A stretch of DNA of 64,000 nucleotides from Methanosphaera stadtmanae (lineage in GTDB: Archaea > Methanobacteriota > Methanobacteria > Methanobacteriales > Methanobacteriaceae): NCBI GenBank assembly GCA_015062805.1, contig SUTQ01000001.1, positions 220,547 to 284,546 of the forward strand, in the 5' to 3' direction. A program made the position numbers and the translations under genes. Positions 1-64,000 of this stretch are shown one piece after another (positions within the stretch are counted from its first letter, which is position 1; each line of letters starts with the position of its first letter). A model generated the notes under the pieces. It was not told where the DNA came from. It did not search any database and saw nothing but the letters and a program-made list of their open reading frames with translations.

Positions 1-425
1 TTCCATTAATTAAAGAAGGATTATCTAAAGTAAATAAATCTGAAAAAGATTTTTCTTTTGCTGCTTATACGGCATGTAGTGTTGATGAAAATATCAGTGT
101 GGCTTATAAACAATCAAAAATTGTTGTTGCATTTATTATGGCTGGAGCACCGGACATTGTACTAGAACGTCATAATATTTCAAAGGATGCTGCAATAGCA
201 GTTAGGGAAGCATTAGCTAAATATGATTTTAAAACTGCTACCCGTTTAATTGATGAAAATATGGTAAATGCATTTAGTGTATGTGGAACTCCAACAAACA
301 TTCAGGAAAAAATTGAACAAATGGATAGTTTGGGTATTAATGAATTTGTTGTGGGTTCACCTATTGGTAAAGATAGGGTAAAATCTTTAAAATTATTGGG
401 AGATATAATTAATTCATATGATTAA
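1..425 (+). CDS. mer: F420-dependent methylenetetrahydromethanopterin reductase, C-terminal part
   Basis: This is the last ~140 residues of Mer, cut by the window edge; the frame is open from base 3 to the stop at 423-425. Mer reduces methylene-H4MPT to methyl-H4MPT with reduced F420 in the cytoplasm, a central step of methanogenesis from CO2. Recognisable features are the luciferase-like (bacterial luciferase superfamily) C-terminal segment with SVCGTPTNIQEKIEQM and the closing ...GINEFVVGSPIGKD block, which in this family closes the TIM barrel. The downstream RaSEA gene starts about 10 bases after the stop, so the two may be cotranscribed. Recognition rests on the family's C-terminal pattern; identity is fairly certain, the N-terminal half is not visible. 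Confidence 0.9.
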   Translation, partial: PLIKEGLSKVNKSEKDFSFAAYTACSVDENISVAYKQSKIVVAFIMAGAPDIVLERHNISKDAAIAVREALAKYDFKTATRLIDENMVNAFSVCGTPTNIQEKIEQMDSLGINEFVVGSPIGKDRVKSLKLLGDIINSYD

Positions 426-435
426 GGTTGTTTTT

Positions 436-1542
436 ATGAAAATTCAAGAGATTAATAAACAAATTAGAGAAAATGCAATTGAAAATATCATTAAAAAACG
501 AGAAAGAAAAAAAGAAAAAAAACCATTACAAGCATATGCTGCTAGTTGGGCAAATGAAGATAGATTATATGATTCAGTAGGTTATACTATTTTTATAGTT
601 TTACCAACAAGTGGTTGTGAATGGGCTACTAAAAGTGGTGGATGTACAATGTGCAGTTATATTGCGGATTCACCATTAACTGAAATTTCAGAAAAAAAAT
701 TAATAGAAATCTTTGATAAAGAATGGACTAAACAATTGGAGAAAACTGATATTTCCTCACATGAAAATGTTGCAATAAAAATATTTGTTTCAGGTAGTTT
801 TTTAAACAATAATGAAATTCCTGAAAAAGTACAAAATTATATTTTCAATGAATTTAACAAGTATGATCAAATTAAAGAGGTAATTATTGAATCAAAACCA
901 GAATACATTGAGGAAGATTCTTTAATTCGTTTAGCACAACTGATTCCTAATAAAATATTTGAAATTGGCATAGGTCTTGAAACATCCAATGAAGAAACTC
1001 GTTTAAATAAAATTAATAAAGGGATAACTAATAATTCATTTGAAAGATGTGTTTCTGTAATTAATTCAATAGAGGATTATGATATTCGAGCAAAAGCATA
1101 TCTCTTAGTAAAACCTATTTTAATCTCCGAAAAAGAAGCAATTAATGAATCAATTGAGTCAGCAAAATATGCTAAAGAGGTAGGTGTTAGACGATTAGCT
1201 TATTGTCCTGCTACTGTTCATGGAGGTACTATGATGGATTATCTGTGGAAAAGAGGTTCATATAATCCTCCTTGGATTTGGAGTTTAATAAAAATTATAA
1301 AGGAAGTTCGAAAAAATGTTGATATTCCAATGATTATGGATACTGCAGGTTATGGTACGCGGAGAGGACCTTATAATTGTAAACAATGTAATTCAAAACT
1401 TAAAAGCCTTATAATAAAATCAAATTTAGAGCAAAGTATCCCTGAAGAATTGGAAAATTTTAATTGTGAATGTAAAGAAAAATGGGAAGCTGATCTTGAA
1501 TTTTCTGATATCTTGAATTCTCCAACCAACCCCAAAAATTAA
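436..1542 (+). CDS. Archaeosine biosynthesis radical SAM protein RaSEA
   Basis: Radical SAM enzyme of the TIGR01210 type. In archaea RaSEA acts with ArcS on G15 of tRNA: ArcS attaches lysine to preQ0-tRNA and RaSEA cleaves the adduct to give archaeosine. The cluster-binding cysteines are seen around residues 55-70 in GCEWATKSGGCTMCSY (an Elp3-like C-x8-C-x2-C spacing). The C-terminus carries extra cysteines (NCKQCNSK and NCECKEKW) that could bind zinc. I chose ATG at 436 rather than the in-frame ATG at 418, which would overlap mer; an AAGGTTG sequence lies before 436. An ArcS-type gene is found at 51.0-51.9 kb in the same window, supporting the assignment. Confidence 0.88.
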   Translation: MKIQEINKQIRENAIENIIKKRERKKEKKPLQAYAASWANEDRLYDSVGYTIFIVLPTSGCEWATKSGGCTMCSYIADSPLTEISEKKLIEIFDKEWTKQLEKTDISSHENVAIKIFVSGSFLNNNEIPEKVQNYIFNEFNKYDQIKEVIIESKPEYIEEDSLIRLAQLIPNKIFEIGIGLETSNEETRLNKINKGITNNSFERCVSVINSIEDYDIRAKAYLLVKPILISEKEAINESIESAKYAKEVGVRRLAYCPATVHGGTMMDYLWKRGSYNPPWIWSLIKIIKEVRKNVDIPMIMDTAGYGTRRGPYNCKQCNSKLKSLIIKSNLEQSIPEELENFNCECKEKWEADLEFSDILNSPTNPKN

Positions 1543-1561
1543 AAAAAAAGTTATTGGGAAA

Positions 1562-2860
1562 TTATCCTAATATCTCTTTTATATCTTCTTCTGGTGTAGA
1601 AACTAATTTAAGATCAAAGTTTTCTACTAAAACACTTAAAATTGTTTCATCGACCCATGCAGGAAGAATAGGACCTATATGTATGTTTGTGAGTCCTAAT
1701 GATAATAAACTCCAAAGAATTGAAACTGCTTTTTGTTCCATCCAACTTAATACAAATGTTACAGGTAAATCATTTAATCCCATATCAAATAATTCAGTAA
1801 GTGCTGTTAATATTTCTGCTCCAACAATTGCATCATTACATTGTCCTAAATCAATTAATCTAGGTATGCCATCGATGTCTCCTAAATCTAAATCATTGAA
1901 TCTGTATTTTCCACAACCTACACATAAGATTACAGTATCTTCTGGTAATTGTTTTGCAAATTCAGTGAAGTAGTTCATTTCAGATTTATAAGGAACATCA
2001 CAACCACCCATTACGAAGAATTGTTTAATTTTTCCTCCAAGTACAGCTTCTTTAATGGTATCAGCGAGTGATAATACAGTGGTTTTTCCAAAACCTGTAG
2101 TATATGATGTTTTTTCTTCTTCTTCAAGTTCGGGTAATTCTAATGCTTGCTTTATAATATCTGAAAAATCATAATTTTTGATATGAGGAGTATTTGGTAA
2201 TTGAGCAATTCCTGATGTGTAAATACGTTCAGCATATGAATCTGCTGGAATTAATCCACAATTGGTTGTAACTAATATAGGGATATTGTATTTTGCAAAT
2301 ATTTCTTTTTGATCAATCCAAGATCCACCTAATTGACCTTTTAAATGTTCGTATTTTTTTAATTCTGGATATGCATGAGCTATTAACATTTCACTATGAG
2401 TATAAATATTAATATTTTTACCTTCGGTTTGTTTTAGTAATTCTTCTAAAACTTTTAAATCATGTCCTGTCACTAGGATACCATGTCCTTTACTTGCACC
2501 TTTACATACTTCAACAGGTTCTGGTTCACCATAATTTTCTATATGTGCTTTTTTAAGGCCGGCCATTGCTTTAATATTGATTTGACCTGCTTCCAATGCC
2601 ATATCAATATGATTTTGTACATCGAAATTTACATTAGTTAATGTTGTATATAATGCTTTTTCTAAAAATGCATTGATATCTTCATCATTTTCTCCAAATT
2701 CTCTCATTTGGTAAGCATAAGCTGCTATTCCTTTTATTGCAAATATTATGTTGTCTTGTAATCTAGCTAAAGTTTCATTTTTGCCACAAACACCAGCCAC
2801 AGTACATCCTTCTGCATTTACTGTTTGTGAGCATTGGTAACAGAACATATTGTTATTCAT
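1562..2860 (-). CDS. hcp: Hybrid cluster protein (hydroxylamine reductase), short class
   Basis: Cytoplasmic Hcp of 432 residues. The family carries a [4Fe-4S] and a hybrid Fe-S-O cluster and is linked to NO reduction, hydroxylamine reduction and nitrosative stress. The N-terminal cluster motif is visible as MFCYQCSQT...[10 protein letters not shown] (residues 5-27), and further conserved cysteines appear in [24 protein letters not shown] and CVGCGKYRF. The length matches the shorter class found in anaerobic archaea and clostridia rather than the ~550-residue class. AGGTGATTAA precedes the ATG. It is divergent from a TrmB-type regulator, with an inverted repeat between them, so that regulator may control it. 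Confidence 0.95.
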
Positions 2861-2903
2861 TTAATCACCTATTTTTTTTATACTATTTCTTTTAAATAAA
2901 TAG

Positions 2904-2914
2904 CTATATAAAAA
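2904..2914 (-). promoter_or_regulatory. TATA box of hcp
   Basis: Read on the minus strand this is TTTTTATATAG, an archaeal TATA-like element about 45 bases before the hcp ATG. Transcription would start near 2880. Assigned by eye from sequence and spacing only. Confidence 0.45.
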
Positions 2915-2918
2915 TATG

Positions 2919-2933
2919 TCACTATGTTAGTGA
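2919..2933. promoter_or_regulatory. Inverted repeat between hcp and the divergent regulator
   Basis: TCACTA-TGT-TAGTGA is a perfect 6-3-6 inverted repeat in the divergent intergenic space. It lies directly upstream of the inferred hcp TATA box and could be an operator for the adjacent TrmB-type regulator. The palindrome is seen; its function is inferred. Confidence 0.5.
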
Positions 2934-2987
2934 AAATAGAAAAGTATTTTTATAATTGTAATAATACCACATAATAATGGTGAGAGT

Positions 2988-3740
2988 ATGGAAGAAATGA
3001 TTAATAAGTTAAAGTTAATGGGTTTAACAGAATATGAATCTAAAGTTTATTTGTCATTAGCATATCTACTTTCTGGAAATGCAGATGAAATAAGTAAACA
3101 TTCAAACGTTCCTAGGTCAAAAGTATATGCAGTTTTAGAAAATTTGCATGTAAAGGGGATGATCAGTATTAAAATGGGAAGACCAATCGAATATTATATG
3201 TTACCACCAAATGAAACATTTAAAAAATATAAGGAGCAAATTATCAAGAATTTGGATTATTTGGAAGAAAATATTACTCAATTATATGAAAGTAAGCTTC
3301 CAAGTGTAAATACTCCTATAATTTCTATAGAAGACAAAGAAAATATTTTGGAAAAGCAATATTTCTTAATTAAAAAAACAGAATCAGTAATTTATTTTAG
3401 GATAGGTTTTATTATTCCTTCTGAATTATCAAAATTTAAAAAACAACTGGTCTATCTATTAAAAAAAGGAATCAAAGTTAAAATATTGGCTGTTAGACAA
3501 TTTACATATAATAACAAAGTTTATAATCTTGAAAAAGAATTAAAAGATATTCCACTTGAAATAAAATATATGAATTTACCTGCAGCACAACTAGTAATTA
3601 GTGATAATAAAGAAATGATTTTGGTTTTCACAGAATATTCGAATAATAAAATCAATGATAAGAATATGATAGGTTTATATAACGCATATCCCACTATAAT
3701 TTATAGTTATGTATCTTCATTTGAAAAGCATTTTGTTTAA
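2988..3740 (+). CDS. TrmB-family transcriptional regulator
   Basis: 250 residues with an N-terminal winged helix ([15 protein letters not shown]..., [14 protein letters not shown], residues ~12-60) typical of TrmB/Sugar_trans_reg proteins, followed by a short coiled region and a C-terminal PLD-like ligand domain (~110-250). Family members are sugar or redox/stress regulators in archaea. GGTGA at 2978-2982 supports the ATG at 2988. It is divergent from hcp, which makes a local regulator of nitrosative or oxidative stress response a reasonable guess. The gene converges with the DUF89 gene, the two stop codons overlapping by 4 bases. Confidence 0.85.
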
Positions 3741-4609
3741 TTTGTTAAATATTTCTTTAAGATTACTGGACTTCTAATAGGAACGCCTATTTCTCTAGAG
3801 ATTACATTGCATTTTACAGTCAATAAAAAATAGACTGGTGTTTTAAGGTACATTTCGGTTAAACCTTCATAATTACCCATTCCTTTACTAATGATTAAAT
3901 CTACTGAGTTCATATATTCTTTAAGTTCATTGGAGATATAATCTTTTACAACACCTACTGAAGAAGCACCAATACTTATAATTTCTGCATATTTTTCTAA
4001 TTTTAACTTTTTTGCATCTGAAACTATTGCATCATTAATTATTGGATTTTCTTTTAAAGCTAAAATTATATTTACATCATACTCTTCTTTAATTTTTTTA
4101 ATTAATAGTTTATCAAAAACTATCTCCCCACCATTATCTGTTAAATATAATATTGTTTTTGCATTATGTAAATCGTTTTCCAATATTTCCCTATCATTTA
4201 TAGCAGGTTTTATGGTAAGTTGATTTTTTATTAATAATTCCATATCAGTATTTTCGTCTAATGCTCCAAAATCTATGATATTTCCAGCTACGGCAATTTT
4301 TATATAATTTTCTAGGCTGTCATCTTTTTCAAGAAGTTCCTTAATCATAGGGATTAGTTTTTCAGCTACCTGATTACCTTCTTCTCTTAATTCTTTATAA
4401 GGATCATTATTATTTGTTTCTTTCATTATCAAGTGATGTAAATCAGTTCCTAATTTGTTTGAATTGATATTTTTTTTAAAATTAGTATTCATATATTCTA
4501 AAACTTTCAATGTTACATCCATTCTTTTTTCATAATCTTCAGTTGCATGTTCTATTGCTTCACGAGATTGTCTTAACATGCAAGATGCACATTCATAATT
4601 GACTTTCAC
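3737..4609 (-). CDS. DUF89 / ARMT1-like family protein (predicted damage-control phosphatase)
   Basis: About 290 residues of the DUF89 family, metal-dependent phosphatases thought to remove damaged or excess phosphometabolites. Visible features are the N-terminal cysteine pair in [10 protein letters not shown], the conserved aspartate/asparagine segment [10 protein letters not shown] (~100) and [12 protein letters not shown] (~165), and [10 protein letters not shown] near 240, all typical of the fold. An in-frame TTG at 4624 is possible, but GGAG lies 9 bases before GTG 4609, and starting there gives the usual short MKVNYEC N-terminus. The archaeal subfamily has no defined substrate that I know of. 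Confidence 0.85.
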
Positions 4610-4751
4610 TATTTCGAACTCCAATAGTTATATTTCTTTTTTTGTTTCTATTAATTAATTTAAGTTTTGAAAATTTTAATTAATAACTTTTTAATATTTA
4701 TAATTTCAATATTTTTAATTCATTAATATTCTATGGTTACGGAAAGAAATA

Positions 4752-4769
4752 ATATAACTGGTGTTATAT
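4752..4769. promoter_or_regulatory. Palindrome at the TATA region of the flavoprotein gene
   Basis: ATATAAC-TGGT-GTTATAT is a perfect inverted repeat with 7-base arms. It overlaps the likely TATA box of the following gene (TTATATATTT, about 4764-4773). A repressor bound here would block TBP; this is inference. Confidence 0.5.
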
Positions 4770-4809
4770 ATTTATTAAATGAACTATAAATATATTAATG
4801 GTGATTAAT

Positions 4810-5361
4810 ATGAAAATAGTAGGAATAAACACTAGTCCTAGAGAAGTTAGTAACTGTAAAATAGCTTTAGAAAAAGCTTTAGAAGCAGCAGAAGCAGAAG
4901 GGGCAGAAACTCAACTTATTGACTCAAACAAATTAAATATTTCAGCATGTCAAGGAGATAACTATTGTAAAGCTCACGAAGGAAAATGTGCAATTGATGA
5001 TGATATGACTCAAATTTATCAAGCTATTGAAGAAGCAGACGGAATTATATTCTCAATACCTGTTTATTTCTTTGATATAAATGCACAAATGAAATTAATC
5101 ATTGACAGATTATACTCCTACTTCCAATCTTCATTTATGGAAAAATTTGCTAGTAAAAAAGTTTCATTCATTGTATCTCAAGGAACACCGGATCCAGATG
5201 CATTTAAAGCAGGATTAGAAATTCAATTCAACGCATTCAAATTTTTAGGTTTCCAAACAGTAGATTTAGTTGTTTTATCAGATAACAATGTTCCCGGAGC
5301 AATTAATGAAAAAGAAGATCAATTAGCACAAGCTGCAGAAGTTGGAAAAAACATTTTATAA
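4810..5361 (+). CDS. Flavodoxin-family / NADPH-dependent FMN reductase-like protein
   Basis: 183-residue protein of the iron-sulfur-flavoprotein/NADPH-dependent FMN reductase superfamily. It begins MKIVGINTSPREVSN (FMN phosphate loop), and has the cysteine-bearing stretch CQGDNYCKAHEGKCAIDDDM at residues ~50-68 followed by GIIFSIPVYFFDINAQMK, the usual flavin-contact region. These enzymes act in cytosolic electron transfer, often in oxygen or radical defence in methanogens. I chose ATG 4810 because GGTGAT at 4800-4805 sits right before it; an upstream in-frame ATG at 4798 overlaps that site. Exact electron donor and acceptor are unknown. Confidence 0.85.
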   Translation: MKIVGINTSPREVSNCKIALEKALEAAEAEGAETQLIDSNKLNISACQGDNYCKAHEGKCAIDDDMTQIYQAIEEADGIIFSIPVYFFDINAQMKLIIDRLYSYFQSSFMEKFASKKVSFIVSQGTPDPDAFKAGLEIQFNAFKFLGFQTVDLVVLSDNNVPGAINEKEDQLAQAAEVGKNIL

Positions 5362-5532
5362 TTATTTAATCTTTAACCTTCCCTTTTATATTATTTTTTT
5401 TTATTATAAATTATTTTTATCATTATTAATTATTAAGAAAATATAAGTATTCTGAATTTTAAAAATATTATTATAATATATAATTTTTATTTCAACTTCT
5501 ATTTTATTAATGCATTTTATGGGGAGAAAAAC

Positions 5533-6933
5533 GTGCAAGACGAATTGCAAGATAAATGTGGAATTATAGGGATATATTCTTTTGAGGAGTCAGTAGATGT
5601 TGCTTCATGGATATATTCTGGATTATATACTTTACAGCATAGAGGACAAGAATCTGCTGGTATAAGTGTTTTAAAAGAAGGACGAATTAATACACATGTA
5701 GGTATGGGTTTAGTATCTGATGTGTTTGATAAGGATTTAATTGATATTTTGAATGGAAATGTAGGAATAGGGCATGTAAGATATTCTACAACAGGTGAAT
5801 CTCTTGTTGAAAATTGTCAACCTTTTGTAGAACATGAAGATGATATAATAATTGCTTTTGCTCATAATGGTGATTTTGTAAATTCAAGATTACTTCGTGA
5901 AGAATTGGTAGATTCTGGATTTGAGTTTAGATCCACTACAGATTCTGAAGTTATTTGTCATATGATTATTGATGAATATAACAAAACAAAAGATGCTATT
6001 GATGCAATTCAAAACACTTGTCAAAAATTAATAGGTTCATATTCTTTTGTTGCCGTTATTAATGGCGTATTATATGCTGTAAGAGATCCTTTGGGAATGA
6101 AACCATTGTCTTTGGGTAGGAGTGATAATTTTGTAGTTCTAGCATCTGAAACGGTTGCTTTTGATTCATTAGATATTGAATATGAAAGATCTATTGAACC
6201 TGGCGAAATTTTAGAAATTGATGGTAAAAAAGAAACTAGTCATAAAATGCCAACACCTAACCATACTGCAAATTGTATGTTCGAATATCTTTATTTTGCT
6301 AGGCCGGATAGTATAATATTTGATAAAAGTGTTTATGAAGTACGTTTGAATATTGGAAAACGTTTAGCACAAGAATATCCAATTGATGCTGATGTAGTAA
6401 TTGCTGTTCCTGATTCATCTATCCCCGCCACATTAGCTTATGCTAGAGAATCAGGAATTCCATACGCAGAAGGTTTAATTAAAAATCGTTATGTTGGAAG
6501 AACATTTATCATGCCTACACAAAAAGATAGGAATACTGCTGTTAAATTAAAAATGAATACTGTTGAATCCGTTTTAAAAGATAAACGAGTAATAGTCATA
6601 GATGATAGTGTAGTCAGAGGAACAACATCTCAAACTATAATAAAAATGATTAGAAGTGCTGGTGCTAAAGAAGTTCATTTATTAATTGGTTGTCCAGAAA
6701 TTATATCTCCATGTTATTATGGTATAGCTATGGCAACTAAAGAAGAATTGTTGGCAGTAGATAGAACTAACGAGGAAATTAGGGATTTAATTGGTGTTGA
6801 TTCAATTGGATATATTAGTATTGAAGGATTAGTGGAATCAATTGGTACACCAAGAAAAGATTTATGTTTAGGTTGTATTACGGAAGAATATCCTACTATT
6901 ATACCTCCTGAATTATATGATAAAGAAGAATAA
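5533..6933 (+). CDS. purF: Amidophosphoribosyltransferase (glutamine PRPP amidotransferase)
   Basis: First enzyme of de novo purine synthesis: glutamine + PRPP give phosphoribosylamine. It has an N-terminal class II glutaminase with nucleophile Cys9 in DKCGIIGIYS after an eight-residue propeptide, and the motifs LQHRGQESAG and GIGHVRYST. A C-terminal phosphoribosyltransferase domain carries the PRPP loop VIVIDDSVVRGTTS around residues 353-366. Late cysteines (LCLGCITEEYP) and mid-protein ones resemble the Fe-S-type PurF. The start codon is GTG with GGGGAG just upstream. A 466-residue length is normal. Confidence 0.97.
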   Translation: MQDELQDKCGIIGIYSFEESVDVASWIYSGLYTLQHRGQESAGISVLKEGRINTHVGMGLVSDVFDKDLIDILNGNVGIGHVRYSTTGESLVENCQPFVEHEDDIIIAFAHNGDFVNSRLLREELVDSGFEFRSTTDSEVICHMIIDEYNKTKDAIDAIQNTCQKLIGSYSFVAVINGVLYAVRDPLGMKPLSLGRSDNFVVLASETVAFDSLDIEYERSIEPGEILEIDGKKETSHKMPTPNHTANCMFEYLYFARPDSIIFDKSVYEVRLNIGKRLAQEYPIDADVVIAVPDSSIPATLAYARESGIPYAEGLIKNRYVGRTFIMPTQKDRNTAVKLKMNTVESVLKDKRVIVIDDSVVRGTTSQTIIKMIRSAGAKEVHLLIGCPEIISPCYYGIAMATKEELLAVDRTNEEIRDLIGVDSIGYISIEGLVESIGTPRKDLCLGCITEEYPTIIPPELYDKEE

Positions 6934-6971
6934 TTCTTCATCTTTTTTTATATTTTTTTTATGTGGTTTAA

Positions 6972-8183
6972 ATGGTTGAATTATTAGCTCCTGCAAGGGA
7001 TAAACGTTCAGTTAGTGCTGCAATTAATAACAATGCTGATTCAGTTTATGTTGGTATAACAGATTATAATATGAGAGCAAATGTTGCTAATATAGAGTTA
7101 AGTGATATTGGAGAAATATCAAAGCAATGTCATGATAATGATAAAAAATTGTATGTTTGCACAAATACTATAGTTTCAGATTATCAATTAGAAAAATATA
7201 AAAAGCAACTAAATAAATTAGAAGAATATGAAGTCGATGCATTAATTATTTCAGATATGGGTATGCTAAATATTGCAAATAAACATGAGATACCTATACA
7301 TTTAAGTGTTCAAGCAAATGTAACTAATTCTGAAGCGTTAAAAGTATATAAAGAACTTGGAGTTACCAGAGCTGTATTATCAAGAGAATTATCTTTAGAA
7401 GATATTAAAAATATTAAAAGAAGTTCTCCAATAGAAATTGAAACTTTTGTTCATGGTGCAATGTGTGTTGCAATATCTGGAAGATGTTTTTTAAGTTCTT
7501 ATTTTTATGATCGGAATGCAAATTGTGGGGAATGTTTACAACCATGTAGACAAGAATGGATTCTAAATTCTACAGAAGAAAAACAATTGATTTTATCCCA
7601 ACCTGAAGATAATGATATAGAAAAATCAAGATTACTCAGTCCTAAAGATATGTGTATGATAGAACATATTCCTGAGTTAATTGAAGCTGGAATAGATGCT
7701 TTTAAAATAGAAGGGCGAGCACGAGCACCAGATTATGTTTCAACAGTAACTAATTGTTATTCAGATGCCATAAAATTATATGAAAATGGTTTGTGGGATC
7801 AATCATCTAAGGAATTAATTCCTAAATGGAAAGAAGAATTAAAATCAGTTTTCAATAGAGGTTTTGATACAGGATTTTATTTCAGAACCCCTAAAGAAAC
7901 TAGTTTGGATAATCAAGCGACTTATAAGAAGGTAGACATAGGTCAAGTCACAAATTTTTATAAAAAAATTAATGTTGCGGAAATAAAATTGTGGGATACT
8001 TTAGAAGTAGGGGATACAATAATTATCCAAGGAAATAAAACCGGTAGTGTAAGTGAAAAAGTTTCATCAATGCAAATTGACGGAAAAAATATTGACAAAG
8101 TAAGTAATTATTCTGTAGGAATTAAACTAGAAAATGTTGTACGTGAAAATGATCATGTATATAAAAAAGTTTTACTAAATTAA
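6972..8183 (+). CDS. Peptidase U32 family protein (TrhP/RlhA-like)
   Basis: 403 residues of the U32 family. Bacterial members now known as TrhP and RlhA act in hydroxylation of tRNA or rRNA rather than proteolysis; the archaeal substrate is not established. Family hallmarks are LLAPARDKRSVSAAINN at the start, the signature FVHGAMCVAISGRCFLSS (~155-172), the cysteine cluster CGECLQPCRQEW (~185), and FKIEGRARAPDYV (~240). The remaining C-terminal ~90 residues look like the beta-barrel extension often seen. It follows purF by under 40 bases across a T-rich stretch that may terminate purF transcription. Confidence 0.88.
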   Translation: MVELLAPARDKRSVSAAINNNADSVYVGITDYNMRANVANIELSDIGEISKQCHDNDKKLYVCTNTIVSDYQLEKYKKQLNKLEEYEVDALIISDMGMLNIANKHEIPIHLSVQANVTNSEALKVYKELGVTRAVLSRELSLEDIKNIKRSSPIEIETFVHGAMCVAISGRCFLSSYFYDRNANCGECLQPCRQEWILNSTEEKQLILSQPEDNDIEKSRLLSPKDMCMIEHIPELIEAGIDAFKIEGRARAPDYVSTVTNCYSDAIKLYENGLWDQSSKELIPKWKEELKSVFNRGFDTGFYFRTPKETSLDNQATYKKVDIGQVTNFYKKINVAEIKLWDTLEVGDTIIIQGNKTGSVSEKVSSMQIDGKNIDKVSNYSVGIKLENVVRENDHVYKKVLLN

Positions 8184-8194
8184 ACGGTGATATA

Positions 8195-8980
8195 ATGGTT
8201 AAAAAAATAGCAATTTATGGTAAGGGAGGTATTGGAAAATCCACTACAGTTTCAAATATGGCTGCCGCATATGGTGGGGATACATTTGTAATTGGGTGTG
8301 ATCCTAAATCTGATACAACTAGGACTTTAGTTGGAAAAAGGATTCCAACAATCTTGGATACAATTAAAAAAAGCAAAGAACCCCTTTTTGAAGATATAGT
8401 TTATGAAGGATTTAATAATACTTTATGTGTTGAAGCTGGAGGTCCTGAACCTGGTGTAGGATGTGCAGGTAGGGGTGTTATCGTTGCAATGAAACTATTG
8501 AATAAAATATCCGCATTTAAAAGTAATCCGGAACTTGTTATATATGATGTTTTGGGTGATGTGGTTTGTGGTGGTTTTAGTGTTCCTTTACGTGAAGATT
8601 ATGCGGATGAGGTATATATTGTAACTAGTGGGGAGTATATGTCATTATATGCTGCTAACAACATTGCAAAGGGTGTTCGTAAGCTTAATGGAAAATTGGG
8701 AGGTATAATTTGTAATTGTAGAAATGTTAAAGATGAAATTGAAATTGTAACAGAATTTGCTTCTTTAATTTCAAGTAAAGTTATAAGTGTAATTCCACGT
8801 AGTGATTTGGTTCAAAAAAGTGAATATAACGCTTCAACAGTTTTAGAAATGTTTCCAAATTCAGAACAAGCAGATATATACAGGGAACTAGTCTCTAGGA
8901 TTGTTAATAATGAATCTTTTTCAATTCCTACTCCGATGACAGTTGAAGAATTTGAAACATTTTTCCATAAATATGTTTAA
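8195..8980 (+). CDS. cfbC: NifH-like reductase component of F430 biosynthesis (CfbC)
   Basis: Nitrogenase-reductase homologue of 261 residues. In methanogens CfbC feeds electrons, with ATP hydrolysis, to CfbD for reductive cyclisation of Ni-sirohydrochlorin a,c-diamide on the path to coenzyme F430. The sequence shows a P-loop YGKGGIGKSTTVSNM (residues 8-22), the switch-region cysteine in GPEPGVGCAGRG (~96) and the second cluster cysteine in DVLGDVVCGGF (~130), so it can bridge a [4Fe-4S] in a dimer. It stands alone without cfbD or nifDK nearby, as expected for a non-nitrogen-fixing methanogen. GGTGAT precedes the ATG. Confidence 0.9.
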   Translation: MVKKIAIYGKGGIGKSTTVSNMAAAYGGDTFVIGCDPKSDTTRTLVGKRIPTILDTIKKSKEPLFEDIVYEGFNNTLCVEAGGPEPGVGCAGRGVIVAMKLLNKISAFKSNPELVIYDVLGDVVCGGFSVPLREDYADEVYIVTSGEYMSLYAANNIAKGVRKLNGKLGGIICNCRNVKDEIEIVTEFASLISSKVISVIPRSDLVQKSEYNASTVLEMFPNSEQADIYRELVSRIVNNESFSIPTPMTVEEFETFFHKYV

Positions 8981-9432
8981 TTATTGTTAAACCAGTAATA
9001 TGGTTTATAACCTATTTTTTTATAAGAGTTAATACTATTTTTTATGGCATTTTCATATGACTTAAAATAATATAAATGGGACCTACAATTACAATCAGAA
9101 CAACCAAAAAGTTCTATATATTCATCCGACTTTTTGTTTATTTCAGCAGATATCGCACATTCAATCTTTTCTATTGAGTATGTGTATATCACTTCATCTA
9201 ATTGTGTGTTTTTATTTAATAATAAATAATCAATATGCCAATGTTTTTTCTTATTTTTAGAGATATGTCTTTCTATCCTTTTTGTCAAAGAATTTAATGC
9301 TGAACCAACATAAACATAGTATCCCTTTTGAAAAAAGATTTTACCTTTGGCACCAATTTTAATATTCGAATCTTCTTTTATAGAAATTATTAAACAATAA
9401 TTACCCTTGTTTTCATTGTTTTTTTTATCCAT
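8977..9432 (-). CDS. DUF123 GIY-YIG-like protein
   Basis: 151 residues of the DUF123 family, a GIY-YIG-nuclease-like fold found alone or fused to endonuclease III in archaea. The pattern YYVYVGSALNSLTKRIERH followed by KKHWHIDYLL (residues ~33-75) is characteristic; two cysteine motifs near 115-118 (FGCSDCNCRSHL) may bind metal. It could act in DNA processing, but no activity is proven for the family. It converges with cfbC, overlapping by 4 bases at the stops. Confidence 0.82.
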   Translation of the reverse strand: MDKKNNENKGNYCLIISIKEDSNIKIGAKGKIFFQKGYYVYVGSALNSLTKRIERHISKNKKKHWHIDYLLLNKNTQLDEVIYTYSIEKIECAISAEINKKSDEYIELFGCSDCNCRSHLYYFKSYENAIKNSINSYKKIGYKPYYWFNNN

Positions 9433-9494
9433 AAATTACACTTTTTATAGTTTATAAATCAATATAATAATTAATTAGTATCTATGGTGAGTAT

Positions 9495-9908
9495 ATGCAA
9501 TATAGTTTTTTAGCAAATGGTCATGAAAATGTTACTTCTCTTCATAAATCAACGTTTGAAATTACTGCTGATAAAACGTTAACTTTAAAAGGAGATTGTA
9601 TTATTGGAGTGAATTCTAACGTTACGTTAAAAGATTTGCCTGAAGAGTTAAAAAATCAAATTAAAACAGATAACAATAAAATTGAGTTGATTTTAGAGAC
9701 GGATAATTATTCTGATAAAATAGTGGGTTATGGTTCATCAAAATTAACATTGGATCATCCAACAGACATGGTTTGTAGAAAAAGTAACTTTACATGTAAT
9801 AGGACATTAATGATTAATTCAGATAAAGCAGCAAAAGATTTGAATATCAATTTAATTAATGAGTTGAAAAAGGGTTCAAAACTAAAAATAACAATAAAAA
9901 TAAGTTAA
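9495..9908 (+). CDS. DUF371 family protein
   Basis: 137-residue archaeal conserved protein. The family pattern is visible as ANGHENVTSLHKSTFEIT at the start and LTLKGDCIIGV; later come LDHPTDMVCRKS and TLMINSDKAAKDLN. Small and soluble, mostly beta by appearance. Function is unknown. GGTGAG before the ATG supports the start. It is divergent from the DUF123 gene and runs toward tRNA-Leu on the opposite strand. Confidence 0.82.
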   Translation: MQYSFLANGHENVTSLHKSTFEITADKTLTLKGDCIIGVNSNVTLKDLPEELKNQIKTDNNKIELILETDNYSDKIVGYGSSKLTLDHPTDMVCRKSNFTCNRTLMINSDKAAKDLNINLINELKKGSKLKITIKIS

Positions 9909-9927
9909 TTATTAAAATTATTGAAAA

Positions 9928-10011
<84 letters not shown>

Positions 10012-10051
10012 ATATAAAAATAAGTATTATATTCTGGTGGATTTAACCAAC

Positions 10052-10070
10052 AACCTTATAAATAAAGGTT
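10052..10070 (-). promoter_or_regulatory. Probable promoter of tRNA-Leu
   Basis: Read on the minus strand, the segment contains TTTATTTATAA inside an AACCTT...AAGGTT inverted repeat, about 45 bases before the mature tRNA 5' end. This spacing suits an archaeal TATA box with a short 5' leader. By-eye call. Confidence 0.4.
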
Positions 10071-10130
10071 ACTATTAACTATCTTTCTCATTCTATATAA
10101 ACATTTCGAAAAAAAAAAGGGTTTTGGAAA

Positions 10131-10991
10131 TTATTCTGTATCAGCCATTCTTTTAAGAGATTCAGAACAAGTTTCCATTTTTATTCCTAATTCTTTTTCT
10201 ACTTTATTTACGTTTAATGATGAATCTCTAGGTCTAGGTGCTTTTTGAATAAATTGTTCACTAGTTGTAGGATTGATTAAGGAATCATCTAAATCAAATG
10301 CATCAGCAATTTTTTTAGTAAAATCGAATCTATTGATTGCATCATTTCCTGCAGTATGGAAAATACCCTTTTTATCTTTTTCTGCAATTTTATATATTGC
10401 TTCAGCAGCATTATCTGCCAAAGTAGGTGAATTTACTTGATCAGTAACAATATTGATTTCGTTTTTTTGTCTTAATTGATCAATGACCCAAGTAGTAAAG
10501 TTTGGTCGGCTATGCCAACCATAAAGTACACTTACCCTTGCGATTGCCCAATTTTCACTATATTTTTCTAATTGAACTTCTCCTTCATATTTTGATTTAG
10601 CATAAATACCTAATGGATTCACTGCTTCATTTTCTTTATAATAACCTCTATTTCCATCAAAAACAAAGTCTGTAGAAACATAAATAATTTTTGCACCTAT
10701 TTTATTTGCAGCTTTGGCTAAAAAACCTGTTCCATCACCATTTACTTTATATGCGATTTCTTTTTCATCTTCACATAAATCTACATTGGTCATAGCAGCA
10801 CAATGGATGATAACATCCGGTTTTTCCTTTTCGATTGTATTGATTACTTCTTGTTCATTAGTTATGTCACATTTAATGGTATTTTCTGAAGGGTTACTAT
10901 TATGTGCTAATGTTAGTTCATCATTTTCTTTTGCAACAGTAGCCAGTCTTTCACCTAAAAGACCACTACCTCCCGTAATAAAATATTTCAT
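10131..10991 (-). CDS. rfbD: dTDP-4-dehydrorhamnose reductase
   Basis: 286-residue extended short-chain dehydrogenase of the RmlD type, which reduces dTDP-4-keto-L-rhamnose to dTDP-L-rhamnose with NAD(P)H. Seen are the nucleotide-binding FITGGSGLLGERL at residues 4-16, the CAAMTNVDLCE block, FVFDGNRGYYKENEAVNP and the catalytic YAKSKYEGE (Y-x3-K, ~130). It lies on the opposite strand from rmlB and rmlA with two unrelated genes between. The missing pathway step, RmlC, is not in the window. The dTDP-rhamnose would serve surface glycans. Confidence 0.88.
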   Translation of the reverse strand: MKYFITGGSGLLGERLATVAKENDELTLAHNSNPSENTIKCDITNEQEVINTIEKEKPDVIIHCAAMTNVDLCEDEKEIAYKVNGDGTGFLAKAANKIGAKIIYVSTDFVFDGNRGYYKENEAVNPLGIYAKSKYEGEVQLEKYSENWAIARVSVLYGWHSRPNFTTWVIDQLRQKNEINIVTDQVNSPTLADNAAEAIYKIAEKDKKGIFHTAGNDAINRFDFTKKIADAFDLDDSLINPTTSEQFIQKAPRPRDSSLNVNKVEKELGIKMETCSESLKRMADTE

Positions 10992-11128
10992 AGTTATATT
11001 TTTAGATATTAAAATATAAAATTTTATTTAATGATAAAAAATAAATAAAAACTATCCATTTAGAAAATATTTGAGAATAATGTAACTTAGTTCAAATTAA
11101 AAATTTTTTGAAATCAGATGGTGATTTT

Positions 11129-12244
11129 ATGAATAAAAGTGATATTACTAGGGATTATTATATGTTAAAAGGTCCCCTTGCAAAAAAAGGATATGATTGG
11201 TGGTGGCATTCATTAACAGCATACAACAAAAAAACTGGTGAAGCTAAAGCATTTTTTATAGAATACTTTGTTTGTAATCCTGCTTTAGCTGAAAATAAAC
11301 CAACATTAGGTCAATTACCTGAAAATAGATCATTAGGTAAGAAACCATCATATTGTATGATTAAAGTTGGTACATGGGGAAATAATCCAAAGCAAATACA
11401 TAATTTTTATTCTATGAAAGACTTTAATTGTCCATCAAATAAATTAGATATCAATGTGGGAAAATGTAAACTTACCGAAACCCATATGGAAGGATATTGT
11501 AAAGTTACGGAAAGTGAAGCTAAAGAACATCCTGAATATATGTGTGATGCGGGAGAAATGGAATGGAATTTGGATATTGATAAACAAATTACATTTAATG
11601 TTGGTTATGGTGCAAATTCTTTATTTAGAAAATTAAATTCTTTTGAAATGTTTTGGCATGCTGAGGGGATAAAGACACAATATGAAGGTACGATTATATT
11701 AGATGGTATTGAATATGAAGTAATTCCTGAGAAATCTTATGGATATGCAGATAAAAATTGGGGTGGTGATTTTACAAGTCCATGGTTATGGATTTCTTCA
11801 TGTAATTTAACTAGTTTAATTTCAGGAAAAAAATTAAATAATTCTGCCTTTGAAGCAGGTGGTGGAAGACCTAAAGCATTTGGAATAGAAATTCCTAGAA
11901 AATTATTAATAGGTTTCTATTATGAAGGAAAGATGTATGAGTATAATTTTGCAAGATTTTGGAATTTAGTGAAAATAGACTTTGATTTTGTTGAGGGAGA
12001 TGAAATTCATTTATGGTCTATTAAAGCATCAAACAGAAATTCTTATATGGAATTGGAATTACATTGTAAACGTGATGAAATGATGCTCATAAATTATGAA
12101 GCACCTAATGGAAAAAAATTACATAATAAGTTATGGAATGGTGGAACAGGTTTTGGAGAAATAAAATTATATAAAAAAGATGGAACTTTAATTGATCATG
12201 TTAAAATTGAAAATGCCGGATGTGAATACGGAGAGTATTGTTAA
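11129..12244 (+). CDS. Tocopherol-cyclase-like family protein
   Basis: About 371 residues resembling the plant VTE1/tocopherol cyclase domain family. The C-terminal half shows the family pattern YADKNWGGDFTSPWLWISSC, an AGGG turn, YYEGKMYEYNF and a GEIKLY strand; the N-terminal half is rich in aromatic residues (GYDWWWHSLTAYNKKTGE). In plants the enzyme closes the chromanol ring; prokaryotic relatives have no proven role that I know of, and a methanogen makes no tocopherol. No signal peptide or membrane segment is seen. ATG 11129 follows GGTGAT directly, better than the in-frame TTG at 11108. It overlaps or nearly touches the following gene, suggesting an operon. Possibly acquired from gut bacteria (inference). 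Confidence 0.75.
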   Translation: MNKSDITRDYYMLKGPLAKKGYDWWWHSLTAYNKKTGEAKAFFIEYFVCNPALAENKPTLGQLPENRSLGKKPSYCMIKVGTWGNNPKQIHNFYSMKDFNCPSNKLDINVGKCKLTETHMEGYCKVTESEAKEHPEYMCDAGEMEWNLDIDKQITFNVGYGANSLFRKLNSFEMFWHAEGIKTQYEGTIILDGIEYEVIPEKSYGYADKNWGGDFTSPWLWISSCNLTSLISGKKLNNSAFEAGGGRPKAFGIEIPRKLLIGFYYEGKMYEYNFARFWNLVKIDFDFVEGDEIHLWSIKASNRNSYMELELHCKRDEMMLINYEAPNGKKLHNKLWNGGTGFGEIKLYKKDGTLIDHVKIENAGCEYGEYC

Positions 12245-12273
12245 TAATTAATTTATTTGATAGTGGGAAATGT

Positions 12274-12600
12274 ATGAAAAAAGTTAAGATAACAGTGTTG
12301 AAGACTACACTAAATGAGCAATTAGCAAAAGAGTATGGTGTTAAAAATTTATCTACTTGTCCTATGTTAAAGGAAGGGGAAGTATTTTATGCAGACTATG
12401 CAAAACCGGATAATTTTTGTGATGAAGCTTGGAAAGCTATTTATCAATATGTTTTTGCATTAGCACATGGTGCTGGGGAAGATGTATTTTATTTTCATGA
12501 TTGGATTGAAAAACCAGGTTTAGCAATTGTATGTTGTAATGATGGATTAAGGCCAGTAATTTTTAAACTCGAATCAACAGATATAGAATCTATTCCATAA
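12274..12600 (+). CDS. TIGR04076 family protein
   Basis: 108-residue protein of the TIGR04076 family, small conserved proteins common in anaerobic bacteria and some methanogens. It shows KKVKITVLKTTLNEQLAKEY at the start, STCPMLKEGEVFY, the aromatic DEAWKAIYQYVFALAHG and CCNDGLRPVIFKLE, all fitting the family layout. Conserved cysteines could bind metal or be redox-active. I prefer ATG 12274 after AGTGGGAA over an in-frame TTG at 12238 that overlaps the upstream gene. Function unknown; likely cotranscribed with the tocopherol-cyclase-like gene. Confidence 0.78.
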   Translation: MKKVKITVLKTTLNEQLAKEYGVKNLSTCPMLKEGEVFYADYAKPDNFCDEAWKAIYQYVFALAHGAGEDVFYFHDWIEKPGLAIVCCNDGLRPVIFKLESTDIESIP

Positions 12601-12685
12601 TCTTAAAAAATAAACAAATTATTAATAAAATTTTAGATAAATCTATTATTAGATACATTGCTTATGTAAATTTAAGGTGATTATA

Positions 12686-13639
12686 TTGAAAATTATGATA
12701 ACAGGCGGAGCTGGATTTATAGGCTCCAATTTTGTTCATTACATCTCAAACAAATATGATGATTATGAAATAACGGTTTTAGATAAATTGACTTATGCTG
12801 GAGACATGGAAAATCTTGCAGGTTTAGATAATATAAATTTTATTAAGGGCGATATTGCAGATGCAGAAGTTTCTTCACAAGCTATGAAAGATGCAGATTA
12901 TGTAGTAAATTTTGCTGCTGAAACTCATGTTGATAAATCAATTACTGATCCTGCATCATTCGTTAAGTCAGATGTATTGGGAACTCAAAATTTATTGGAA
13001 TTGGTTAGAAAATATGATGTTGAGAAATATATTCAAATTTCCACTGATGAAGTATATGGAAGTATCCTAGAAGGATCATTTAAAGAAACAGACAATATTG
13101 ATCCATCCAGTCCATATTCTGCAAGTAAAGCTGGGGGAGATTTATTGGTCAGTGCATATTATAAAACTTATGGAATTCCTGTGATGATTACAAGAAGCAG
13201 TAATAATTTTGGACCTAGACAATTCCCTGAAAAGTTAATTCCATTATTTATTCTTAAAGCATTACATGATGAGAAGTTACCAGTCTATGGTGATGGAAAA
13301 AATGTACGTGATTGGATTTATGTAGAAGATAATTGTGCTGGAGTTGATACAGTTTTACATAAAGGAAAAATTGGAGAAGTATATAACATTGGTGGTGGAA
13401 ATGAAAAAAATAATTTAGAAATTACCAAATTAATACTTGAAAAATTAGGAAAACCTGAAACATTAATTCAACATGTTGAAGATCGTCTAGGACATGATAG
13501 AAGATATTCTTTGGATGCTACTAAGACCAAAAAACTGGGTTGGGAACCTAAATGGTCATTTGAAGATGCAATGGAAAAAACTGTTAACTGGTATAAAGAT
13601 AATTCAGAACGTTTATATAAAGCAACAAAAACTTTATAA
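12686..13639 (+). CDS. rfbB: dTDP-glucose 4,6-dehydratase
   Basis: Extended SDR enzyme making dTDP-4-keto-6-deoxyglucose from dTDP-glucose, second step of dTDP-rhamnose synthesis. Motifs: MITGGAGFIGSNFVHY, FAAETHVDKSI, ISTDEVYG and YSASKAGGD (catalytic Y-x3-K), then RSSNNFGPRQFPEKLIPLF and DWIYVEDNC. TTG at 12686 is chosen because AAGGTGAT at 12674-12681 is then correctly placed; the in-frame GTG at 12677 lies inside that site and ATG 12695 is a further alternative. It is followed by rmlA in the same direction. Confidence 0.94.
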   Translation: MKIMITGGAGFIGSNFVHYISNKYDDYEITVLDKLTYAGDMENLAGLDNINFIKGDIADAEVSSQAMKDADYVVNFAAETHVDKSITDPASFVKSDVLGTQNLLELVRKYDVEKYIQISTDEVYGSILEGSFKETDNIDPSSPYSASKAGGDLLVSAYYKTYGIPVMITRSSNNFGPRQFPEKLIPLFILKALHDEKLPVYGDGKNVRDWIYVEDNCAGVDTVLHKGKIGEVYNIGGGNEKNNLEITKLILEKLGKPETLIQHVEDRLGHDRRYSLDATKTKKLGWEPKWSFEDAMEKTVNWYKDNSERLYKATKTL

Positions 13640-13772
13640 TCTCCTTTTTTTTTAATTTATTTTTATAATTCAATAAATTTTATATTGTTATAAATATAAA
13701 GATAATTGTATATTTAAAGAATTTCTAAAATTCTTTATAATTTAACAACTTAATATTTTGTAGGTGAGTTAC

Positions 13773-14840
13773 ATGAAAGGTGTTATTTTATCAGGAGGTC
13801 ATGGAACAAGGTTAAGACCATTGACACATACAGGACCTAAACAATTAATCCCTATTGCTAATAAACCCGTTATTGATTATGCAATTGAAGATTTACGTGA
13901 TGCTGGAATCACTGAAATAGGGATTATACTGGGAACAAATATGCCTAATAAAATTAAGGAATCTTTAGGTGATGGTTCAAGGTTTGGTGTTAATATTACC
14001 TACATTATGCAAGGAGAACCTAAAGGTTTAGCACATGCAGCAAAAACAGCTAAAGATTTTGTTGATGGTGACTCTTTTGTAATGTATTTAGGTGATAATA
14101 TTCTTAAATCCGGAATTGAAGAATTTGTAAGTGGTTTTGATGAATCTGATTTTTCTTCACGTTTACTTTTACAAGAAGTTGATGATCCAAGACAATTTGG
14201 TGTAGCTGAATTAAATGAGGATGGTAAAATAATTAACTTGGTTGAAAAACCAGAGCATCCTAAAAGTAATTTAGCATTAGTTGGGATATACTTGTTTAAA
14301 AATAATATATTTGGGGCTATCGATAAAATTAAACCTTCATGGCGAAATGAATTAGAAATAACTGATGCTATCCAACAATTGATAGATGATGGATTTAATG
14401 TTGATTCGTTTGTAGTTGAAGGATGGTGGAAAGACACTGGAAAACCAGAAGATGTTTTAGATGCTAATCAGTTAATCCTTGAAACAATTAAAACAGATAT
14501 TCAAGGTGAAATTGAAGAAGATGTTAAAATCAAAGGCCGTGTAATAATTGGAAAAAACACGTTGATAAAATCAGGTTCTGTAATTAAGGGACCTTCCATA
14601 ATTGGAGAGAATTGTGAAATTAAAGGTTATGTAGGTCCGTATACATCCATAGGGGATAATACGAAATTAATTGAATCTGAAATAGATTCTTCAATCATCA
14701 TTGGAAATTCTATCATTAGATCAGATAAACGAATTACTGAAAGTTTACTAGGTCAAAACTCACAAATTACAACAGATAAAAAAACATATCCTAAAGGAAG
14801 AAGTTTTGTTATTGGTGAGAATTCAATTATTAAATTATAG
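13773..14840 (+). CDS. rfbA: Glucose-1-phosphate thymidylyltransferase, long archaeal type
   Basis: 355-residue nucleotidyltransferase joining dTTP and glucose-1-phosphate. The N-terminal domain begins MKGVILSGGHGTRLRPLTHT, the canonical pyrophosphorylase loop, followed by KQLIPIANKPV and LGDNILKSG. Unlike the ~290-residue bacterial RmlA, the protein carries a C-terminal left-handed beta-helix (hexapeptide repeats such as GRVIIGKNTLIKSGSVIKGP, from residue ~245). GTAGGTGAG precedes the ATG; the in-frame GTG at 13764 is within that site. galU follows after 10 bases. Nucleotide preference (dTTP or UTP) cannot be fixed by reading alone. Confidence 0.9.
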   Translation: MKGVILSGGHGTRLRPLTHTGPKQLIPIANKPVIDYAIEDLRDAGITEIGIILGTNMPNKIKESLGDGSRFGVNITYIMQGEPKGLAHAAKTAKDFVDGDSFVMYLGDNILKSGIEEFVSGFDESDFSSRLLLQEVDDPRQFGVAELNEDGKIINLVEKPEHPKSNLALVGIYLFKNNIFGAIDKIKPSWRNELEITDAIQQLIDDGFNVDSFVVEGWWKDTGKPEDVLDANQLILETIKTDIQGEIEEDVKIKGRVIIGKNTLIKSGSVIKGPSIIGENCEIKGYVGPYTSIGDNTKLIESEIDSSIIIGNSIIRSDKRITESLLGQNSQITTDKKTYPKGRSFVIGENSIIKL

Positions 14841-14850
14841 GAGATTAATT

Positions 14851-15702
14851 ATGAAGGCAGTTATACCTGCAGCAGGGTTAGGTACAAGATTTTTACCTGC
14901 AACAAAAGCACAACCTAAAGAAATGTTACCCGTATTTAATAAACCAACAATTCAATATGTAGTTGAAGAAGCAGTAAATTCGGGTATTGATGATATAATA
15001 ATTATTACAGGTAAGGGAAAAAGACCAATAGAAGATCATTTTGATAAATCATGGGAATTAGAATCAAATCTTGAAAAAAAAGGTAAACTAGATTATCTTC
15101 ATGAAGTTCAAGAAATATCTAACATGGCAGACATATTTTATGTTCGTCAGAAAAAACAAAATGGTCTCGGGGATGCTATTAGTTGTGCTAAAAAACATAT
15201 TGGTAACGAACCATTTGCTGTTTTATTAGGAGATACAATCACGTATTCTGATACTCCATGTACTAAACAATTGATTGATGTTCATAAAAAATATGGTGGT
15301 TCTGTTATTGCAATAGAAGAATTGCCTGAAAGAAAAATAGAACGTTATGGTATTGTCGACGGTACGGAAATAGAAAATAATATTTTTAAAGTCAATAATT
15401 TAGTTGAAAAACCAAAATTGGAAGAAGCACCATCTAATTTAGGTATTACTGGAAGATATATTTTAACACCAGATATATTTGATAAATTAGACTCTATTGA
15501 GGCAGGAGTTGGTGGAGAAATCCAATTGACTGATGCAATAAATGAGCAAGAAGAAGTTTATGCAACTACTTTTGAAGGAACAATATATGATATAGGTAAT
15601 ACCATGGAATGGTTGAAAAGTTCTATAGATATGGCATTAACACACGATGATGCTAGAGAAGAAATATTAGATTACATTAAGCAAAAACTTAATGAATTCT
15701 AA
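14851..15702 (+). CDS. galU: UTP-glucose-1-phosphate uridylyltransferase
   Basis: 283-residue GalU making UDP-glucose, precursor for GalE and glycan synthesis. Diagnostic segments are VIPAAGLGTRFLPATKAQPKEMLP, KPTIQYVVEEAVNSGIDDI, VRQKKQNGLGDAISCAK, LLGDTI and GEIQLTDAI. ATG 14851 follows AGGAGATTAATT directly, 10 bases after the rmlA stop, so the two genes are most likely one transcript. Length is normal for the family. Confidence 0.95.
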   Translation: MKAVIPAAGLGTRFLPATKAQPKEMLPVFNKPTIQYVVEEAVNSGIDDIIIITGKGKRPIEDHFDKSWELESNLEKKGKLDYLHEVQEISNMADIFYVRQKKQNGLGDAISCAKKHIGNEPFAVLLGDTITYSDTPCTKQLIDVHKKYGGSVIAIEELPERKIERYGIVDGTEIENNIFKVNNLVEKPKLEEAPSNLGITGRYILTPDIFDKLDSIEAGVGGEIQLTDAINEQEEVYATTFEGTIYDIGNTMEWLKSSIDMALTHDDAREEILDYIKQKLNEF

Positions 15703-15755
15703 TTTCATTTTACTATTTTTATAATATTTTTTTAAAAAAAAGAATTTAAAAGAAT
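15703..15755. terminator. T/A-rich spacer between convergent galU and hacA
   Basis: The 53-base convergent spacer contains a T-run followed by an A-run (TTTTTTTAAAAAAAA) and two tandem copies of AGAATTTAAA. Archaeal RNA polymerase terminates at T-runs, so this could stop transcription from both sides. Inferred. Confidence 0.4.
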
Positions 15756-17003
15756 TTAAATATTTGAAGGGTCAGTTATTTCTCCTGTTATTGCTGAAGC
15801 TGCAACAACAGCGGGATTTGATAAGTAAACATATGATTTTGCACTTCCCATTCTACCTAGGAAATTTCTATTTGTTGTAGAAATACAAGTCATATCATCA
15901 GTCATTACACCCATATGTGCTCCTAAACATGGACCACAGCCAGGATTACATACAATAGCATTTGATTCTAAAAAAGTTTGTATAATACCATTTTCAATGG
16001 CTTCCTGATAAATTTTTCTGGAAGCAGGGAATACTAATAATTGTACATCTTCGTGAATTTTATGTCCTTTTAATATTTCAGCTGCTTGAACAAGATCTTC
16101 GTATCTTCCATTGGTACATGAACCCAATACCGCTTGATTAATGGTTGTTCCTTCAACTTTATCCACATCTTCGACATTATCTACATTATGAGGACAAGCT
16201 ACTTGAGGTCTTAAGTCACTAACTTCAAAGTCATATATTTTTTCGTATTCGGCATCTTTATCTGGTGTGGTAATAGTATAATTATTAATTCCACGTTGTG
16301 CTAAGTATTTTTTTGTATCTTCATTAGGTATCATAATACCATTTTTTGCACCACATTCAATTACCATGTTTGTCATAGTCATTCTGGCATCCACAGATAA
16401 TTTATCTATTGTTTCACCATGGAATTCTAAACTTTTGTAAGTACCACCGTAAGAACCTAATTTTTTAATAATGTTTAAAATTAAATCTTTTGAATAAACA
16501 TGTTTTTGTAAAGATCCATTTACATTTATCTTTAAGGTTTCAGGTACATTAAACCATGTTTTACCTGTAGCATATACCATTGCTAAATCAGTTGCACCAA
16601 GTCCTGTGGAAAAAGCACCAAAAGCACCATAAGTGCATGTGTGTGAATCAGCACCAACTATTACTGTTGAAGGTTTAACATGACCTTCTTGTGGTAAAAC
16701 TTGATGACAGATACCTTCACCTTGTTTATATATGTTTTTGATTCCTTGTTTTTTTGCAAATTCACGTACTACTTGCTGAAATTCTGCAGAACCCATAGTA
16801 TTTGCAGGAACATTATGATCAAATACTAGTACAATTTTATCAGGATTCCACACTTTATCAGCTAATTTTTCAAAAACTTTGATTGTAGGGGGGCTAGTAC
16901 CGTCATGACTCATTGCAACATCAATATTTGCATCGACAGTATCTCCTGGACTTACTTCGTCTCTATTGGAAGCTTTTGCTAATATTTTTTCGCTTATGTT
17001 CAT
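15756..17003 (-). CDS. hacA: Homoaconitase / isopropylmalate-isomerase-type large subunit
   Basis: 415-residue aconitase-superfamily large subunit with the [4Fe-4S] cysteines in VLGSCTNGR (~296) and VCNPGCGPCLGAH (~353-358), and the family segments FDHNVPANT, GADSHTCTYGAFGAFSTG and MTMTNMVIECGAKNG. Methanogens have two paralogues, LeuC for leucine and HacA (AksD) for the homologous chain-extension steps from homocitrate toward 7-oxoheptanoate, a part of coenzyme B. The gene starts 9 bases after aksA on the same strand, which favours HacA over LeuC. The small subunit is not in the window. Confidence 0.85.
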   Translation of the reverse strand: MNISEKILAKASNRDEVSPGDTVDANIDVAMSHDGTSPPTIKVFEKLADKVWNPDKIVLVFDHNVPANTMGSAEFQQVVREFAKKQGIKNIYKQGEGICHQVLPQEGHVKPSTVIVGADSHTCTYGAFGAFSTGLGATDLAMVYATGKTWFNVPETLKINVNGSLQKHVYSKDLILNIIKKLGSYGGTYKSLEFHGETIDKLSVDARMTMTNMVIECGAKNGIMIPNEDTKKYLAQRGINNYTITTPDKDAEYEKIYDFEVSDLRPQVACPHNVDNVEDVDKVEGTTINQAVLGSCTNGRYEDLVQAAEILKGHKIHEDVQLLVFPASRKIYQEAIENGIIQTFLESNAIVCNPGCGPCLGAHMGVMTDDMTCISTTNRNFLGRMGSAKSYVYLSNPAVVAASAITGEITDPSNI

Positions 17004-17011
17004 TTAAACCA

Positions 17012-18184
17012 TCATCTTTTAACATTTGCTTGTAATAAAATTTCATCGAATTTTTCGTTAGTTATTTCAAAACCTTTTTCACGTTCTTCTTTAACAAGCT
17101 TCACAATCTCTAAAAGTTTTTTATCATCTACTTTTATTTTCAATGAATCCAATTTTTCTTCAATTGCTGCTTTACCAGAATGTTTTCCGAGTACAATTTG
17201 TCTTTTAGTTCCAATCATTTCTGGTAAAAATGGTTCATATGTGAAAGGATCTTTTACGATTGCATCAACATGTATTCCAGATTCGTGTCTGAATACATTG
17301 TTTCCTACAATGGCTTTACTATCAGGTACTGGAATTTTGCTATATTTAGAAACTATATGTGATAATTCAGATATTACTTCAGTTTTAAAACCCAAATCTT
17401 TGTTATATAATAATTTTAGAGCCATTACTAATTCTTCTAATGATGCATTTCCTGCTCTTTCACCTATTCCATTTACGGTTGTTGATATTGCAGAAGCACC
17501 TTCAAATAATCCTGCAATAGAATTTGCTACAGCAAATCCAAAATCGTTGTGACAATGTAAAGCTATTTCTACATCTATTTCTTTTCTAATATTTCTCACT
17601 AAATATTGCATAGCATATGGGTTTATAGAACCCGTCGTGTCTGCTATATGAATTCTATCTGCTTTATGGTCTTGTGCCATTTTGTATACTTCTAATAGTT
17701 TAGGTAACTCTGTCCGTGTTGCATCTTCTGCAGAAAAAGCTACAAATAACCCATGATCTTTTCCATAATCTACTGCTTCCATGCAGATTTCATTTATTAC
17801 GTCCCTTGGTTTGTCCATTTTAACTTTTAAATGTAAATCGGATAGTCCCATAAACGTTATAATACCATCTACATCAGCATCTAATGCTGCATTTATGTCT
17901 TCTTTTTTTGTTCGAGTTAAACATATAATTTTTGCATTTAATCCTTCGTTTGCAATGGTTTTAACGGATTTCTTTTCATTTTCTGAAACAATAGGAAAAC
18001 CTGCTTCAATTTGGGGTATTCCGAGTTCATCAAGTTTGTGTGCTATTTCTAATTTTTCATCTAAAGAAAAGCATACTCCTGGTGTTTGTTCTCCATCTCT
18101 AAGTGTTGTATCGTATATATTAATCTTTTTGGGTAGGTTATAATCTACCTCTTTATTATATATACTTACGAATCTATCCTTAAT
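17012..18184 (-). CDS. aksA: Homocitrate synthase AksA (no usual start codon)
   Basis: Condenses 2-oxoglutarate (and its longer homologues) with acetyl-CoA for the 2-oxosuberate part of coenzyme B. The frame encodes INIYDTTLRDGEQTPGVCF with the catalytic and metal-binding residues, then GIPQIEAGFPIVS, HCHNDFGFAVANS, NGIGERAGNASLEE and FRHESGIHVDA. The first ATG in frame, 17851, would delete the DTTLRDGEQ block. Upstream to the in-frame stop at 18242-18244 I read no ATG, GTG or TTG. I place the start at ATT 18184, 9 bases after a GAGGGG sequence (18199-18194), which gives ~390 residues and an N-terminal length like other AksA proteins. Other non-standard starts remain possible. Confidence 0.85.
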   Translation of the reverse strand: MKDRFVSIYNKEVDYNLPKKINIYDTTLRDGEQTPGVCFSLDEKLEIAHKLDELGIPQIEAGFPIVSENEKKSVKTIANEGLNAKIICLTRTKKEDINAALDADVDGIITFMGLSDLHLKVKMDKPRDVINEICMEAVDYGKDHGLFVAFSAEDATRTELPKLLEVYKMAQDHKADRIHIADTTGSINPYAMQYLVRNIRKEIDVEIALHCHNDFGFAVANSIAGLFEGASAISTTVNGIGERAGNASLEELVMALKLLYNKDLGFKTEVISELSHIVSKYSKIPVPDSKAIVGNNVFRHESGIHVDAIVKDPFTYEPFLPEMIGTKRQIVLGKHSGKAAIEEKLDSLKIKVDDKKLLEIVKLVKEEREKGFEITNEKFDEILLQANVKR

Positions 18185-18193
18185 TTTAGTTTC

Positions 18194-18199
18194 CCCCTC
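18194..18199 (-). promoter_or_regulatory. Ribosome binding site that decides the aksA start
   Basis: GAGGGG on the minus strand lies 9 bases before ATT 18184 and is the only good Shine-Dalgarno-like sequence near the start of the conserved aksA frame. It is the main support for the AUU start. Confidence 0.5.
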
Positions 18200-18321
18200 A
18201 ACTAATTTTAAAATTACTAAAGATAATAGTAAATGAGTTATTTATTAATTTAAATTATTTTGAGTTTGATATCATTATTTTAATAGTATATTTATAAATT
18301 ACATACCTTATATTTATTTTA

Positions 18322-18879
18322 TTAGTTAATATTATTTACCTTATTTTTTTCCAGTAATTCTAAATATGATTTTTTTTCAAAACCTTCAGTAATATCCATT
18401 TGATTAAAAATTTCAAATATTTTGTCTTGAATTACCTCAATATCTTCACTATTTTTCGTTACATATTCTATTTCAATAAAATAACCTAATTCGTTTAATT
18501 TATCTACAGTTATAGTATACTTATCATATTTAAAAATTCTTCTAACTTTATTAACTATCGCAGATGGTTTATAACCTAAATTTATTAGAATTTCAGTCAT
18601 ATTGTCTTTGTCATTGATTGTTACTTCTATTTCTTTTCTGGTTTTAGTTTTGGAATCTAATTTAGGGCCTTTAAAAGTTAAAATATTTATAAAATCATCA
18701 CCATCAGGAATTTCCCTAATACGTAATGCTTCATCTGTTTTTTTAAAATCCTTATTTTCTCCATTAAAATAAATATCGCGTTGAATTTCGGTGTGAGAGT
18801 ATACTCCCCCTATCTCTTGAATTTTTTCAAATGCTATTTTGGGGTTGGTTATTTTTGCTTTTATTTCAATTTCTATCAT
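18322..18879 (-). CDS. CYTH-domain protein (class IV adenylate cyclase / triphosphatase family)
   Basis: 185 residues of the CYTH superfamily of triphosphate tunnel enzymes. The N-terminal signature EIEIKAK (ExExK, residues 2-8) and the inward-facing basic/acidic strands EALRIREI, LTFKGPK, TRKEIEV, VRRIFKY and FIEIEYV are clear. CyaB-type members cyclise ATP, others hydrolyse tripolyphosphate or thiamine triphosphate; archaeal homologues have no settled role. GGTG lies just before the ATG. It stands alone between aksA and tbp. Confidence 0.88.
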   Translation of the reverse strand: MIEIEIKAKITNPKIAFEKIQEIGGVYSHTEIQRDIYFNGENKDFKKTDEALRIREIPDGDDFINILTFKGPKLDSKTKTRKEIEVTINDKDNMTEILINLGYKPSAIVNKVRRIFKYDKYTITVDKLNELGYFIEIEYVTKNSEDIEVIQDKIFEIFNQMDITEGFEKKSYLELLEKNKVNNIN

Positions 18880-19182
18880 AGTACACCAAATTTATCGTTT
18901 TATATATAATATGCATATAATCATATTTAAAAAATAGGTATATTTATAAAGTAAAAAGTTACATATATAAATACATAATATGTTATTTGGTATTTTTTTA
19001 AATAAATTATATAATTTATAATCTTAAAAATAGTGGTTGACTGATTTCTTAAACTCCCTAGGATTTTATTCAAGAAATTAATTTTATGATAGTTTTTTAT
19101 CTTTTTAACTAGCTATATTGCTCAACCTTTATATTTAGAATAATGCTGAATTTTTTTATCACTTAATTGGAGGAAAAATAAA
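18880..19182. other. Noncoding region upstream of tbp
   Basis: 303 bases between the divergent CYTH and tbp genes. It is very AT-rich, with several TATA-like tracts near 18900-19010 that could serve the CYTH gene and one good element at 19128-19136 for tbp. I see no ORF, tRNA or clear hairpin. Confidence 0.6.
19122..19136 (+). promoter_or_regulatory. Probable tbp promoter (BRE and TATA box)
   Basis: TCAACCTTTATATTT combines a purine-rich BRE-like AACC with TTTATATTT. It lies about 50 bases before the tbp ATG, predicting a leader of ~25-30 bases that contains the TTGGAGGAAA ribosome binding site. Autoregulation by TBP is possible but not shown. Confidence 0.5.
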
Positions 19183-19746
19183 ATGTCAGATGTTGAAATT
19201 AAAGTTGAAAACATTGTAGCATCCGCAACATTATTTGATTCAAAAGAAAGGAAATTAGATTTACCTAAAGTTGCACCAGCTTTAGAAAATGTTGAGTACA
19301 ACTTAGAACAATTTCCTGGATTAGTTTTCAAACTTAAAGAGCCTAAAACTGCTGCTTTAATATTTGGATCTGGTAAATTAGTATGTACTGGAGCAAAATG
19401 TATTGAAGATTCAAAAACTGCAATTCGTATGACTGTAGATAAAATTAGAGAATTGGATCCTGAAATACCTGAAGAATATGAAATTAAAATACAAAACATT
19501 GTTGCATCAGCTAATTTAGGTAAAGTATTAAATTTAGAAGCTGTAGCTTTAGATTTAGAAAATACTGAATATGAACCAGAACAATTCCCTGGTTTAGTAT
19601 ACAGATTATCTGATCCGAAAGTAGTTTTACTTTTATTTGGTTCTGGAAAAGTTGTTTGTACTGGAGCTAAAACAGCTGATCAAGCTTTATTAGGTGTTCA
19701 AAAAACTAAAGAACGCTTAACTGAATTATACTTGATTGAAGACTAA
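19183..19746 (+). CDS. tbp: TATA-box-binding protein
   Basis: 187-residue general transcription factor that binds the TATA box and bends DNA for TFB and RNA polymerase recruitment. It consists of two direct repeats of about 90 residues, each with the pattern VENIVASATL / IQNIVASANL, then EQFPGLV and GSGKLVCTGAK / GSGKVVCTGAK, the saddle-forming strands. There is a short acidic end. TTGGAGG precedes the ATG. Only one copy is seen in the window. Confidence 0.98.
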   Translation: MSDVEIKVENIVASATLFDSKERKLDLPKVAPALENVEYNLEQFPGLVFKLKEPKTAALIFGSGKLVCTGAKCIEDSKTAIRMTVDKIRELDPEIPEEYEIKIQNIVASANLGKVLNLEAVALDLENTEYEPEQFPGLVYRLSDPKVVLLLFGSGKVVCTGAKTADQALLGVQKTKERLTELYLIED

Positions 19747-19973
19747 ATATTTATTAATCAAATATTAAAAGATATAATTTATTTATACTCCAGATTTAAC
19801 CACCTATTAAACACCCAATCCTTAATAAAAGAGAACAAGAAACAAAAAAATAGAAAAAAATAATTATTTAATAGGATAAATACTTAAACAAGGAAAATTC
19901 TAAAAAATATAGTTATAATTTCTAAAGATAACTAAATTTCTTTTCTTATTTATTAAAAAACATCGGTGATCTT

Positions 19974-21614
19974 TTGATAAAATTGGTAGTATTTGATCTA
20001 GATAATGTATTGATAGATACAGAAACAATAGATGAAATAGCAAAAATAAAAGGTATAGAAAAAGAGATTAGTGACATAACACTACAAGCAATGCAAGGAA
20101 AAATTCCTTTTGAAGAATCAATCAGACAGCGAGTAAAAAAATTAGAGGGCATCTCTACGGCCGAAATAGATAAAGTAATGGAAAATATATCCTTTAACCC
20201 GGGTGCTGAAGAAACTGCAGCAGAATTAAAAAAACAAGGATATGAAATTGCTATTATTACAGGAAGTTTTGATGTTATAGCATTAAAAATTAAAGAAAAA
20301 ATCAATGCTGATTATGTTTTCTGTAACATTCTTGAAGTAGAAGATGGTAAATTAACTGGTGAAGTTTCAGGACCATTAATTACTCAAGATAAAGTCGATG
20401 TCCTCAGACAACTAGTTGACGATATAGGTATTACACTCGATGAGTGTGTAGCTATAGGTGATGGGGCAAATGATCTTGAAATGGTAAAAAATGCTAAGAT
20501 CGGAATAGCATTTAATGCAAAACCAATTTTAAAAGAACATGCAGATGTACAAATTAATGAAAAAGACCTAAGGAAGGTACTTGATATCATGGCAGATGAA
20601 GAAATAAACACTCAAGAAGTAGTTGAAGAAACACAAGATGAAACATTAGAAAATACCACTACTGAAGAAGAAGTAACAGAAGTTGTTGAAGAAGTAATTT
20701 CTGAAGATGAAGAAGTTGAAGAAGAAGCTGAAGTTTCTGAAGATGAAGAAGTTGAAGAAGAAGATGAAGAACCTTCTATTGATTACTCAATTTTAAACTT
20801 CCAACAATTATTACAATGTAAAAGAACATTGGAAGCAGAACTCACAGATCTCAAAAATGAAAGAGATCAAATGAATGAAGAAACCAAAACATTCAGAAAA
20901 GAACGTGATGAGTTAAATCAAGAACTTAAAGATACTTTAAAAATCGCTTTAGAAAAAAGAAATGAAAGAGATGAAATCAACAAACAAGTTCGTGAAAACA
21001 AAGAGTTAAGAAACGAATGTAATGAAGAACTTAAAAAAGTTGAATGGAACTCCGGTAAAAAAGAAATCTCAAACATACAAGCAGAAATCAATAAAATTGA
21101 TAAAACAATACAAACTAAAGTATTAGATATCAGAAAAGAAAATGAACTTGTAAAAAGAGTTTCTGACTTAACAAAACAACTTAAGAAAATCCAAAGTGAT
21201 GAAGAAGAAGAAAAAACAGCTGAAGCATTAAAAGAAAAATCAGAAAATTACCACCAAAAAGTTGTAGAATTATCTGATAAAGCTCAAGCAGTTCACGAAG
21301 AAATGATTGAATACTTCAACCAAATTGATGGTATCAGAGAAAAAGCTGATAGTAAACATCAAGATTTCATAAACTCTAGAAATGCAGCAACTGCTAAACA
21401 TGAAGAAGTTAAAGCAAAACTTTCTGAAATAAGAAAAGTTAACAAATTCATGGATCAAGCAAAAGCAAAACCTAGAAACAGAAAATCTGAGGAAAAATCT
21501 AACAGTGACTTAAAAGAAAAAGAACAAGCTGAAGAAATCTTCCAAAAATTCAAAGATGGTAAAAAATTAACTACAGAAGAATTCTTATTATTACAAAAAT
21601 ACAACATAATGTAA
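19974..21614 (+). CDS. serB: SerB-like HAD phosphatase fused to an acidic linker and long coiled coil
   Basis: 546 residues. Residues 1-205 form a HAD phosphatase of the phosphoserine phosphatase type: FDLDNVLIDTE (Asp nucleophile region), ITGSFD and IGDGANDLEM. Serine biosynthesis is the expected role. Residues ~210-265 are a Glu/Asp-rich linker with a tandem repeat, and ~270-500 are a charged coiled coil (ELTDLKNERDQMNEE and similar) resembling separate archaeal coiled-coil proteins of unknown function. The C-terminus (EEIFQKFKDGKKLTTEEFLL) looks like a small helical motif. TTG start with GGTGAT at 19965-19970. I am sure of the HAD domain; the role of the coiled coil is unknown. Confidence 0.88.
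   Translation: MIKLVVFDLDNVLIDTETIDEIAKIKGIEKEISDITLQAMQGKIPFEESIRQRVKKLEGISTAEIDKVMENISFNPGAEETAAELKKQGYEIAIITGSFDVIALKIKEKINADYVFCNILEVEDGKLTGEVSGPLITQDKVDVLRQLVDDIGITLDECVAIGDGANDLEMVKNAKIGIAFNAKPILKEHADVQINEKDLRKVLDIMADEEINTQEVVEETQDETLENTTTEEEVTEVVEEVISEDEEVEEEAEVSEDEEVEEEDEEPSIDYSILNFQQLLQCKRTLEAELTDLKNERDQMNEETKTFRKERDELNQELKDTLKIALEKRNERDEINKQVRENKELRNECNEELKKVEWNSGKKEISNIQAEINKIDKTIQTKVLDIRKENELVKRVSDLTKQLKKIQSDEEEEKTAEALKEKSENYHQKVVELSDKAQAVHEEMIEYFNQIDGIREKADSKHQDFINSRNAATAKHEEVKAKLSEIRKVNKFMDQAKAKPRNRKSEEKSNSDLKEKEQAEEIFQKFKDGKKLTTEEFLLLQKYNIM
20700..20771 (+). repeat. Tandem 36-base repeat in the serB linker
   Basis: Two adjacent 36-base units (20700-20735 and 20736-20771) share their first 27 bases exactly and encode SEDEEVEEEAEV then SEDEEVEEEDEE. 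A simple in-frame duplication of acidic coding sequence. Confidence 0.75.
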
Positions 21615-21647
21615 TTTTGTTTCTTCACTTCTTTAATTTAAGTTTTG

Positions 21648-21716
21648 ATATGATATTGACAAGGGTTTATCAACAGAATGTTGGTAAATATCATATTCCT
21701 TTTTTCACAAACCCTT
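21648..21716. terminator. Structured convergent spacer between serB and rad50
   Basis: Three inverted repeats overlap here: ATATGATATT (21648-21657) with AATATCATAT (21687-21696); TTTATCAAC (21666-21674) with GTTGGTAAA (21680-21688, one G-U); and AAGGGTTT (21661-21668) with AAACCCTT (21709-21716). A T-tract follows at 21700-21705. The first and third pairs cross, so they could form a pseudoknot or be alternatives. Probably a 3'-end element for serB; a structured RNA role is speculative. Confidence 0.5.
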
Positions 21717-21775
21717 AACTACAATTCTATTTTTTTAATATTTATTTTATTTAATCAAAAAAAGTTTTGAAATAT

Positions 21776-24487
21776 CTAACTATCATCAATAGCAGATATT
21801 CCATTTTGTTTTGTAATTTTAATTATGTTATTGGATAAGGATTCCATTTCATCATCATGGGTAACAACTATCATTTGCGGTACGAAATTTATTTCTCGTA
21901 TAATATCTATAAGACTTTTTCGTCTTTCTTCATCAAGGTGGATAGTTGGTTCGTCAAGAATTAATAAATCCGTTTTATTTTCTGATAATACCTTTGCGAT
22001 TCCTAATCTTAATGATAATGCAATAACAATTTTTTCTCCACCACTGATTATTTTACTGTCTAATTCTTCATTTTTATTATATATTGTGATATTATAATCT
22101 TCATCTAATTTAATACCTGAATAGTCGAAATCAAATTCGTTAAATATATCTAATGTTTCTTTTTCAATTAACGGTCGGACATTTTTTCTTAAATCTTTTT
22201 GAACTCCATCTTTACTGTAAATTTCTCGTAGTCTATCTAATAATTGTAAATAGTCTTTCAGATTCTTTTGTTCTAGTGCAATATCTTCAAGTTCTTTTAA
22301 TATATTGTTATTTTTTGTAATATTGTCTTCATCTTTTTTAATTTCAGTTTCCAATTTCACAATATTTATCTTTTTTTCTTCATATTTTGTTTTGTTTTGT
22401 GTATATGTATTATATACTGAATCATATATTTTATTATCATAATTGATATTTTCAATATCTGATGTGATATTATCAAGAGTTTCTTCTTTACTACTTATTT
22501 CTTCATCCATTTCTTTAATTTTTTCAGTTACTAATTGTTTCTCTTGAACCTGTCCTATGAGTTTATTCAATTTTTTTTCTTGAATTTTTAAGTTTTTTAT
22601 TTGGAGAGTTAAGTTATCACGTACAGCGTATTTTTGTATTATTTCTTTGCATTTATTTTTCTTATTTTGATTAATTTGATTCAGTTGATTAATTTCATTA
22701 ATTAACTCATTTTTATCTCTTAATTCTTTTAATCTGTTTACTGCAAAGAAATATTTTTGATCTTCTTCCCGGAGTTTTTTTAACAAATCTTCTTTTTCCT
22801 TAATCTCTAATTCAATCTTATTTAATAATGTTTGACCATCATAATCTTCAGGAATTTTTTGTTTAATTTCCTTAATTTCATCATTTAAAATTTTAAATTC
22901 GTCATTTTTTTCTTTAAGGACTTCTACTGATATTTCATTTATTTTTTGAAGGTAATTCTTTTTATCAGTTAAATATAACTCGTTATCTTTGTTGATTTTC
23001 TTTAAAGTTTCTAATTCTGTAGAATAGTTGCAAATATTTTCATTATATTTATTAGATAATTCTTTATGTTTTTCGTGGCTTATTTCTGATTGACAGATAG
23101 GGCATGTATCTTCTGTAAGTTCTAATTCTTTTAAAGACTTCTCAGTAGCTTTTAAATTATTATTTAAAACACTTATTTGACTATCATTATTGTTTATATT
23201 GGTTCTTAGTTCTTCTATTTCACTTTCTGTTTTTTCTTTTTCAATTTTTATTTTTGTTTCTATTGATTCTGGACTGTTAAAATATGTATCAAATAATTCT
23301 GTTGCATTCTCTGATGCTTTCTGTAATTCATCTTTAATTTTTTTGAGAGTTGATTTTTTCTCATTAATCTGGGCATCGATTGACTTATATTCAGTAAATT
23401 CTTTATTGATTTTCTCTTTCTCATTTTTAAATTCTTTAAGTTCGTTATTTATTATTTCTATATTTTTATGTGCCACTTCAGTATCTAATTTTAATTGGGT
23501 GTTTTTATTAATTTCATTAATTTCATTATTTAAATCACTTATTTCTGTATTATTAGTATCAATTTCGGATTTTAACTCTATTAATTCTTCTAAAGCAGGT
23601 AATTTTTTAGTTTCTTTTTTTAATTTTTTAATTTCTTCTTCATTTTCTTCTATGTTTTTTAATCTTTCTTCATTTTCTTTTTTAGTTTTTATATTACTTT
23701 TAAGAATATCTTCTATAATGTCCTTTTTATCAATTAGTGATTCATATTTTGTTTTCTCACTTTGTAGTTTAGTTACTTCTATTTCTTCTTCTTTAACTTC
23801 GTTTTCTAATTCTTTTGCTTCATTTATTTCTTTTTCTAGAATTATTTTATTATTATCTATATTTTCTTGGATATTTTTATTATCTTCCGTTATACGTTCT
23901 TTTTTTTCTAATGAACCTTCATTTTTGTTATATTTATCTTCATAAATTCTTTGTAATTCTTTAATTTCTTTCCATGCAGTCTCAAAGGAATCTATATTCA
24001 ATAGTTTTGCTATAAGTTCTTTTTTATCGGCAGCTGTTTTTTCTATTAAATCCGTAATGTCCCCTTGTCTAATATAAACAGCATTCAAAAAAGATTTTGA
24101 ATCTAGTTCTAGAATATGTTCTATATCATGAGTAACATTTTTATCACCGTTACACTTTAGGACATATCTATCATTTTCTAAGAATTTTAACTCAGCAATG
24201 GATCGATTTCCTTTTTTTCCTCTTTGAAGTCTATATTTTATGTTATTGTGGGTAAATTCAATCGTAACTAACATTTGTTTAACTAAATCATCTTCATCCG
24301 CAGGTTTTCTGATTAATGAATCAATTGTTCCATTAAAATCTTTGAATAATGAATAACTAATAGCTTCGAGTATGCTTGATTTTCCAGCACCATTACTGCC
24401 CAGAATTAATGAAATATTTTCATTAAAAGTTAATTTAGTATTTTTATGTGACTTGAAATTTTCTAAGGTTAAACTATTGATTATCAT
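21776..24487 (-). CDS. rad50: DNA double-strand break repair ATPase Rad50
   Basis: 903-residue SMC-like ATPase that with Mre11 senses and tethers broken ends. Walker A GSNGAGKS is at residues 30-37; a long two-arm coiled coil with the zinc hook CPIC near 460-463 occupies the middle; the ABC signature ISGGEKIVIALSLRL (~812) and Walker B LLILDEPTIHLDEE (~835) close the head. Length is normal. The start overlaps the mre11 stop by 4 bases (ATGA-type), so it is translated with mre11. Last gene of the nurA-herA-mre11-rad50 unit. Confidence 0.97.
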   Translation of the reverse strand: MIINSLTLENFKSHKNTKLTFNENISLILGSNGAGKSSILEAISYSLFKDFNGTIDSLIRKPADEDDLVKQMLVTIEFTHNNIKYRLQRGKKGNRSIAELKFLENDRYVLKCNGDKNVTHDIEHILELDSKSFLNAVYIRQGDITDLIEKTAADKKELIAKLLNIDSFETAWKEIKELQRIYEDKYNKNEGSLEKKERITEDNKNIQENIDNNKIILEKEINEAKELENEVKEEEIEVTKLQSEKTKYESLIDKKDIIEDILKSNIKTKKENEERLKNIEENEEEIKKLKKETKKLPALEELIELKSEIDTNNTEISDLNNEINEINKNTQLKLDTEVAHKNIEIINNELKEFKNEKEKINKEFTEYKSIDAQINEKKSTLKKIKDELQKASENATELFDTYFNSPESIETKIKIEKEKTESEIEELRTNINNNDSQISVLNNNLKATEKSLKELELTEDTCPICQSEISHEKHKELSNKYNENICNYSTELETLKKINKDNELYLTDKKNYLQKINEISVEVLKEKNDEFKILNDEIKEIKQKIPEDYDGQTLLNKIELEIKEKEDLLKKLREEDQKYFFAVNRLKELRDKNELINEINQLNQINQNKKNKCKEIIQKYAVRDNLTLQIKNLKIQEKKLNKLIGQVQEKQLVTEKIKEMDEEISSKEETLDNITSDIENINYDNKIYDSVYNTYTQNKTKYEEKKINIVKLETEIKKDEDNITKNNNILKELEDIALEQKNLKDYLQLLDRLREIYSKDGVQKDLRKNVRPLIEKETLDIFNEFDFDYSGIKLDEDYNITIYNKNEELDSKIISGGEKIVIALSLRLGIAKVLSENKTDLLILDEPTIHLDEERRKSLIDIIREINFVPQMIVVTHDDEMESLSNNIIKITKQNGISAIDDS

Positions 24488-25656
24488 TTTTCTTCTCCTT
24501 CCTTAACATTATAATGTTCCTCATAGAATGAATCAGAAATCTCTTGAGCACCTTGAATATTTTGTTTTGATAACTGTTTATATAAATCATAACCTAATCC
24601 TTCAAATTCTTCACCCAGTTCCTCTTTAATCCTATTTGTTAATGCTACTCTAGGTGATAATCTTTCCTGAACTTCAGGAACTGAAACATCTATTTCTGTG
24701 GGTTCATAACTTAATCTGATGGTTAAAGATAGTGGGCCTAATTTATCATAAATTTTGGTTGATACATCTGATCTATCAAAATTTCCTTCCTTAATATTTA
24801 ATAGTAGAACGGGTTTTTTTGTTCTTTTTAAAAGAAGGTTTTCTATCTTTTCAAATAGTTCTTCTATTTTTTCATCAAGTTCATAATATTTGATGTCTTT
24901 TACAATAAATTTGCGTTCTAATTCAAAATTGACGTATTCTGTTTGAATATCTTCATCAATTGTTAGAAGAGTATAACCTTTACCATTATTCTTGTATTCC
25001 TGTATTTCACCTTTATCTTTTATATCAGTTGAACCAGGATAAGCCATTATACCATTTTTAAAAGTATCAGTAATCCTTTTATGGATGTGACCCATTGCAT
25101 AGTAGTCAAAACCTTCAGGTATGGTATCTAATTCAAATTCACAGTTGAATTCGAAAAATTTTGTTACTCCACCATGCAACATAATTATACTATGTTTGTG
25201 ATTCGCAGTATCTAATACCAGCTTATTTAAAATTTCTTTAACTTTTGCCTCATGAGTCTTTTGTAGATAAGGAATACCAGTTAGGTAAACATCATCTTTT
25301 AATATAAAATGATTATCTTTAGTGCTTACAATGTGGAAATATTCATTTTCAAATAACTCTTGGGGTAATGATGTATTTCTTCTTTGTAAAATGTCATGAT
25401 TTCCAGCAATCACATATACTTCTATATTATTGTCCATTAATTTATTAAAACATTCTTGAGCTACTAGTAATGCTTTGATTGGAGGTTTTGGTTGATCAAA
25501 TAAATCACCAGAATGTATGACATAGTCAACCTTACGTTCTATAATGTCATCGACAATATTTCTAAAAGAATCGTAAAAATCATCTTCACGTTCTTGTAGT
25601 CCATATTGTCTATAACCTAAATGTGTATCTGCTACATGTGCTATTTTTATTGTCAT
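24484..25656 (-). CDS. mre11: DNA double-strand break repair nuclease Mre11
   Basis: 390-residue Mn-dependent phosphoesterase with 3'-5' exonuclease and endonuclease activities, partner of Rad50. Phosphodiesterase motifs are all present: AHVADTHLGYRQ (residues ~6-17), IHSGDLFDQPKP (~46), VIAGNHDIL (~100), MLHGG (~160) and MGHIHKR (~195). The capping and Rad50-binding C-terminal regions follow (EVQERLSPRVALTNRIKEEL). It starts one base after the herA stop. Confidence 0.96.
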   Translation of the reverse strand: MTIKIAHVADTHLGYRQYGLQEREDDFYDSFRNIVDDIIERKVDYVIHSGDLFDQPKPPIKALLVAQECFNKLMDNNIEVYVIAGNHDILQRRNTSLPQELFENEYFHIVSTKDNHFILKDDVYLTGIPYLQKTHEAKVKEILNKLVLDTANHKHSIIMLHGGVTKFFEFNCEFELDTIPEGFDYYAMGHIHKRITDTFKNGIMAYPGSTDIKDKGEIQEYKNNGKGYTLLTIDEDIQTEYVNFELERKFIVKDIKYYELDEKIEELFEKIENLLLKRTKKPVLLLNIKEGNFDRSDVSTKIYDKLGPLSLTIRLSYEPTEIDVSVPEVQERLSPRVALTNRIKEELGEEFEGLGYDLYKQLSKQNIQGAQEISDSFYEEHYNVKEGEEK

Positions 25657-25657
25657 T

Positions 25658-27178
25658 TTAAATACCTAATTCATCAATAAATTCTTCACTTTCTTTGATT
25701 TCATTTTCTTCTTCATTTTTAGCTTTACGCCACATTCCCATAATGTCTAAATCATTTCCTATAGATCTTCCTTTAAATTCATCTATTTTTACCATTGCTG
25801 GTACTTTGGTCATTTGTCCAAGGATTACTGCTTCACCTACATTTAATGAAGGTAATTTTGATAATAACTCTTCACTTAAACTTTCACTACTTTTTTGAAC
25901 ATGTGTTTGGTCACTTGGTTCTACTAATCTTAAAATAATTAGATTGTTAACTTGTGATAATGCTTCACTATCCAATGATTTTGGACTTTGACTAACAAGA
26001 CATAACCCTACTCCAAATTTACGTCCTTCTCTAGCAATTCTTCCGATAACCTCTTTTGATCGTGTATGTCTTTTTTGTGATGCTAGTATATGTGCTTCTT
26101 CAATAATATTGAATATAGGATATTTTAATGTTTTACCTTTACCTGTGGACATTTCATTTTTTCTTCTTCTTAATATTTCAGAAAGCACGTGTTTAACTAA
26201 TATGTCTGTAGCTTTTTCATCTAAAGAACTTAAACCAATTATATTAACTTTTCCAACTTCAATAATACTTACAATATCATCAATATCAGTTGAATCTAAT
26301 ATAGAACCATATTTTCTAACCATGTCTTCTAATTTGAATGCTACTTGGTTTACTGCATCAATATGGGGTCTTACTTTTGTATCAGCATTTTCTAATTGGT
26401 ATGCTTTATCTTTACAATAATTTACCATATCTTCTACAAAGTTTTGGCCTTTACCGTCCATGCTTTTTTCTTTTGCAATATCATAAGCATCTCTAAGGTA
26501 TTTTTCTTGATTTGTTGCTCCTTCGGAAATGTTACACAAAGTTTTATATTCATATATGCCTAAATCTCTTGGATTTATTTTTGCAGGAATTGTTTTCTTT
26601 TTACCATTGGAGAATGTTGTTTTACCATATTCTGAATGCATATCAAATACTAGTATTGTTCCACCAACAGCCAATAGTTCATCAATTATTACACTTGTTG
26701 CATTAGATTTACCTGCTCCTGTCATTGCTAAAATACCTAAATGTCTTGAAACCATTTTGTTAACATCTAATCTTATTTCTACTTCTGGTTGTGATAATAC
26801 AGTACCAATTCGTATTCCTGACTCATTTTTAAAAAGTTTATCCAGTTGTGCTATACTGGCTCTTTTTATTGGTGTACCTATTGGTGCAGGAGTTCTTGGA
26901 ATTCTAAGTGTTTCAAGATCTCCAAGAATTGTAATTTCTCCTCTTATGTATTGATCAGTATTTCCACCGATTTCTGTAATTTTTCTTATTGAATCTTCAT
27001 CCAATAAATCATCGCTTAGTGTAAAACTTCCCCTCAATAAATTGTCAATTGTTCCCATTATTGTTTTTCCTTCATGTTCAAAATAGACATATTCATTAAC
27101 AGCAGGTGTTTTCTTTGAAATAAATGAAATTTTATCTGGTGAAGTTTCACCATAACATCTTCCTATTATATCTGACAT
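25658..27178 (-). CDS. herA: DNA double-strand break repair helicase HerA
   Basis: 506-residue hexameric FtsK/HerA translocase that works with NurA in end resection. An N-terminal HAS-barrel (MSDIIGRCYGETSPDKISF...) is followed by Walker A AMTGAGKSNAT near residue 152, Walker B NIIEEAHIL near 355, and the arginine-rich segment REGRKFGVGLCLVSQSPKSL. The C-terminus is acidic and Lys/Glu-rich. AGGAGAAAT precedes the ATG, 16 bases after nurA ends. Confidence 0.95.
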   Translation of the reverse strand: MSDIIGRCYGETSPDKISFISKKTPAVNEYVYFEHEGKTIMGTIDNLLRGSFTLSDDLLDEDSIRKITEIGGNTDQYIRGEITILGDLETLRIPRTPAPIGTPIKRASIAQLDKLFKNESGIRIGTVLSQPEVEIRLDVNKMVSRHLGILAMTGAGKSNATSVIIDELLAVGGTILVFDMHSEYGKTTFSNGKKKTIPAKINPRDLGIYEYKTLCNISEGATNQEKYLRDAYDIAKEKSMDGKGQNFVEDMVNYCKDKAYQLENADTKVRPHIDAVNQVAFKLEDMVRKYGSILDSTDIDDIVSIIEVGKVNIIGLSSLDEKATDILVKHVLSEILRRRKNEMSTGKGKTLKYPIFNIIEEAHILASQKRHTRSKEVIGRIAREGRKFGVGLCLVSQSPKSLDSEALSQVNNLIILRLVEPSDQTHVQKSSESLSEELLSKLPSLNVGEAVILGQMTKVPAMVKIDEFKGRSIGNDLDIMGMWRKAKNEEENEIKESEEFIDELGI

Positions 27179-27194
27179 TTATATTTCTCCTAAT

Positions 27195-28349
27195 TTAATT
27201 TTCTAACATATCTCTTCCTGTTTTATCATAAAGACCCATATTTCTGGCAATTCGTTCCAGGTGTTTTGATTTAATTTTTACTTCATCATGTGCTTTTTTT
27301 AGTATATGTGGATATCCATTAACGCTTATACTTTCCAAATCATTTAAAACATTTTCTATTAGTTCATTGTTTATGTTATATGGGATTTCTATTTTTAGAA
27401 CATTGGAGGTGTCTTCTAGTTTTGTAAAAAATGTTTTGTAGGGAGTATCTGATAGTGTTGTATTTTCTATTGGGAAATCCACCTGTCTTTTTACATTACC
27501 CACGTATCTTACAGGTCTCATTGATCCAAATGCTTGTGGATGAGTATATCCGGATTTATTACAGGCATATTCTATTACAGCAGCATCAGGTATTTTTTCT
27601 TTAAATATGGACTTTGTTGTACTGGTTTTTGACACGCATATTATTTTTTCTTTAAAATTTTTCATCAGATAACTTATACACATCAGCTGTTCGTATCCTC
27701 CTAAACACAATATCAAATCCATTTCTATCTCGTCTAACTCATATTCTAAATTATTTTCTTTGATAATCTTTTTACATTTAGTTAATATCTCTGCCTTGAT
27801 TTTTTCTATTGTAATTTCTAATGTTAAATTATCTTTTTCAAGTTCTTTCCTAATGTATGTGGTAGTTATTACTTTGATTGGTTCAATTAATTTTTTTTCA
27901 AACTCATTTTCATGATAATTAAGTAATGTTCCACTAATTGAACCGTCCATTAACATGTAATCTATATCAGGATGTTTTTTTAGTGTATCAATTGTACTTT
28001 TGAGCTCTAATATGTTCATGTAGGTGGATAATATTTTATCAATTTTTTGATTATAAATTGTTGAAATTGTTGATATTTCTCCTGCTTCTGACTCTTTCTG
28101 AGCGTCACTGTTCTTTTTTGATATGATTGTCTGGCTTGTAATGGTATAAATGTATGCAGGCATAAATTTCTTTTTGTTAAAACTTCCATCTATGGCTGCA
28201 AAGTTTTTATCTTGTGTAGTTTTTGTAAAATCGCATGTAACATATTCATTTTTTACATTTTCCATATTAATTTCTTCAATAATGTTATCAAAGAATTCAT
28301 TTATTTCCTCTTTTTTTTCTATTGATTTTTGATATAATATGCTTAACAT
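27195..28349 (-). CDS. nurA: DNA repair nuclease NurA
   Basis: 384-residue RNase H-like nuclease that pairs with HerA to generate 3' single strands. The first catalytic aspartate is in FAAIDGSFNKKKF (~52), another in YMLMDGSISGTL (~130), and the C-terminal conserved block SMRPVRYVGNVKRQVDFPIE is followed by IPYNINNELIENVLNDLE and GYPHILKKAHDEVKI, close to the family pattern. First gene of the operon; no strong ribosome binding site is seen before the ATG, so it may be translated from a short-leader transcript. Confidence 0.92.
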   Translation of the reverse strand: MLSILYQKSIEKKEEINEFFDNIIEEINMENVKNEYVTCDFTKTTQDKNFAAIDGSFNKKKFMPAYIYTITSQTIISKKNSDAQKESEAGEISTISTIYNQKIDKILSTYMNILELKSTIDTLKKHPDIDYMLMDGSISGTLLNYHENEFEKKLIEPIKVITTTYIRKELEKDNLTLEITIEKIKAEILTKCKKIIKENNLEYELDEIEMDLILCLGGYEQLMCISYLMKNFKEKIICVSKTSTTKSIFKEKIPDAAVIEYACNKSGYTHPQAFGSMRPVRYVGNVKRQVDFPIENTTLSDTPYKTFFTKLEDTSNVLKIEIPYNINNELIENVLNDLESISVNGYPHILKKAHDEVKIKSKHLERIARNMGLYDKTGRDMLEN

Positions 28350-28508
28350 GATTTAGTAAAACCCCATATTTTTTTGAATTAATTTAGGTAATTATAGTAT
28401 TTATTTATACTAATATATATTTGTCGTTTTTATTATTTTTTATAGCTTAAGAAGCTTTTTAAGGTTCATTTTGAACTATATTTTTAATTTAAATTGATAT
28501 GGTTAGTA

Positions 28509-28522
28509 TTACTTTTCAGTAA
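28509..28522. promoter_or_regulatory. TTAC-N6-GTAA site upstream of the winged-helix gene
   Basis: TTACTTTTCAGTAA, an inverted repeat with TTTT in the spacer as at the cdc48 promoter, but with six rather than five spacer bases. It lies just before the possible TATA box. Confidence 0.35.
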
Positions 28523-28547
28523 ATTTTTATTATAAGTCCTTAAAAAA

Positions 28548-28560
28548 TTACTTTTAGTAT
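28548..28560. promoter_or_regulatory. TTAC-N5-GTAT site near the winged-helix gene's transcription start
   Basis: TTACTTTTAGTAT has the same AC-N5-GT core as the cdc48 sites and lies about 25 bases after the possible TATA box, where a repressor would overlap the start of transcription. Inferred. Confidence 0.35.
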
Positions 28561-28601
28561 AAACAAGAGAAATAATTAATATAACTTATTAGGTGTAATA
28601 A

Positions 28602-29072
28602 TTGCAAATAATTACTAACGATGAAAATAAAATAATTTTATTCATTAAAAATAATCTGGATAAATATCCGGATAAAGTATCTTATGATCTTATTAGGGAA
28701 ATTTTAGATTTTTCTGAAACTAAAATGGTTGATTTATTGGACTCATTACAAGAGAAAAAAATTATAGAATATGACAGTTCAACAAAAGAAGTTTCCTATG
28801 TGAATTTAGATGTTGAATTAGAAATAGTGGAAAATCAATCAGAATTAAAAGAATATATGCTAAATAAAACAGAAGAAGATGCTTATGCAATTATTAATGA
28901 AGTTATTTTAAAGTATGATAATTATGCACCCCGATATATTTTGGAGGGTGCCTTAATGTATGGTGAGCTGGAGTTGTCACCAAAAAGAACATATAATATT
29001 ATTGTTTCATTAGAAAACAAGCAATTATTAAAAAGAGTGGAAAAAGTTGATGGGGAGTATTACACAATATAA
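28602..29072 (+). CDS. Hypothetical protein, tandem winged-helix-like
   Basis: 156 residues, not recognised as a named family. The N-terminal half (YDLIREILDFSETKMVDLLD, EKKIIEYD, ~22-60) and C-terminal half (RYILEGALMYGELELSPKR, VSLENKQLLKRVEKVDGEYY, ~105-156) each look like a winged-helix unit, so DNA binding is plausible. There is no signal peptide or membrane segment. TTG start after AGGTGTAATAA. Its promoter region carries two sites resembling those at cdc48. It could be a transcription regulator; alternatives include a structural PCI-like helical protein. Function is not assigned. Confidence 0.7.
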   Translation: MQIITNDENKIILFIKNNLDKYPDKVSYDLIREILDFSETKMVDLLDSLQEKKIIEYDSSTKEVSYVNLDVELEIVENQSELKEYMLNKTEEDAYAIINEVILKYDNYAPRYILEGALMYGELELSPKRTYNIIVSLENKQLLKRVEKVDGEYYTI

Positions 29073-29102
29073 TCCATTTTAATATATTTTTGGAGGAATT
29101 CT

Positions 29103-30083
29103 ATGATTTTAATAGTAGGTGGAGCAGGTTATATAGGATCTCATGTGAACAAAGCATTAACAGAATCAGGTTATGAAACGATTGTGTTGGATAACTTAAG
29201 TTATGGACATGAAGAAGCTGTTAAATGGGGTACTTTTTGTAAATGTGACTTAAAGGATATTGATGAATTAGACAAAGTATTTGAAAAGTATGATATTTCT
29301 GCAGTAATGCATTTTTCATCTTTTATTGAAGTTGGTGAATCAGTACAAAATCCTGAAAAATACTATACAAATAATGTTGTAAATACGATGAATCTTTTAA
29401 AAGTAATGTTAAAACATGATGTTAAAAAATTTATTTTTTCATCAACATGTGCTACATATGGAATTCCACAAAAAATTCCATTGGTTGAAGATCATCCTCA
29501 AAACCCTATAAACCCATATGGTTGGACAAAATTAATGGTGGAAAGAATATTAAAAGATTATGATACTGCTTATGGTCTCAAATCTGTTATATTAAGATAT
29601 TTCAATGCTTCAGGTGCAGATAAATCTGGTGAAATAGGTGAAGCACATGATCCTGAATCTCATTTGATACCATTAATATTGGATGCTGCAATAGGTAAAA
29701 GAAAAGATATAAAAATTTTCGGAACAGATTATGAAACTCCTGATGGGACTTGTATAAGAGATTATATACATGTAACCGATTTGGCTGATGCACACATTTT
29801 ATCATTACAATATCTTGAATCTGGAAATGACAGTAATGAATTTAATTTGGGAAATGGTCAAGGATTTTCTGTAAGGGAAGTAATCGATTCTGTTAAAAAA
29901 GTGACAGGTAGAGATTTCAAGGTTGTTGAAACAGAAAGAAGAGAAGGTGATCCTGCAATACTTATTGGAAGCAGTAAAAAGGCTAAAGAAACATTAAATT
30001 GGGATCCTCAATATGTTGAAATTGATAAAATAGTGGAATCTGCTTGGAACTGGCATAAAAAATTAAACAAGGAATATTTATGA
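29103..30083 (+). CDS. galE: UDP-glucose 4-epimerase
   Basis: 326-residue SDR epimerase interconverting UDP-glucose and UDP-galactose (or the N-acetyl forms). Seen are LIVGGAGYIGSHVNKAL at the N-terminus, LDNLSYGHEEAV, FSSTCATYG and the catalytic NPYGWTKLMVE, then RYFNASGAD and CIRDYIHVTDLADAH. GGAGG precedes the ATG. It overlaps the following glycosyltransferase gene by 4 bases, so UDP-galactose made here may be used by that pathway. Confidence 0.95.
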   Translation: MILIVGGAGYIGSHVNKALTESGYETIVLDNLSYGHEEAVKWGTFCKCDLKDIDELDKVFEKYDISAVMHFSSFIEVGESVQNPEKYYTNNVVNTMNLLKVMLKHDVKKFIFSSTCATYGIPQKIPLVEDHPQNPINPYGWTKLMVERILKDYDTAYGLKSVILRYFNASGADKSGEIGEAHDPESHLIPLILDAAIGKRKDIKIFGTDYETPDGTCIRDYIHVTDLADAHILSLQYLESGNDSNEFNLGNGQGFSVREVIDSVKKVTGRDFKVVETERREGDPAILIGSSKKAKETLNWDPQYVEIDKIVESAWNWHKKLNKEYL

Positions 30084-31090
30084 ATAACTCAGTATGTGCT
30101 GTGGTAGTAACTTTCAACAGAAAAGATTTATTAAAAAAATGTTTAAACTCTTTAATAAATCAAACAACTCCCTTACAGGCCATATATATTATAGATAATA
30201 ATTCTACTGATAAAACTGAAGAATTGTTATATGAAGATAAGTATATATCTGAATTACCTAAGTTTGATAATTCTAAGGAAGTGTTGGAAACATTTGTTGA
30301 AAATGTACGCATAAAATACATCAGACTACCCGAAAATTTGGGTGGAGCTGGAGGATTTTATGAAGGAGTCAAGGCTGCTTATGAAGACAATTATGATTGG
30401 GTTTGGATTATGGATGATGATGCTTTTCCAACCAAAACGTGTTTAGAAGAATTAACAAAATACTATTATTTGGAAGATACTGTTGGATTAGCAAGTTTAA
30501 AAGTAGATCTGGATGGAAACATTTTATATCATCATAGAGGTTTCTTTAATTTTACTCAGGGTTTACCTATTCAAAGACACATAACAAAAGAAGATACATT
30601 AACGGATATAAATGATATAGACATGGCATCTTTTGTAGGATTACTGGTCAGGAGAAAAGCAATTTCTAAAATAGGTTTTCCTAAAAAAGAATTTTTTATT
30701 CATGCAGATGACTTAGAGTACTGTATCCGATTAAGATCCGTTGGAAAAATCAAATTAGTAAACCATAGCATCATTAAACATGCAGAAGGTAGTGTAAAAG
30801 GAACATTTGAAAAGACAATTTTCGGTATTAAAGTAAATAGAAGACCATATGATAAATTGTGGATAAATTATTATATGCAACGTAATCTAATATGGTTGGG
30901 AAGAAAATATTCAAAAAATAAGATTTCATTATATTTTACAATATTAAAAAATTATCTGATGACTTTGGTTGGAATCCTACTATTTGATGACCATAAACTT
31001 AAGAGGATTAAATTTTATACAAATGCGTATATGGATGGTTTTAAGTCAATTTTTGAAAATAATAAAGCAAAAGAGATATTATATAATTAG
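30080..31090 (+). CDS. Family 2 glycosyltransferase
   Basis: 336 residues with a GT-A fold: VCAVVVTFNRKDLLKKCLNS at the N-terminus, IIDNNSTDKTEELL, an insert, ENLGGAGGFYEGVKAA, and the metal-binding WIMDDDAFP (DDD, ~110-118). Later FIHADDLEYCIRLRSVG is the acceptor-side acidic motif. The layout resembles galactofuranosyl- or rhamnosyltransferases such as GlfT2. One or two hydrophobic segments near the C-terminus (YFTILKNYLMTLVGILLF) may attach it to the membrane. Coupled to galE by overlapping ATG. The sugar donor is inferred, not shown. Confidence 0.88.
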   Translation: MNNSVCAVVVTFNRKDLLKKCLNSLINQTTPLQAIYIIDNNSTDKTEELLYEDKYISELPKFDNSKEVLETFVENVRIKYIRLPENLGGAGGFYEGVKAAYEDNYDWVWIMDDDAFPTKTCLEELTKYYYLEDTVGLASLKVDLDGNILYHHRGFFNFTQGLPIQRHITKEDTLTDINDIDMASFVGLLVRRKAISKIGFPKKEFFIHADDLEYCIRLRSVGKIKLVNHSIIKHAEGSVKGTFEKTIFGIKVNRRPYDKLWINYYMQRNLIWLGRKYSKNKISLYFTILKNYLMTLVGILLFDDHKLKRIKFYTNAYMDGFKSIFENNKAKEILYN

Positions 31091-31100
31091 GTGGATGAAA

Positions 31101-32084
31101 ATGGGAGTAAAATTTAAAGATATTACTACAGCACAGCCAATAGATATGGAACATTTAAAAGGAAAAATTTTGACAGTAGATGCTTCAAATTTAATTTATA
31201 AATTTTTATCTACTATGAGACAAGCAGATGGGACTCCTTTAAAAGATTCTGATGGAAACATCACATCACATTTAAGTGGGATTTTTTTTCAGACATCAAC
31301 TTTAATATCTAAACAGGTTAAACCAATCTATGTATTTGATGGTAAATCTCCAGAGTTGAAAAGTAAAACACAACAAGAAAGAATTGAAATTAAAAAAGAA
31401 TCTGAGAAAAAATATAAAGAAGCAAAGGAAGCAGGGGATTTGGAAACAGCTAGAAAATATGCTTCAAGAACAGTACATTTGGATAAAGATATTATTGAAT
31501 CTTCAAAAAAATTGTTAGAACTGATGGGATTACCTTATATTCAAGCTAAGACAGAAGGTGAGGCACAAGCTTCTTATATGGTGTCTAATAAAGATGCATG
31601 GGCTGTAGTATCTCAAGACTATGATTGTTTGCAATTTGGAGCAACTCGAATGTTAAGAAATTTCAAATTGTCAGCATCTTCTAAAAATATGGAAGTAATT
31701 TCATTGCAAAAAACTTTAGATGATTTACAGTTAACTCGTGAACAAATGGTTGATGTTGCAATTTTAGTTGGAACTGATTTCAATGAGGGCGTATATGGTA
31801 TAGGTGCTAAAAAAGGTATTAAATTAATTCAAAAATATGGTAATCTTGAAACAGCTCTTGAAAAAATAGATAAAACAATTGAAGTTGATCCTGATGAAAT
31901 TCGTGAGATATTTTTACATCCAGATGTTGTTACAGATTACAATATTCAATTCAAAACACCGGATAAACAGAAATTAATTGATTTTTTATGTGTTGACCAT
32001 GATTTTGGTGAAGAAAGAACTCTTGCATCAATTGATAAGTTAAAAAAGGAAACAGGTCAGACTAGTTTAAACCAATGGTTTTAA
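31101..32084 (+). CDS. fen: Flap endonuclease 1
   Basis: 327-residue structure-specific nuclease removing 5' flaps in Okazaki-fragment maturation and repair. It has the N-terminal domain (GKILTVDASNLIYKFL, with Asp metal ligand), a helical arch region rich in Lys/Glu, and the internal domain TEGEAQASYMV and VSQDYDCLQFGA, followed by the H3TH motif LVGTDFNEGVYGIGAKKGIKL. The C-terminal QTSLNQWF is a PCNA-interacting box. ATG 31101 gives the usual MGVKF start; an ATG six bases upstream is the alternative. Confidence 0.96.
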   Translation: MGVKFKDITTAQPIDMEHLKGKILTVDASNLIYKFLSTMRQADGTPLKDSDGNITSHLSGIFFQTSTLISKQVKPIYVFDGKSPELKSKTQQERIEIKKESEKKYKEAKEAGDLETARKYASRTVHLDKDIIESSKKLLELMGLPYIQAKTEGEAQASYMVSNKDAWAVVSQDYDCLQFGATRMLRNFKLSASSKNMEVISLQKTLDDLQLTREQMVDVAILVGTDFNEGVYGIGAKKGIKLIQKYGNLETALEKIDKTIEVDPDEIREIFLHPDVVTDYNIQFKTPDKQKLIDFLCVDHDFGEERTLASIDKLKKETGQTSLNQWF

Positions 32085-32104
32085 CTTAGTCTTTTTTTTA
32101 TTTT

Positions 32105-33358
32105 TTATGTTCCTACATCCCAACTGTTCATGTATGATTTTTGTTCATCTGTTAGTTGGTCTATTTCTATTCCCATAGTTTGTAGTTTTAGTTTTGCTAC
32201 TTCTATATCCACTTCATCCCTTGTTTTGTATACTCCTGGTTCCATGTCTTCAGTAAGTATGCGTTTTGCTGATAGTGCCTGCATTGCGAAACTTAAATCC
32301 ATGATTTCTGCTGGATGTCCTTGACCGTGTTCTCCTGCGAGATTAACTAGTCTTCCACCTGCTAACAGATACACGTTTCTTCCGTCTTTTAATGTGTAAC
32401 AGTCGATATCTGGTTTTATGTTTTCTTGTTTTTCAGTTCTTTCAAGTAAATCGTTTTCGTTTATTTCTACATTGAAGTGTCCTGCATTGGATAACATACA
32501 TCCATCTTTTACATGGTCAAAATCGTCTCCGGATATGATGTCACGGTTTCCTGTTGCTGTAATTACTATGTCTGCTTCTTCAAGTGCTTTTTTAACAGTC
32601 ATTACTCGGTATCCGTCCATTCTTGCTTCAAGTGCTCTGATTGGATCTACTTCTGTGACTATGACGTTTGCTCCCAATCCTTTTCCACGCATGGCTATTC
32701 CTCTACCACACCAACCGTATCCACATACCACTACCGTTTGTCCTGCGATAACGGAGTTGGTTGTTCCCATGATTGAATCGAATGTTGATTGTCCAGTACC
32801 GTATCTGTTGTCAAATAGGTATTTCATGTATGAATCATTTACTGCCATTACCGGAATTTTCAGTGCTTTGTCTTGGTGCATAGCTTTTAGTCTGTGAATA
32901 CCTGTTGTGGTTTCTTCACATCCTCCTCTAAGTTTTTCAAGTAATTCAGGTCTTTCTTTGTGAATTAAAAATATTAAATCTGCACCATCATCTATAACTA
33001 TGTCTGGTTCGTAATCTAAAACTTTATTAAGGTGTTCATAGTATTCTTCATTGGTTTGACCTGTCCAACCATACATATTTAATCCTAATTTTGCTCCGGC
33101 TGCTGTTGCATCATCTTGTGTAGAAAGAGGATTACATCCTGTCATAACTACTTCTGCTCCACCAGCTTGTAATGTTAATCCGAGGTTAATGGTTTTTGGT
33201 TCTAAGTGTAAACAGGAGCCTATAGTTATTCCTTCGAATGGTTTTGTTTCTTCAAATTCTTTCTTAATACTTTCCAGTACGGGCATGTGTCTTTGAACCC
33301 ATTTGATTTTTTTTTCTCCTTGAGGAGCTAAGTTAATATCTTTAATATCATATGCCAT
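32105..33358 (-). CDS. ahcY: S-adenosylhomocysteine hydrolase family (likely S-inosylhomocysteine hydrolase)
   Basis: 417-residue NAD-dependent enzyme recycling the product of SAM methylation. Conserved segments: GSCLHLEPKT, MTGCNPLSTQD, DDGADLIFLIHKE, GCEETTTG, NRYGTGQSTFDSIM, the NAD loop VVCGYGWCGRGIAMR and NAGHFNVEI. In methanogens this protein uses S-inosylhomocysteine after SAH deamination, as shown for M. jannaschii; that is family knowledge. I chose ATG 33358 because GAGAG then lies 9 bases upstream; ATG 33367 abuts that sequence. Confidence 0.95.
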   Translation of the reverse strand: MAYDIKDINLAPQGEKKIKWVQRHMPVLESIKKEFEETKPFEGITIGSCLHLEPKTINLGLTLQAGGAEVVMTGCNPLSTQDDATAAGAKLGLNMYGWTGQTNEEYYEHLNKVLDYEPDIVIDDGADLIFLIHKERPELLEKLRGGCEETTTGIHRLKAMHQDKALKIPVMAVNDSYMKYLFDNRYGTGQSTFDSIMGTTNSVIAGQTVVVCGYGWCGRGIAMRGKGLGANVIVTEVDPIRALEARMDGYRVMTVKKALEEADIVITATGNRDIISGDDFDHVKDGCMLSNAGHFNVEINENDLLERTEKQENIKPDIDCYTLKDGRNVYLLAGGRLVNLAGEHGQGHPAEIMDLSFAMQALSAKRILTEDMEPGVYKTRDEVDIEVAKLKLQTMGIEIDQLTDEQKSYMNSWDVGT

Positions 33359-33490
33359 TCTATACATCTCTCATAATTATTTAATACTATTAATTTTATT
33401 TTAAAATATTAATAATCATTATGTAAATATGGCTTTATTTAAAATAATATTTAATTAATTTAAAAAATAGTTTTTGATTAGGAAGAGAAA

Positions 33491-33514
33491 AATGTAGAAA
33501 ATAGTTTCTACATT
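33491..33514 (-). terminator. Hairpin terminator after cdc48
   Basis: AATGTAGAAA-ATAG-TTTCTACATT forms a perfect 10-base-pair stem with a four-base loop, 17 bases after the cdc48 stop. On the minus strand it is followed by TTTTTCTCTT. It resembles an intrinsic terminator or a 3'-end stabilising hairpin. Confidence 0.65.
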
Positions 33515-33530
33515 ATTCTTGTTTTAGAAT

Positions 33531-35720
33531 TTAGTTATATGACACTAATTCATTTTCTTTTGTTGGTTTCACTTTTTTCATGGCTTTTTCAAATTCTGAC
33601 ATGTATACTTCTTCTGATTCAATATCTTCTCTTAAGGTTAACATTACTGCTTCTCTGCATACTGCTTCTATATCTGCACCTACGAATCCTTCTGTTTTTT
33701 CAGCGAGTTCTTTGATATCTACATCTTCAGCTAAAGGCATATCTTTGGTATGTACTTTGAATATGGCTTCTCTTGATTTTACATCTGGTAATCCTACTTC
33801 CACATGTCTGTCAAATCGACCAGGTCTAAGAAGTGCTGGATCGATGATATCTGGTCTGTTGGTTGCTGCTATTACTGAAATATCATGTAACTCTTCCATA
33901 CCATCCATTTCCGTTAATAATTGGTTAACTACTCTTTGTGTAACCCCACTATCTAATGAATCGCCCCTGGTGGATGCAATTGCATCAATTTCGTCAAAGA
34001 AGATAACTGTTGGGGCAGTTTGTCTAGCTTTTCTGAAAACTTCTCGGATACCTTTTTCAGAATCACCAACCCATTTGGATAAGAGTTCAGGTCCTTTTAC
34101 AGAGATGAAGTTAGCATCACTTTCATTTGCTACTGCTTTTGCAAGTAATGTTTTTCCAGTTCCAGGGATACCTGTTAATAATACACCTTTTGGTGGTGTG
34201 ATGCCAAATTTTTTGAATTTGTCAGGGTTTTTTAAAGGCCATTCTACAGCTTCTTTAAGTTCTTGTTTTGCTGCAGATAATCCTCCAACATCATCCCAAC
34301 TAACGTCAGGTATTTGGACTAACACTTCTCTTAAAGCGGATGGCTGTATTTCTTTTAGAGCATCTTTGAAGTCATTTTTGTTTAGAACCATTTTATCAAG
34401 AATTTCTTGTGGAACTTCTTTGTCTGTCTGAACTTCTGGTAATACTCTTCTAAGTACTCTCATTGCAGCTTCTTTACATAGGGCTTCTAAATCGGCTCCA
34501 ACAAAACCATGAGTAACTTCAGTAAGATCATCTAAACTTACATCTTCAGCTAATGGCATGTTTCTGGTGTGAACCTCAAGAATTTCTTTTCTTTCGTCTT
34601 TGTCAGGTACTCCTATTTCAATTTCTCTATCGAATCTACCTGGTCTTCTTAAAGCTTCATCTATAGCATCAGGTCTATTTGTAGCTCCAATTACTACTAC
34701 TTCTCCTCTACTTTTAAGACCATCCATTAATGTTAAAAGTTGTGCAACAATTCTTCTTTCTACATCACCAGTAACTTCTGCTCTTTTAGGAGCTATTGCA
34801 TCTAATTCGTCAATAAATATTATTGATGGGCTATTTTCTTCTGCTTCTTCAAACAATTCTCTTAATTGTTCTTCTGAACCACCAACATATTTACTCATTA
34901 TTTCAGGACCGTTAATTACAATAAAGTGAGCATTAGTTTCATTTGCCACAGCTTTTGCAAGTAATGTTTTACCTGTTCCTGGTGGGCCATGTAATAAAAC
35001 TCCTTTTGGAGCAGAAATTCCTAATTGTTTGAATAATTCTGGTCTTTTTAACGGAATTTCAACCATTTCTCTTATTTTTTTGACTTCATTTTCAAGTCCA
35101 CCAATATCTTCATAGGAAACGTCTATGAGATTTTCTACACCTTCAAATTTATTTGGATCTACTGGTTTGGTTTCCATTTCAATTTGTGTATCTTCTGTAA
35201 TTTTTACTGGACCTAGAGGTTTTGTATTTATTACAGCTAATTTGATTTCACCAATTGATGTCATGTTTGTCATCATTTGATTAAAGAAATCATCGAACAT
35301 CATGTTTGGAGTTTTTGGTTGTTGTCTTCTGATACCTGTAACAATAATGTCTCCTTTGTTAACTATTCTATTCAAGAATACTCCATTTAAGTTTCCTTGA
35401 ATTGCAATTTCTTGATCTACTGGAGCCAATTTTACTTTTTTTGCTTCTTTGATTTGAGCTTTTCTAATTGTTACTTCTTCGCCTATAGATGTTCCTGCAT
35501 TTTTTCTTAGGTAACTATCAATTCTTAAAATTCCTAAACTTGCGTCAGCTTGTGATGCAACAACAGTGGCTGTTGTAAGTTTGTTTCCTTCAATTTCTAT
35601 TACATCACCATCTTTTAAGCCTAAACTTTCCATACATTTAGGATCTATTCTTGCAACGGATCGACCTATGTCTGATTGGGAAAATGCTTCTGCTACTTTT
35701 AATTTTAATTCATTTTCCAT
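33531..35720 (-). CDS. cdc48: CDC48/VAT-family AAA ATPase
   Basis: 729-residue unfoldase, hexameric, that delivers substrates to the proteasome. The N-domain (~1-185: double-psi barrel [21 protein letters not shown]...) is followed by D1 with Walker A GPPGTGKT (~242) and Walker [15 protein letters not shown], and D2 with GIPGTGKT (~517), [15 protein letters not shown] and the [14 protein letters not shown] sensor region. The D2 P-loop has Ile where Pro is usual. GGAGGAGATA precedes the ATG. The promoter carries operator-like sites described separately, so heat-shock control is possible. Confidence 0.96.
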
Positions 35721-35773
35721 ATTATCTCCTCCATTTTTTTTAATAAATTATTAGATAAGATTGATTTTTTTAT

Positions 35774-35786
35774 TTACTTTTTGTAA
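35774..35786. promoter_or_regulatory. TTAC-N5-GTAA site overlapping the cdc48 transcription start
   Basis: TTACTTTTTGTAA lies 22-34 bases after the inferred TATA box, where archaeal heat-shock repressors bind. The AC-N5-GT core is shared with the second site. Seen directly; role inferred. Confidence 0.5.
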
Positions 35787-35807
35787 TAATAACTATATTT
35801 TATTTAG

Positions 35808-35816
35808 TATATAAAG
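35808..35816 (-). promoter_or_regulatory. Probable cdc48 TATA box
   Basis: On the minus strand, ACCTTTATATAC combines BRE-like ACC with TTTATATAC, ~90 bases before the ATG. It predicts transcription start near 35785 and a leader of about 65 bases. Confidence 0.5.
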
Positions 35817-35851
35817 GTTACTAAAATATTCTATTAACATTTTTATTTTAA

Positions 35852-35864
35852 TTACTTTTGGTAA
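35852..35864. promoter_or_regulatory. Second TTAC-N5-GTAA site upstream of cdc48
   Basis: TTACTTTTGGTAA, differing from the first site only in the last spacer base and so a near duplicate. It is upstream of the TATA box. A weaker third copy with a six-base spacer (ATACTTTTCGGTAA) is at 35891-35904. Confidence 0.45.
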
Positions 35865-35941
35865 TTATAATTATCAATGTTTTAATATAAATACTTTTCG
35901 GTAAATCTTTAAAAAAATAAGAGGGTAAAATCCGGATGTAA

Positions 35942-37273
35942 TTATCTGATAATTCCTCCTATTCCTTTCAAATAATTCTCAACATAATTCTGATCATATT
36001 TATTAAATGTTGAATAATGGAATGTTAAACTCACATAATTTTCTTTTATTTGAGGACCTGTGTAAACGTCCATTAATTCTACGTTAATTACTGGCTTGAT
36101 ATTTTTAAACATATTTAATAGTATATTTTTATTGCATCTATCCGGAAATATTACAGAAACATCAAATTCATTGAGTACTGAATTATTTTTTTTCCAGTTA
36201 AATAATTCTTCATCTGATAATTTATTAATATTTGATATTTTTAATGATATTTTTTCATTTTTATCAGTAATTAATGTAACAGTATCTGCTGTAACAGAAT
36301 CCACTACTCCAATATGCACATTTTTTGAATATTGATGTTCTACACCAATTTCTTTACCTATTGATTCTTTCAAAACATTTAAATCATTTGTTAAAATACT
36401 GATTGCCTTATCAGATCTACCTAATGCTTCTTCAAATTCATCCAAATGTTTTGCTGAATCACTCATGTTTTCCACAAATAATTCTTCATTTCCATTTTCA
36501 ATAAGTTTTGACAAATAGATACATTCATCAATGAAAGTTTTTCTTGAAATGGCAGTTTCATTATTTGATTTTTGAATAGAATAATATAAATAAGGATTTT
36601 GTGATACAATACGACTTATCATATCTAACATGAGACTGTATATTGGACTAGCAAATTCTCTGGATTTTTTTACACTGATGTTTAATTTTTTTATGGTGGA
36701 AGCTATACTAATATATGAAAAATGAGTTATACCTTGTACAACACTCATAATTTTGTCATGTTCTTCAGGTGTGGATACGACAACATGTGCATTTTTTTTC
36801 TCTAAGAAACTTTTAATAATTTCAAAAGATTTATTGGATCTATCTTTATCTGGTGTTAAAATTATTACTTGTCCTTCTATTGAGGGTACTCTAGGTCCAA
36901 ACATCGGGTGACAGGGTAATATTTCCGTGTTTTTTGGAGAATATTTTAGTAAAGTTTCACTTGGTTCTTTTTTCACGGATGTTATATCCATTAATAAAGA
37001 GTTTTCAGGAGCATAAGGAGCAACATCTTTAATAGTTTCAGTCATGTTTTCTATAGGGACACTGAAAATAATTAAATCCGCATTTTCTATTGCTTCAATG
37101 TTATCATTGCTATACTGGGCGTTAATTTTTTTAGCGATTTTTTCACCAGAGGTTTTGTTACGACTTGTGATTGTGACGTTAAATTCTTCTTTAATAAGTT
37201 CATTAGCAATCCACTTACCTAAACCTCTTGTACCTCCAATTATTGTCACATTTTTTATATTCTCACAAGTCAT
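35942..37273 (-). CDS. tyrA: Prephenate dehydrogenase with C-terminal extension
   Basis: 443-residue TyrA converting prephenate to 4-hydroxyphenylpyruvate for tyrosine. The N-terminal NAD domain reads VTIIGGTRGLGKWIANEL, IIFSVPIENM, MDITSVKKEP and CHPMFGPRVP; the helical dimer domain carries VVQGITHFSYISIAST. Residues ~330-443 (VGVVDSVTADTVTLIT... VNVELMDVYTGPQ) form an extra domain that is neither ACT nor chorismate mutase by eye, as in archaeal TyrA of the MJ0612 type. The short 102-residue gene lies upstream on the same strand. Confidence 0.88.
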   Translation of the reverse strand: MTCENIKNVTIIGGTRGLGKWIANELIKEEFNVTITSRNKTSGEKIAKKINAQYSNDNIEAIENADLIIFSVPIENMTETIKDVAPYAPENSLLMDITSVKKEPSETLLKYSPKNTEILPCHPMFGPRVPSIEGQVIILTPDKDRSNKSFEIIKSFLEKKNAHVVVSTPEEHDKIMSVVQGITHFSYISIASTIKKLNISVKKSREFASPIYSLMLDMISRIVSQNPYLYYSIQKSNNETAISRKTFIDECIYLSKLIENGNEELFVENMSDSAKHLDEFEEALGRSDKAISILTNDLNVLKESIGKEIGVEHQYSKNVHIGVVDSVTADTVTLITDKNEKISLKISNINKLSDEELFNWKKNNSVLNEFDVSVIFPDRCNKNILLNMFKNIKPVINVELMDVYTGPQIKENYVSLTFHYSTFNKYDQNYVENYLKGIGGIIR

Positions 37274-37313
37274 TTTTTTTACCTCTTACTCTTTATATAT
37301 AATATTTCTATTA

Positions 37314-37622
37314 TTATATTTCAATTTTAGGGGTTTTTCTTTTTGCATAATATTCTGAGATAACATCAACCAATTCTTTAGTTTTTGGATTATTTAATAA
37401 TTCGATATATGCTTCTAAATCTTCTGAAGTTTTTAAATATATGCCTTTTTTCTTAATTGCTTGTCCTTTTATTGTAGGTACTAATTCAACAAAAACCATT
37501 TGTTTATTATTATTTTCTGGGGGTTTAACAACAAATAAACCATCTACTGTTGTTTCAATTCTTTCCCATTCTCCAGCTTCTTCAATAGTTTTAACTAAAT
37601 ATTTTTTTTGTTCTGCATTCAT
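37314..37622 (-). CDS. Small conserved hypothetical protein
   Basis: 102-residue soluble protein, not recognised beyond appearing to be a typical conserved methanogen hypothetical. It contains EEAGEWERIETTVDGLFVVKPPE, a beta-rich stretch, and a helical charged C-terminus. No cysteine, membrane or nucleotide motif is visible. AGGTGAAATTAA precedes the ATG. It is 40 bases upstream of tyrA on the same strand and may share its transcript. No function assigned. Confidence 0.72.
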   Translation of the reverse strand: MNAEQKKYLVKTIEEAGEWERIETTVDGLFVVKPPENNNKQMVFVELVPTIKGQAIKKKGIYLKTSEDLEAYIELLNNPKTKELVDVISEYYAKRKTPKIEI

Positions 37623-37759
37623 AATTATTTAATTTCACCTATTACTTTGTATTACTATTTTTATAAATAATCATATAAAAGTATTACTGATTTAAATATT
37701 AATCATAATTATTCTTATTGACAAAATTATTATAATAAATAAAAATCATAGAAACAACT

Positions 37760-38815
37760 ATGCAAATAAAAAATCAAGATAAAAAACAGGGATTAATAGA
37801 AGTTATTCCAGAAAGTATTGATGATTTATGGCATTTATCACATATAGTTGAAGAAAATGATTTTGTATCTACATTAACTACAAGGCGTATTCAAGATAAT
37901 GATAGTGGAAAAACAAGAGCAGACAGGGGAGTTAAAAAAACATTTTTCCTGGGGATTCGTGTTGAGAAGATAAATTTTCATAAATATACTGGAATGTTAC
38001 GGTTTACTGGGATAATAGAATCAGGTCCTGAAGATTTAATACCATTGGGTTCACATCATACCATAAATGTACAGATAAATAATAGCATCAAAATCCAAAA
38101 GAAATGGAATAAATGGTCTTTAGATAGGTTACAAAGAGCAGTAGATTCATCAAAAAGATCTACAGAAATAATTATAGCAATAGAGGATAATATCACTGAT
38201 TTAGGGATTATTAAACAATATGGTATTGAATATATCGGTCCAATCATAGGTGATATATCGGGAAAACGAAATATTGCAAAAAATCGTCAAGAAAAAATAA
38301 ATGAGTATTATGAAGAGATTACTAAAACAATTAGACAATACCAAAAAATTAATAAATTAATTATTATTGGTCCTGGATTTACTAAGAATGGTTATTATAA
38401 TTATTTGGAGGAACACCACTCAGACTTGGCTAAAAAAGCTATTCTAGAAAGTACAGGTTCTGGAGGACATGCCGGAATACAGGAAGTTCTTAAAAATGGT
38501 CTAATAGAATCCTTATCTAAAGATGCCAAAATAGCATCTGAAATTTCATCAGTAAATAAATTATTGGAACATATTGGTAAATCGTCCAATTTAGTGACAT
38601 ATGGTATTAATCAAGTTTCAATGGCAGCTAATATGGGAGCTGTTGAGAAATTATTAGTTTTAGATAATTTTGTTAGAGAAAAAGAAACTCAAAATGTAAT
38701 GAATACCGTAGAAAATATGGGTGGGAATGTTGAAATTATCAGTAGTGAACATGATGCAGGTAAACAACTGGAATCTTTAGGTTCGATAGCTTCATTTTTA
38801 CGATACCCAATATAG
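37760..38815 (+). CDS. pelA: mRNA surveillance protein pelota
   Basis: 351-residue homologue of Dom34/pelota, which with ABCE1 rescues stalled ribosomes; in archaea it also pairs with aEF1A. N-terminal Sm-like domain (MQIKNQDKKQGLIEVIPESIDDLWHLSHIVE... TRRIQD), central eRF1-like domain 2 with IIAIEDNITDLGIIKQYGIEYIGPI and the ILESTGSGGHAGIQEVL block, and domain 3 ending ISSEHDAGKQLESLGSIASFLRYPI are clear. The ATG lacks a strong ribosome binding site, so the start is likely leaderless or short-leadered. Confidence 0.95.
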   Translation: MQIKNQDKKQGLIEVIPESIDDLWHLSHIVEENDFVSTLTTRRIQDNDSGKTRADRGVKKTFFLGIRVEKINFHKYTGMLRFTGIIESGPEDLIPLGSHHTINVQINNSIKIQKKWNKWSLDRLQRAVDSSKRSTEIIIAIEDNITDLGIIKQYGIEYIGPIIGDISGKRNIAKNRQEKINEYYEEITKTIRQYQKINKLIIIGPGFTKNGYYNYLEEHHSDLAKKAILESTGSGGHAGIQEVLKNGLIESLSKDAKIASEISSVNKLLEHIGKSSNLVTYGINQVSMAANMGAVEKLLVLDNFVREKETQNVMNTVENMGGNVEIISSEHDAGKQLESLGSIASFLRYPI

Positions 38816-38923
38816 TTAAAATTTTTATACTAAAATTTTTATAAATATTATATAGATAAATTATTTATTGGTAAAATTATTTTTACTTAATAAAAATAAA
38901 TACAAAAATGATTAGGTGAATAT

Positions 38924-39889
38924 ATGGAAATATATCTGATGTGGATATGTGCATTTATTCTCACCTTGATTTTAACAATATTATTCACAGTAATATTTAC
39001 TAAAATTAAAGGAAATCTTTTTGAAGACATACGTGGGGGAATCCCTAGAGGAGTGGGTATAGCACCATTTATTTCAATGTTGATCTTTTTCCCAGAACCT
39101 TATAATATTCTTATAGCAATTATAGGTATCACAGCATTTATTGATGATGTGATTGGTCGTGTTAGACTTAATTCTTATATAGAACTGGGACAATTCTTTA
39201 GAGGAATAGGATTACTAATTGTTATGATAATGGGTTATATCATAATGGGTCCTGTAGCAATATTGGTAGCTTTAATGGTACAAATATTAAATATTGCAGA
39301 TATGCAACCGGGTACAGCTTGTATCTCTGTCATGATAATGTCTGTAGTATCATTTGCTATTTTATCTATTTTACACTCTCCAGCATTTTATATTCCAGTC
39401 TTATTGATAGCAATAACTCTTGGTTATATCTCATTAGATTATTCTGGATACATAATGATGGGAGAAATTGGAAATCATTCCTTTGGAGTAGCTCTAGGTA
39501 TATGTCTTGCATTGGTGTCAGCAGCATTAACTAAAATAATTGTTCCTGCTAAAATTTTTTATCCGATTGAATTCATAATAATGTTAATATTATTCTTAAT
39601 CACTGCATTAATTATTGCATATTTAAGAAGAGAAACTTTATATTATTATTTAAGTACATATTTACACATTGAAAATCCAACATTCGGTGATTTTGTAATG
39701 GATGTGTTAACTGGTGGTGGATTAGGAGATTTATGTAGAAAATTATTCTTAGGTGATGCACAAATAAAAATTGACAATTCCTTTTTAAAATCTTTAGGTG
39801 CAAGAAGATTATTGTATAATCCAGTAAGAGTAAAAAAAACTTCAAATAACCAATCTTTAAGTAGGACTGAGTTATCACAAGATGATTAG
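38924..39889 (+). CDS. MraY/WecA-like integral membrane glycosylphosphotransferase
   Basis: 321 residues with about nine hydrophobic membrane segments. The MraY-type motifs appear in altered form: RGGIPRGVGIAPFI near residue 37 (PxxGG-like), FIDDVIGRVRLN (DD motif, ~71), NIADMQPGTACIS (N-x2-D, ~125) and MMGEIGNHSFGVALG (~185). MraY transfers phospho-sugar to an isoprenyl phosphate. In Methanobacteriales it may act in pseudomurein precursor synthesis, which fits the nearby MurG-like gene. AGGTGAATAT precedes the ATG. Family membership is judged from these motifs; substrate is unknown. Confidence 0.72.
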   Translation: MEIYLMWICAFILTLILTILFTVIFTKIKGNLFEDIRGGIPRGVGIAPFISMLIFFPEPYNILIAIIGITAFIDDVIGRVRLNSYIELGQFFRGIGLLIVMIMGYIIMGPVAILVALMVQILNIADMQPGTACISVMIMSVVSFAILSILHSPAFYIPVLLIAITLGYISLDYSGYIMMGEIGNHSFGVALGICLALVSAALTKIIVPAKIFYPIEFIIMLILFLITALIIAYLRRETLYYYLSTYLHIENPTFGDFVMDVLTGGGLGDLCRKLFLGDAQIKIDNSFLKSLGARRLLYNPVRVKKTSNNQSLSRTELSQDD

Positions 39890-40003
39890 TCTTATTTAAC
39901 CACTATTTTTTATTATTTTTTTAAACCTAAAAATCAAAACATTTATATATATTTTATATTAAACTTATCAGTGTTAATACATAGTTTAGGGAGATATGTA
40001 AAA

Positions 40004-40237
40004 ATGTATGAAGTAGTTTTAGAAAGAGAAGATTGCACTATGTGTGGAAATTGTGTTGAATTGGATGAAACATTATTTACTTTTGATGATGATGATCGAG
40101 CAACTATCGTGGGTTCAACTAGACAAGACGATGTTGATGAATTAGAAACAGATGATATCGAGATTTACAAAGAAGCTTCAGATAATTGTACTGGTGAATG
40201 TATAGAAGTATATGATGATGAAGGAAATCCAGCTTAA
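40004..40237 (+). CDS. Ferredoxin-like protein, single [4Fe-4S]
   Basis: 77-residue very acidic protein with cysteines at 11, 14, 17 (DCTMCGNC) and 62 and 66 (NCTGEC). Three of the first set plus Cys62 fit a single-cluster ferredoxin, Cys66 being extra. AGGGAGATAT lies just upstream of the ATG. It sits between the MraY-like and MurG-like genes in the same direction, but with ~110-150 base spacers each side, so it may be transcribed separately. Electron partner unknown. Confidence 0.85.
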   Translation: MYEVVLEREDCTMCGNCVELDETLFTFDDDDRATIVGSTRQDDVDELETDDIEIYKEASDNCTGECIEVYDDEGNPA

Positions 40238-40388
40238 TTTTTTTTTTGAAGAAGTAAATCTATCTTTTTCAAAATTTTTTCTACTATTTTTAGATTTTTT
40301 AATACTTTTTTTGCAATGATTTTATTAAATATTGATAATAAATATTAAATTATTGAATTTATTTTTTAAAGTCAAAGGTTGTATTTTA

Positions 40389-41441
40389 ATGAAATTATTA
40401 ATTTTTGTTACTGGTAGGGGTACTGGAGGAGATGCTGTTACCGCTTATAATATTTTTCAATCATTACAAAAGAAAAATATAGAATCAAAAATAGTATTAG
40501 ATCCATCTGCACCCGGATATTATTTTAAAAAACGTAACATAGAATGGTTAAAATCACCAATTCCGGCAGCAGGAGGTCACGCATCTTCAAAATCAAGATT
40601 ATTTAAAGCAGCTTTAAAATCTTTTAAAGCAATAATTTCAGGTTCTAAACTAATTAAAGAAGAAAAAGCAGATGGTGTTGTAGGAGTAATTGGTGGAGGA
40701 GTTGTTATTGGTTGTTCATCAGCTAAACTTGCTCGTGTCCCATCCGTGGGTATAGTTGCAACACCTACTGATACAAAAATATCTTTAAAATTGAATCCTA
40801 CTTTGCTTTTACCGGAATCACCTCTTTTTACTAAAGATGTTGTTGAATCAAAATATGATATTCAAAAACAGTATTCACCAATAAAAGAGGATATAATTTA
40901 TGGTGATAAGAATAACATACTCTCAAAATTACCATCTCAATATGATTCAAGTAAAAAATCAGTTCTTTTCTCGTCAGGATCCACATTATTTGATGATATG
41001 GCTTATGCTGCAAGAAAGTATGCTGAAGAGAATGATGATGTGAATATTTTTGTAATAGGTGCTCCTTTAAAAGAAGAATTGGAAGATGTAATTAACCATC
41101 CAAATATTATGAATTTGGGTTATATTAATTACATGAGTGATTTATATGATTTAATTGATTTAGCCATTATTACCGATGATGGTTTAACATTACATGAGAC
41201 ATTAGCGTGTGAAATTCCAGTAGTGGTTGTTTTAGGAGTTAAATATGGTCGATACCATGGTTTATCTAAGGTATTCGAAGGAGCTGTTTTAGAAAGTAAT
41301 GTTGAAAATATTTCAGAAAAAGTGAATTATGCTCTAGAAAATTATAATCAAATGTATAATTCTACAAAAAATTATTCAGACGATATTATTAATGGAACAA
41401 ATGATTTAACTACGTTTATAGTAAATCATATATCCCAATAA
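40389..41441 (+). CDS. MurG-like glycosyltransferase
   Basis: 350-residue GT-B fold protein. The N-terminal FVTGRGTGGDAVTAYNIFQ resembles the MurG/GT28 glycine loop, and the C-terminal VLFSSGSTLFDDMA, IMNLGYINYMSDLYDLIDLAIITDDGLTLHETLACEIPVVVV matches the UDP-sugar-binding region. MurG adds GlcNAc to lipid-linked muramyl-pentapeptide; a pseudomurein counterpart would be a reasonable role here given the MraY-like gene 1.5 kb away. ATG 40389 is selected over an in-frame TTG/ATG run near 40332. No signal peptide or membrane segment is seen. Confidence 0.7.
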   Translation: MKLLIFVTGRGTGGDAVTAYNIFQSLQKKNIESKIVLDPSAPGYYFKKRNIEWLKSPIPAAGGHASSKSRLFKAALKSFKAIISGSKLIKEEKADGVVGVIGGGVVIGCSSAKLARVPSVGIVATPTDTKISLKLNPTLLLPESPLFTKDVVESKYDIQKQYSPIKEDIIYGDKNNILSKLPSQYDSSKKSVLFSSGSTLFDDMAYAARKYAEENDDVNIFVIGAPLKEELEDVINHPNIMNLGYINYMSDLYDLIDLAIITDDGLTLHETLACEIPVVVVLGVKYGRYHGLSKVFEGAVLESNVENISEKVNYALENYNQMYNSTKNYSDDIINGTNDLTTFIVNHISQ

Positions 41442-41449
41442 TTCTTTTT

Positions 41450-42757
41450 TTATAAATATCTTTTATAGTATTCTGTTAATTTAGAGATTCCGTCAGTTGA
41501 TGGATGAATTTCTAAGAAATTATCGAATTCATCTGCTTTTTTGCCGTCTTTTATCGCTTTTATCATATAAGGTAATGCTATATTTGATGAAGGTGATATA
41601 GCGATAATATTATTGATTTCATTTGTTTCAAGGTTAATGTTTTCTTTAGTGTATCCGTTGTTCCTTTCAAGAGTATACCAAAATGATCCTGGTCCTGCGG
41701 CTCCTGGAAGTTTAATATCTTTTCCATTTTCAGAAACAGCTGTACCTAAGAGGTAACTAACATCATAAGGTAAAGTAACAGTCATAGGTATTAATGTATA
41801 GTCTGGTTTGATATTTTTTCCCATAATGTTTTTAATTGCTGCCATACCTTCCATTCTTGATACGGGGGTGGATAAAATACCACCAATTACATCTCCTGCA
41901 GCATAAATGTTTTCATTTGATGTTTGCATGTATTCATTTACGATGATATGTCCTTTTTTGTCTGTTTCAACAAAATCTTTTACTATTTCAGAATTTGCTT
42001 TGACTCCCGTAGCAAGTAGCACCGTACCCTCAATTTCTCCATAATTTGTTATAACTGATGTATCTGTAATCTCTTTAATAACAACATTTTCATGTATCAT
42101 TGTATTTTTAAGTAGTTTGGATACAATATACTCTTCAGCTTCAGTATCATTTAGTATTTTAAGGAACTGTGTTCTACATAATATGTCTACTTGACTTCCC
42201 ATTGAAGAGAATATTCCAGCATATTCTGCAGCAGTTGAACCGCCGCCTATAATAACTAATTTTTCAGGAATTTCTTTAAGTTTCAATGTATCTTTATAAG
42301 TTAAAGCTTTTTCAGCTCCCTTAATTGGGGGAATGTTTGGTGAAGATCCGGTACATATCAATAGTTTATCGTAAGGATATTCATCATCTTCATCAACAAT
42401 TACTATTTTTTCTTCAACATTTACTGTAGCAGTACCATGAACATATTCAACTCCTGTATTAATAGTTTCTTTAGTTATGATTTTATGAATTTTCTTTTGA
42501 GTTTCTTTAATATGTTTAGTAATTTTTTCATAATTGATGGTAGGATTAGAATCTATAATACCTATTTTATTAAAATTTTCCGCATCTCGTATATGTCTAG
42601 AAACATCGCTTAAAGCACAAACTACCATACATGCCTGATTTAAACATTTTCCACCGATATGTTTTTTTTCAATTAGTGTCACATCATTTCCATTTTCAGC
42701 AGCATACATTGCAGCAAAACGACCTGCAGGTCCTGCCCCTATAATTACAATTTTCAT
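41450..42757 (-). CDS. Dihydrolipoamide-dehydrogenase-like flavoprotein
   Basis: 435-residue FAD/NAD disulfide oxidoreductase. FAD loop VIIGAGPAGRFAAMYAAENG (1-20); active-site pair in GGKCLNQACMVVCALSD (C-x4-C, ~37-42, plus an extra Cys); second nucleotide loop LVIIGGGSTAAEYAGIFSSMG; LLATG and IYAAGDVIGG; C-terminal EIHPSTDGISKL replaces the usual HPTxSE. Methanogens have no oxo-acid dehydrogenase complexes, so the substrate is unknown. Candidates are low-molecular thiols, NADH-dependent redox or mercuric-reductase-like chemistry. Downstream of trpD on the same strand with an 85-base spacer. Confidence 0.86.
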   Translation of the reverse strand: MKIVIIGAGPAGRFAAMYAAENGNDVTLIEKKHIGGKCLNQACMVVCALSDVSRHIRDAENFNKIGIIDSNPTINYEKITKHIKETQKKIHKIITKETINTGVEYVHGTATVNVEEKIVIVDEDDEYPYDKLLICTGSSPNIPPIKGAEKALTYKDTLKLKEIPEKLVIIGGGSTAAEYAGIFSSMGSQVDILCRTQFLKILNDTEAEEYIVSKLLKNTMIHENVVIKEITDTSVITNYGEIEGTVLLATGVKANSEIVKDFVETDKKGHIIVNEYMQTSNENIYAAGDVIGGILSTPVSRMEGMAAIKNIMGKNIKPDYTLIPMTVTLPYDVSYLLGTAVSENGKDIKLPGAAGPGSFWYTLERNNGYTKENINLETNEINNIIAISPSSNIALPYMIKAIKDGKKADEFDNFLEIHPSTDGISKLTEYYKRYL

Positions 42758-42842
42758 GTTATCACATTAATTATTCGTTAATTAATATTTTGTAAAAAAA
42801 ACATAACATTTTTTTCTATCAAATTAATGACATTTTCTAAGT

Positions 42843-43892
42843 TTACATATGGCTATATCTGATGATTTGTTTCAGTTGTTTACTTACAAGACCTTTTTCA
42901 ATAGCTTTTCTAGAACATTCTACACCTTCTTCTAATGAATTTACTTTATCTGCAACATACAATATGCTAGCTGAATTCATTAAAGACAGATTCATTCTTG
43001 CAACATCTTTTTCCGTTTCAGTAACATTGTTTATTATCTTTTTTATAATATTCAGGTGTTCTTCGACATTATCGGGTGCAGTAATGTCTTTAGGGTTTGC
43101 ATATTCTAATCCGAAATTTTCTGGAGTAATATAACTAGTTCGTATATCATCATTTTCTATAAATGCAACTTTAGTTTTTCCAATATTTGATATTTCATCC
43201 ATTGCTTTATTTCCCTTTTCATCAAATCCATGAACAATCATACCTCTTTTAACACCCAAATTTTTTGAAACTTCAGCTACTGTTTCGACAAGTTTTGGAT
43301 CATATACACCAGTCATTCTTGCAGTAACATTACTTGGACAAGTAATAGGACCAATTAAATTAAATATTGTCCTTGTTTTCAAATCTTTACGGATTTTCAT
43401 AACATTTTTAGTTGCTATATGGTATTTAGGTGCAAAAATAAATGCAAAATTACAGCCTTCAATAGAATTAATTACTTGTGTTGGTGATAATTCTATGTTT
43501 ACACCTAAAGCTTCTAATGCATCAGCTCCACCAAATTTACTACTAACGCTTCTATTGCCATGTTTGGATATTTTAGCACCACATGCACTTGCAATAATGG
43601 ATGCAGTTGTACTGACATTAAATGTTTTAAAAATATCGCCTCCAGTACCACAACTTTCAACTAAGTACTCTCCTGGATCATATTTTATCTGGATAGCATG
43701 ATCTTTCATACTTTCAGTTAAACCCGTAATTTCTTCAATACTTTCATGTTTCATTCTCAAAGCTATAAGAAATGCAGAAATTAAAGTGTCAGGATATTCA
43801 CCACTTATCAAATCGTTCATACATTCATAAGCTTCAATTCTAGTCAAGTTCCTTTGATTATCAAGAACATCTTCAAAAACTTCTCTTATCAT
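42843..43892 (-). CDS. trpD: Anthranilate phosphoribosyltransferase
   Basis: 349-residue enzyme joining anthranilate and PRPP. The PRPP-binding CGTGGD (SCGTGGDIFKTFNVST, ~81), SKHGNRSVSSKFGGADALEALG and FNLIGPITCPSN are diagnostic. Last gene of trpEGCFBAD; its ATG overlaps the trpA stop by 4 bases, showing translational coupling. Confidence 0.97.
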   Translation of the reverse strand: MIREVFEDVLDNQRNLTRIEAYECMNDLISGEYPDTLISAFLIALRMKHESIEEITGLTESMKDHAIQIKYDPGEYLVESCGTGGDIFKTFNVSTTASIIASACGAKISKHGNRSVSSKFGGADALEALGVNIELSPTQVINSIEGCNFAFIFAPKYHIATKNVMKIRKDLKTRTIFNLIGPITCPSNVTARMTGVYDPKLVETVAEVSKNLGVKRGMIVHGFDEKGNKAMDEISNIGKTKVAFIENDDIRTSYITPENFGLEYANPKDITAPDNVEEHLNIIKKIINNVTETEKDVARMNLSLMNSASILYVADKVNSLEEGVECSRKAIEKGLVSKQLKQIIRYSHM

Positions 43893-44704
43893 TTAAATCC
43901 TTCCGTAGCTTTTTTCATATTATTTACGTATTTGGTTATTTTTAAAAACATTTCATCGTAATTATTTAAATTTTCGTATATAATATTTATTAATGCACTA
44001 CCGACGATAACTCCATCAGCACCAGCTTTTAATATTTCTTTAACATGTTCTGGTTGGGATATACCGAATCCAACACAAGTTGGTATATCGGTATGTTTTT
44101 TAATTCTTTTAATTAATTCAGTGGTGTTACTTTCTACTTCGGTTCTTGCACCTGTAGTACCCATTACTGATGCAATATAAATAAATCCTCCCACTTTTTT
44201 GGTAATTTCTTTTAATCGATTATTGTTTGTGGCTTGGGATACTATGAATATTTGTTCTAAATTATGTCTATTTTTAGCAACAATAACATCATCTGCTTCT
44301 TCTGGCGGTAAATCTGCAATTAGTACTGCGTTAATTCCAATATAATTTAATCTTTCATAAAATTTATTAATTCCATATTTATAAACTAAATTATAATATA
44401 ATAAAAGACCTATGGGCTTGTCAGTATACTGACGTAATTCTTCTAAAAATGAAAAACAGTTTTCTATGGTCATTCCACTTTGGAATGCTCGTATATCCGC
44501 ATTTTGAACACTTGCACCATCTGCAACCGGATCTGAAAAAGGAAAACCAATTTCCAAAGCATCAGCTCCATGATCTACCAGAATTTTAGCAATTTCCAAT
44601 GAAATATCATAGTTTGGATCCCCCGCAACAATAAACGGAATGAAAATGCCTTTTCCTGATTTTTTGGATTTTTCAAATATTTCAGAATATTGCACTTTGT
44701 TCAT
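43889..44704 (-). CDS. trpA: Tryptophan synthase alpha chain
   Basis: 271-residue TIM-barrel subunit cleaving indole-3-glycerol phosphate. Seen are [28 protein letters not shown] (catalytic region), [22 protein letters not shown] and the phosphate site [11 protein letters not shown] / [12 protein letters not shown]. It overlaps trpB by 4 bases. Works with TrpB in the alpha2-beta2 complex. Confidence 0.97.
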
Positions 44705-45891
44705 ATTTTCACCCCTAGTTCTTTTGCAACTGTAAACATGTCCTTATCGCCTCTACCTGATAAATTTACTATGATGGTTTTTCCTTTATTTTCTTCTTTT
44801 TTTGCATATTTGATTGCATATGCAATTGCATGAGAACTTTCCAATGCTGGAATAATTCCCTCCGTTTCACAAAGTACTTGCAATGCTTCTAAAGCTTCAT
44901 TATTATTTATTGGAACATATTTTGCTCTATTGATACTATGTAAATATGCGTGTTCTGGACCAACTCCTGGGTAATCTAGACCTGCAGATACACTGCTTGT
45001 CTCACGAATTTGACCTTCATCTGTCTGTAATATTATAGATAAAGAACCATGTAAAATACCTTCACTACCTTTTGTTATAGTTGCCCCATGTTCTAATGTA
45101 TCAGTTCCTTCTCCTCCGGCTTCTACTCCAATTAAATCTACTTCTTTATCATCAATAAATCCACTAAAAATACCCATAGCATTACTTCCACCACCAACAC
45201 AAGCAATTATGGTGTCTGGAAGCTTACCTTCTAATTCTAATATTTGATTTCTGGCTTCTTTTCCAATAACACTTTGGAAAAATTTAACCATTGTTGGATA
45301 AGGATGTGGACCCATGGTTGTACCTATAAGATAATGTGTTGTATCTAAATTTGAAATCCAATATCGGAATGCTTCATTAATAGAATCTTTCAATGTTTTA
45401 GAACCCATATCTACTGGTATAACTTTCGCTCCAGATAACTCCATTCTAAATACATTTAATTTTTGTCTTTCAACATCTGTTGAACCCATAAAAACCTTTA
45501 CGTCCATACCTAATTTTGCTCCAATTACTGCCGTAGCAATTCCATGTTGACCAGCACCAGTTTCTGCAATAAGCTCCGTTTTTCCCATATATTTAGCTAA
45601 TAATCCTTGACCAATGGCATTATTTATTTTATGTGCTCCTGTGTGTAACATGTCTTCTCTTTTTAAATATATTTTACAACCTAACTTTTTAGATAAATTT
45701 TCAGCAAAATATAATCCTGTTGGTCTTCCTGCAAATTCTTTTAAATACTCATTTAATTCATTTAAGAATTTTTCATCTTCTTTGAATTTATAAAAAGCTT
45801 CTTCCAATTCTTCTATTGCTGGTATCAGTAATTCAGGTATGAATATACCACCATATTTACCAAATTTTCCTTTATATTTCATTTTTGTCAC
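44701..45891 (-). CDS. trpB: Tryptophan synthase beta chain
   Basis: 396-residue PLP enzyme condensing indole and serine. Conserved [30 protein letters not shown] with the PLP lysine (~89), [23 protein letters not shown] phosphate loop, [16 protein letters not shown] and [10 protein letters not shown]. This is the TrpB1 type that pairs with TrpA. Start overlaps the trpF stop by 4 bases. Confidence 0.97.
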
Positions 45892-46568
45892 GTTTCCTCA
45901 ATTATTTTTAGGATTTTTTTAATTTGTGAAATGTTTTTTCTGCCAGGTTGATTTTCCACACCACTATTTATGTCAATCATGTCGAAGTAGGATATTTTTT
46001 CCTGGATTTTTTCTAAATACTCTAAATTTAAGCCACCTGCCAAAGTCACTTGAGTTTTATTACTTATTGATTTGATAATTTTACTTGCTTTTATGGCAGT
46101 TTCAATTGGTATTTGTTTATTTGTTCCACCCGTTAACCCATCTTTAATATAATCTAACAGTATATTGTCAGCATATAAACAATGTTGTTTTAGTTCATTA
46201 ATTGTTTCTTGATTTATTCTATTTTGTAATCCTATTACTTTGGTGATGTTTAAATAATTACAATTATGGTATTGATTTAACCATTTCAAATATCGAATCT
46301 CATAATTATCTAGTGAATGAAGTTGTATGTTAAATATTTGGGTTCTATTAATCTTTTCAATAGTGTTATATGCATTTTCAGGTTCTAAAACTAAAGTTCC
46401 AACTCTTTTGTTAATTAATTTCTTTTCTAAATATTCTATTTTTTCAAGTGAAATATTTCTTTTTGATCGTTCAATATTTATAAAACCAATGTGGTTGACA
46501 TTTAGTTTTTCAATTTTTTTCATATCCTTTTCATTAGTTATACCACATACTTTAACTTTAATGGTCAT
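45888..46568 (-). CDS. trpF: Phosphoribosylanthranilate isomerase
   Basis: 226-residue TIM barrel doing the Amadori rearrangement. [12 protein letters not shown] has the catalytic Cys; the C-terminal [25 protein letters not shown] (catalytic Asp region and phosphate site) are standard. Middle sequence is divergent and rich in Asn/Ile/Lys. Lies between trpC and trpB as in the Methanothermobacter operon. Confidence 0.92.
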
Positions 46569-46582
46569 TTCAATACCTCCTT

Positions 46583-47395
46583 TTATTTTTTTAGCACGTA
46601 ACTTAATTGGTTTAGGTAATTTTCTATTTCAAATTCGGACTTTCCTTTTAAGATACTTGTTCCAATAAGTATTGCATCAGCACCATAGCTTTTTAACAAT
46701 TGGGCATCTTCAATATTTTTTACACCACTTTCTGAAATTAAATAATTTGGAACATATTTCTTTAATTTTTTTGTGGTTTCTAAATTAATGCTTAAATCGG
46801 ATAAATTTCTATTATTTACTCCTATTATCTTAGGATTTAAATCTGAAATTAGATTAATGTCATTCAAATCATGGCATTCAATTATTACATCCAATCCTAA
46901 ATCTTCTGATATATTAAGATACTCTTCAATATCTGGACAAATTCCTGTGATTAAAAGGATACAACTGGCATTATTTAGTGCTGCTTCATAAATCATATAT
47001 TCATCAATAATGAAATCCTTTCGTAACAATGGTTTGATAGTCATTTGATTTGCTTTAATCAAATTGTTCATATTGCTTTTAAAATAGGATTCTTCAGTTA
47101 ATACTGATATCATGTCCACAGGTTGTTTTTCATATATTGGTATTATCTTTTCAGGTTCAAGTTGGCTAATGTTTCCCTGTGAGGGACTTGCAGGTTTATA
47201 TTCAGCTATTAATTGTGTTTTAGTTTTATCTTTTAATTTTTCTTCAAATCTGAATAGTTCCGTTTTTGTTGAAATAAAATCTTTTGTTTCCTTTTTCAGT
47301 TCCTTTAATGGTTTATTTTTTTTATTCTTTTTAAGAATCTTTTTTTTATTTTCAACAATTTTTTCGATGATGTTCATAATATCATTTTCCTTCAA
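46583..47395 (-). CDS. trpC: Indole-3-glycerol phosphate synthase
   Basis: 270-residue TIM barrel. Catalytic and binding blocks: IAEYKPASPSQGNI, VLTEESYFKSNM, LLRKDFIIDEYMIYEAAL, GVNNRNLSDLSINLET, LISESGVKNIEDAQ and ADAILIGTSIL. The start overlaps the trpG end slightly. A Lys-rich N-terminus (KKKILKKNKKNK) precedes the barrel. ATG near 47377 (MNIIEKIVENK) is another possible start. Confidence 0.95.
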   Translation of the reverse strand: MKENDIMNIIEKIVENKKKILKKNKKNKPLKELKKETKDFISTKTELFRFEEKLKDKTKTQLIAEYKPASPSQGNISQLEPEKIIPIYEKQPVDMISVLTEESYFKSNMNNLIKANQMTIKPLLRKDFIIDEYMIYEAALNNASCILLITGICPDIEEYLNISEDLGLDVIIECHDLNDINLISDLNPKIIGVNNRNLSDLSINLETTKKLKKYVPNYLISESGVKNIEDAQLLKSYGADAILIGTSILKGKSEFEIENYLNQLSYVLKK

Positions 47396-47957
47396 TATTT
47401 AGGAAATTTTTTATAATATCGTCACCATAAGAACTTCCTATAGATTCTGGATGGAATTGTATTCCAAAAGTAGGATATTCTTCATGTTCTATGGACATAA
47501 TTATATCATCATCAGTTAAACTGGTAACTTTGATTTCTTTTGGTATGGAAGATTTATCACAAATTAAGGAATGGTATCTAATTATTTCAAATTTTTTAGG
47601 TATATTTTTAAATAAAGATGATTTTTCATGAAAAATGATATTTTTTTTACCATGTACAGGTAATGTTTTAATAATATTTCCACCATATTCTACAAAAATT
47701 CCTTGATGTCCTAAACACACACCTAGTATTGGAATTTCTTTAAATTCTTGTATGATTTTTTTACATATTCCAAAATCTCGTTCATTTTTTGGATTTCCAG
47801 GACCCGGTGATAAAATTATATGGCTAGGTTTTATTTTTTTTATTGTTTCAATCGTAATCTCATCATTTCTTACTACCATTATGTTTTGAGTGTATTTTCC
47901 TACTAATTGATATATGTTATATGTAAAAGAATCATAGTTATCTATAATTAATATCAT
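47382..47957 (-). CDS. trpG: Anthranilate synthase glutaminase subunit
   Basis: 191-residue class I glutaminase supplying ammonia to TrpE. LILIDNYDSFTYNIYQLVG-type N-terminus, SPGPGNP, nucleophile Cys in ILGVCLGHQGIF (~78), and the catalytic His in FGIQFHPES (~169) with Glu are seen. Starts on the last base of the trpE stop codon (TAATG-type junction). Confidence 0.96.
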   Translation of the reverse strand: MILIIDNYDSFTYNIYQLVGKYTQNIMVVRNDEITIETIKKIKPSHIILSPGPGNPKNERDFGICKKIIQEFKEIPILGVCLGHQGIFVEYGGNIIKTLPVHGKKNIIFHEKSSLFKNIPKKFEIIRYHSLICDKSSIPKEIKVTSLTDDDIIMSIEHEEYPTFGIQFHPESIGSSYGDDIIKNFLNIEGK

Positions 47958-49330
47958 TAAGATACCTCCCTTCCCGATTCTTTAAGAGCTTGAATTAAAG
48001 CTTGTCTTTTTCTTTCACATTCTTTATATTCGGAATAAGGGGAGGAGTCATAAACAATTCCTGCACCAGCCTGTATTTCTGCTCTTTCTCCATAAGTTGT
48101 AATAGTTCTTATAGTTATTGCAAAATCAGCATTTCCATTTAATGAAAAATATCCAACTGATCCTCCATAAGGACCACGAGCATATTTTTCATTTTGATTA
48201 ATTATTTCCATTGCTCTTATTTTTGGAGCACCACTAAGTGTTCCAGCAGGGAATAATGAGATGAAAGCATCTATAGCATCTAAATTTTCTTTAAGTTTTC
48301 CAGTTACATGACTAACTAAGTGTTGCACATGTGAAAATTTTTTTATATCAAAATATTCTTTTACTTTTACGCTATCTGTTTCACTAATTTTTCCAATATC
48401 ATTTCTTGCTAAATCAACCAACATTAAATGTTCTGCTAGTTCTTTTTCATCATTTAATAAAGATTTTTCTAAAAATTCATCTTCATTTTTGTTTTTTCCT
48501 CTTGGTCTGGTTCCAGCTATGGGATATGTTTCAACTAATCCATTTTCTAATCTCATCAGCATTTCAGGACTTGATCCAATTATTTCTCGTTCACCTAATT
48601 TAATATGATACATATATGGGGATGGATTAATTTTTCTTAGTTTTTCATATAGGGGTAATTTACTACCTTTTATAACCAAATTTTCTGCATTAGATATGAC
48701 GGCCTGAAATATTTCACCATCTGAAATTAATTTTTTTGTATTAATAACACTGTCTTCATATTCTTCTTGGGAAAGATCTTCATCGATAATTTTATACTCA
48801 ATTATTCCATTAGAATGGTTCTGATTGTAAATTTGGTATATTAAATCTCGTCTATCTTTATTTAAGGTAGTATATTCACATTTTTTATTTATATTATCAT
48901 AAACTATGCAATCTAAGAATAATCCAAATTCAAAATCAGGATAAATACTTTTGTTAGTAGGTACTTTTTCGAAATATTTAATGCTTTCAAAGGATACATA
49001 ACCCAACAGACCACCCCTAAATCCTGCTTCTTTAAAATCTTTATTTATAAAATTTTTAAGGTCTAATAATGGATTCTCGGAAGTATAACTAATTGTTTCA
49101 GTATCTGTAGTTATAGTAACTTTATTATCTTTTGCAAATATTTTTGCAATAGGGTTAAATCCAATTATTGAATATCTGGCTAATCCATTATCAGATTCCA
49201 TTGATTCTAATATGAATACGTCTTTGTAATTATAATATAAATTTTTAAATAATTTAAAAGGATTAGTTAAATTTATTTCTACGGTTTTAGGTTCTTTGAT
49301 ATTTTTTTTCAATTTGCCAAAAACATTCAC
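47957..49330 (-). CDS. trpE: Anthranilate synthase component I
   Basis: 457-residue chorismate-using enzyme, first of the tryptophan pathway. N-terminal LESMESDNGLARYSIIG resembles the Trp-feedback motif (LLES pattern); the catalytic half has SDGEIFQAVISNAE, PSPYMYHIKLG, GSSPEMLMRLENG, PIAGTRPRGKN, DEKELAEHLMLVDLARND and FPAGTLSGAPK. The start must be GTG 49330, since an in-frame TGA stops the frame just upstream. The GGTGA ribosome binding site (49348-49352) lies far from it and better fits an overlapping mini-ORF (see separate entry). Confidence 0.96.
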   Translation of the reverse strand: MNVFGKLKKNIKEPKTVEINLTNPFKLFKNLYYNYKDVFILESMESDNGLARYSIIGFNPIAKIFAKDNKVTITTDTETISYTSENPLLDLKNFINKDFKEAGFRGGLLGYVSFESIKYFEKVPTNKSIYPDFEFGLFLDCIVYDNINKKCEYTTLNKDRRDLIYQIYNQNHSNGIIEYKIIDEDLSQEEYEDSVINTKKLISDGEIFQAVISNAENLVIKGSKLPLYEKLRKINPSPYMYHIKLGEREIIGSSPEMLMRLENGLVETYPIAGTRPRGKNKNEDEFLEKSLLNDEKELAEHLMLVDLARNDIGKISETDSVKVKEYFDIKKFSHVQHLVSHVTGKLKENLDAIDAFISLFPAGTLSGAPKIRAMEIINQNEKYARGPYGGSVGYFSLNGNADFAITIRTITTYGERAEIQAGAGIVYDSSPYSEYKECERKRQALIQALKESGREVS

Positions 49331-49340
49331 TTTTGTTCAT
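49287..49340 (-). other. Candidate 17-codon uORF overlapping the trpE start
   Basis: ATG 49340 lies 7 bases after GGTGA and opens a frame of MNKSECFWQIEKKYQRT plus stop, overlapping the first 44 bases of trpE in another frame. It has one Trp codon. It could couple or reduce trpE translation, or be chance. Unproven. Confidence 0.35.
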
Positions 49341-49373
49341 TTTTTTTTCACCGTTATTGTTATATATAATAAT

Positions 49374-49385
49374 TACATTAATGTA
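49374..49385. promoter_or_regulatory. Palindrome in the trpE promoter
   Basis: TACATTAATGTA is a perfect 12-base palindrome just after the likely trpE TATA box (minus-strand CCTTTAAATAG, 49386-49396). In Methanothermobacter, TrpY binds TGTACA-type boxes here; TGTAC occurs at 49382-49387 in this segment. Candidate operator. Confidence 0.5.
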
Positions 49386-49401
49386 CTATTTAAAGGTTTG
49401 G

Positions 49402-49417
49402 TGTATAAATTTTTACA
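49402..49417. promoter_or_regulatory. TGTA-N8-TACA inverted repeat between trpE and trpY
   Basis: TGTATAAATTTTTACA, an imperfect palindrome, lies between the two promoters and upstream of the TATA-like tract of the rightward gene. Second candidate TrpY-type operator. Confidence 0.4.
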
Positions 49418-49476
49418 TTAAAAATATATATTCTACATCATATAATATAATTATAGATATATGTTGGAGATGGAAT

Positions 49477-49980
49477 ATGTGGAAAAAAATAATTAATAAA
49501 TTTGATAAATACCCTTCACAAAAAAAAGTCATTAAAAAATTGTTACAATCGGGTCTTAAAGTTGGTGAAGATAAAAAGATTTACTGTAACGATGTTGAAA
49601 TAAATATATCTTCTTTGGCAAAATCTATAGAAACTGACAGGAGGGTAGTAACCTCAACGGTAAATACCATACTTGGTGATGATGAATTAAAAGGAATTTT
49701 TACAAATATTAAATCAGCAGGTACGGTATTAGCGAATATATCTCAAGAATTAGGATTAGGTGTTATTGAAATTGAAGGTGATGCTCAAAAAACAGGTATA
49801 TTAAATCAAGTTACAAAAATATTGGCAGAAGAAGAAATCAGTATAAGGCAAGCATATGCTAGTGATCCTGATTTATTTACTACACCGTATATGACTATAA
49901 TCACTGATGATGATTTGGATGGGAATATTATTCCATTGTTACTTAAAATAGATGGAGTAACAAAAGTGTCTATGTATTAA
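49477..49980 (+). CDS. trpY: TrpY-like transcriptional regulator with ACT domain
   Basis: 167 residues. Residues ~1-75 contain a helix-turn-helix (KKVIKKLLQSGLKVG... ISSLAKSIETDRRVVTSTVNTIL), and ~95-167 an ACT ligand domain (VIEIEGDAQKTGILNQVTKILAEEEISIRQA). Methanothermobacter TrpY, encoded divergently from trpEGCFBAD, represses the operon with tryptophan; the same gene arrangement here supports the name. ATG 49477 is preceded by TTGGAGATGG. An in-frame TTG/ATG far upstream (49333) would cover the promoter and is rejected. Ligand is inferred to be tryptophan. Confidence 0.8.
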   Translation: MWKKIINKFDKYPSQKKVIKKLLQSGLKVGEDKKIYCNDVEINISSLAKSIETDRRVVTSTVNTILGDDELKGIFTNIKSAGTVLANISQELGLGVIEIEGDAQKTGILNQVTKILAEEEISIRQAYASDPDLFTTPYMTIITDDDLDGNIIPLLLKIDGVTKVSMY

Positions 49981-50093
49981 TGAATAACCTCATATATAAA
50001 TAATACTTGAAATAAATAATTTAGTAAGAATAAAAAAATAAAATATATAATGATAAAATTTAATGTTCATTATTTAATATGGGGGATTTGAAT

Positions 50094-50318
50094 ATGTGTA
50101 TAGCAGCACCTGCAAAAATTTTAGAAATAAACAATAATGTGGCTACTTGTGATTTTGGTGGAGTTAGACAAGAAGCTAAATTAGATCTAGTTGATGCTGA
50201 TATTGGAAATTATGTATTAATTCATTCTGGTTATGCAATAGAAGTATTAACCGAAGAAGCTGCAAAAGAAACAGTTGATACTTGGAATGATTTATTACAA
50301 GAATTAGAAGATGAATAA
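50094..50318 (+). CDS. hypC: Hydrogenase maturation chaperone HypC
   Basis: 74-residue HypC/HupF protein that helps HypD assemble the Fe(CN)2CO group of [NiFe] hydrogenases. Starts MCIAAPAKILEI with the essential Cys2, and keeps FGGVRQEAKLDLV and GNYVLIHSGYAIEVL. GGGGGATTTG before ATG 50094 supports this start over one 15 bases upstream. Other hyp genes are not nearby. Confidence 0.95.
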   Translation: MCIAAPAKILEINNNVATCDFGGVRQEAKLDLVDADIGNYVLIHSGYAIEVLTEEAAKETVDTWNDLLQELEDE

Positions 50319-50452
50319 ATTTCTAAACTCTTTTTCAATAACTTTTTTTTTCGATATTTTTTTCTGAGAGTCTTTAAAAAACTTTTTAAATTAATAATAA
50401 AATACTAAAATAAATATAAATCTAATTTTAAATTAAAAATAGTTAAATTAAG

Positions 50453-50527
<75 letters not shown>

Positions 50528-50579
50528 TAATAAAAATAAGTTAGTTGCTCTGTAAGCATCTATTACTATATTATATTGT

Positions 50580-50596
50580 CTTTATATATATACTTT
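50580..50596 (-). promoter_or_regulatory. Probable tRNA-Ile promoter
   Basis: AAGTATATATATAAAG on the minus strand, about 55-65 bases before the tRNA 5' end, is the best TATA-like element here. Confidence 0.4.
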
Positions 50597-50635
50597 ATGG
50601 TACTTCCTAAAAAAATACAAAAATAAATAAATAAT

Positions 50636-50935
50636 TTATTCATCTTTGTTTACCATTTCATTAACTTCTTTTGCCATCATGTGGTCAATGACGTTAACTT
50701 CTGCTTTATCAATTTCTTCAAGTTTTTCAGCTTCTAATCTAGCAGCCATTGCAATGTTTGCAACACTCATACACATTGGATTGGTAGGTTTTACTGTAAT
50801 CACTGCTGTTTTATTTGCTTCATCAACATCTATACCTTGAATAAGTCCCATTTCTACAATACTAATACCCATATGGGGATCTGCAATACCTGCTAATTTA
50901 TCATTAATCTTTTGTTTAATTTCTGCTTCTGCCAT
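50636..50935 (-). CDS. DUF59 / MIP18-type iron-sulfur cluster assembly protein
   Basis: 99 residues of the SufT/MIP18 (DUF59) family: VKPTNPMCMSVANIAMAAR holds the conserved Cys, after IADPHMGISIVEMGLIQGI, the usual DP-x-G-x2-(I/V)-V-x2-G-L-I pattern. These proteins help load Fe-S clusters on apoproteins. TGGAGAGATAA precedes the ATG. It is the last gene of a minus-strand run from the SWIM gene, but a 78-base spacer separates it from arcS. Confidence 0.9.
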   Translation of the reverse strand: MAEAEIKQKINDKLAGIADPHMGISIVEMGLIQGIDVDEANKTAVITVKPTNPMCMSVANIAMAARLEAEKLEEIDKAEVNVIDHMMAKEVNEMVNKDE

Positions 50936-51013
50936 TTTATCTCTCCATTATTTTATAATATATATTATGATTTTATTTAATATACTTTTGTAACAAAATT
51001 ATTGATTTAATAT

Positions 51014-51934
51014 CTATTTGATTTGATGTCTAATTTTTACACCAATACCTTTGTTGGCTTTAACTAGTTCTTCACCGTTCATCATTGATTTTCCAACACC
51101 TATTACTTCATCGTCCTTAATAATTACAACTTCATCATTTGGAATAATATTTTTGTCAGCTTGATCAATACCTGGTGTGAAGAGAGTACTGGTTTTTAAA
51201 TCAAAATTAATGAATACTCTGTTTATTTTTTCTTCTTTTAATATCTCTCCACCAGCTAAATTTAAAGTATATAAACCAGTTTCAAAGTGAAGTGTTGCAA
51301 GTTGTTTTTTATCAGACATGATTCGAGTATTAAATTTACCATGAGTCTGTGTATTTTCAGGTATTAATTTATCGGCATTTAATGAGTTGAATTGATATCG
51401 GGCAATTGATCTTAAATCATGAATTTTGTGTTGTTTATAGTTAATTTTATCTGATTTCTTAACTTCTTCTTTTAATCTATTTAAAGAATCTTGAGAACGA
51501 GTATTTTCATCACAACATGTATAAACTACATTGTCTAAAACTTCTTCACAGGCTTTTTTATAACCTCCAGATACATGTGCAATGACCTTACGATCTTGGA
51601 CATAATCTTTCAAACATTTTCCAGCAATTTTTATTTCTTCATCAGACCAATCACCAGTAGTGGATGCATCGTAAGAGTGTATAGGATAAGTTTTTTCCAT
51701 TTCTCTAGGACATATACCGAAAGGAGAAGTTAATATTACTTCTTGTAAACCTTTAGTATACTTTTTAAATAAAGTATGTGATTTTGATTGTGAATAGGGT
51801 TTTTTCATACTACATGGTAAAACAATGACTGTATCGCTGTATGGTTCTAATAAAGTCATCCTTTCCCGCCATCTGACAACTTCGGGTCTATTCAGAGAAA
51901 GTTCAGATATGCAAGGTATTTTACTATTTTTCAT
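51014..51934 (-). CDS. arcS: Archaeosine synthase ArcS, short form with PUA domain
   Basis: 306 residues. The central DUF5591-type catalytic region shows VIVLPCSMKKPYSQSKSH (~37-54, the ArcS PCS...KPYxxSxSH motif) and SPFGICPREMEKTYPIHSYDAST; the C-terminal ~80 residues are a PUA domain (FTPGIDQADKNIIPNDEVVII ... IGVGKSMMNGEELVKANKGIGVKIRH). ArcS attaches lysine to preQ0 at position 15 of tRNA; the RaSEA partner lies at 0.4-1.5 kb here. Longer TGT-like N-terminal domains of other ArcS proteins are absent. Follows the GGR gene after 37 bases. Confidence 0.82.
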   Translation of the reverse strand: MKNSKIPCISELSLNRPEVVRWRERMTLLEPYSDTVIVLPCSMKKPYSQSKSHTLFKKYTKGLQEVILTSPFGICPREMEKTYPIHSYDASTTGDWSDEEIKIAGKCLKDYVQDRKVIAHVSGGYKKACEEVLDNVVYTCCDENTRSQDSLNRLKEEVKKSDKINYKQHKIHDLRSIARYQFNSLNADKLIPENTQTHGKFNTRIMSDKKQLATLHFETGLYTLNLAGGEILKEEKINRVFINFDLKTSTLFTPGIDQADKNIIPNDEVVIIKDDEVIGVGKSMMNGEELVKANKGIGVKIRHQIK

Positions 51935-51971
51935 ATTATCTTTCCAAAAAATTAGTAGGGGTGGTGAAAAG

Positions 51972-53156
51972 TTAGAATAATTTTCCTAGTTTTAGAAGAG
52001 CTTTAGGTGATACTTTAATTAATAGTTTTATTAAAGTTTTTGGACTTATTTCATCTACATCCACTTTGACAAATTCATGAGCTATCTTGTTTAATTCATC
52101 ATCATCTAATGATAATAAATATTCTTTAGCTTTCTTGTATTTGTCATAATTTTCTCCAATATTTTCATCGGTTAATTTAATATATTCTTTAAGATTATTT
52201 TTACTGTAATCCCCATCAGTAATTGCTTGAGCTGCAACAATTCCAGCATAAGCTCCTGATTCTAATGCAGAATTTATTCCTCCACCTGTTAAAGGATTTA
52301 CAAAACCAGCGGCATCTCCAACAACTAAAATGTTATCCCCAACACGTTCTTTAATTAGTCCACCTACAGGGTCTCCACCTACATTCATTTCAACTGCTTG
52401 CGCATGTTGAGTTTCTGGACAATTTTTAATGAATTCGTCAAGGTGTTCTTTTGCAGTTTTGTCGGTGTGGGTTTTTAAAACACCAATTCCTACGTTAGCA
52501 ATATCTTCACCTTTAGGGAATATCCATGTATATCCTCCGGGTGCTACACTTCCGAAATATAATTGGATAACATTATTGTTTTCCATTTCAAGTCCTGCCA
52601 TTTCATATTGTATACATGATTCCATATTATTAAATTTTGTATTACAATCTAAACCTGCCCATCTACCAATACGAGAACCAGGACCATCAGCAGCAATAAC
52701 AATATGGGAATGAATTTTGATTTCTTCACCCATTTTATCTGCAGTAACAATTATGCCATCATCTACTCTTTCTAGAGATGTTGCACGTGTTTTTATCATT
52801 ATTTTTGCACCAGCACGTGCTGCATCCATAGCCATATGTTTATCAAAGACTTTTCTTTCAAGCACATATCCTGATTCTGGTAAATCTATTGTATCTTCAC
52901 TTAACCATACACTTGTCTGGTCAGGAGAAACTAACCTAACACCATTTGATTTTCTAGCAATCCATCTTGGGTCTGGTTGGATACCTAAGTCTATTAATCC
53001 TTGTTTAGATACTCCTTCTGCACATCTTTTTGGAGAGCCTATTTCAGATTTAAGATCTATTAATATAACATCTGCACAATGTAATGCAGCTTCTCTGGCT
53101 GCTAGTGAACCGGAAGGTCCCGCACCAACAACTAAAATATCTGTATTATATTCCAT
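51972..53156 (-). CDS. Geranylgeranyl reductase family protein (archaeal lipid)
   Basis: 394-residue flavoprotein reducing the isoprenoid double bonds of archaeal ether lipids. FAD loop DILVVGAGPSGSLAAREAA; conserved PKRCAEGVSK; AADGPGSRIGRWAGL; YTWIFPKGEDIANVGIGV; and GDAAGFVNPLTGGGINSALESG all match digeranylgeranylglycerophospholipid reductase. A two-cluster ferredoxin gene ends 9 bases upstream on the same strand and is the obvious electron donor. AAGGTGAAAAA before the ATG. Confidence 0.92.
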   Translation of the reverse strand: MEYNTDILVVGAGPSGSLAAREAALHCADVILIDLKSEIGSPKRCAEGVSKQGLIDLGIQPDPRWIARKSNGVRLVSPDQTSVWLSEDTIDLPESGYVLERKVFDKHMAMDAARAGAKIMIKTRATSLERVDDGIIVTADKMGEEIKIHSHIVIAADGPGSRIGRWAGLDCNTKFNNMESCIQYEMAGLEMENNNVIQLYFGSVAPGGYTWIFPKGEDIANVGIGVLKTHTDKTAKEHLDEFIKNCPETQHAQAVEMNVGGDPVGGLIKERVGDNILVVGDAAGFVNPLTGGGINSALESGAYAGIVAAQAITDGDYSKNNLKEYIKLTDENIGENYDKYKKAKEYLLSLDDDELNKIAHEFVKVDVDEISPKTLIKLLIKVSPKALLKLGKLF

Positions 53157-53165
53157 TTTTTCACC

Positions 53166-53330
53166 TTATTCAAAGGACAATGCTGCAACGGGGCATGCTT
53201 TTATGCATAATCCACATTTAGTACATTTTTCATCATCAACAACTATTTTTAATTCTTGAACATCGATTGCATCAGCAACACAAACACCTGCACAAGCTCC
53301 ACAATACATACAATACTCTTGAATAATCAT
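53166..53330 (-). CDS. Small two-cluster ferredoxin
   Basis: 54 residues read directly from the sequence (ATG 53330, TAA 53166-53168). Two cluster motifs: CMYCGACAGVC (Cys7,10,13,17) and CTKCGLCIKAC (Cys36,39,42,46), typical 2[4Fe-4S] bacterial-type ferredoxin. It sits between the zinc-ribbon gene and the geranylgeranyl reductase, and may feed electrons to that reductase. Short enough to be missed by length filters. Confidence 0.93.
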   Translation of the reverse strand: MIIQEYCMYCGACAGVCVADAIDVQELKIVVDDEKCTKCGLCIKACPVAALSFE

Positions 53331-53344
53331 AATAAAACTCCTGT

Positions 53345-53539
53345 TTACTCTTCTTTATCTTCTTTAGCTCTTCTAATATCTATAGCTTCATCTCTTGTAA
53401 TAAAGATATAGCCACAATTCGAACATTTCAGTTCACCATTTTGACCATAAGCTAGAAATTCTCTTTCGAAATCTCTATGTTGTGTTTTATCTTTAGAACC
53501 ACATTCTGGACAAGGTTTTAATAAATCTTCTATTTTCAT
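53345..53539 (-). CDS. Small zinc-ribbon protein
   Basis: 64 residues with CPECG (~9-13) and CSNCG (~39-43), a C-x2-C...C-x2-C zinc ribbon as in transcription or nucleic-acid-binding proteins, followed by a charged helix. Function unknown. The start is 3 bases after the SWIM gene, and the ferredoxin start is 14 bases after its stop, so the genes form a tight operon. Confidence 0.8.
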   Translation of the reverse strand: MKIEDLLKPCPECGSKDKTQHRDFEREFLAYGQNGELKCSNCGYIFITRDEAIDIRRAKEDKEE

Positions 53540-53542
53540 AAT

Positions 53543-53803
53543 TTACCCCTTTGTATTATTAAGCAAATCAAGAAGTTTAAATTGTGCTGCTTGCAAGTGT
53601 TTACAATAAAAACTTCCCGGTTCCCTTTGATTTCTATAAACATAATCTGCACATTCACAGTTCCAATACCCATAAATCATGGATACAAGGTAGAAATCAT
53701 CTTTATTTTTAACTTTGAATATCATGTGATTGGGTTCATAATGTTCTACAATAACTGCTTCATTTTTGTATAACTTATAACCCTCAGTAATTCTATCTGC
53801 CAT
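53543..53803 (-). CDS. SWIM-type zinc finger protein
   Basis: 86 residues. CEC...CKH (C-x-C-x16-C-x-H, ~48-70) fits the SWIM finger, a DNA- or protein-binding module. N-terminal part GYKLYKNEAVIVEHYEPNHMIFKVK is beta-rich. No further domain seen. First gene of the operon running into the zinc ribbon, ferredoxin, GGR and arcS. No function is assigned. Confidence 0.75.
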   Translation of the reverse strand: MADRITEGYKLYKNEAVIVEHYEPNHMIFKVKNKDDFYLVSMIYGYWNCECADYVYRNQREPGSFYCKHLQAAQFKLLDLLNNTKG

Positions 53804-53893
53804 TATATCAATTACTAATTAATTACAATTATATATTATAATATTTGATTATATAACAATATTATTTAATATGATGTTCATTTAATATGCTTT

Positions 53894-54616
53894 TTATGTT
53901 TTTTTAAAAGATATAGGTAAAATTTTGTCATATCTTAAAAGTAAAGTATTATTTTTATATTCAGTAATAATGTGTATGGGAAGTATTTTAACATTATTCT
54001 CATAAGCTTCTTTTAAAGAATCACTAAACGCTTTATCAGTATCATAGTTAGGAGAAAATAATTTTGCATTATTTTGTAAAATTAAGATAAGTATAGCACT
54101 ACCCAATGATTTTTTTCTGATATTAATTAGTTCATCAACATGCTTTTTCCCTCTTTTTGTTGGAGCATCGGGAAATTTAGCTATTCCATTATTTACTAGA
54201 GTACATCCTTTAACTTCTAAATATAACTCTTGATTCATTTCATCTTTTAATAAAAAATCCAATCGACTTTTTCCATAAGTATATTCGGGTTTATATACAT
54301 GGAACTCTTTGATTTCATCAATTAGTTTTTCTCCAATAAGCTCTGAAACAAGTTTGTTGTGGTAACTACTATTTAATAAAACCCATTCCTGTTGATATTT
54401 TATTGCAATCACATCATATTTTGTTTTTCTACCAGTAACTTTATGAGTTGGAACATATCTTATTAGAACATCCGTATTTTCAATTAATAGTTCTTTTAGT
54501 CTGCCAGGGTCATGTAAATGTGCTAATTCAATTTCATTTTTTTTATTTTTAAATTCTATTGTAAATCTGTTGGGTCTAGAAACAAATTTTACCTTTATTA
54601 ACTTAGAAATTTTCAT
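53894..54616 (-). CDS. sfsA: SfsA family protein
   Basis: 240-residue SfsA (sugar fermentation stimulation) protein: SRPNRFTIEF, AHLHDPGRLKELL, YGKSRLDFLL, LEVKGCTLV and KFPDAPTKRGKKHVDEL are family signatures including the nuclease-like LDF...EVK core. Bacterial SfsA was linked to maltose genes; a nuclease role has been proposed. No neighbour gives a further hint. Confidence 0.93.
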   Translation of the reverse strand: MKISKLIKVKFVSRPNRFTIEFKNKKNEIELAHLHDPGRLKELLIENTDVLIRYVPTHKVTGRKTKYDVIAIKYQQEWVLLNSSYHNKLVSELIGEKLIDEIKEFHVYKPEYTYGKSRLDFLLKDEMNQELYLEVKGCTLVNNGIAKFPDAPTKRGKKHVDELINIRKKSLGSAILILILQNNAKLFSPNYDTDKAFSDSLKEAYENNVKILPIHIITEYKNNTLLLRYDKILPISFKKT

Positions 54617-54800
54617 TATATCATCATTTTTTTTATTAACTTTATAATTAAAATTATTATATTATTTTAAACTTTTACCCTCAAACTTAATTATATTTAC
54701 TGATTTATTTAAGAAAATTTTAAATAAAGATACTTACAAAATATATTATAATATATATTGATTTATACGGATAATTAATCTAAAAAATGGTGAAAATGCA

Positions 54801-55808
54801 ATGCAATATGGAATGTATCAAGAAATTATGGATCAGCCAATTTCTTTAAGACGCACTATAGACTCTGAAAAAGAGCATATTGAAGAAATTTCCGAGAAAT
54901 TCAGAAAATTTGATAAAATATTCCTAATTGGATGTGGTAGTTCAATTTCTACATGTTATACTATTAGGGATGTAATTAAATCAATTTCTTCTATTGAAAT
55001 TGATGTTCAAACAGGCTATGAATTTGTTGAACATCAATATTTAGAAAATAATTCAAATATGGGTTTAATTGTTACTTCACAATCTGGAGAAACATCAGAT
55101 ACGTTAGAAGCTTTACGTAAAGCTAAAAAATATGGAATTAAAACGGTATCTATTACCAATATGTCTGATAGTTCTATGGCTAAAGAAGCAGATGAATCCA
55201 TAATAACACAGTGTGGTGAAGAAAAAGCTATATTAGGAACCAAAACTTATATCACTCAATTATTCTCTTTATATGCTATATTCTTTAATATGATAAAGAC
55301 TGAAAGAGCTCAACAAATATTAAAACAATTATATGATGTTCCTAATTTAATAGAAAATCTATTAATTACAACTGAAGATGATAATAAGAAATTAGCTGAG
55401 AAACATAAAGATGTTAATCTCTTTTACTGTATGGGTGGAGGAGTTAATTTTGGATTAGCATATAAATTAGCTATGACTATGTTCATGGAAGGTTCACTTA
55501 AGCATGCATGTCCTGTTTATGCAGGGGAATTTAGACATGGATTAATAGAACGTGTTGAAGAAGGAGTAACTGTTGTATTTTTAAAATCAGGTGATGACTA
55601 TGATAAGGTTACACTCCGTGCTATTGATTTTTGTGAAAATTTAGGTGTAAATTCCATAATATTTGATTTAAAAGATTATTCCAATATTGATGTATTATTA
55701 ACTCCATTTGCATTAATAATTCCATTAGAATGGTTTATTTATCATTTATCAATATTCAATGGGGAAGATCCTGGTAGTACTAGACATATTGGTAAAGTTA
55801 GATACTAA
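54801..55808 (+). CDS. SIS-domain sugar isomerase (GlmS-C/FrlB-like)
   Basis: 335 residues with two SIS domains and no glutaminase domain. IFLIGCGSSISTCYTI, TSQSGETSDTLEALRKAKK and the C-terminal AGEFRHGLIERVEEG...DPGSTRHIGKVRY are as in the isomerase half of GlmS and FrlB-like deglycases. It may form or cleave an amino sugar phosphate for wall or glycan synthesis. GGTGAAA precedes ATG 54801. Not coupled to the next gene. Confidence 0.85.
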   Translation: MQYGMYQEIMDQPISLRRTIDSEKEHIEEISEKFRKFDKIFLIGCGSSISTCYTIRDVIKSISSIEIDVQTGYEFVEHQYLENNSNMGLIVTSQSGETSDTLEALRKAKKYGIKTVSITNMSDSSMAKEADESIITQCGEEKAILGTKTYITQLFSLYAIFFNMIKTERAQQILKQLYDVPNLIENLLITTEDDNKKLAEKHKDVNLFYCMGGGVNFGLAYKLAMTMFMEGSLKHACPVYAGEFRHGLIERVEEGVTVVFLKSGDDYDKVTLRAIDFCENLGVNSIIFDLKDYSNIDVLLTPFALIIPLEWFIYHLSIFNGEDPGSTRHIGKVRY

Positions 55809-55959
55809 TTTTTTCTACCCTTATTTTTTTATAACCTTCTAGTTTAGAGTATATTTTTTTTTTAATTTTCATTAAATTTAAATTATATAGTATATAAATG
55901 TTAATATAGATAAAATATTGAGAAATTTTTTATTAATAAATTTCTGGAGAAGTGATTTT

Positions 55960-57018
55960 TTGTATTCAATTAAATCTAATGATGATCTTGAAGAATTAAG
56001 CCCTTTTATTATTATTGGGGCTGGTGGAGGAGGAGAAAAATTCTCTAACTTTAGTGGTGTAGAAACAGCTGGTTTTTTAGATGATTCTATAGATAAACAA
56101 GGAAAAGATTTCTGTGGATATGTTGTAGGTTCAGATTTAAAAACATTGGTTGAAGAAACTAATTCTAAATCCGTTGCAATTATGTTACCTATTGGGGCTG
56201 AAGGTGCTGCATTAAAATATGCTGTTCAGGCAATAGATTTAGGTCAAAATGTTGTTACATCATTTAGGTCATTACCTTTGGAAGAAAATCCAGCTATAGT
56301 TAAATTTGCTAATCAAAAAAATGTTAAAGTAAAACAAATAAGTTCTAGGTTAGATAATGTTCAAAAAGTAATCGGTGTTGCACCAGAAAAAGTTACTGAA
56401 GTATTACCTAAAATTACATATGTACATAAAAAGCCTGTAATATTTGTTGGTGGAACCTCACAAGAATGTGGAAAAAGAACTACTACAAGAAAATTAGGTC
56501 AAATCGCTAAAGAAATGGGTTTAAAAGCAATTATATTTTCAACTGATGAAATGGGTTTTGAAAAACCTACAGATATAAACTTTAGAGCAGGAAGTTTATC
56601 GGTCATGGATGTTCCAGCAGCAGTTATGGGAACCATAAAATATATGGAAGAAAATGAAAATCCGGATATAATTTTTGTTGAAGGTCAATCTAGTTTAACA
56701 GAAACAGGGAATCCACATCCTAAAGGATTATCTGCATCTATACTGTTTGGAGCAATGCCTGATGCAGTTGTTTTATGTCATAGGCCAAATCATCCATTCA
56801 GAGAACCTATAGGAATTGAAGCAGAGTTAAATGCGATAGAAGCAGTAGAGCCAACAAAAGTAATAGCTTTATCAATAAACAGAAGAAATGATTCTGATTA
56901 TTCATTGGAAGAAGTTGAAAATGAATTTAATTTACCAACTGTTGATATTCATACAGATTCAAATGGTGGTTTAAAACGTTTAATTGAAACAGTATTAAAT
57001 TACGTGGAGGAAAACTAA
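55960..57018 (+). CDS. DUF1611 (DgcN-like) P-loop protein
   Basis: 352 residues. Its N-terminal half is Rossmann-like ([15 protein letters not shown]) and the C-terminal half a P-loop domain with [15 protein letters not shown] (~165-180) and [20 protein letters not shown]. The family includes DgcN, an N-acetyltransferase in bacterial D-glutamate catabolism, and genes next to dipeptide epimerases. TTG 55960 follows GAAGTGAT closely and is preferred to the longer TTG at 55918. Its end overlaps sepF by one base, implying coupling with cell division or wall synthesis. Confidence 0.8.
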
Positions 57019-57500
57019 TGAAAAACACATTTAAAGATTTTACAGTTAATGTAAAAAAATCAATTGATAGAGAATATGATGGTGAATCAAATATGGAACC
57101 GGATTATGATGAAAGCCAAAAAGCAGTAAATGACAACGTTATATCTTCGATAGAACAATCTTATGATGATGATTATGAAGAGTATGATATTGTTATAGAT
57201 AATCCTGAAGATGATATTTCATTAATAGAGCCGGACTCTTCTAATATTGATATGATTCGTTTAATCAAAGTTAGAACTATTAATGAATTATCAGAAGAAT
57301 TAGAAAATGTTAATAAAACTGGTGTTCCAGCAATTATAGATTTAAAATATATTCAAGAAAGAAGAGTGTCTGAATTTAAGAAAGTAGGCTCTACATTAAA
57401 AGCTTTTAAATCTGCTACTAATGCAAATGTAGTTTTATTAGGTTCTACAAGAAATGTTATTGTAGTTACTCCTGAAGATATACGAATATTGAAAGAATAA
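57018..57500 (+). CDS. sepF: Cell division protein SepF
   Basis: 160-residue archaeal SepF, FtsZ membrane anchor. The amphipathic N-terminal helix [15 protein letters not shown], an acidic flexible middle, and the SepF core (MIRLIKVRTINELSEELENVNKTGVPAIIDLKYI..., FKSATNANVVLLG, NVIVVTPEDIRI) are seen. ATG overlaps the upstream stop (TAATG). FtsZ is not in the window. Confidence 0.92.
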   Translation: MKNTFKDFTVNVKKSIDREYDGESNMEPDYDESQKAVNDNVISSIEQSYDDDYEEYDIVIDNPEDDISLIEPDSSNIDMIRLIKVRTINELSEELENVNKTGVPAIIDLKYIQERRVSEFKKVGSTLKAFKSATNANVVLLGSTRNVIVVTPEDIRILKE

Positions 57501-57552
57501 TTTCCTCTTCACTTCTCTATTTTTATTTTTTAAAAAAAGTTTATATAAAAAA

Positions 57553-58317
57553 TTATAATTTGATTTTATGGAATTGTAATGCGTTTTTGAACATTACTTT
57601 ATTTATGCACTTTTTATTAACACCTTTTTTTTCTAGTTCGTGTTTAGTTTCAGGTAAAGACATTGGATTTGATGGGGCATAGCTGATATCACTATCTAAT
57701 ACAAAGTTATCATATCCATAAATATCTAACAATTTAATAGTTTCTTCTGTTGACATTTTTAATGGTTGTATAGTGATTCCTAAAGTATAATTTTTATCAA
57801 TCAACGAATCAATTATTGTAAAGTCAATATGATCTAGTTGAACTAGTTTTGGATTTATATGTTCATCTAACAATTTAACAATTTTTTCAGTCACTTCTAT
57901 TTTATTTGTCCGAGGTGTATGAACGATAATGTTATATCCATTTTCATCCGCCAATTTTAATTGTTCAACAAACACTTGTTGTTCAATTTCGTCAGCGCTT
58001 TCAAGTCCAATTTCTCCGATAGCTATTACATTATCTTTTTCCAAGTATTCAGGTAATTTTTCTAGAACTTTATTGTAGTCTACTGGAATAGCTCTTGGGT
58101 GCACACCTACAGCACAATATAATTTTATTCCTTCATTTTCAACACGTTTTGTTTCTTTATAGATAATTCTATCAAAATGTTCAAATGAAACATTAGATTT
58201 TTTCATATCTAATGGATCATATGCACATGAAACAATAGCATTAACACCGGCAATATTCATATTCCTAAAGTCTTCGACAGGTCTACAATCTGCATGTAAG
58301 TGTGCATCAAAAATCAT
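57553..58317 (-). CDS. TatD-family metal-dependent hydrolase
   Basis: 254-residue amidohydrolase-fold protein: MIFDAHLHADCRP (HxH metal site, ~6-8), VGVHPRAIPVD, IAIGEIGLESADEIEQQVF, IIVHTPRTNK and LVQLDHIDF match TatD-type hydrolases, with FVLDSDISYAPSNPMS as the last metal Asp. Nuclease or other hydrolase activity is possible. Starts 9 bases after glyS ends. Confidence 0.85.
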   Translation of the reverse strand: MIFDAHLHADCRPVEDFRNMNIAGVNAIVSCAYDPLDMKKSNVSFEHFDRIIYKETKRVENEGIKLYCAVGVHPRAIPVDYNKVLEKLPEYLEKDNVIAIGEIGLESADEIEQQVFVEQLKLADENGYNIIVHTPRTNKIEVTEKIVKLLDEHINPKLVQLDHIDFTIIDSLIDKNYTLGITIQPLKMSTEETIKLLDIYGYDNFVLDSDISYAPSNPMSLPETKHELEKKGVNKKCINKVMFKNALQFHKIKL

Positions 58318-58326
58318 TTAAATACC

Positions 58327-60069
58327 TCATTCTTCTATTTCATCAAATTTGATTTGATTTTCAATTAGTTGATTAATGATTATTGGTATTCTATTAATTG
58401 AAATTCTTTTTTGTTTGAAATTATCTCGATTACGAATTGTTACTTTATTATCCTCTACAGACTCATAGTCAACAGTTATCGCGTAAGGAACTCCTATTTC
58501 ATCTGCTCTGGCATATCTTCTTCCTATTGTACCACTAGTATCATATGAAGTAATGAATCCATTTTTTCTTAGGGTAATTTCAATATTTTCTGCAATTTCA
58601 GTTAAAGGTTCTTTATTTACTAACGGTAGAACTACGGCTTTAATTGGAGCTATCTTGGCAGGTAGTTTGAAATAAGCCCTAATTTCTCCTTCTTCACTAA
58701 TATCTTCAGTGTAAGAATGTAATAATGTGGAATATATTATACGATCAATACCATAGGATGGTTCTATGACGTGAGGAACAAATCTTTCTCCTTTAATTTT
58801 TTCTTCAACAGTTTCAAAAGTTATAAAACTATCATCGATTTCATAGTTGTTTTCACCAATAGAAAATTTGTATGTTCCTTCATTTTCAAATTTTTCCTTA
58901 ATTTCATTAGGATTGATATTTTCTAGTAATTCTTTTGCTTTTGTAGAATCACCTTTAAATGTTGGTCCAAATTTTTTCATGTTAAATGAAGGTTTTGTAA
59001 CAGTAACTGTTTTTGGTTCATCAAATTCTTTAAACACTGATAAATCTTCTTTACTGTGAGATATATGGGATTTTAAATCGAAATCAGTTCTATCAGCTAT
59101 TCCAATAATTTCAACCCAACCAAATTGGTCAGTTTTTACTTCAGCATCCCAACAATCAATAGCATAATGGGCCATTTCATCTGGTAAATGTTGTCTAAAT
59201 CTAATTGCTTCTTTAGGAATGCCAATATTTTTAAGGAATTTACTTGCTAGGACTATTTGGTATATTAACATTTCACTAGAAACAATACCTGCATCTATAG
59301 CTTCTTTAACTTTAATATTGATTGGTTCTTTATTATTTAATTGTTCTTTTTGACTAAATAACCGTAATTCACAGTTTTCAATATTTTTATAGTTTTTATG
59401 TCTTTTGTCTGAAGGATCAACAAATATTTCAGCTTCAGCTTGAGTGAACTCTCTTAATCTTATTACTCCCTGTCTTGGAGATAATTCATTTCTGTAAGAT
59501 TTTCCTAATTGAACTATTCCAAATGGTAATTTATCTTTATAGAATCTACTAATTCTTTTAAAAGCAATAAAAATTCCTTGAGCAGTTTCAGGTCTCATGA
59601 ATCCAACTTGTTTTCCACTAGCTCCTATTTGCGTTTTAAACATTAAATTATAACTTTGAACGTCATCTAATTTACCTTCACAATCTGGACATACAATATT
59701 ATTTTCAGCAATAATTTCTGTAAGTTTTTCATCAGGTAATCCTTCAACATCATCGTCTATAATAGCTTCTATAACATGATCTGCCCTATAAACTTCTTTA
59801 CATTCTGTACATTGGGTCATAGGATCTGTAAAATTGTCAACGTGGCCTGATGCTTTAAGAGTGTTTCTGGGCATTACGGTAGGTGCTTCAATTTCATAAA
59901 ATCCTTCTTCAAAAACATAGTATTGTCTCCAAAGATTCATAATATTATTTTTTAATAATCCACCTAGTGGTCCATAATCATAAAAACCAGCTACTCCTGA
60001 ATATATTTCAAAGGAAGGATAAATTATTCCTCTTTTCTTGGATATACTCATTACTTTTTCATTACTCAT
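58327..60069 (-). CDS. glyS: Glycyl-tRNA synthetase, eukaryote/archaeal type
   Basis: 580-residue class II synthetase. GVAGFYDYGPLGGLLKNN, the zinc site CTECKEVYRADH...CPDCEGK, motif 2 FGIVQLGKSYRNELSPRQGVIRLREFTQAE, and motif 3 PSYGIDRIIYSTL are plain; the anticodon-binding C-terminus (KIAPIKAVVLPL) follows. ATG overlaps the dcd stop (TAATG). Confidence 0.97.
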   Translation of the reverse strand: MSNEKVMSISKKRGIIYPSFEIYSGVAGFYDYGPLGGLLKNNIMNLWRQYYVFEEGFYEIEAPTVMPRNTLKASGHVDNFTDPMTQCTECKEVYRADHVIEAIIDDDVEGLPDEKLTEIIAENNIVCPDCEGKLDDVQSYNLMFKTQIGASGKQVGFMRPETAQGIFIAFKRISRFYKDKLPFGIVQLGKSYRNELSPRQGVIRLREFTQAEAEIFVDPSDKRHKNYKNIENCELRLFSQKEQLNNKEPINIKVKEAIDAGIVSSEMLIYQIVLASKFLKNIGIPKEAIRFRQHLPDEMAHYAIDCWDAEVKTDQFGWVEIIGIADRTDFDLKSHISHSKEDLSVFKEFDEPKTVTVTKPSFNMKKFGPTFKGDSTKAKELLENINPNEIKEKFENEGTYKFSIGENNYEIDDSFITFETVEEKIKGERFVPHVIEPSYGIDRIIYSTLLHSYTEDISEEGEIRAYFKLPAKIAPIKAVVLPLVNKEPLTEIAENIEITLRKNGFITSYDTSGTIGRRYARADEIGVPYAITVDYESVEDNKVTIRNRDNFKQKRISINRIPIIINQLIENQIKFDEIEE

Positions 60070-60662
60070 TATTTTCCCCCATTATTTATATCGAAATCTT
60101 CTTTAATTTTACTAACTTGTGGTCCTTTTTGTCCCATATATTTACTATCCCTCTCTTTGTGACCATATGGTTTTGCAGATGGTGTAGTCATGGTTTCAAA
60201 TACAATTTGACAAACTCTTTGACCAGGATATAATGCTACAGGCATTTTACCAATATTTGAAATTTCTAATGTAATTTTACCTTCAAAACCCGGATCTATG
60301 TAACCTGCTGTAACGTGCATTGTTACACCAAGTCTACCAATAGAGGAACGACCTTCTACTCTAGCAACTATGTCTGCAGGTAGTTTAACAGTTTCATAGG
60401 TGGTAGCTAATGTAAATTCACCTGGATGAATAATAAATGGTTCACCATCCGGAATTTCAATTGTTTCCATATATGATTCTAAATCTGTATTATCAAAAGG
60501 ATCAATAAATGGTTTTGAAATAATTTTAAATCCTTTGAATTCGTTGCCTATTCTTAAATCTACAGATGAAGGTTGGATTTGTTTTTCATCTTTGATTGGA
60601 AAAATTTCTATTTTTTCTTCATCCAAATACTTTTTAATATCTACATCACTGAGTATTGCCAT
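60069..60662 (-). CDS. dcd: dCTP deaminase
   Basis: 197-residue trimeric enzyme making dUTP (or dUMP in bifunctional archaeal forms) from dCTP. PSSVDLRIGNEF, EFTLATTYETVKLPADIVARVEGRSSIGRLGV and DPGFEGKITLEISN contain the Arg/Glu active-site residues. In M. jannaschii the homologue also has dUTPase activity; this cannot be told by eye here. It starts 3 bases after trmJ. Confidence 0.95.
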   Translation of the reverse strand: MAILSDVDIKKYLDEEKIEIFPIKDEKQIQPSSVDLRIGNEFKGFKIISKPFIDPFDNTDLESYMETIEIPDGEPFIIHPGEFTLATTYETVKLPADIVARVEGRSSIGRLGVTMHVTAGYIDPGFEGKITLEISNIGKMPVALYPGQRVCQIVFETMTTPSAKPYGHKERDSKYMGQKGPQVSKIKEDFDINNGGK

Positions 60663-60665
60663 AGT

Positions 60666-61376
60666 TTATTCCTCTTTTGATTTAATTCTTACATTTATAC
60701 GTTTAAGTGTTCCGCGCAACATTTTTGATTCACGACCTGCAATAAAAGCACGACCTATAATCCTTTTGGTAATTATTTCCACATTTTTTCTTTTATGATT
60801 AGGATAATCTAATTTAGAAATAATTTCTTTACACAATTCTGTGATTATCGTTTTGTCCTCAAAACTAGCAATTTCCATATTATCGACTGGATAATCTTTT
60901 TGAGTTTTATAGATTTCATAGAAAACAATTGCAGCTGCATGACTAATGTTCATTATAGGATACTCTTCGCTAGTTGGTATAGTCACTAAAATATCACATA
61001 ACTCTAATTCTTCATTACTTAAACCTTCACCTTCTCTTCCAAATAATAATGCAATATTTCCATGGATATGCATATTTTTTCCAAGTTCTTCTGGTGTAAT
61101 AGGGATACGTGGAATGTTATAACTACCTCCGGCCGTACCAGTAGTTCCTACAATTGTGGTGATTTCATTTTCTTCTATGAAGTCTGAAATCGTAGCATAT
61201 TTCTTAGCATCTTGAACAATATCTCTTGCATGACTAGCTTGATAATAAGCACTATTTTCTAGTTTACAAGGATTAATTAAAGCTAATTTTTTTAATCCAA
61301 AGTTTTTCATAGTTCTAGCTAGAAATCCTATGTTTCCAGGAGTTTTTGGCTCAACAAATACAGTATAAATTTTCAA
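60666..61376 (-). CDS. trmJ: tRNA 2'-O-methyltransferase TrmJ-like (SPOUT)
   Basis: 236-residue SPOUT methyltransferase. VFVEPKTPGNIGFLARTMKNFGL, ALLFGREGEGLSNEELELCD and YPIMNISHAAAIVFYEIYK form the trefoil knot and SAM site. Archaeal TrmJ methylates C32 of tRNA. First gene of a trmJ-dcd-glyS-TatD run. Confidence 0.93.
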   Translation of the reverse strand: MKIYTVFVEPKTPGNIGFLARTMKNFGLKKLALINPCKLENSAYYQASHARDIVQDAKKYATISDFIEENEITTIVGTTGTAGGSYNIPRIPITPEELGKNMHIHGNIALLFGREGEGLSNEELELCDILVTIPTSEEYPIMNISHAAAIVFYEIYKTQKDYPVDNMEIASFEDKTIITELCKEIISKLDYPNHKRKNVEIITKRIIGRAFIAGRESKMLRGTLKRINVRIKSKEE

Positions 61377-61648
61377 ATATAATCACTATATATATTTCTG
61401 TATATTTTTTTTAAAATAAATTTCTCTTTATTTTTTTCATAATTATTTTTTTCCAAAAAATAAATCTTTTTAGATTTTAGAAACTATTTTTAAGGGATAA
61501 TTATTAACAGAACACTTAATTTTTCTGTAAGTATATAAAATTTTAAATTTAAGTAAAAAATATATTATATAAGATTCATTATTAATACTGTAAATACATA
61601 AATAAATAATTAAACAATAACTTTTTAAAAAAATAATGGGATGATATT
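61377..61648. other. Noncoding region before the YbjQ gene
   Basis: 272 AT-rich bases; contains an AAAAAATATATTATATAAG tract (61554-61572) as the likely TATA region of the rightward gene. No gene or hairpin evident. Confidence 0.5.
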
Positions 61649-61969
61649 ATGTTGATGGTTACCACACCAGATCTTGAAGGAAAAACCGTAAAAAAATATT
61701 TTGGTATAGTTAATGGTGAAGGTTTAATTGGATCTAATGTTTATAAAGATATCTTCTCTGGTGTTAGAGATGTAGTTGGTGGAAGAACATCCACTTATGA
61801 AGTTGAATTAAAAAAAGCTAGAGAATTAGCATTAAGTAGTATGGAAGAAAAAGCTACTGAATTAGGAGCAAATGCTATTTTAAATGTTAGAATAAAATAT
61901 AGTAATCTTGGCGGTACTATGGGGAATACAATTTTAGTTAGTGTAAATGGAACCGCCGTATTATATTAA
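61649..61969 (+). CDS. YbjQ/UPF0145 family protein
   Basis: 106 residues of the YbjQ (DUF74) family: [54 protein letters not shown] and the closing [10 protein letters not shown] strand. Pentameric small proteins with no known role; sometimes called heavy-metal-binding. GGGATGAT precedes the ATG. Confidence 0.92.
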
Positions 61970-61996
61970 AAAAAAGAATAATAAGGTAGAAATATC

Positions 61997-63496
61997 TTAT
62001 TTATATGCTTTATTTAGCAATTCCATAATATTAATAACACTAGTTTTTGAATTTTTCTTTTCTAAAGAATCATTAATATTAAATTCACAGAATGGACAGA
62101 TTGTTACAACATAATCAACACCTAGTTTGTCAATCATATCTACTTTATCATCTGCAAGTGCTTCTGCTATTTCTGGTTTACCTGATTTAACACCACCACC
62201 AGCACCACAACATTGGTCTGGTTTATCCATTTCAATGAATTCTACACCTTTAATACTTTTTAGAATATTTCTAGGTTGTTCACTAATTCCTTGGCTTCTA
62301 ACTAAATGACATGGATCATGATATGTGACCTTAACATTTAATTCATTCATATCTTCAGGATCTAATTTTCCATCTAAAAATTCACTGATGTCCATTACAT
62401 TCAAATTTACGCCATATTCGGGATAATTATTTTTTAATGTAGCTCCACAACCCGCACATACAGTTAAAATTGTGTCATAGTCCTTGAAAGTTTCATAGTT
62501 CTTTTTAACTAAATCAGGGATGATGTCTATTTGACCAGTTCTAAACAATGGAGAACCACAGCAAACTTGTGATTCTGGAACATCAATATCATAACCTAAT
62601 TTTTTGAGTACATCAATTAGGTATTCTGCTATCCATGGTAATCTATTGTCTATCATACACCCAGTAAAGAAAGCAATTTTATTGTTCTTTTGGGATGTAT
62701 TTGTTTTATTATATTCTTTTACAAATCCTTCTGGATATTTGCTGTCTCTTTGAGGTTGTACTGTTCTACCTGTATTTAGTACAGCTTCTCTAATTAATTT
62801 GTGAGGTTCTAAAGGGCCTTGCTTTTCAGAAAAAATTTTAGCTCTTAGTTTTTCAATAGCTTTTCCATAGATATCTATGTTTTTAGGGCATGTTTTGGAA
62901 CATTCCCCACATGAAGTACAATAATATATTCCATTCTCAACAGATTTTTCCGAAAGAGATTCATCTTCTCTTGGATCAAATTCAATATTTGAGAAGCCCC
63001 TCATGAAATATGGTCCTACATATTCATCCGTTTTTTTAATTACAGGACACATGGAAATACAGGAGAAACAATCAACACAACCTCTTAACTGATCACATAA
63101 TGCATAATCGGCAGGTTTAATTAGTTCTGGTTTCCTTTTTTCAGCTTCGAGATCTTCAGAAACCATGTACATATTTAAATTTTTAATTTTATCATTTAAT
63201 TCATTCCTATCAACAATTAAATCTTTAATAACTGGAAGATCTAAAGGTTCTAGAAGGTCATTGTCTTTGATTTCTGCTTTACAGGCTAATTTAGCTTTAC
63301 CATTAACTTTAATTGCACAAGATCCACATTGACCGGCTCTACATGAATATCTATATGCAATATTAGCATCATACTTTTTATTAATTTGAGCTAATGCATC
63401 TAAGACTTTCATTTTTTCAATCTCTTCAATTTCATATGATTCGGTATAATGTTCATCTTTCACAGGATTATATCTTTTAATATTAACAGTAATCAT
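61997..63496 (-). CDS. tfrB: Thiol:fumarate reductase subunit B
   Basis: 499 residues. N-terminal SdhB-like [2Fe-2S] domain (RYSCRAGQCGSCAIKVNG), then [4Fe-4S] motifs CVDCFSCISMC and CTSCGECSKTC, then two CCG (HdrB-like) domains: FTGCMID..., QVCCGSPLF, CAGCGATL and DPCHLV, QCCGAGGG, CPFCEFN. Tfr reduces fumarate with coenzymes M and B in Methanobacteriales, giving succinate for biosynthesis and CoM-S-S-CoB. TfrA is not adjacent within the window. Confidence 0.93.
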   Translation of the reverse strand: MITVNIKRYNPVKDEHYTESYEIEEIEKMKVLDALAQINKKYDANIAYRYSCRAGQCGSCAIKVNGKAKLACKAEIKDNDLLEPLDLPVIKDLIVDRNELNDKIKNLNMYMVSEDLEAEKRKPELIKPADYALCDQLRGCVDCFSCISMCPVIKKTDEYVGPYFMRGFSNIEFDPREDESLSEKSVENGIYYCTSCGECSKTCPKNIDIYGKAIEKLRAKIFSEKQGPLEPHKLIREAVLNTGRTVQPQRDSKYPEGFVKEYNKTNTSQKNNKIAFFTGCMIDNRLPWIAEYLIDVLKKLGYDIDVPESQVCCGSPLFRTGQIDIIPDLVKKNYETFKDYDTILTVCAGCGATLKNNYPEYGVNLNVMDISEFLDGKLDPEDMNELNVKVTYHDPCHLVRSQGISEQPRNILKSIKGVEFIEMDKPDQCCGAGGGVKSGKPEIAEALADDKVDMIDKLGVDYVVTICPFCEFNINDSLEKKNSKTSVINIMELLNKAYK

Positions 63497-63732
63497 ATTA
63501 ATCTCTCAAATATCTAATTAGGCAATAAAGATTATTTAACCTTTTAATTATAAATTTATTTTGTATTGTTATATCTTATTTTAATATCTTTATTTCTTTT
63601 CTTTTAAAATTTGTTAATAAAAAACTTATACTTGATTAAATATAAATATAATTAATCTTTAATAATTAATAATAGATTTTTTCGCATTAAATTATTATTT
63701 CATTATGTTTAATTATTTTAAGGAGTATTATT

Positions 63733-64000
63733 ATGAAAATAAAAGAATTATTAGATTCCGAAGAAGGAAAGAAACGTTTCATGTTGGGAAATGAAGCGGC
63801 TGTAAGAGGTGTTTTGGAAGCTGGTGTTTCATTAGCAGCAACTTATCCCGGAACGCCTTCTTCAGAGATAGGTGATATTTTATTTAAAATTGCTAAAGAT
63901 GCAAATGTTTATTTTGAGTTTTCATCAAATGAAAAAGTAGCCATAGAAGTTGCAGCTTCAGCAGCTAGTACTGGTTTAAGGACATTTTCATTCATGAAGC
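63733..64000 (+). CDS. iorA: Indolepyruvate ferredoxin oxidoreductase alpha subunit, 5' part
   Basis: First 89 codons, continuing past the window. The protein begins MKIKELLDSEEGKKRFMLGNEAAVRGVLEAG and ...AATYPGTPSSEIGDILF, the pyruvate-oxidoreductase-like N-terminal segment of IorA, which oxidises aryl pyruvates or works in reverse for aromatic amino acid assimilation. AAGGAGTATT precedes ATG 63733. The match in the first domain is clear; C-terminal TPP and ferredoxin domains lie outside. Confidence 0.85.
   Translation, partial: MKIKELLDSEEGKKRFMLGNEAAVRGVLEAGVSLAATYPGTPSSEIGDILFKIAKDANVYFEFSSNEKVAIEVAASAASTGLRTFSFMK

Follow-up and report, generated by a model that had tools for sequence, protein, structure and literature searches.

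Duplicated palindromes at the cdc48 promoters of Methanosphaera as predicted operators of a Phr/HSR1-type repressor

The whole stretch of Methanosphaera stadtmanae DNA analysed here (64 kb; referred to as the window) carries on its minus strand a gene for a CDC48-family AAA ATPase, the protein of which shows 99% identity to its counterpart in Methanosphaera sp. Tb.RUG.228. The features of this gene, the putative target of control, and of the intergenic region upstream of it are as follows, with operator scores in bits.

33531..35720, minus strand: cdc48, the putatively controlled gene, encoding a CDC48-family AAA ATPase of 729 aa (NCBIfam TIGR01243, 1064 bits; Pfam CDC48_N and two AAA domains)
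35721..35941, no strand: intergenic region upstream of cdc48, 221 bp, AT 0.837 (ORF map; composition)
35768..35792, minus strand: putative operator O1, TTATTATTACAAAAAGTAAATAAAA, with a perfect core at 35774-35786, where transcription from promoter P1 is expected to start (19.1 bits under a matrix that included cdc48 sites; conserved among the aligned Methanosphaera sequences)
35802..35826, minus strand: imperfect putative operator TTTTAGTAACCTTTATATACTAAAT, over the BRE/TATA of P1, 34 bp from O1 (10.7 bits)
35808..35815, minus strand: TATA box of promoter P1, TTTATATA (sequence and conservation)
35846..35870, minus strand: putative operator O2, TTATAATTACCAAAAGTAATTAAAA, with a perfect core at 35852-35864, where transcription from P2, the upstream promoter, is expected to start (25.9 bits)
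35886..35893, minus strand: TATA box of promoter P2, TATTTATA (sequence; conserved in relatives as CGTAAAGTATATATA)
about 35895-35904, minus strand: BRE of P2, ACCGAAAAG (sequence)

The TTAC-N5-GTAA core is present twice upstream of cdc48, as TTACTTTTTGTAA at 35774-35786 and as TTACTTTTGGTAA at 35852-35864, just as the first-pass annotation of this DNA had claimed. O2 is the top-scoring match in the window (25.9 bits) and still reaches 19.9 bits when both the cdc48 sites and the source genome are kept out of the matrix training. Read on the cdc48 strand, the order is TATA2, TTACCAAAAGTAA, TATA1, TTACAAAAAGTAA, ribosome-binding site and ATG. Both palindromes have the form ATTAC-MAAAA-GTAAW, which is of the TTAC type rather than the TAAC type, and O1 ends in GTAAA, which is off consensus. 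At both P1 and P2, 31.5 bp separate the centre of the TATA box from that of the palindrome downstream of it; the operator would therefore overlap the predicted start, and the two promoters are in equal register, 78 bp apart. With each palindrome at this distance past its own TATA box, the region has the appearance of two promoters in tandem, and it looks as if one operator lies at each expected start. The earlier statement that the copies lie around the TATA box, with the first at the expected transcription start, holds, with not one but two TATA boxes present. What it also proposed as a "weaker third copy", near 35892-35904, turned out to be the BRE/TATA of P2 and has no operator score; the true third, imperfect site is TTTTAGTAACCTTTATATACTAAAT on the minus strand at 35802-35826, which overlaps the downstream BRE/TATA.

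In an alignment of 11 Methanosphaera sequences, almost all keep the downstream copy and most keep the upstream one. Of 17 Methanosphaera genomes, 16 have one or more intact sites in the 230 bp before cdc48. AACCTTTATATACTAA, which lies in the imperfect P1 site, is nearly invariant across Methanosphaera. The cdc48 upstream regions of other genera were scored against a 99% shuffle threshold using a matrix that had seen no cdc48 sites. In genus g4 the site was above threshold in 9 of 15 genomes, most genomes carrying GTTACAAAAAGTAAC or a near variant downstream of the cdc48 TATA box, and sites above threshold were also found in genera g11, g14 and g17. The cdc48 upstream regions of genera g10, g16, g2 and g9 scored below threshold, though most have phr sites, indicating that control of cdc48 would not be universal. 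The motif is conserved in relatives, so that absence of conservation, which had been named beforehand as a ground for refutation, does not apply, and the suggested control of a Cdc48-type AAA ATPase is supported in silico by sites upstream of cdc48 both in Methanosphaera and in several other genera. In distant archaea, a loose motif scan upstream of cdc48 matched 4 of 69 loci, which by a rough estimate is no more than chance; within this chance-level total are GTAACTTTTGGTTAC in a member of the Bathyarchaeota (L030) at -58 from cdc48 and CTAACTTTAGGTTAG, of the HSR1 box form, in a member of the Marsarchaeota (L048) at -46.

A search of the source genome for ArsR-like domains, which yielded 12 HTH_20-like matches, identified the following candidate regulator.

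G000:C15:37001-37504, divergent from grpE-dnaK: Phr homologue of 168 aa (L189)

The best solved relative of this protein is Pyrococcus Phr (PDB 2p4w, E 2.6e-23 over residues 2-92), and its GQKA..HL helix and RGRPRKYY wing match 2p4w; it thus belongs to the ArsR-type winged helix-turn-helix proteins, like the regulators of Phr/HSR1-type regulons. The NCBIfam Phr model NF053602 matched the N-terminal half only (E 8.1e-28), at 97 bits against a curated cut-off of 320 bits, and the C-terminal half showed no match to Phr, so that the protein is to be regarded as a homologue that differs in its C-terminal half and not as a member of the same curated family. Homologues are present in 76 of 80 Methanobacteriaceae genomes, divergent from grpE-dnaK where seen. 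A second Phr-like gene in one genome (G008:C12:220-717) has two in-frame TAA stops and is apparently broken.

The phr-grpE intergenic region of the source genome contains GTAAC-CCTAA-GTTAT and GTAAC-CTAAG-GTTAT (GTAACCCTAAGTTAT and GTAACCTAAGGTTAT). The AAC-N5-GTT core of the HSR1 box is present here and family-wide, whereas the cdc48 sites of the window have TTAC-N5-GTAA and share only AC-N5-GT with it; GTTAC/GTAAC half-sites are present at phr in L202 and L203. The operator form in Methanosphaera is about TTTTAGTAACCTWAGGTTAYWAAAA, and one to four GTWAC-N5-GTWAY sites are found upstream of phr in nearly every genome read. Multiple sites at phr-grpE in nearly every genome of the family are the usual mark of autoregulation, and the repressor is predicted to be autoregulated through operators at its own promoter in nearly all genomes. 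The first-pass annotation had assigned the cdc48 palindromes to the Phr/HSR1 operator type by their AC-N5-GT core, and this assignment is strengthened by the finding that the same genome encodes a Phr homologue with HSR1-form sites at its own promoter. Among non-Methanosphaera genomes, 91 of the 125 strict GTWACMAAADGTWAY matches listed are at most 1 kb upstream of phr and a further 11 are upstream of cdc48, and the remaining listed matches include two before psmA and three before grpE (g3 genomes). Since the strict-motif total is not far above the reversed-pattern control, the evidence rests on the placement of these matches.

Further putative targets were sought with two matrices. Matrix A, built from the phr-grpE and cdc48 sites and scanned over 18 Methanosphaera genomes, gave sites before psmB (9 genomes), lon (7), psmA (1) and a gene for an orphan protein of 75-78 aa; in the source genome the scores were 17.6 bits for psmA, 17.4 for psmB, 17.7 for lon and 19.2 for the orphan. 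Matrix B, trained solely on phr-grpE sites of other species, was used to rank 167 upstream regions of the source genome, a partly selected set since L274-L276 were chosen by motif match and L294-L297 as candidate targets; ranks 1 to 5 were grpE (26.0 bits), phr (26.0), cdc48 (19.9), psmA (17.7) and lon (16.0). Rank 6 was the region common to the orphan gene and a divergent 205-aa gene, and psmB followed at rank 8 with 10.1 bits, the 95th percentile of the 167 regions being 6.7. The psmA site was found in 3 genomes belonging to three genera, including G024 and G049 outside Methanosphaera. In the source genome, where a single hsp20 was found, the matrix scan gave no site before that gene, the best-known Phr/HSR1 target, nor before either of the two thermosome genes. 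Thus, of the genes before which the motif had originally been expected, the proteasome genes psmA and psmB carry it, and hsp20 and the thermosome genes do not. In G019, a second ArsR-like gene (L273 1154-1459, minus strand) lies between the operator and lon.

Overall, the sequence evidence makes it highly probable that the cdc48 palindromes are operators of an autoregulated winged-helix repressor of the Phr/HSR1 type, the predicted regulon of which takes in GrpE/DnaK, Cdc48, Lon and the 20S proteasome but not Hsp20. An alternative is that the palindromes arose by chance in AT-rich DNA. Perfect TTAC-N5-GTAA occurs 4 times in the window, against 1.48 expected from dinucleotide shuffles, the remaining two copies (33779 and 51736) being intragenic. 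When 20,000 intergenics were simulated on the model of the 221-bp cdc48 intergenic itself (AT 0.837), one or more perfect copies appeared in 0.7% and two in none, and the initial remark that two copies within 80 bases are notable stands. A chance origin would agree with the lack of genome-wide enrichment over the control, both of the bare pattern (71 vs 82 for the reversed pattern) and of the IUPAC form RTWAC-N5-GTWAY (70 vs 97), but it is contradicted by the simulations, by the cross-species conservation and by the strict matches, the great majority of which are at phr and cdc48; a chance origin is thus extremely unlikely. The bare pattern was rejected as a regulon finder, its 71 matches not exceeding the control and most of those examined being intragenic. 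Random placement genome-wide, the other ground for refutation named beforehand, is what was found for the bare motif but not for the extended one, which is highly specific; as the bare pattern does not define the regulon genome-wide, this criterion needs the extended motif. A search for TTACAAAAAGTAA with up to one mismatch found perfect copies only upstream of cdc48 and of one MATE transporter; the latter copy (L084 1501-1513, source genome) lies before a MatE-family gene, and its flanks fit the extended motif poorly. The sequence GTTACAAAATGTTAT, recurrent in several Methanosphaera, lay within coding genes wherever read and was rejected.

The palindrome might also be a core-promoter or start-region element, such as an AT-rich initiator, since the Methanosphaera cdc48 palindromes are A-rich and keep a constant distance of 31.5 bp to the centre of each TATA box. 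However, nearly all of the 167 upstream regions of the source genome lack the motif, the spacing is not fixed in genus g4, where the site is about 44 bp from the cdc48 TATA box, and at grpE one site overlaps the TATA box itself, so we regard such an element as very improbable. Somewhat less remote, though still unlikely, is that the operator belongs to another winged helix-turn-helix protein, either one of the ArsR-like L187, L188 and L190 or the ArsR gene before lon. The 12 HTH_20-like matches in the source genome and the ArsR gene between the site and lon in G019 speak for such a regulator; against it, phr-grpE alone carries several sites in almost all genomes of the family, no high score was obtained upstream of the remaining candidates in the ranking of 167 regions, and a clear Phr match was seen only for L189 among the candidates read.

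At the grpE promoters of other genera, operators occur in pairs 33-36 bp apart with one on the TATA box; in genus g4, one operator runs into the TATA box and the second lies about 35 bp downstream. Similarly, P1 of Methanosphaera cdc48 has a near-invariant TTTTAGTAACCTTTATATACTAAA over the BRE/TATA, lacking one core G, with O1 34 bp downstream, and an operator pair at this position would explain the unusual conservation around the P1 TATA box. One operator over the BRE/TATA and another over the start would fit a repressor that blocks the loading of initiation factors and polymerase. We propose that a repressor dimer would bind GTWAC-N5-GTWAY and block TBP/TFB or RNA polymerase loading at cdc48, that stress (presumably heat or unfolded protein) would release it, and that release would jointly induce Cdc48, GrpE/DnaK, psmA, psmB, Lon and the repressor gene itself; we infer binding, repression and the heat signal from homology to Phr and HSR1. 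Matching sites stand at the cdc48, phr, DnaK, proteasome and Lon genes, and thus seem to be switches of a single protein-quality-control regulon.

The HSR1 box of A. fulgidus is CTAAC-N5-GTTAG, and HSR1 is autoregulated and has an AAA ATPase target (PMC9133787; for the latter two points also PMC10653856). The Methanosphaera sites are likewise palindromes with a 5-base spacer and an AC-N5-GT core, the phr sites GTAAC-N5-GTTAT having the full AAC-N5-GTT, and autoregulation and an AAA ATPase target are predicted here too. In contrast to HSR1, the half-sites at cdc48 are TTAC/GTAA, the regulator is encoded divergently from grpE and not in an operon with hsp20, and the predicted targets are grpE-dnaK, psmA, psmB and lon, with no site at hsp20. 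P. furiosus Phr is reported to block RNA polymerase recruitment, and its site consists of TTTA/TGGTAA/AAAA within one 29-bp element (PMC9133787; PMC10653856). Shared with Phr are the homologous ArsR-type DNA-binding domain, a site over the start (predicted here), a GTAA core and an AAA ATPase target; unlike in the Phr system, the C-terminal half of the regulator is not alignable, hsp20 is not included, and the sites are separate palindromes of 15 bp, often paired at a distance of 33-36 bp. In the bacterial HrcA-CIRCE system, the repressor gene is linked to grpE-dnaK and palindromic operators lie over chaperone promoters. The likeness to this system is an analogy of layout only, the repressor gene standing beside grpE-dnaK, whereas the protein family is unrelated and the CIRCE palindrome is different and longer-spaced.

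Very few systems of archaeal heat-shock regulation are known, the dedicated ones being Phr and HSR1 of hyperthermophiles, the regulons of which omit key chaperones such as the thermosomes (PMC10653856). The same type of regulator is predicted here in mesophilic gut methanogens, over bacterial-type DnaK/GrpE together with Cdc48, the proteasome and Lon; the cis-element and the protein are thereby defined, and the promoters open to direct testing are few. The literature searched contained no description of this regulon, which may nevertheless have been published before. More tentatively, and with somewhat less than even confidence, we suggest that one Phr-type repressor in gut methanogens, paired with grpE-dnaK in an HrcA-like manner, could act as a proteostasis switch for DnaK/GrpE, Cdc48, the 20S proteasome, Lon and the orphan protein of 75-78 aa; such a switch would leave out Hsp20 and the thermosomes and might include feedback by chaperone titration.

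The orphan protein has no Pfam match and was found with a putative operator upstream in three Methanosphaera genomes, at the following places.

L274 785-1018 (source genome, contig C37), minus strand: orphan 75-78-aa protein
L285 830-1054, minus strand: orphan 75-78-aa protein
L293 1146-1373, plus strand: orphan 75-78-aa protein

In the source genome, the orphan gene is also preceded by a cdc48-like TTTTAGTAACCTTTATATACT element. The predicted operator would tie this protein to proteostasis, and it is possibly a small proteostasis protein itself. In addition, a perfect match to the operator, TTATAGTAACAAAAAGTTATAAAAA, lies before a ferritin gene in G067 (L360 around 917, minus strand).
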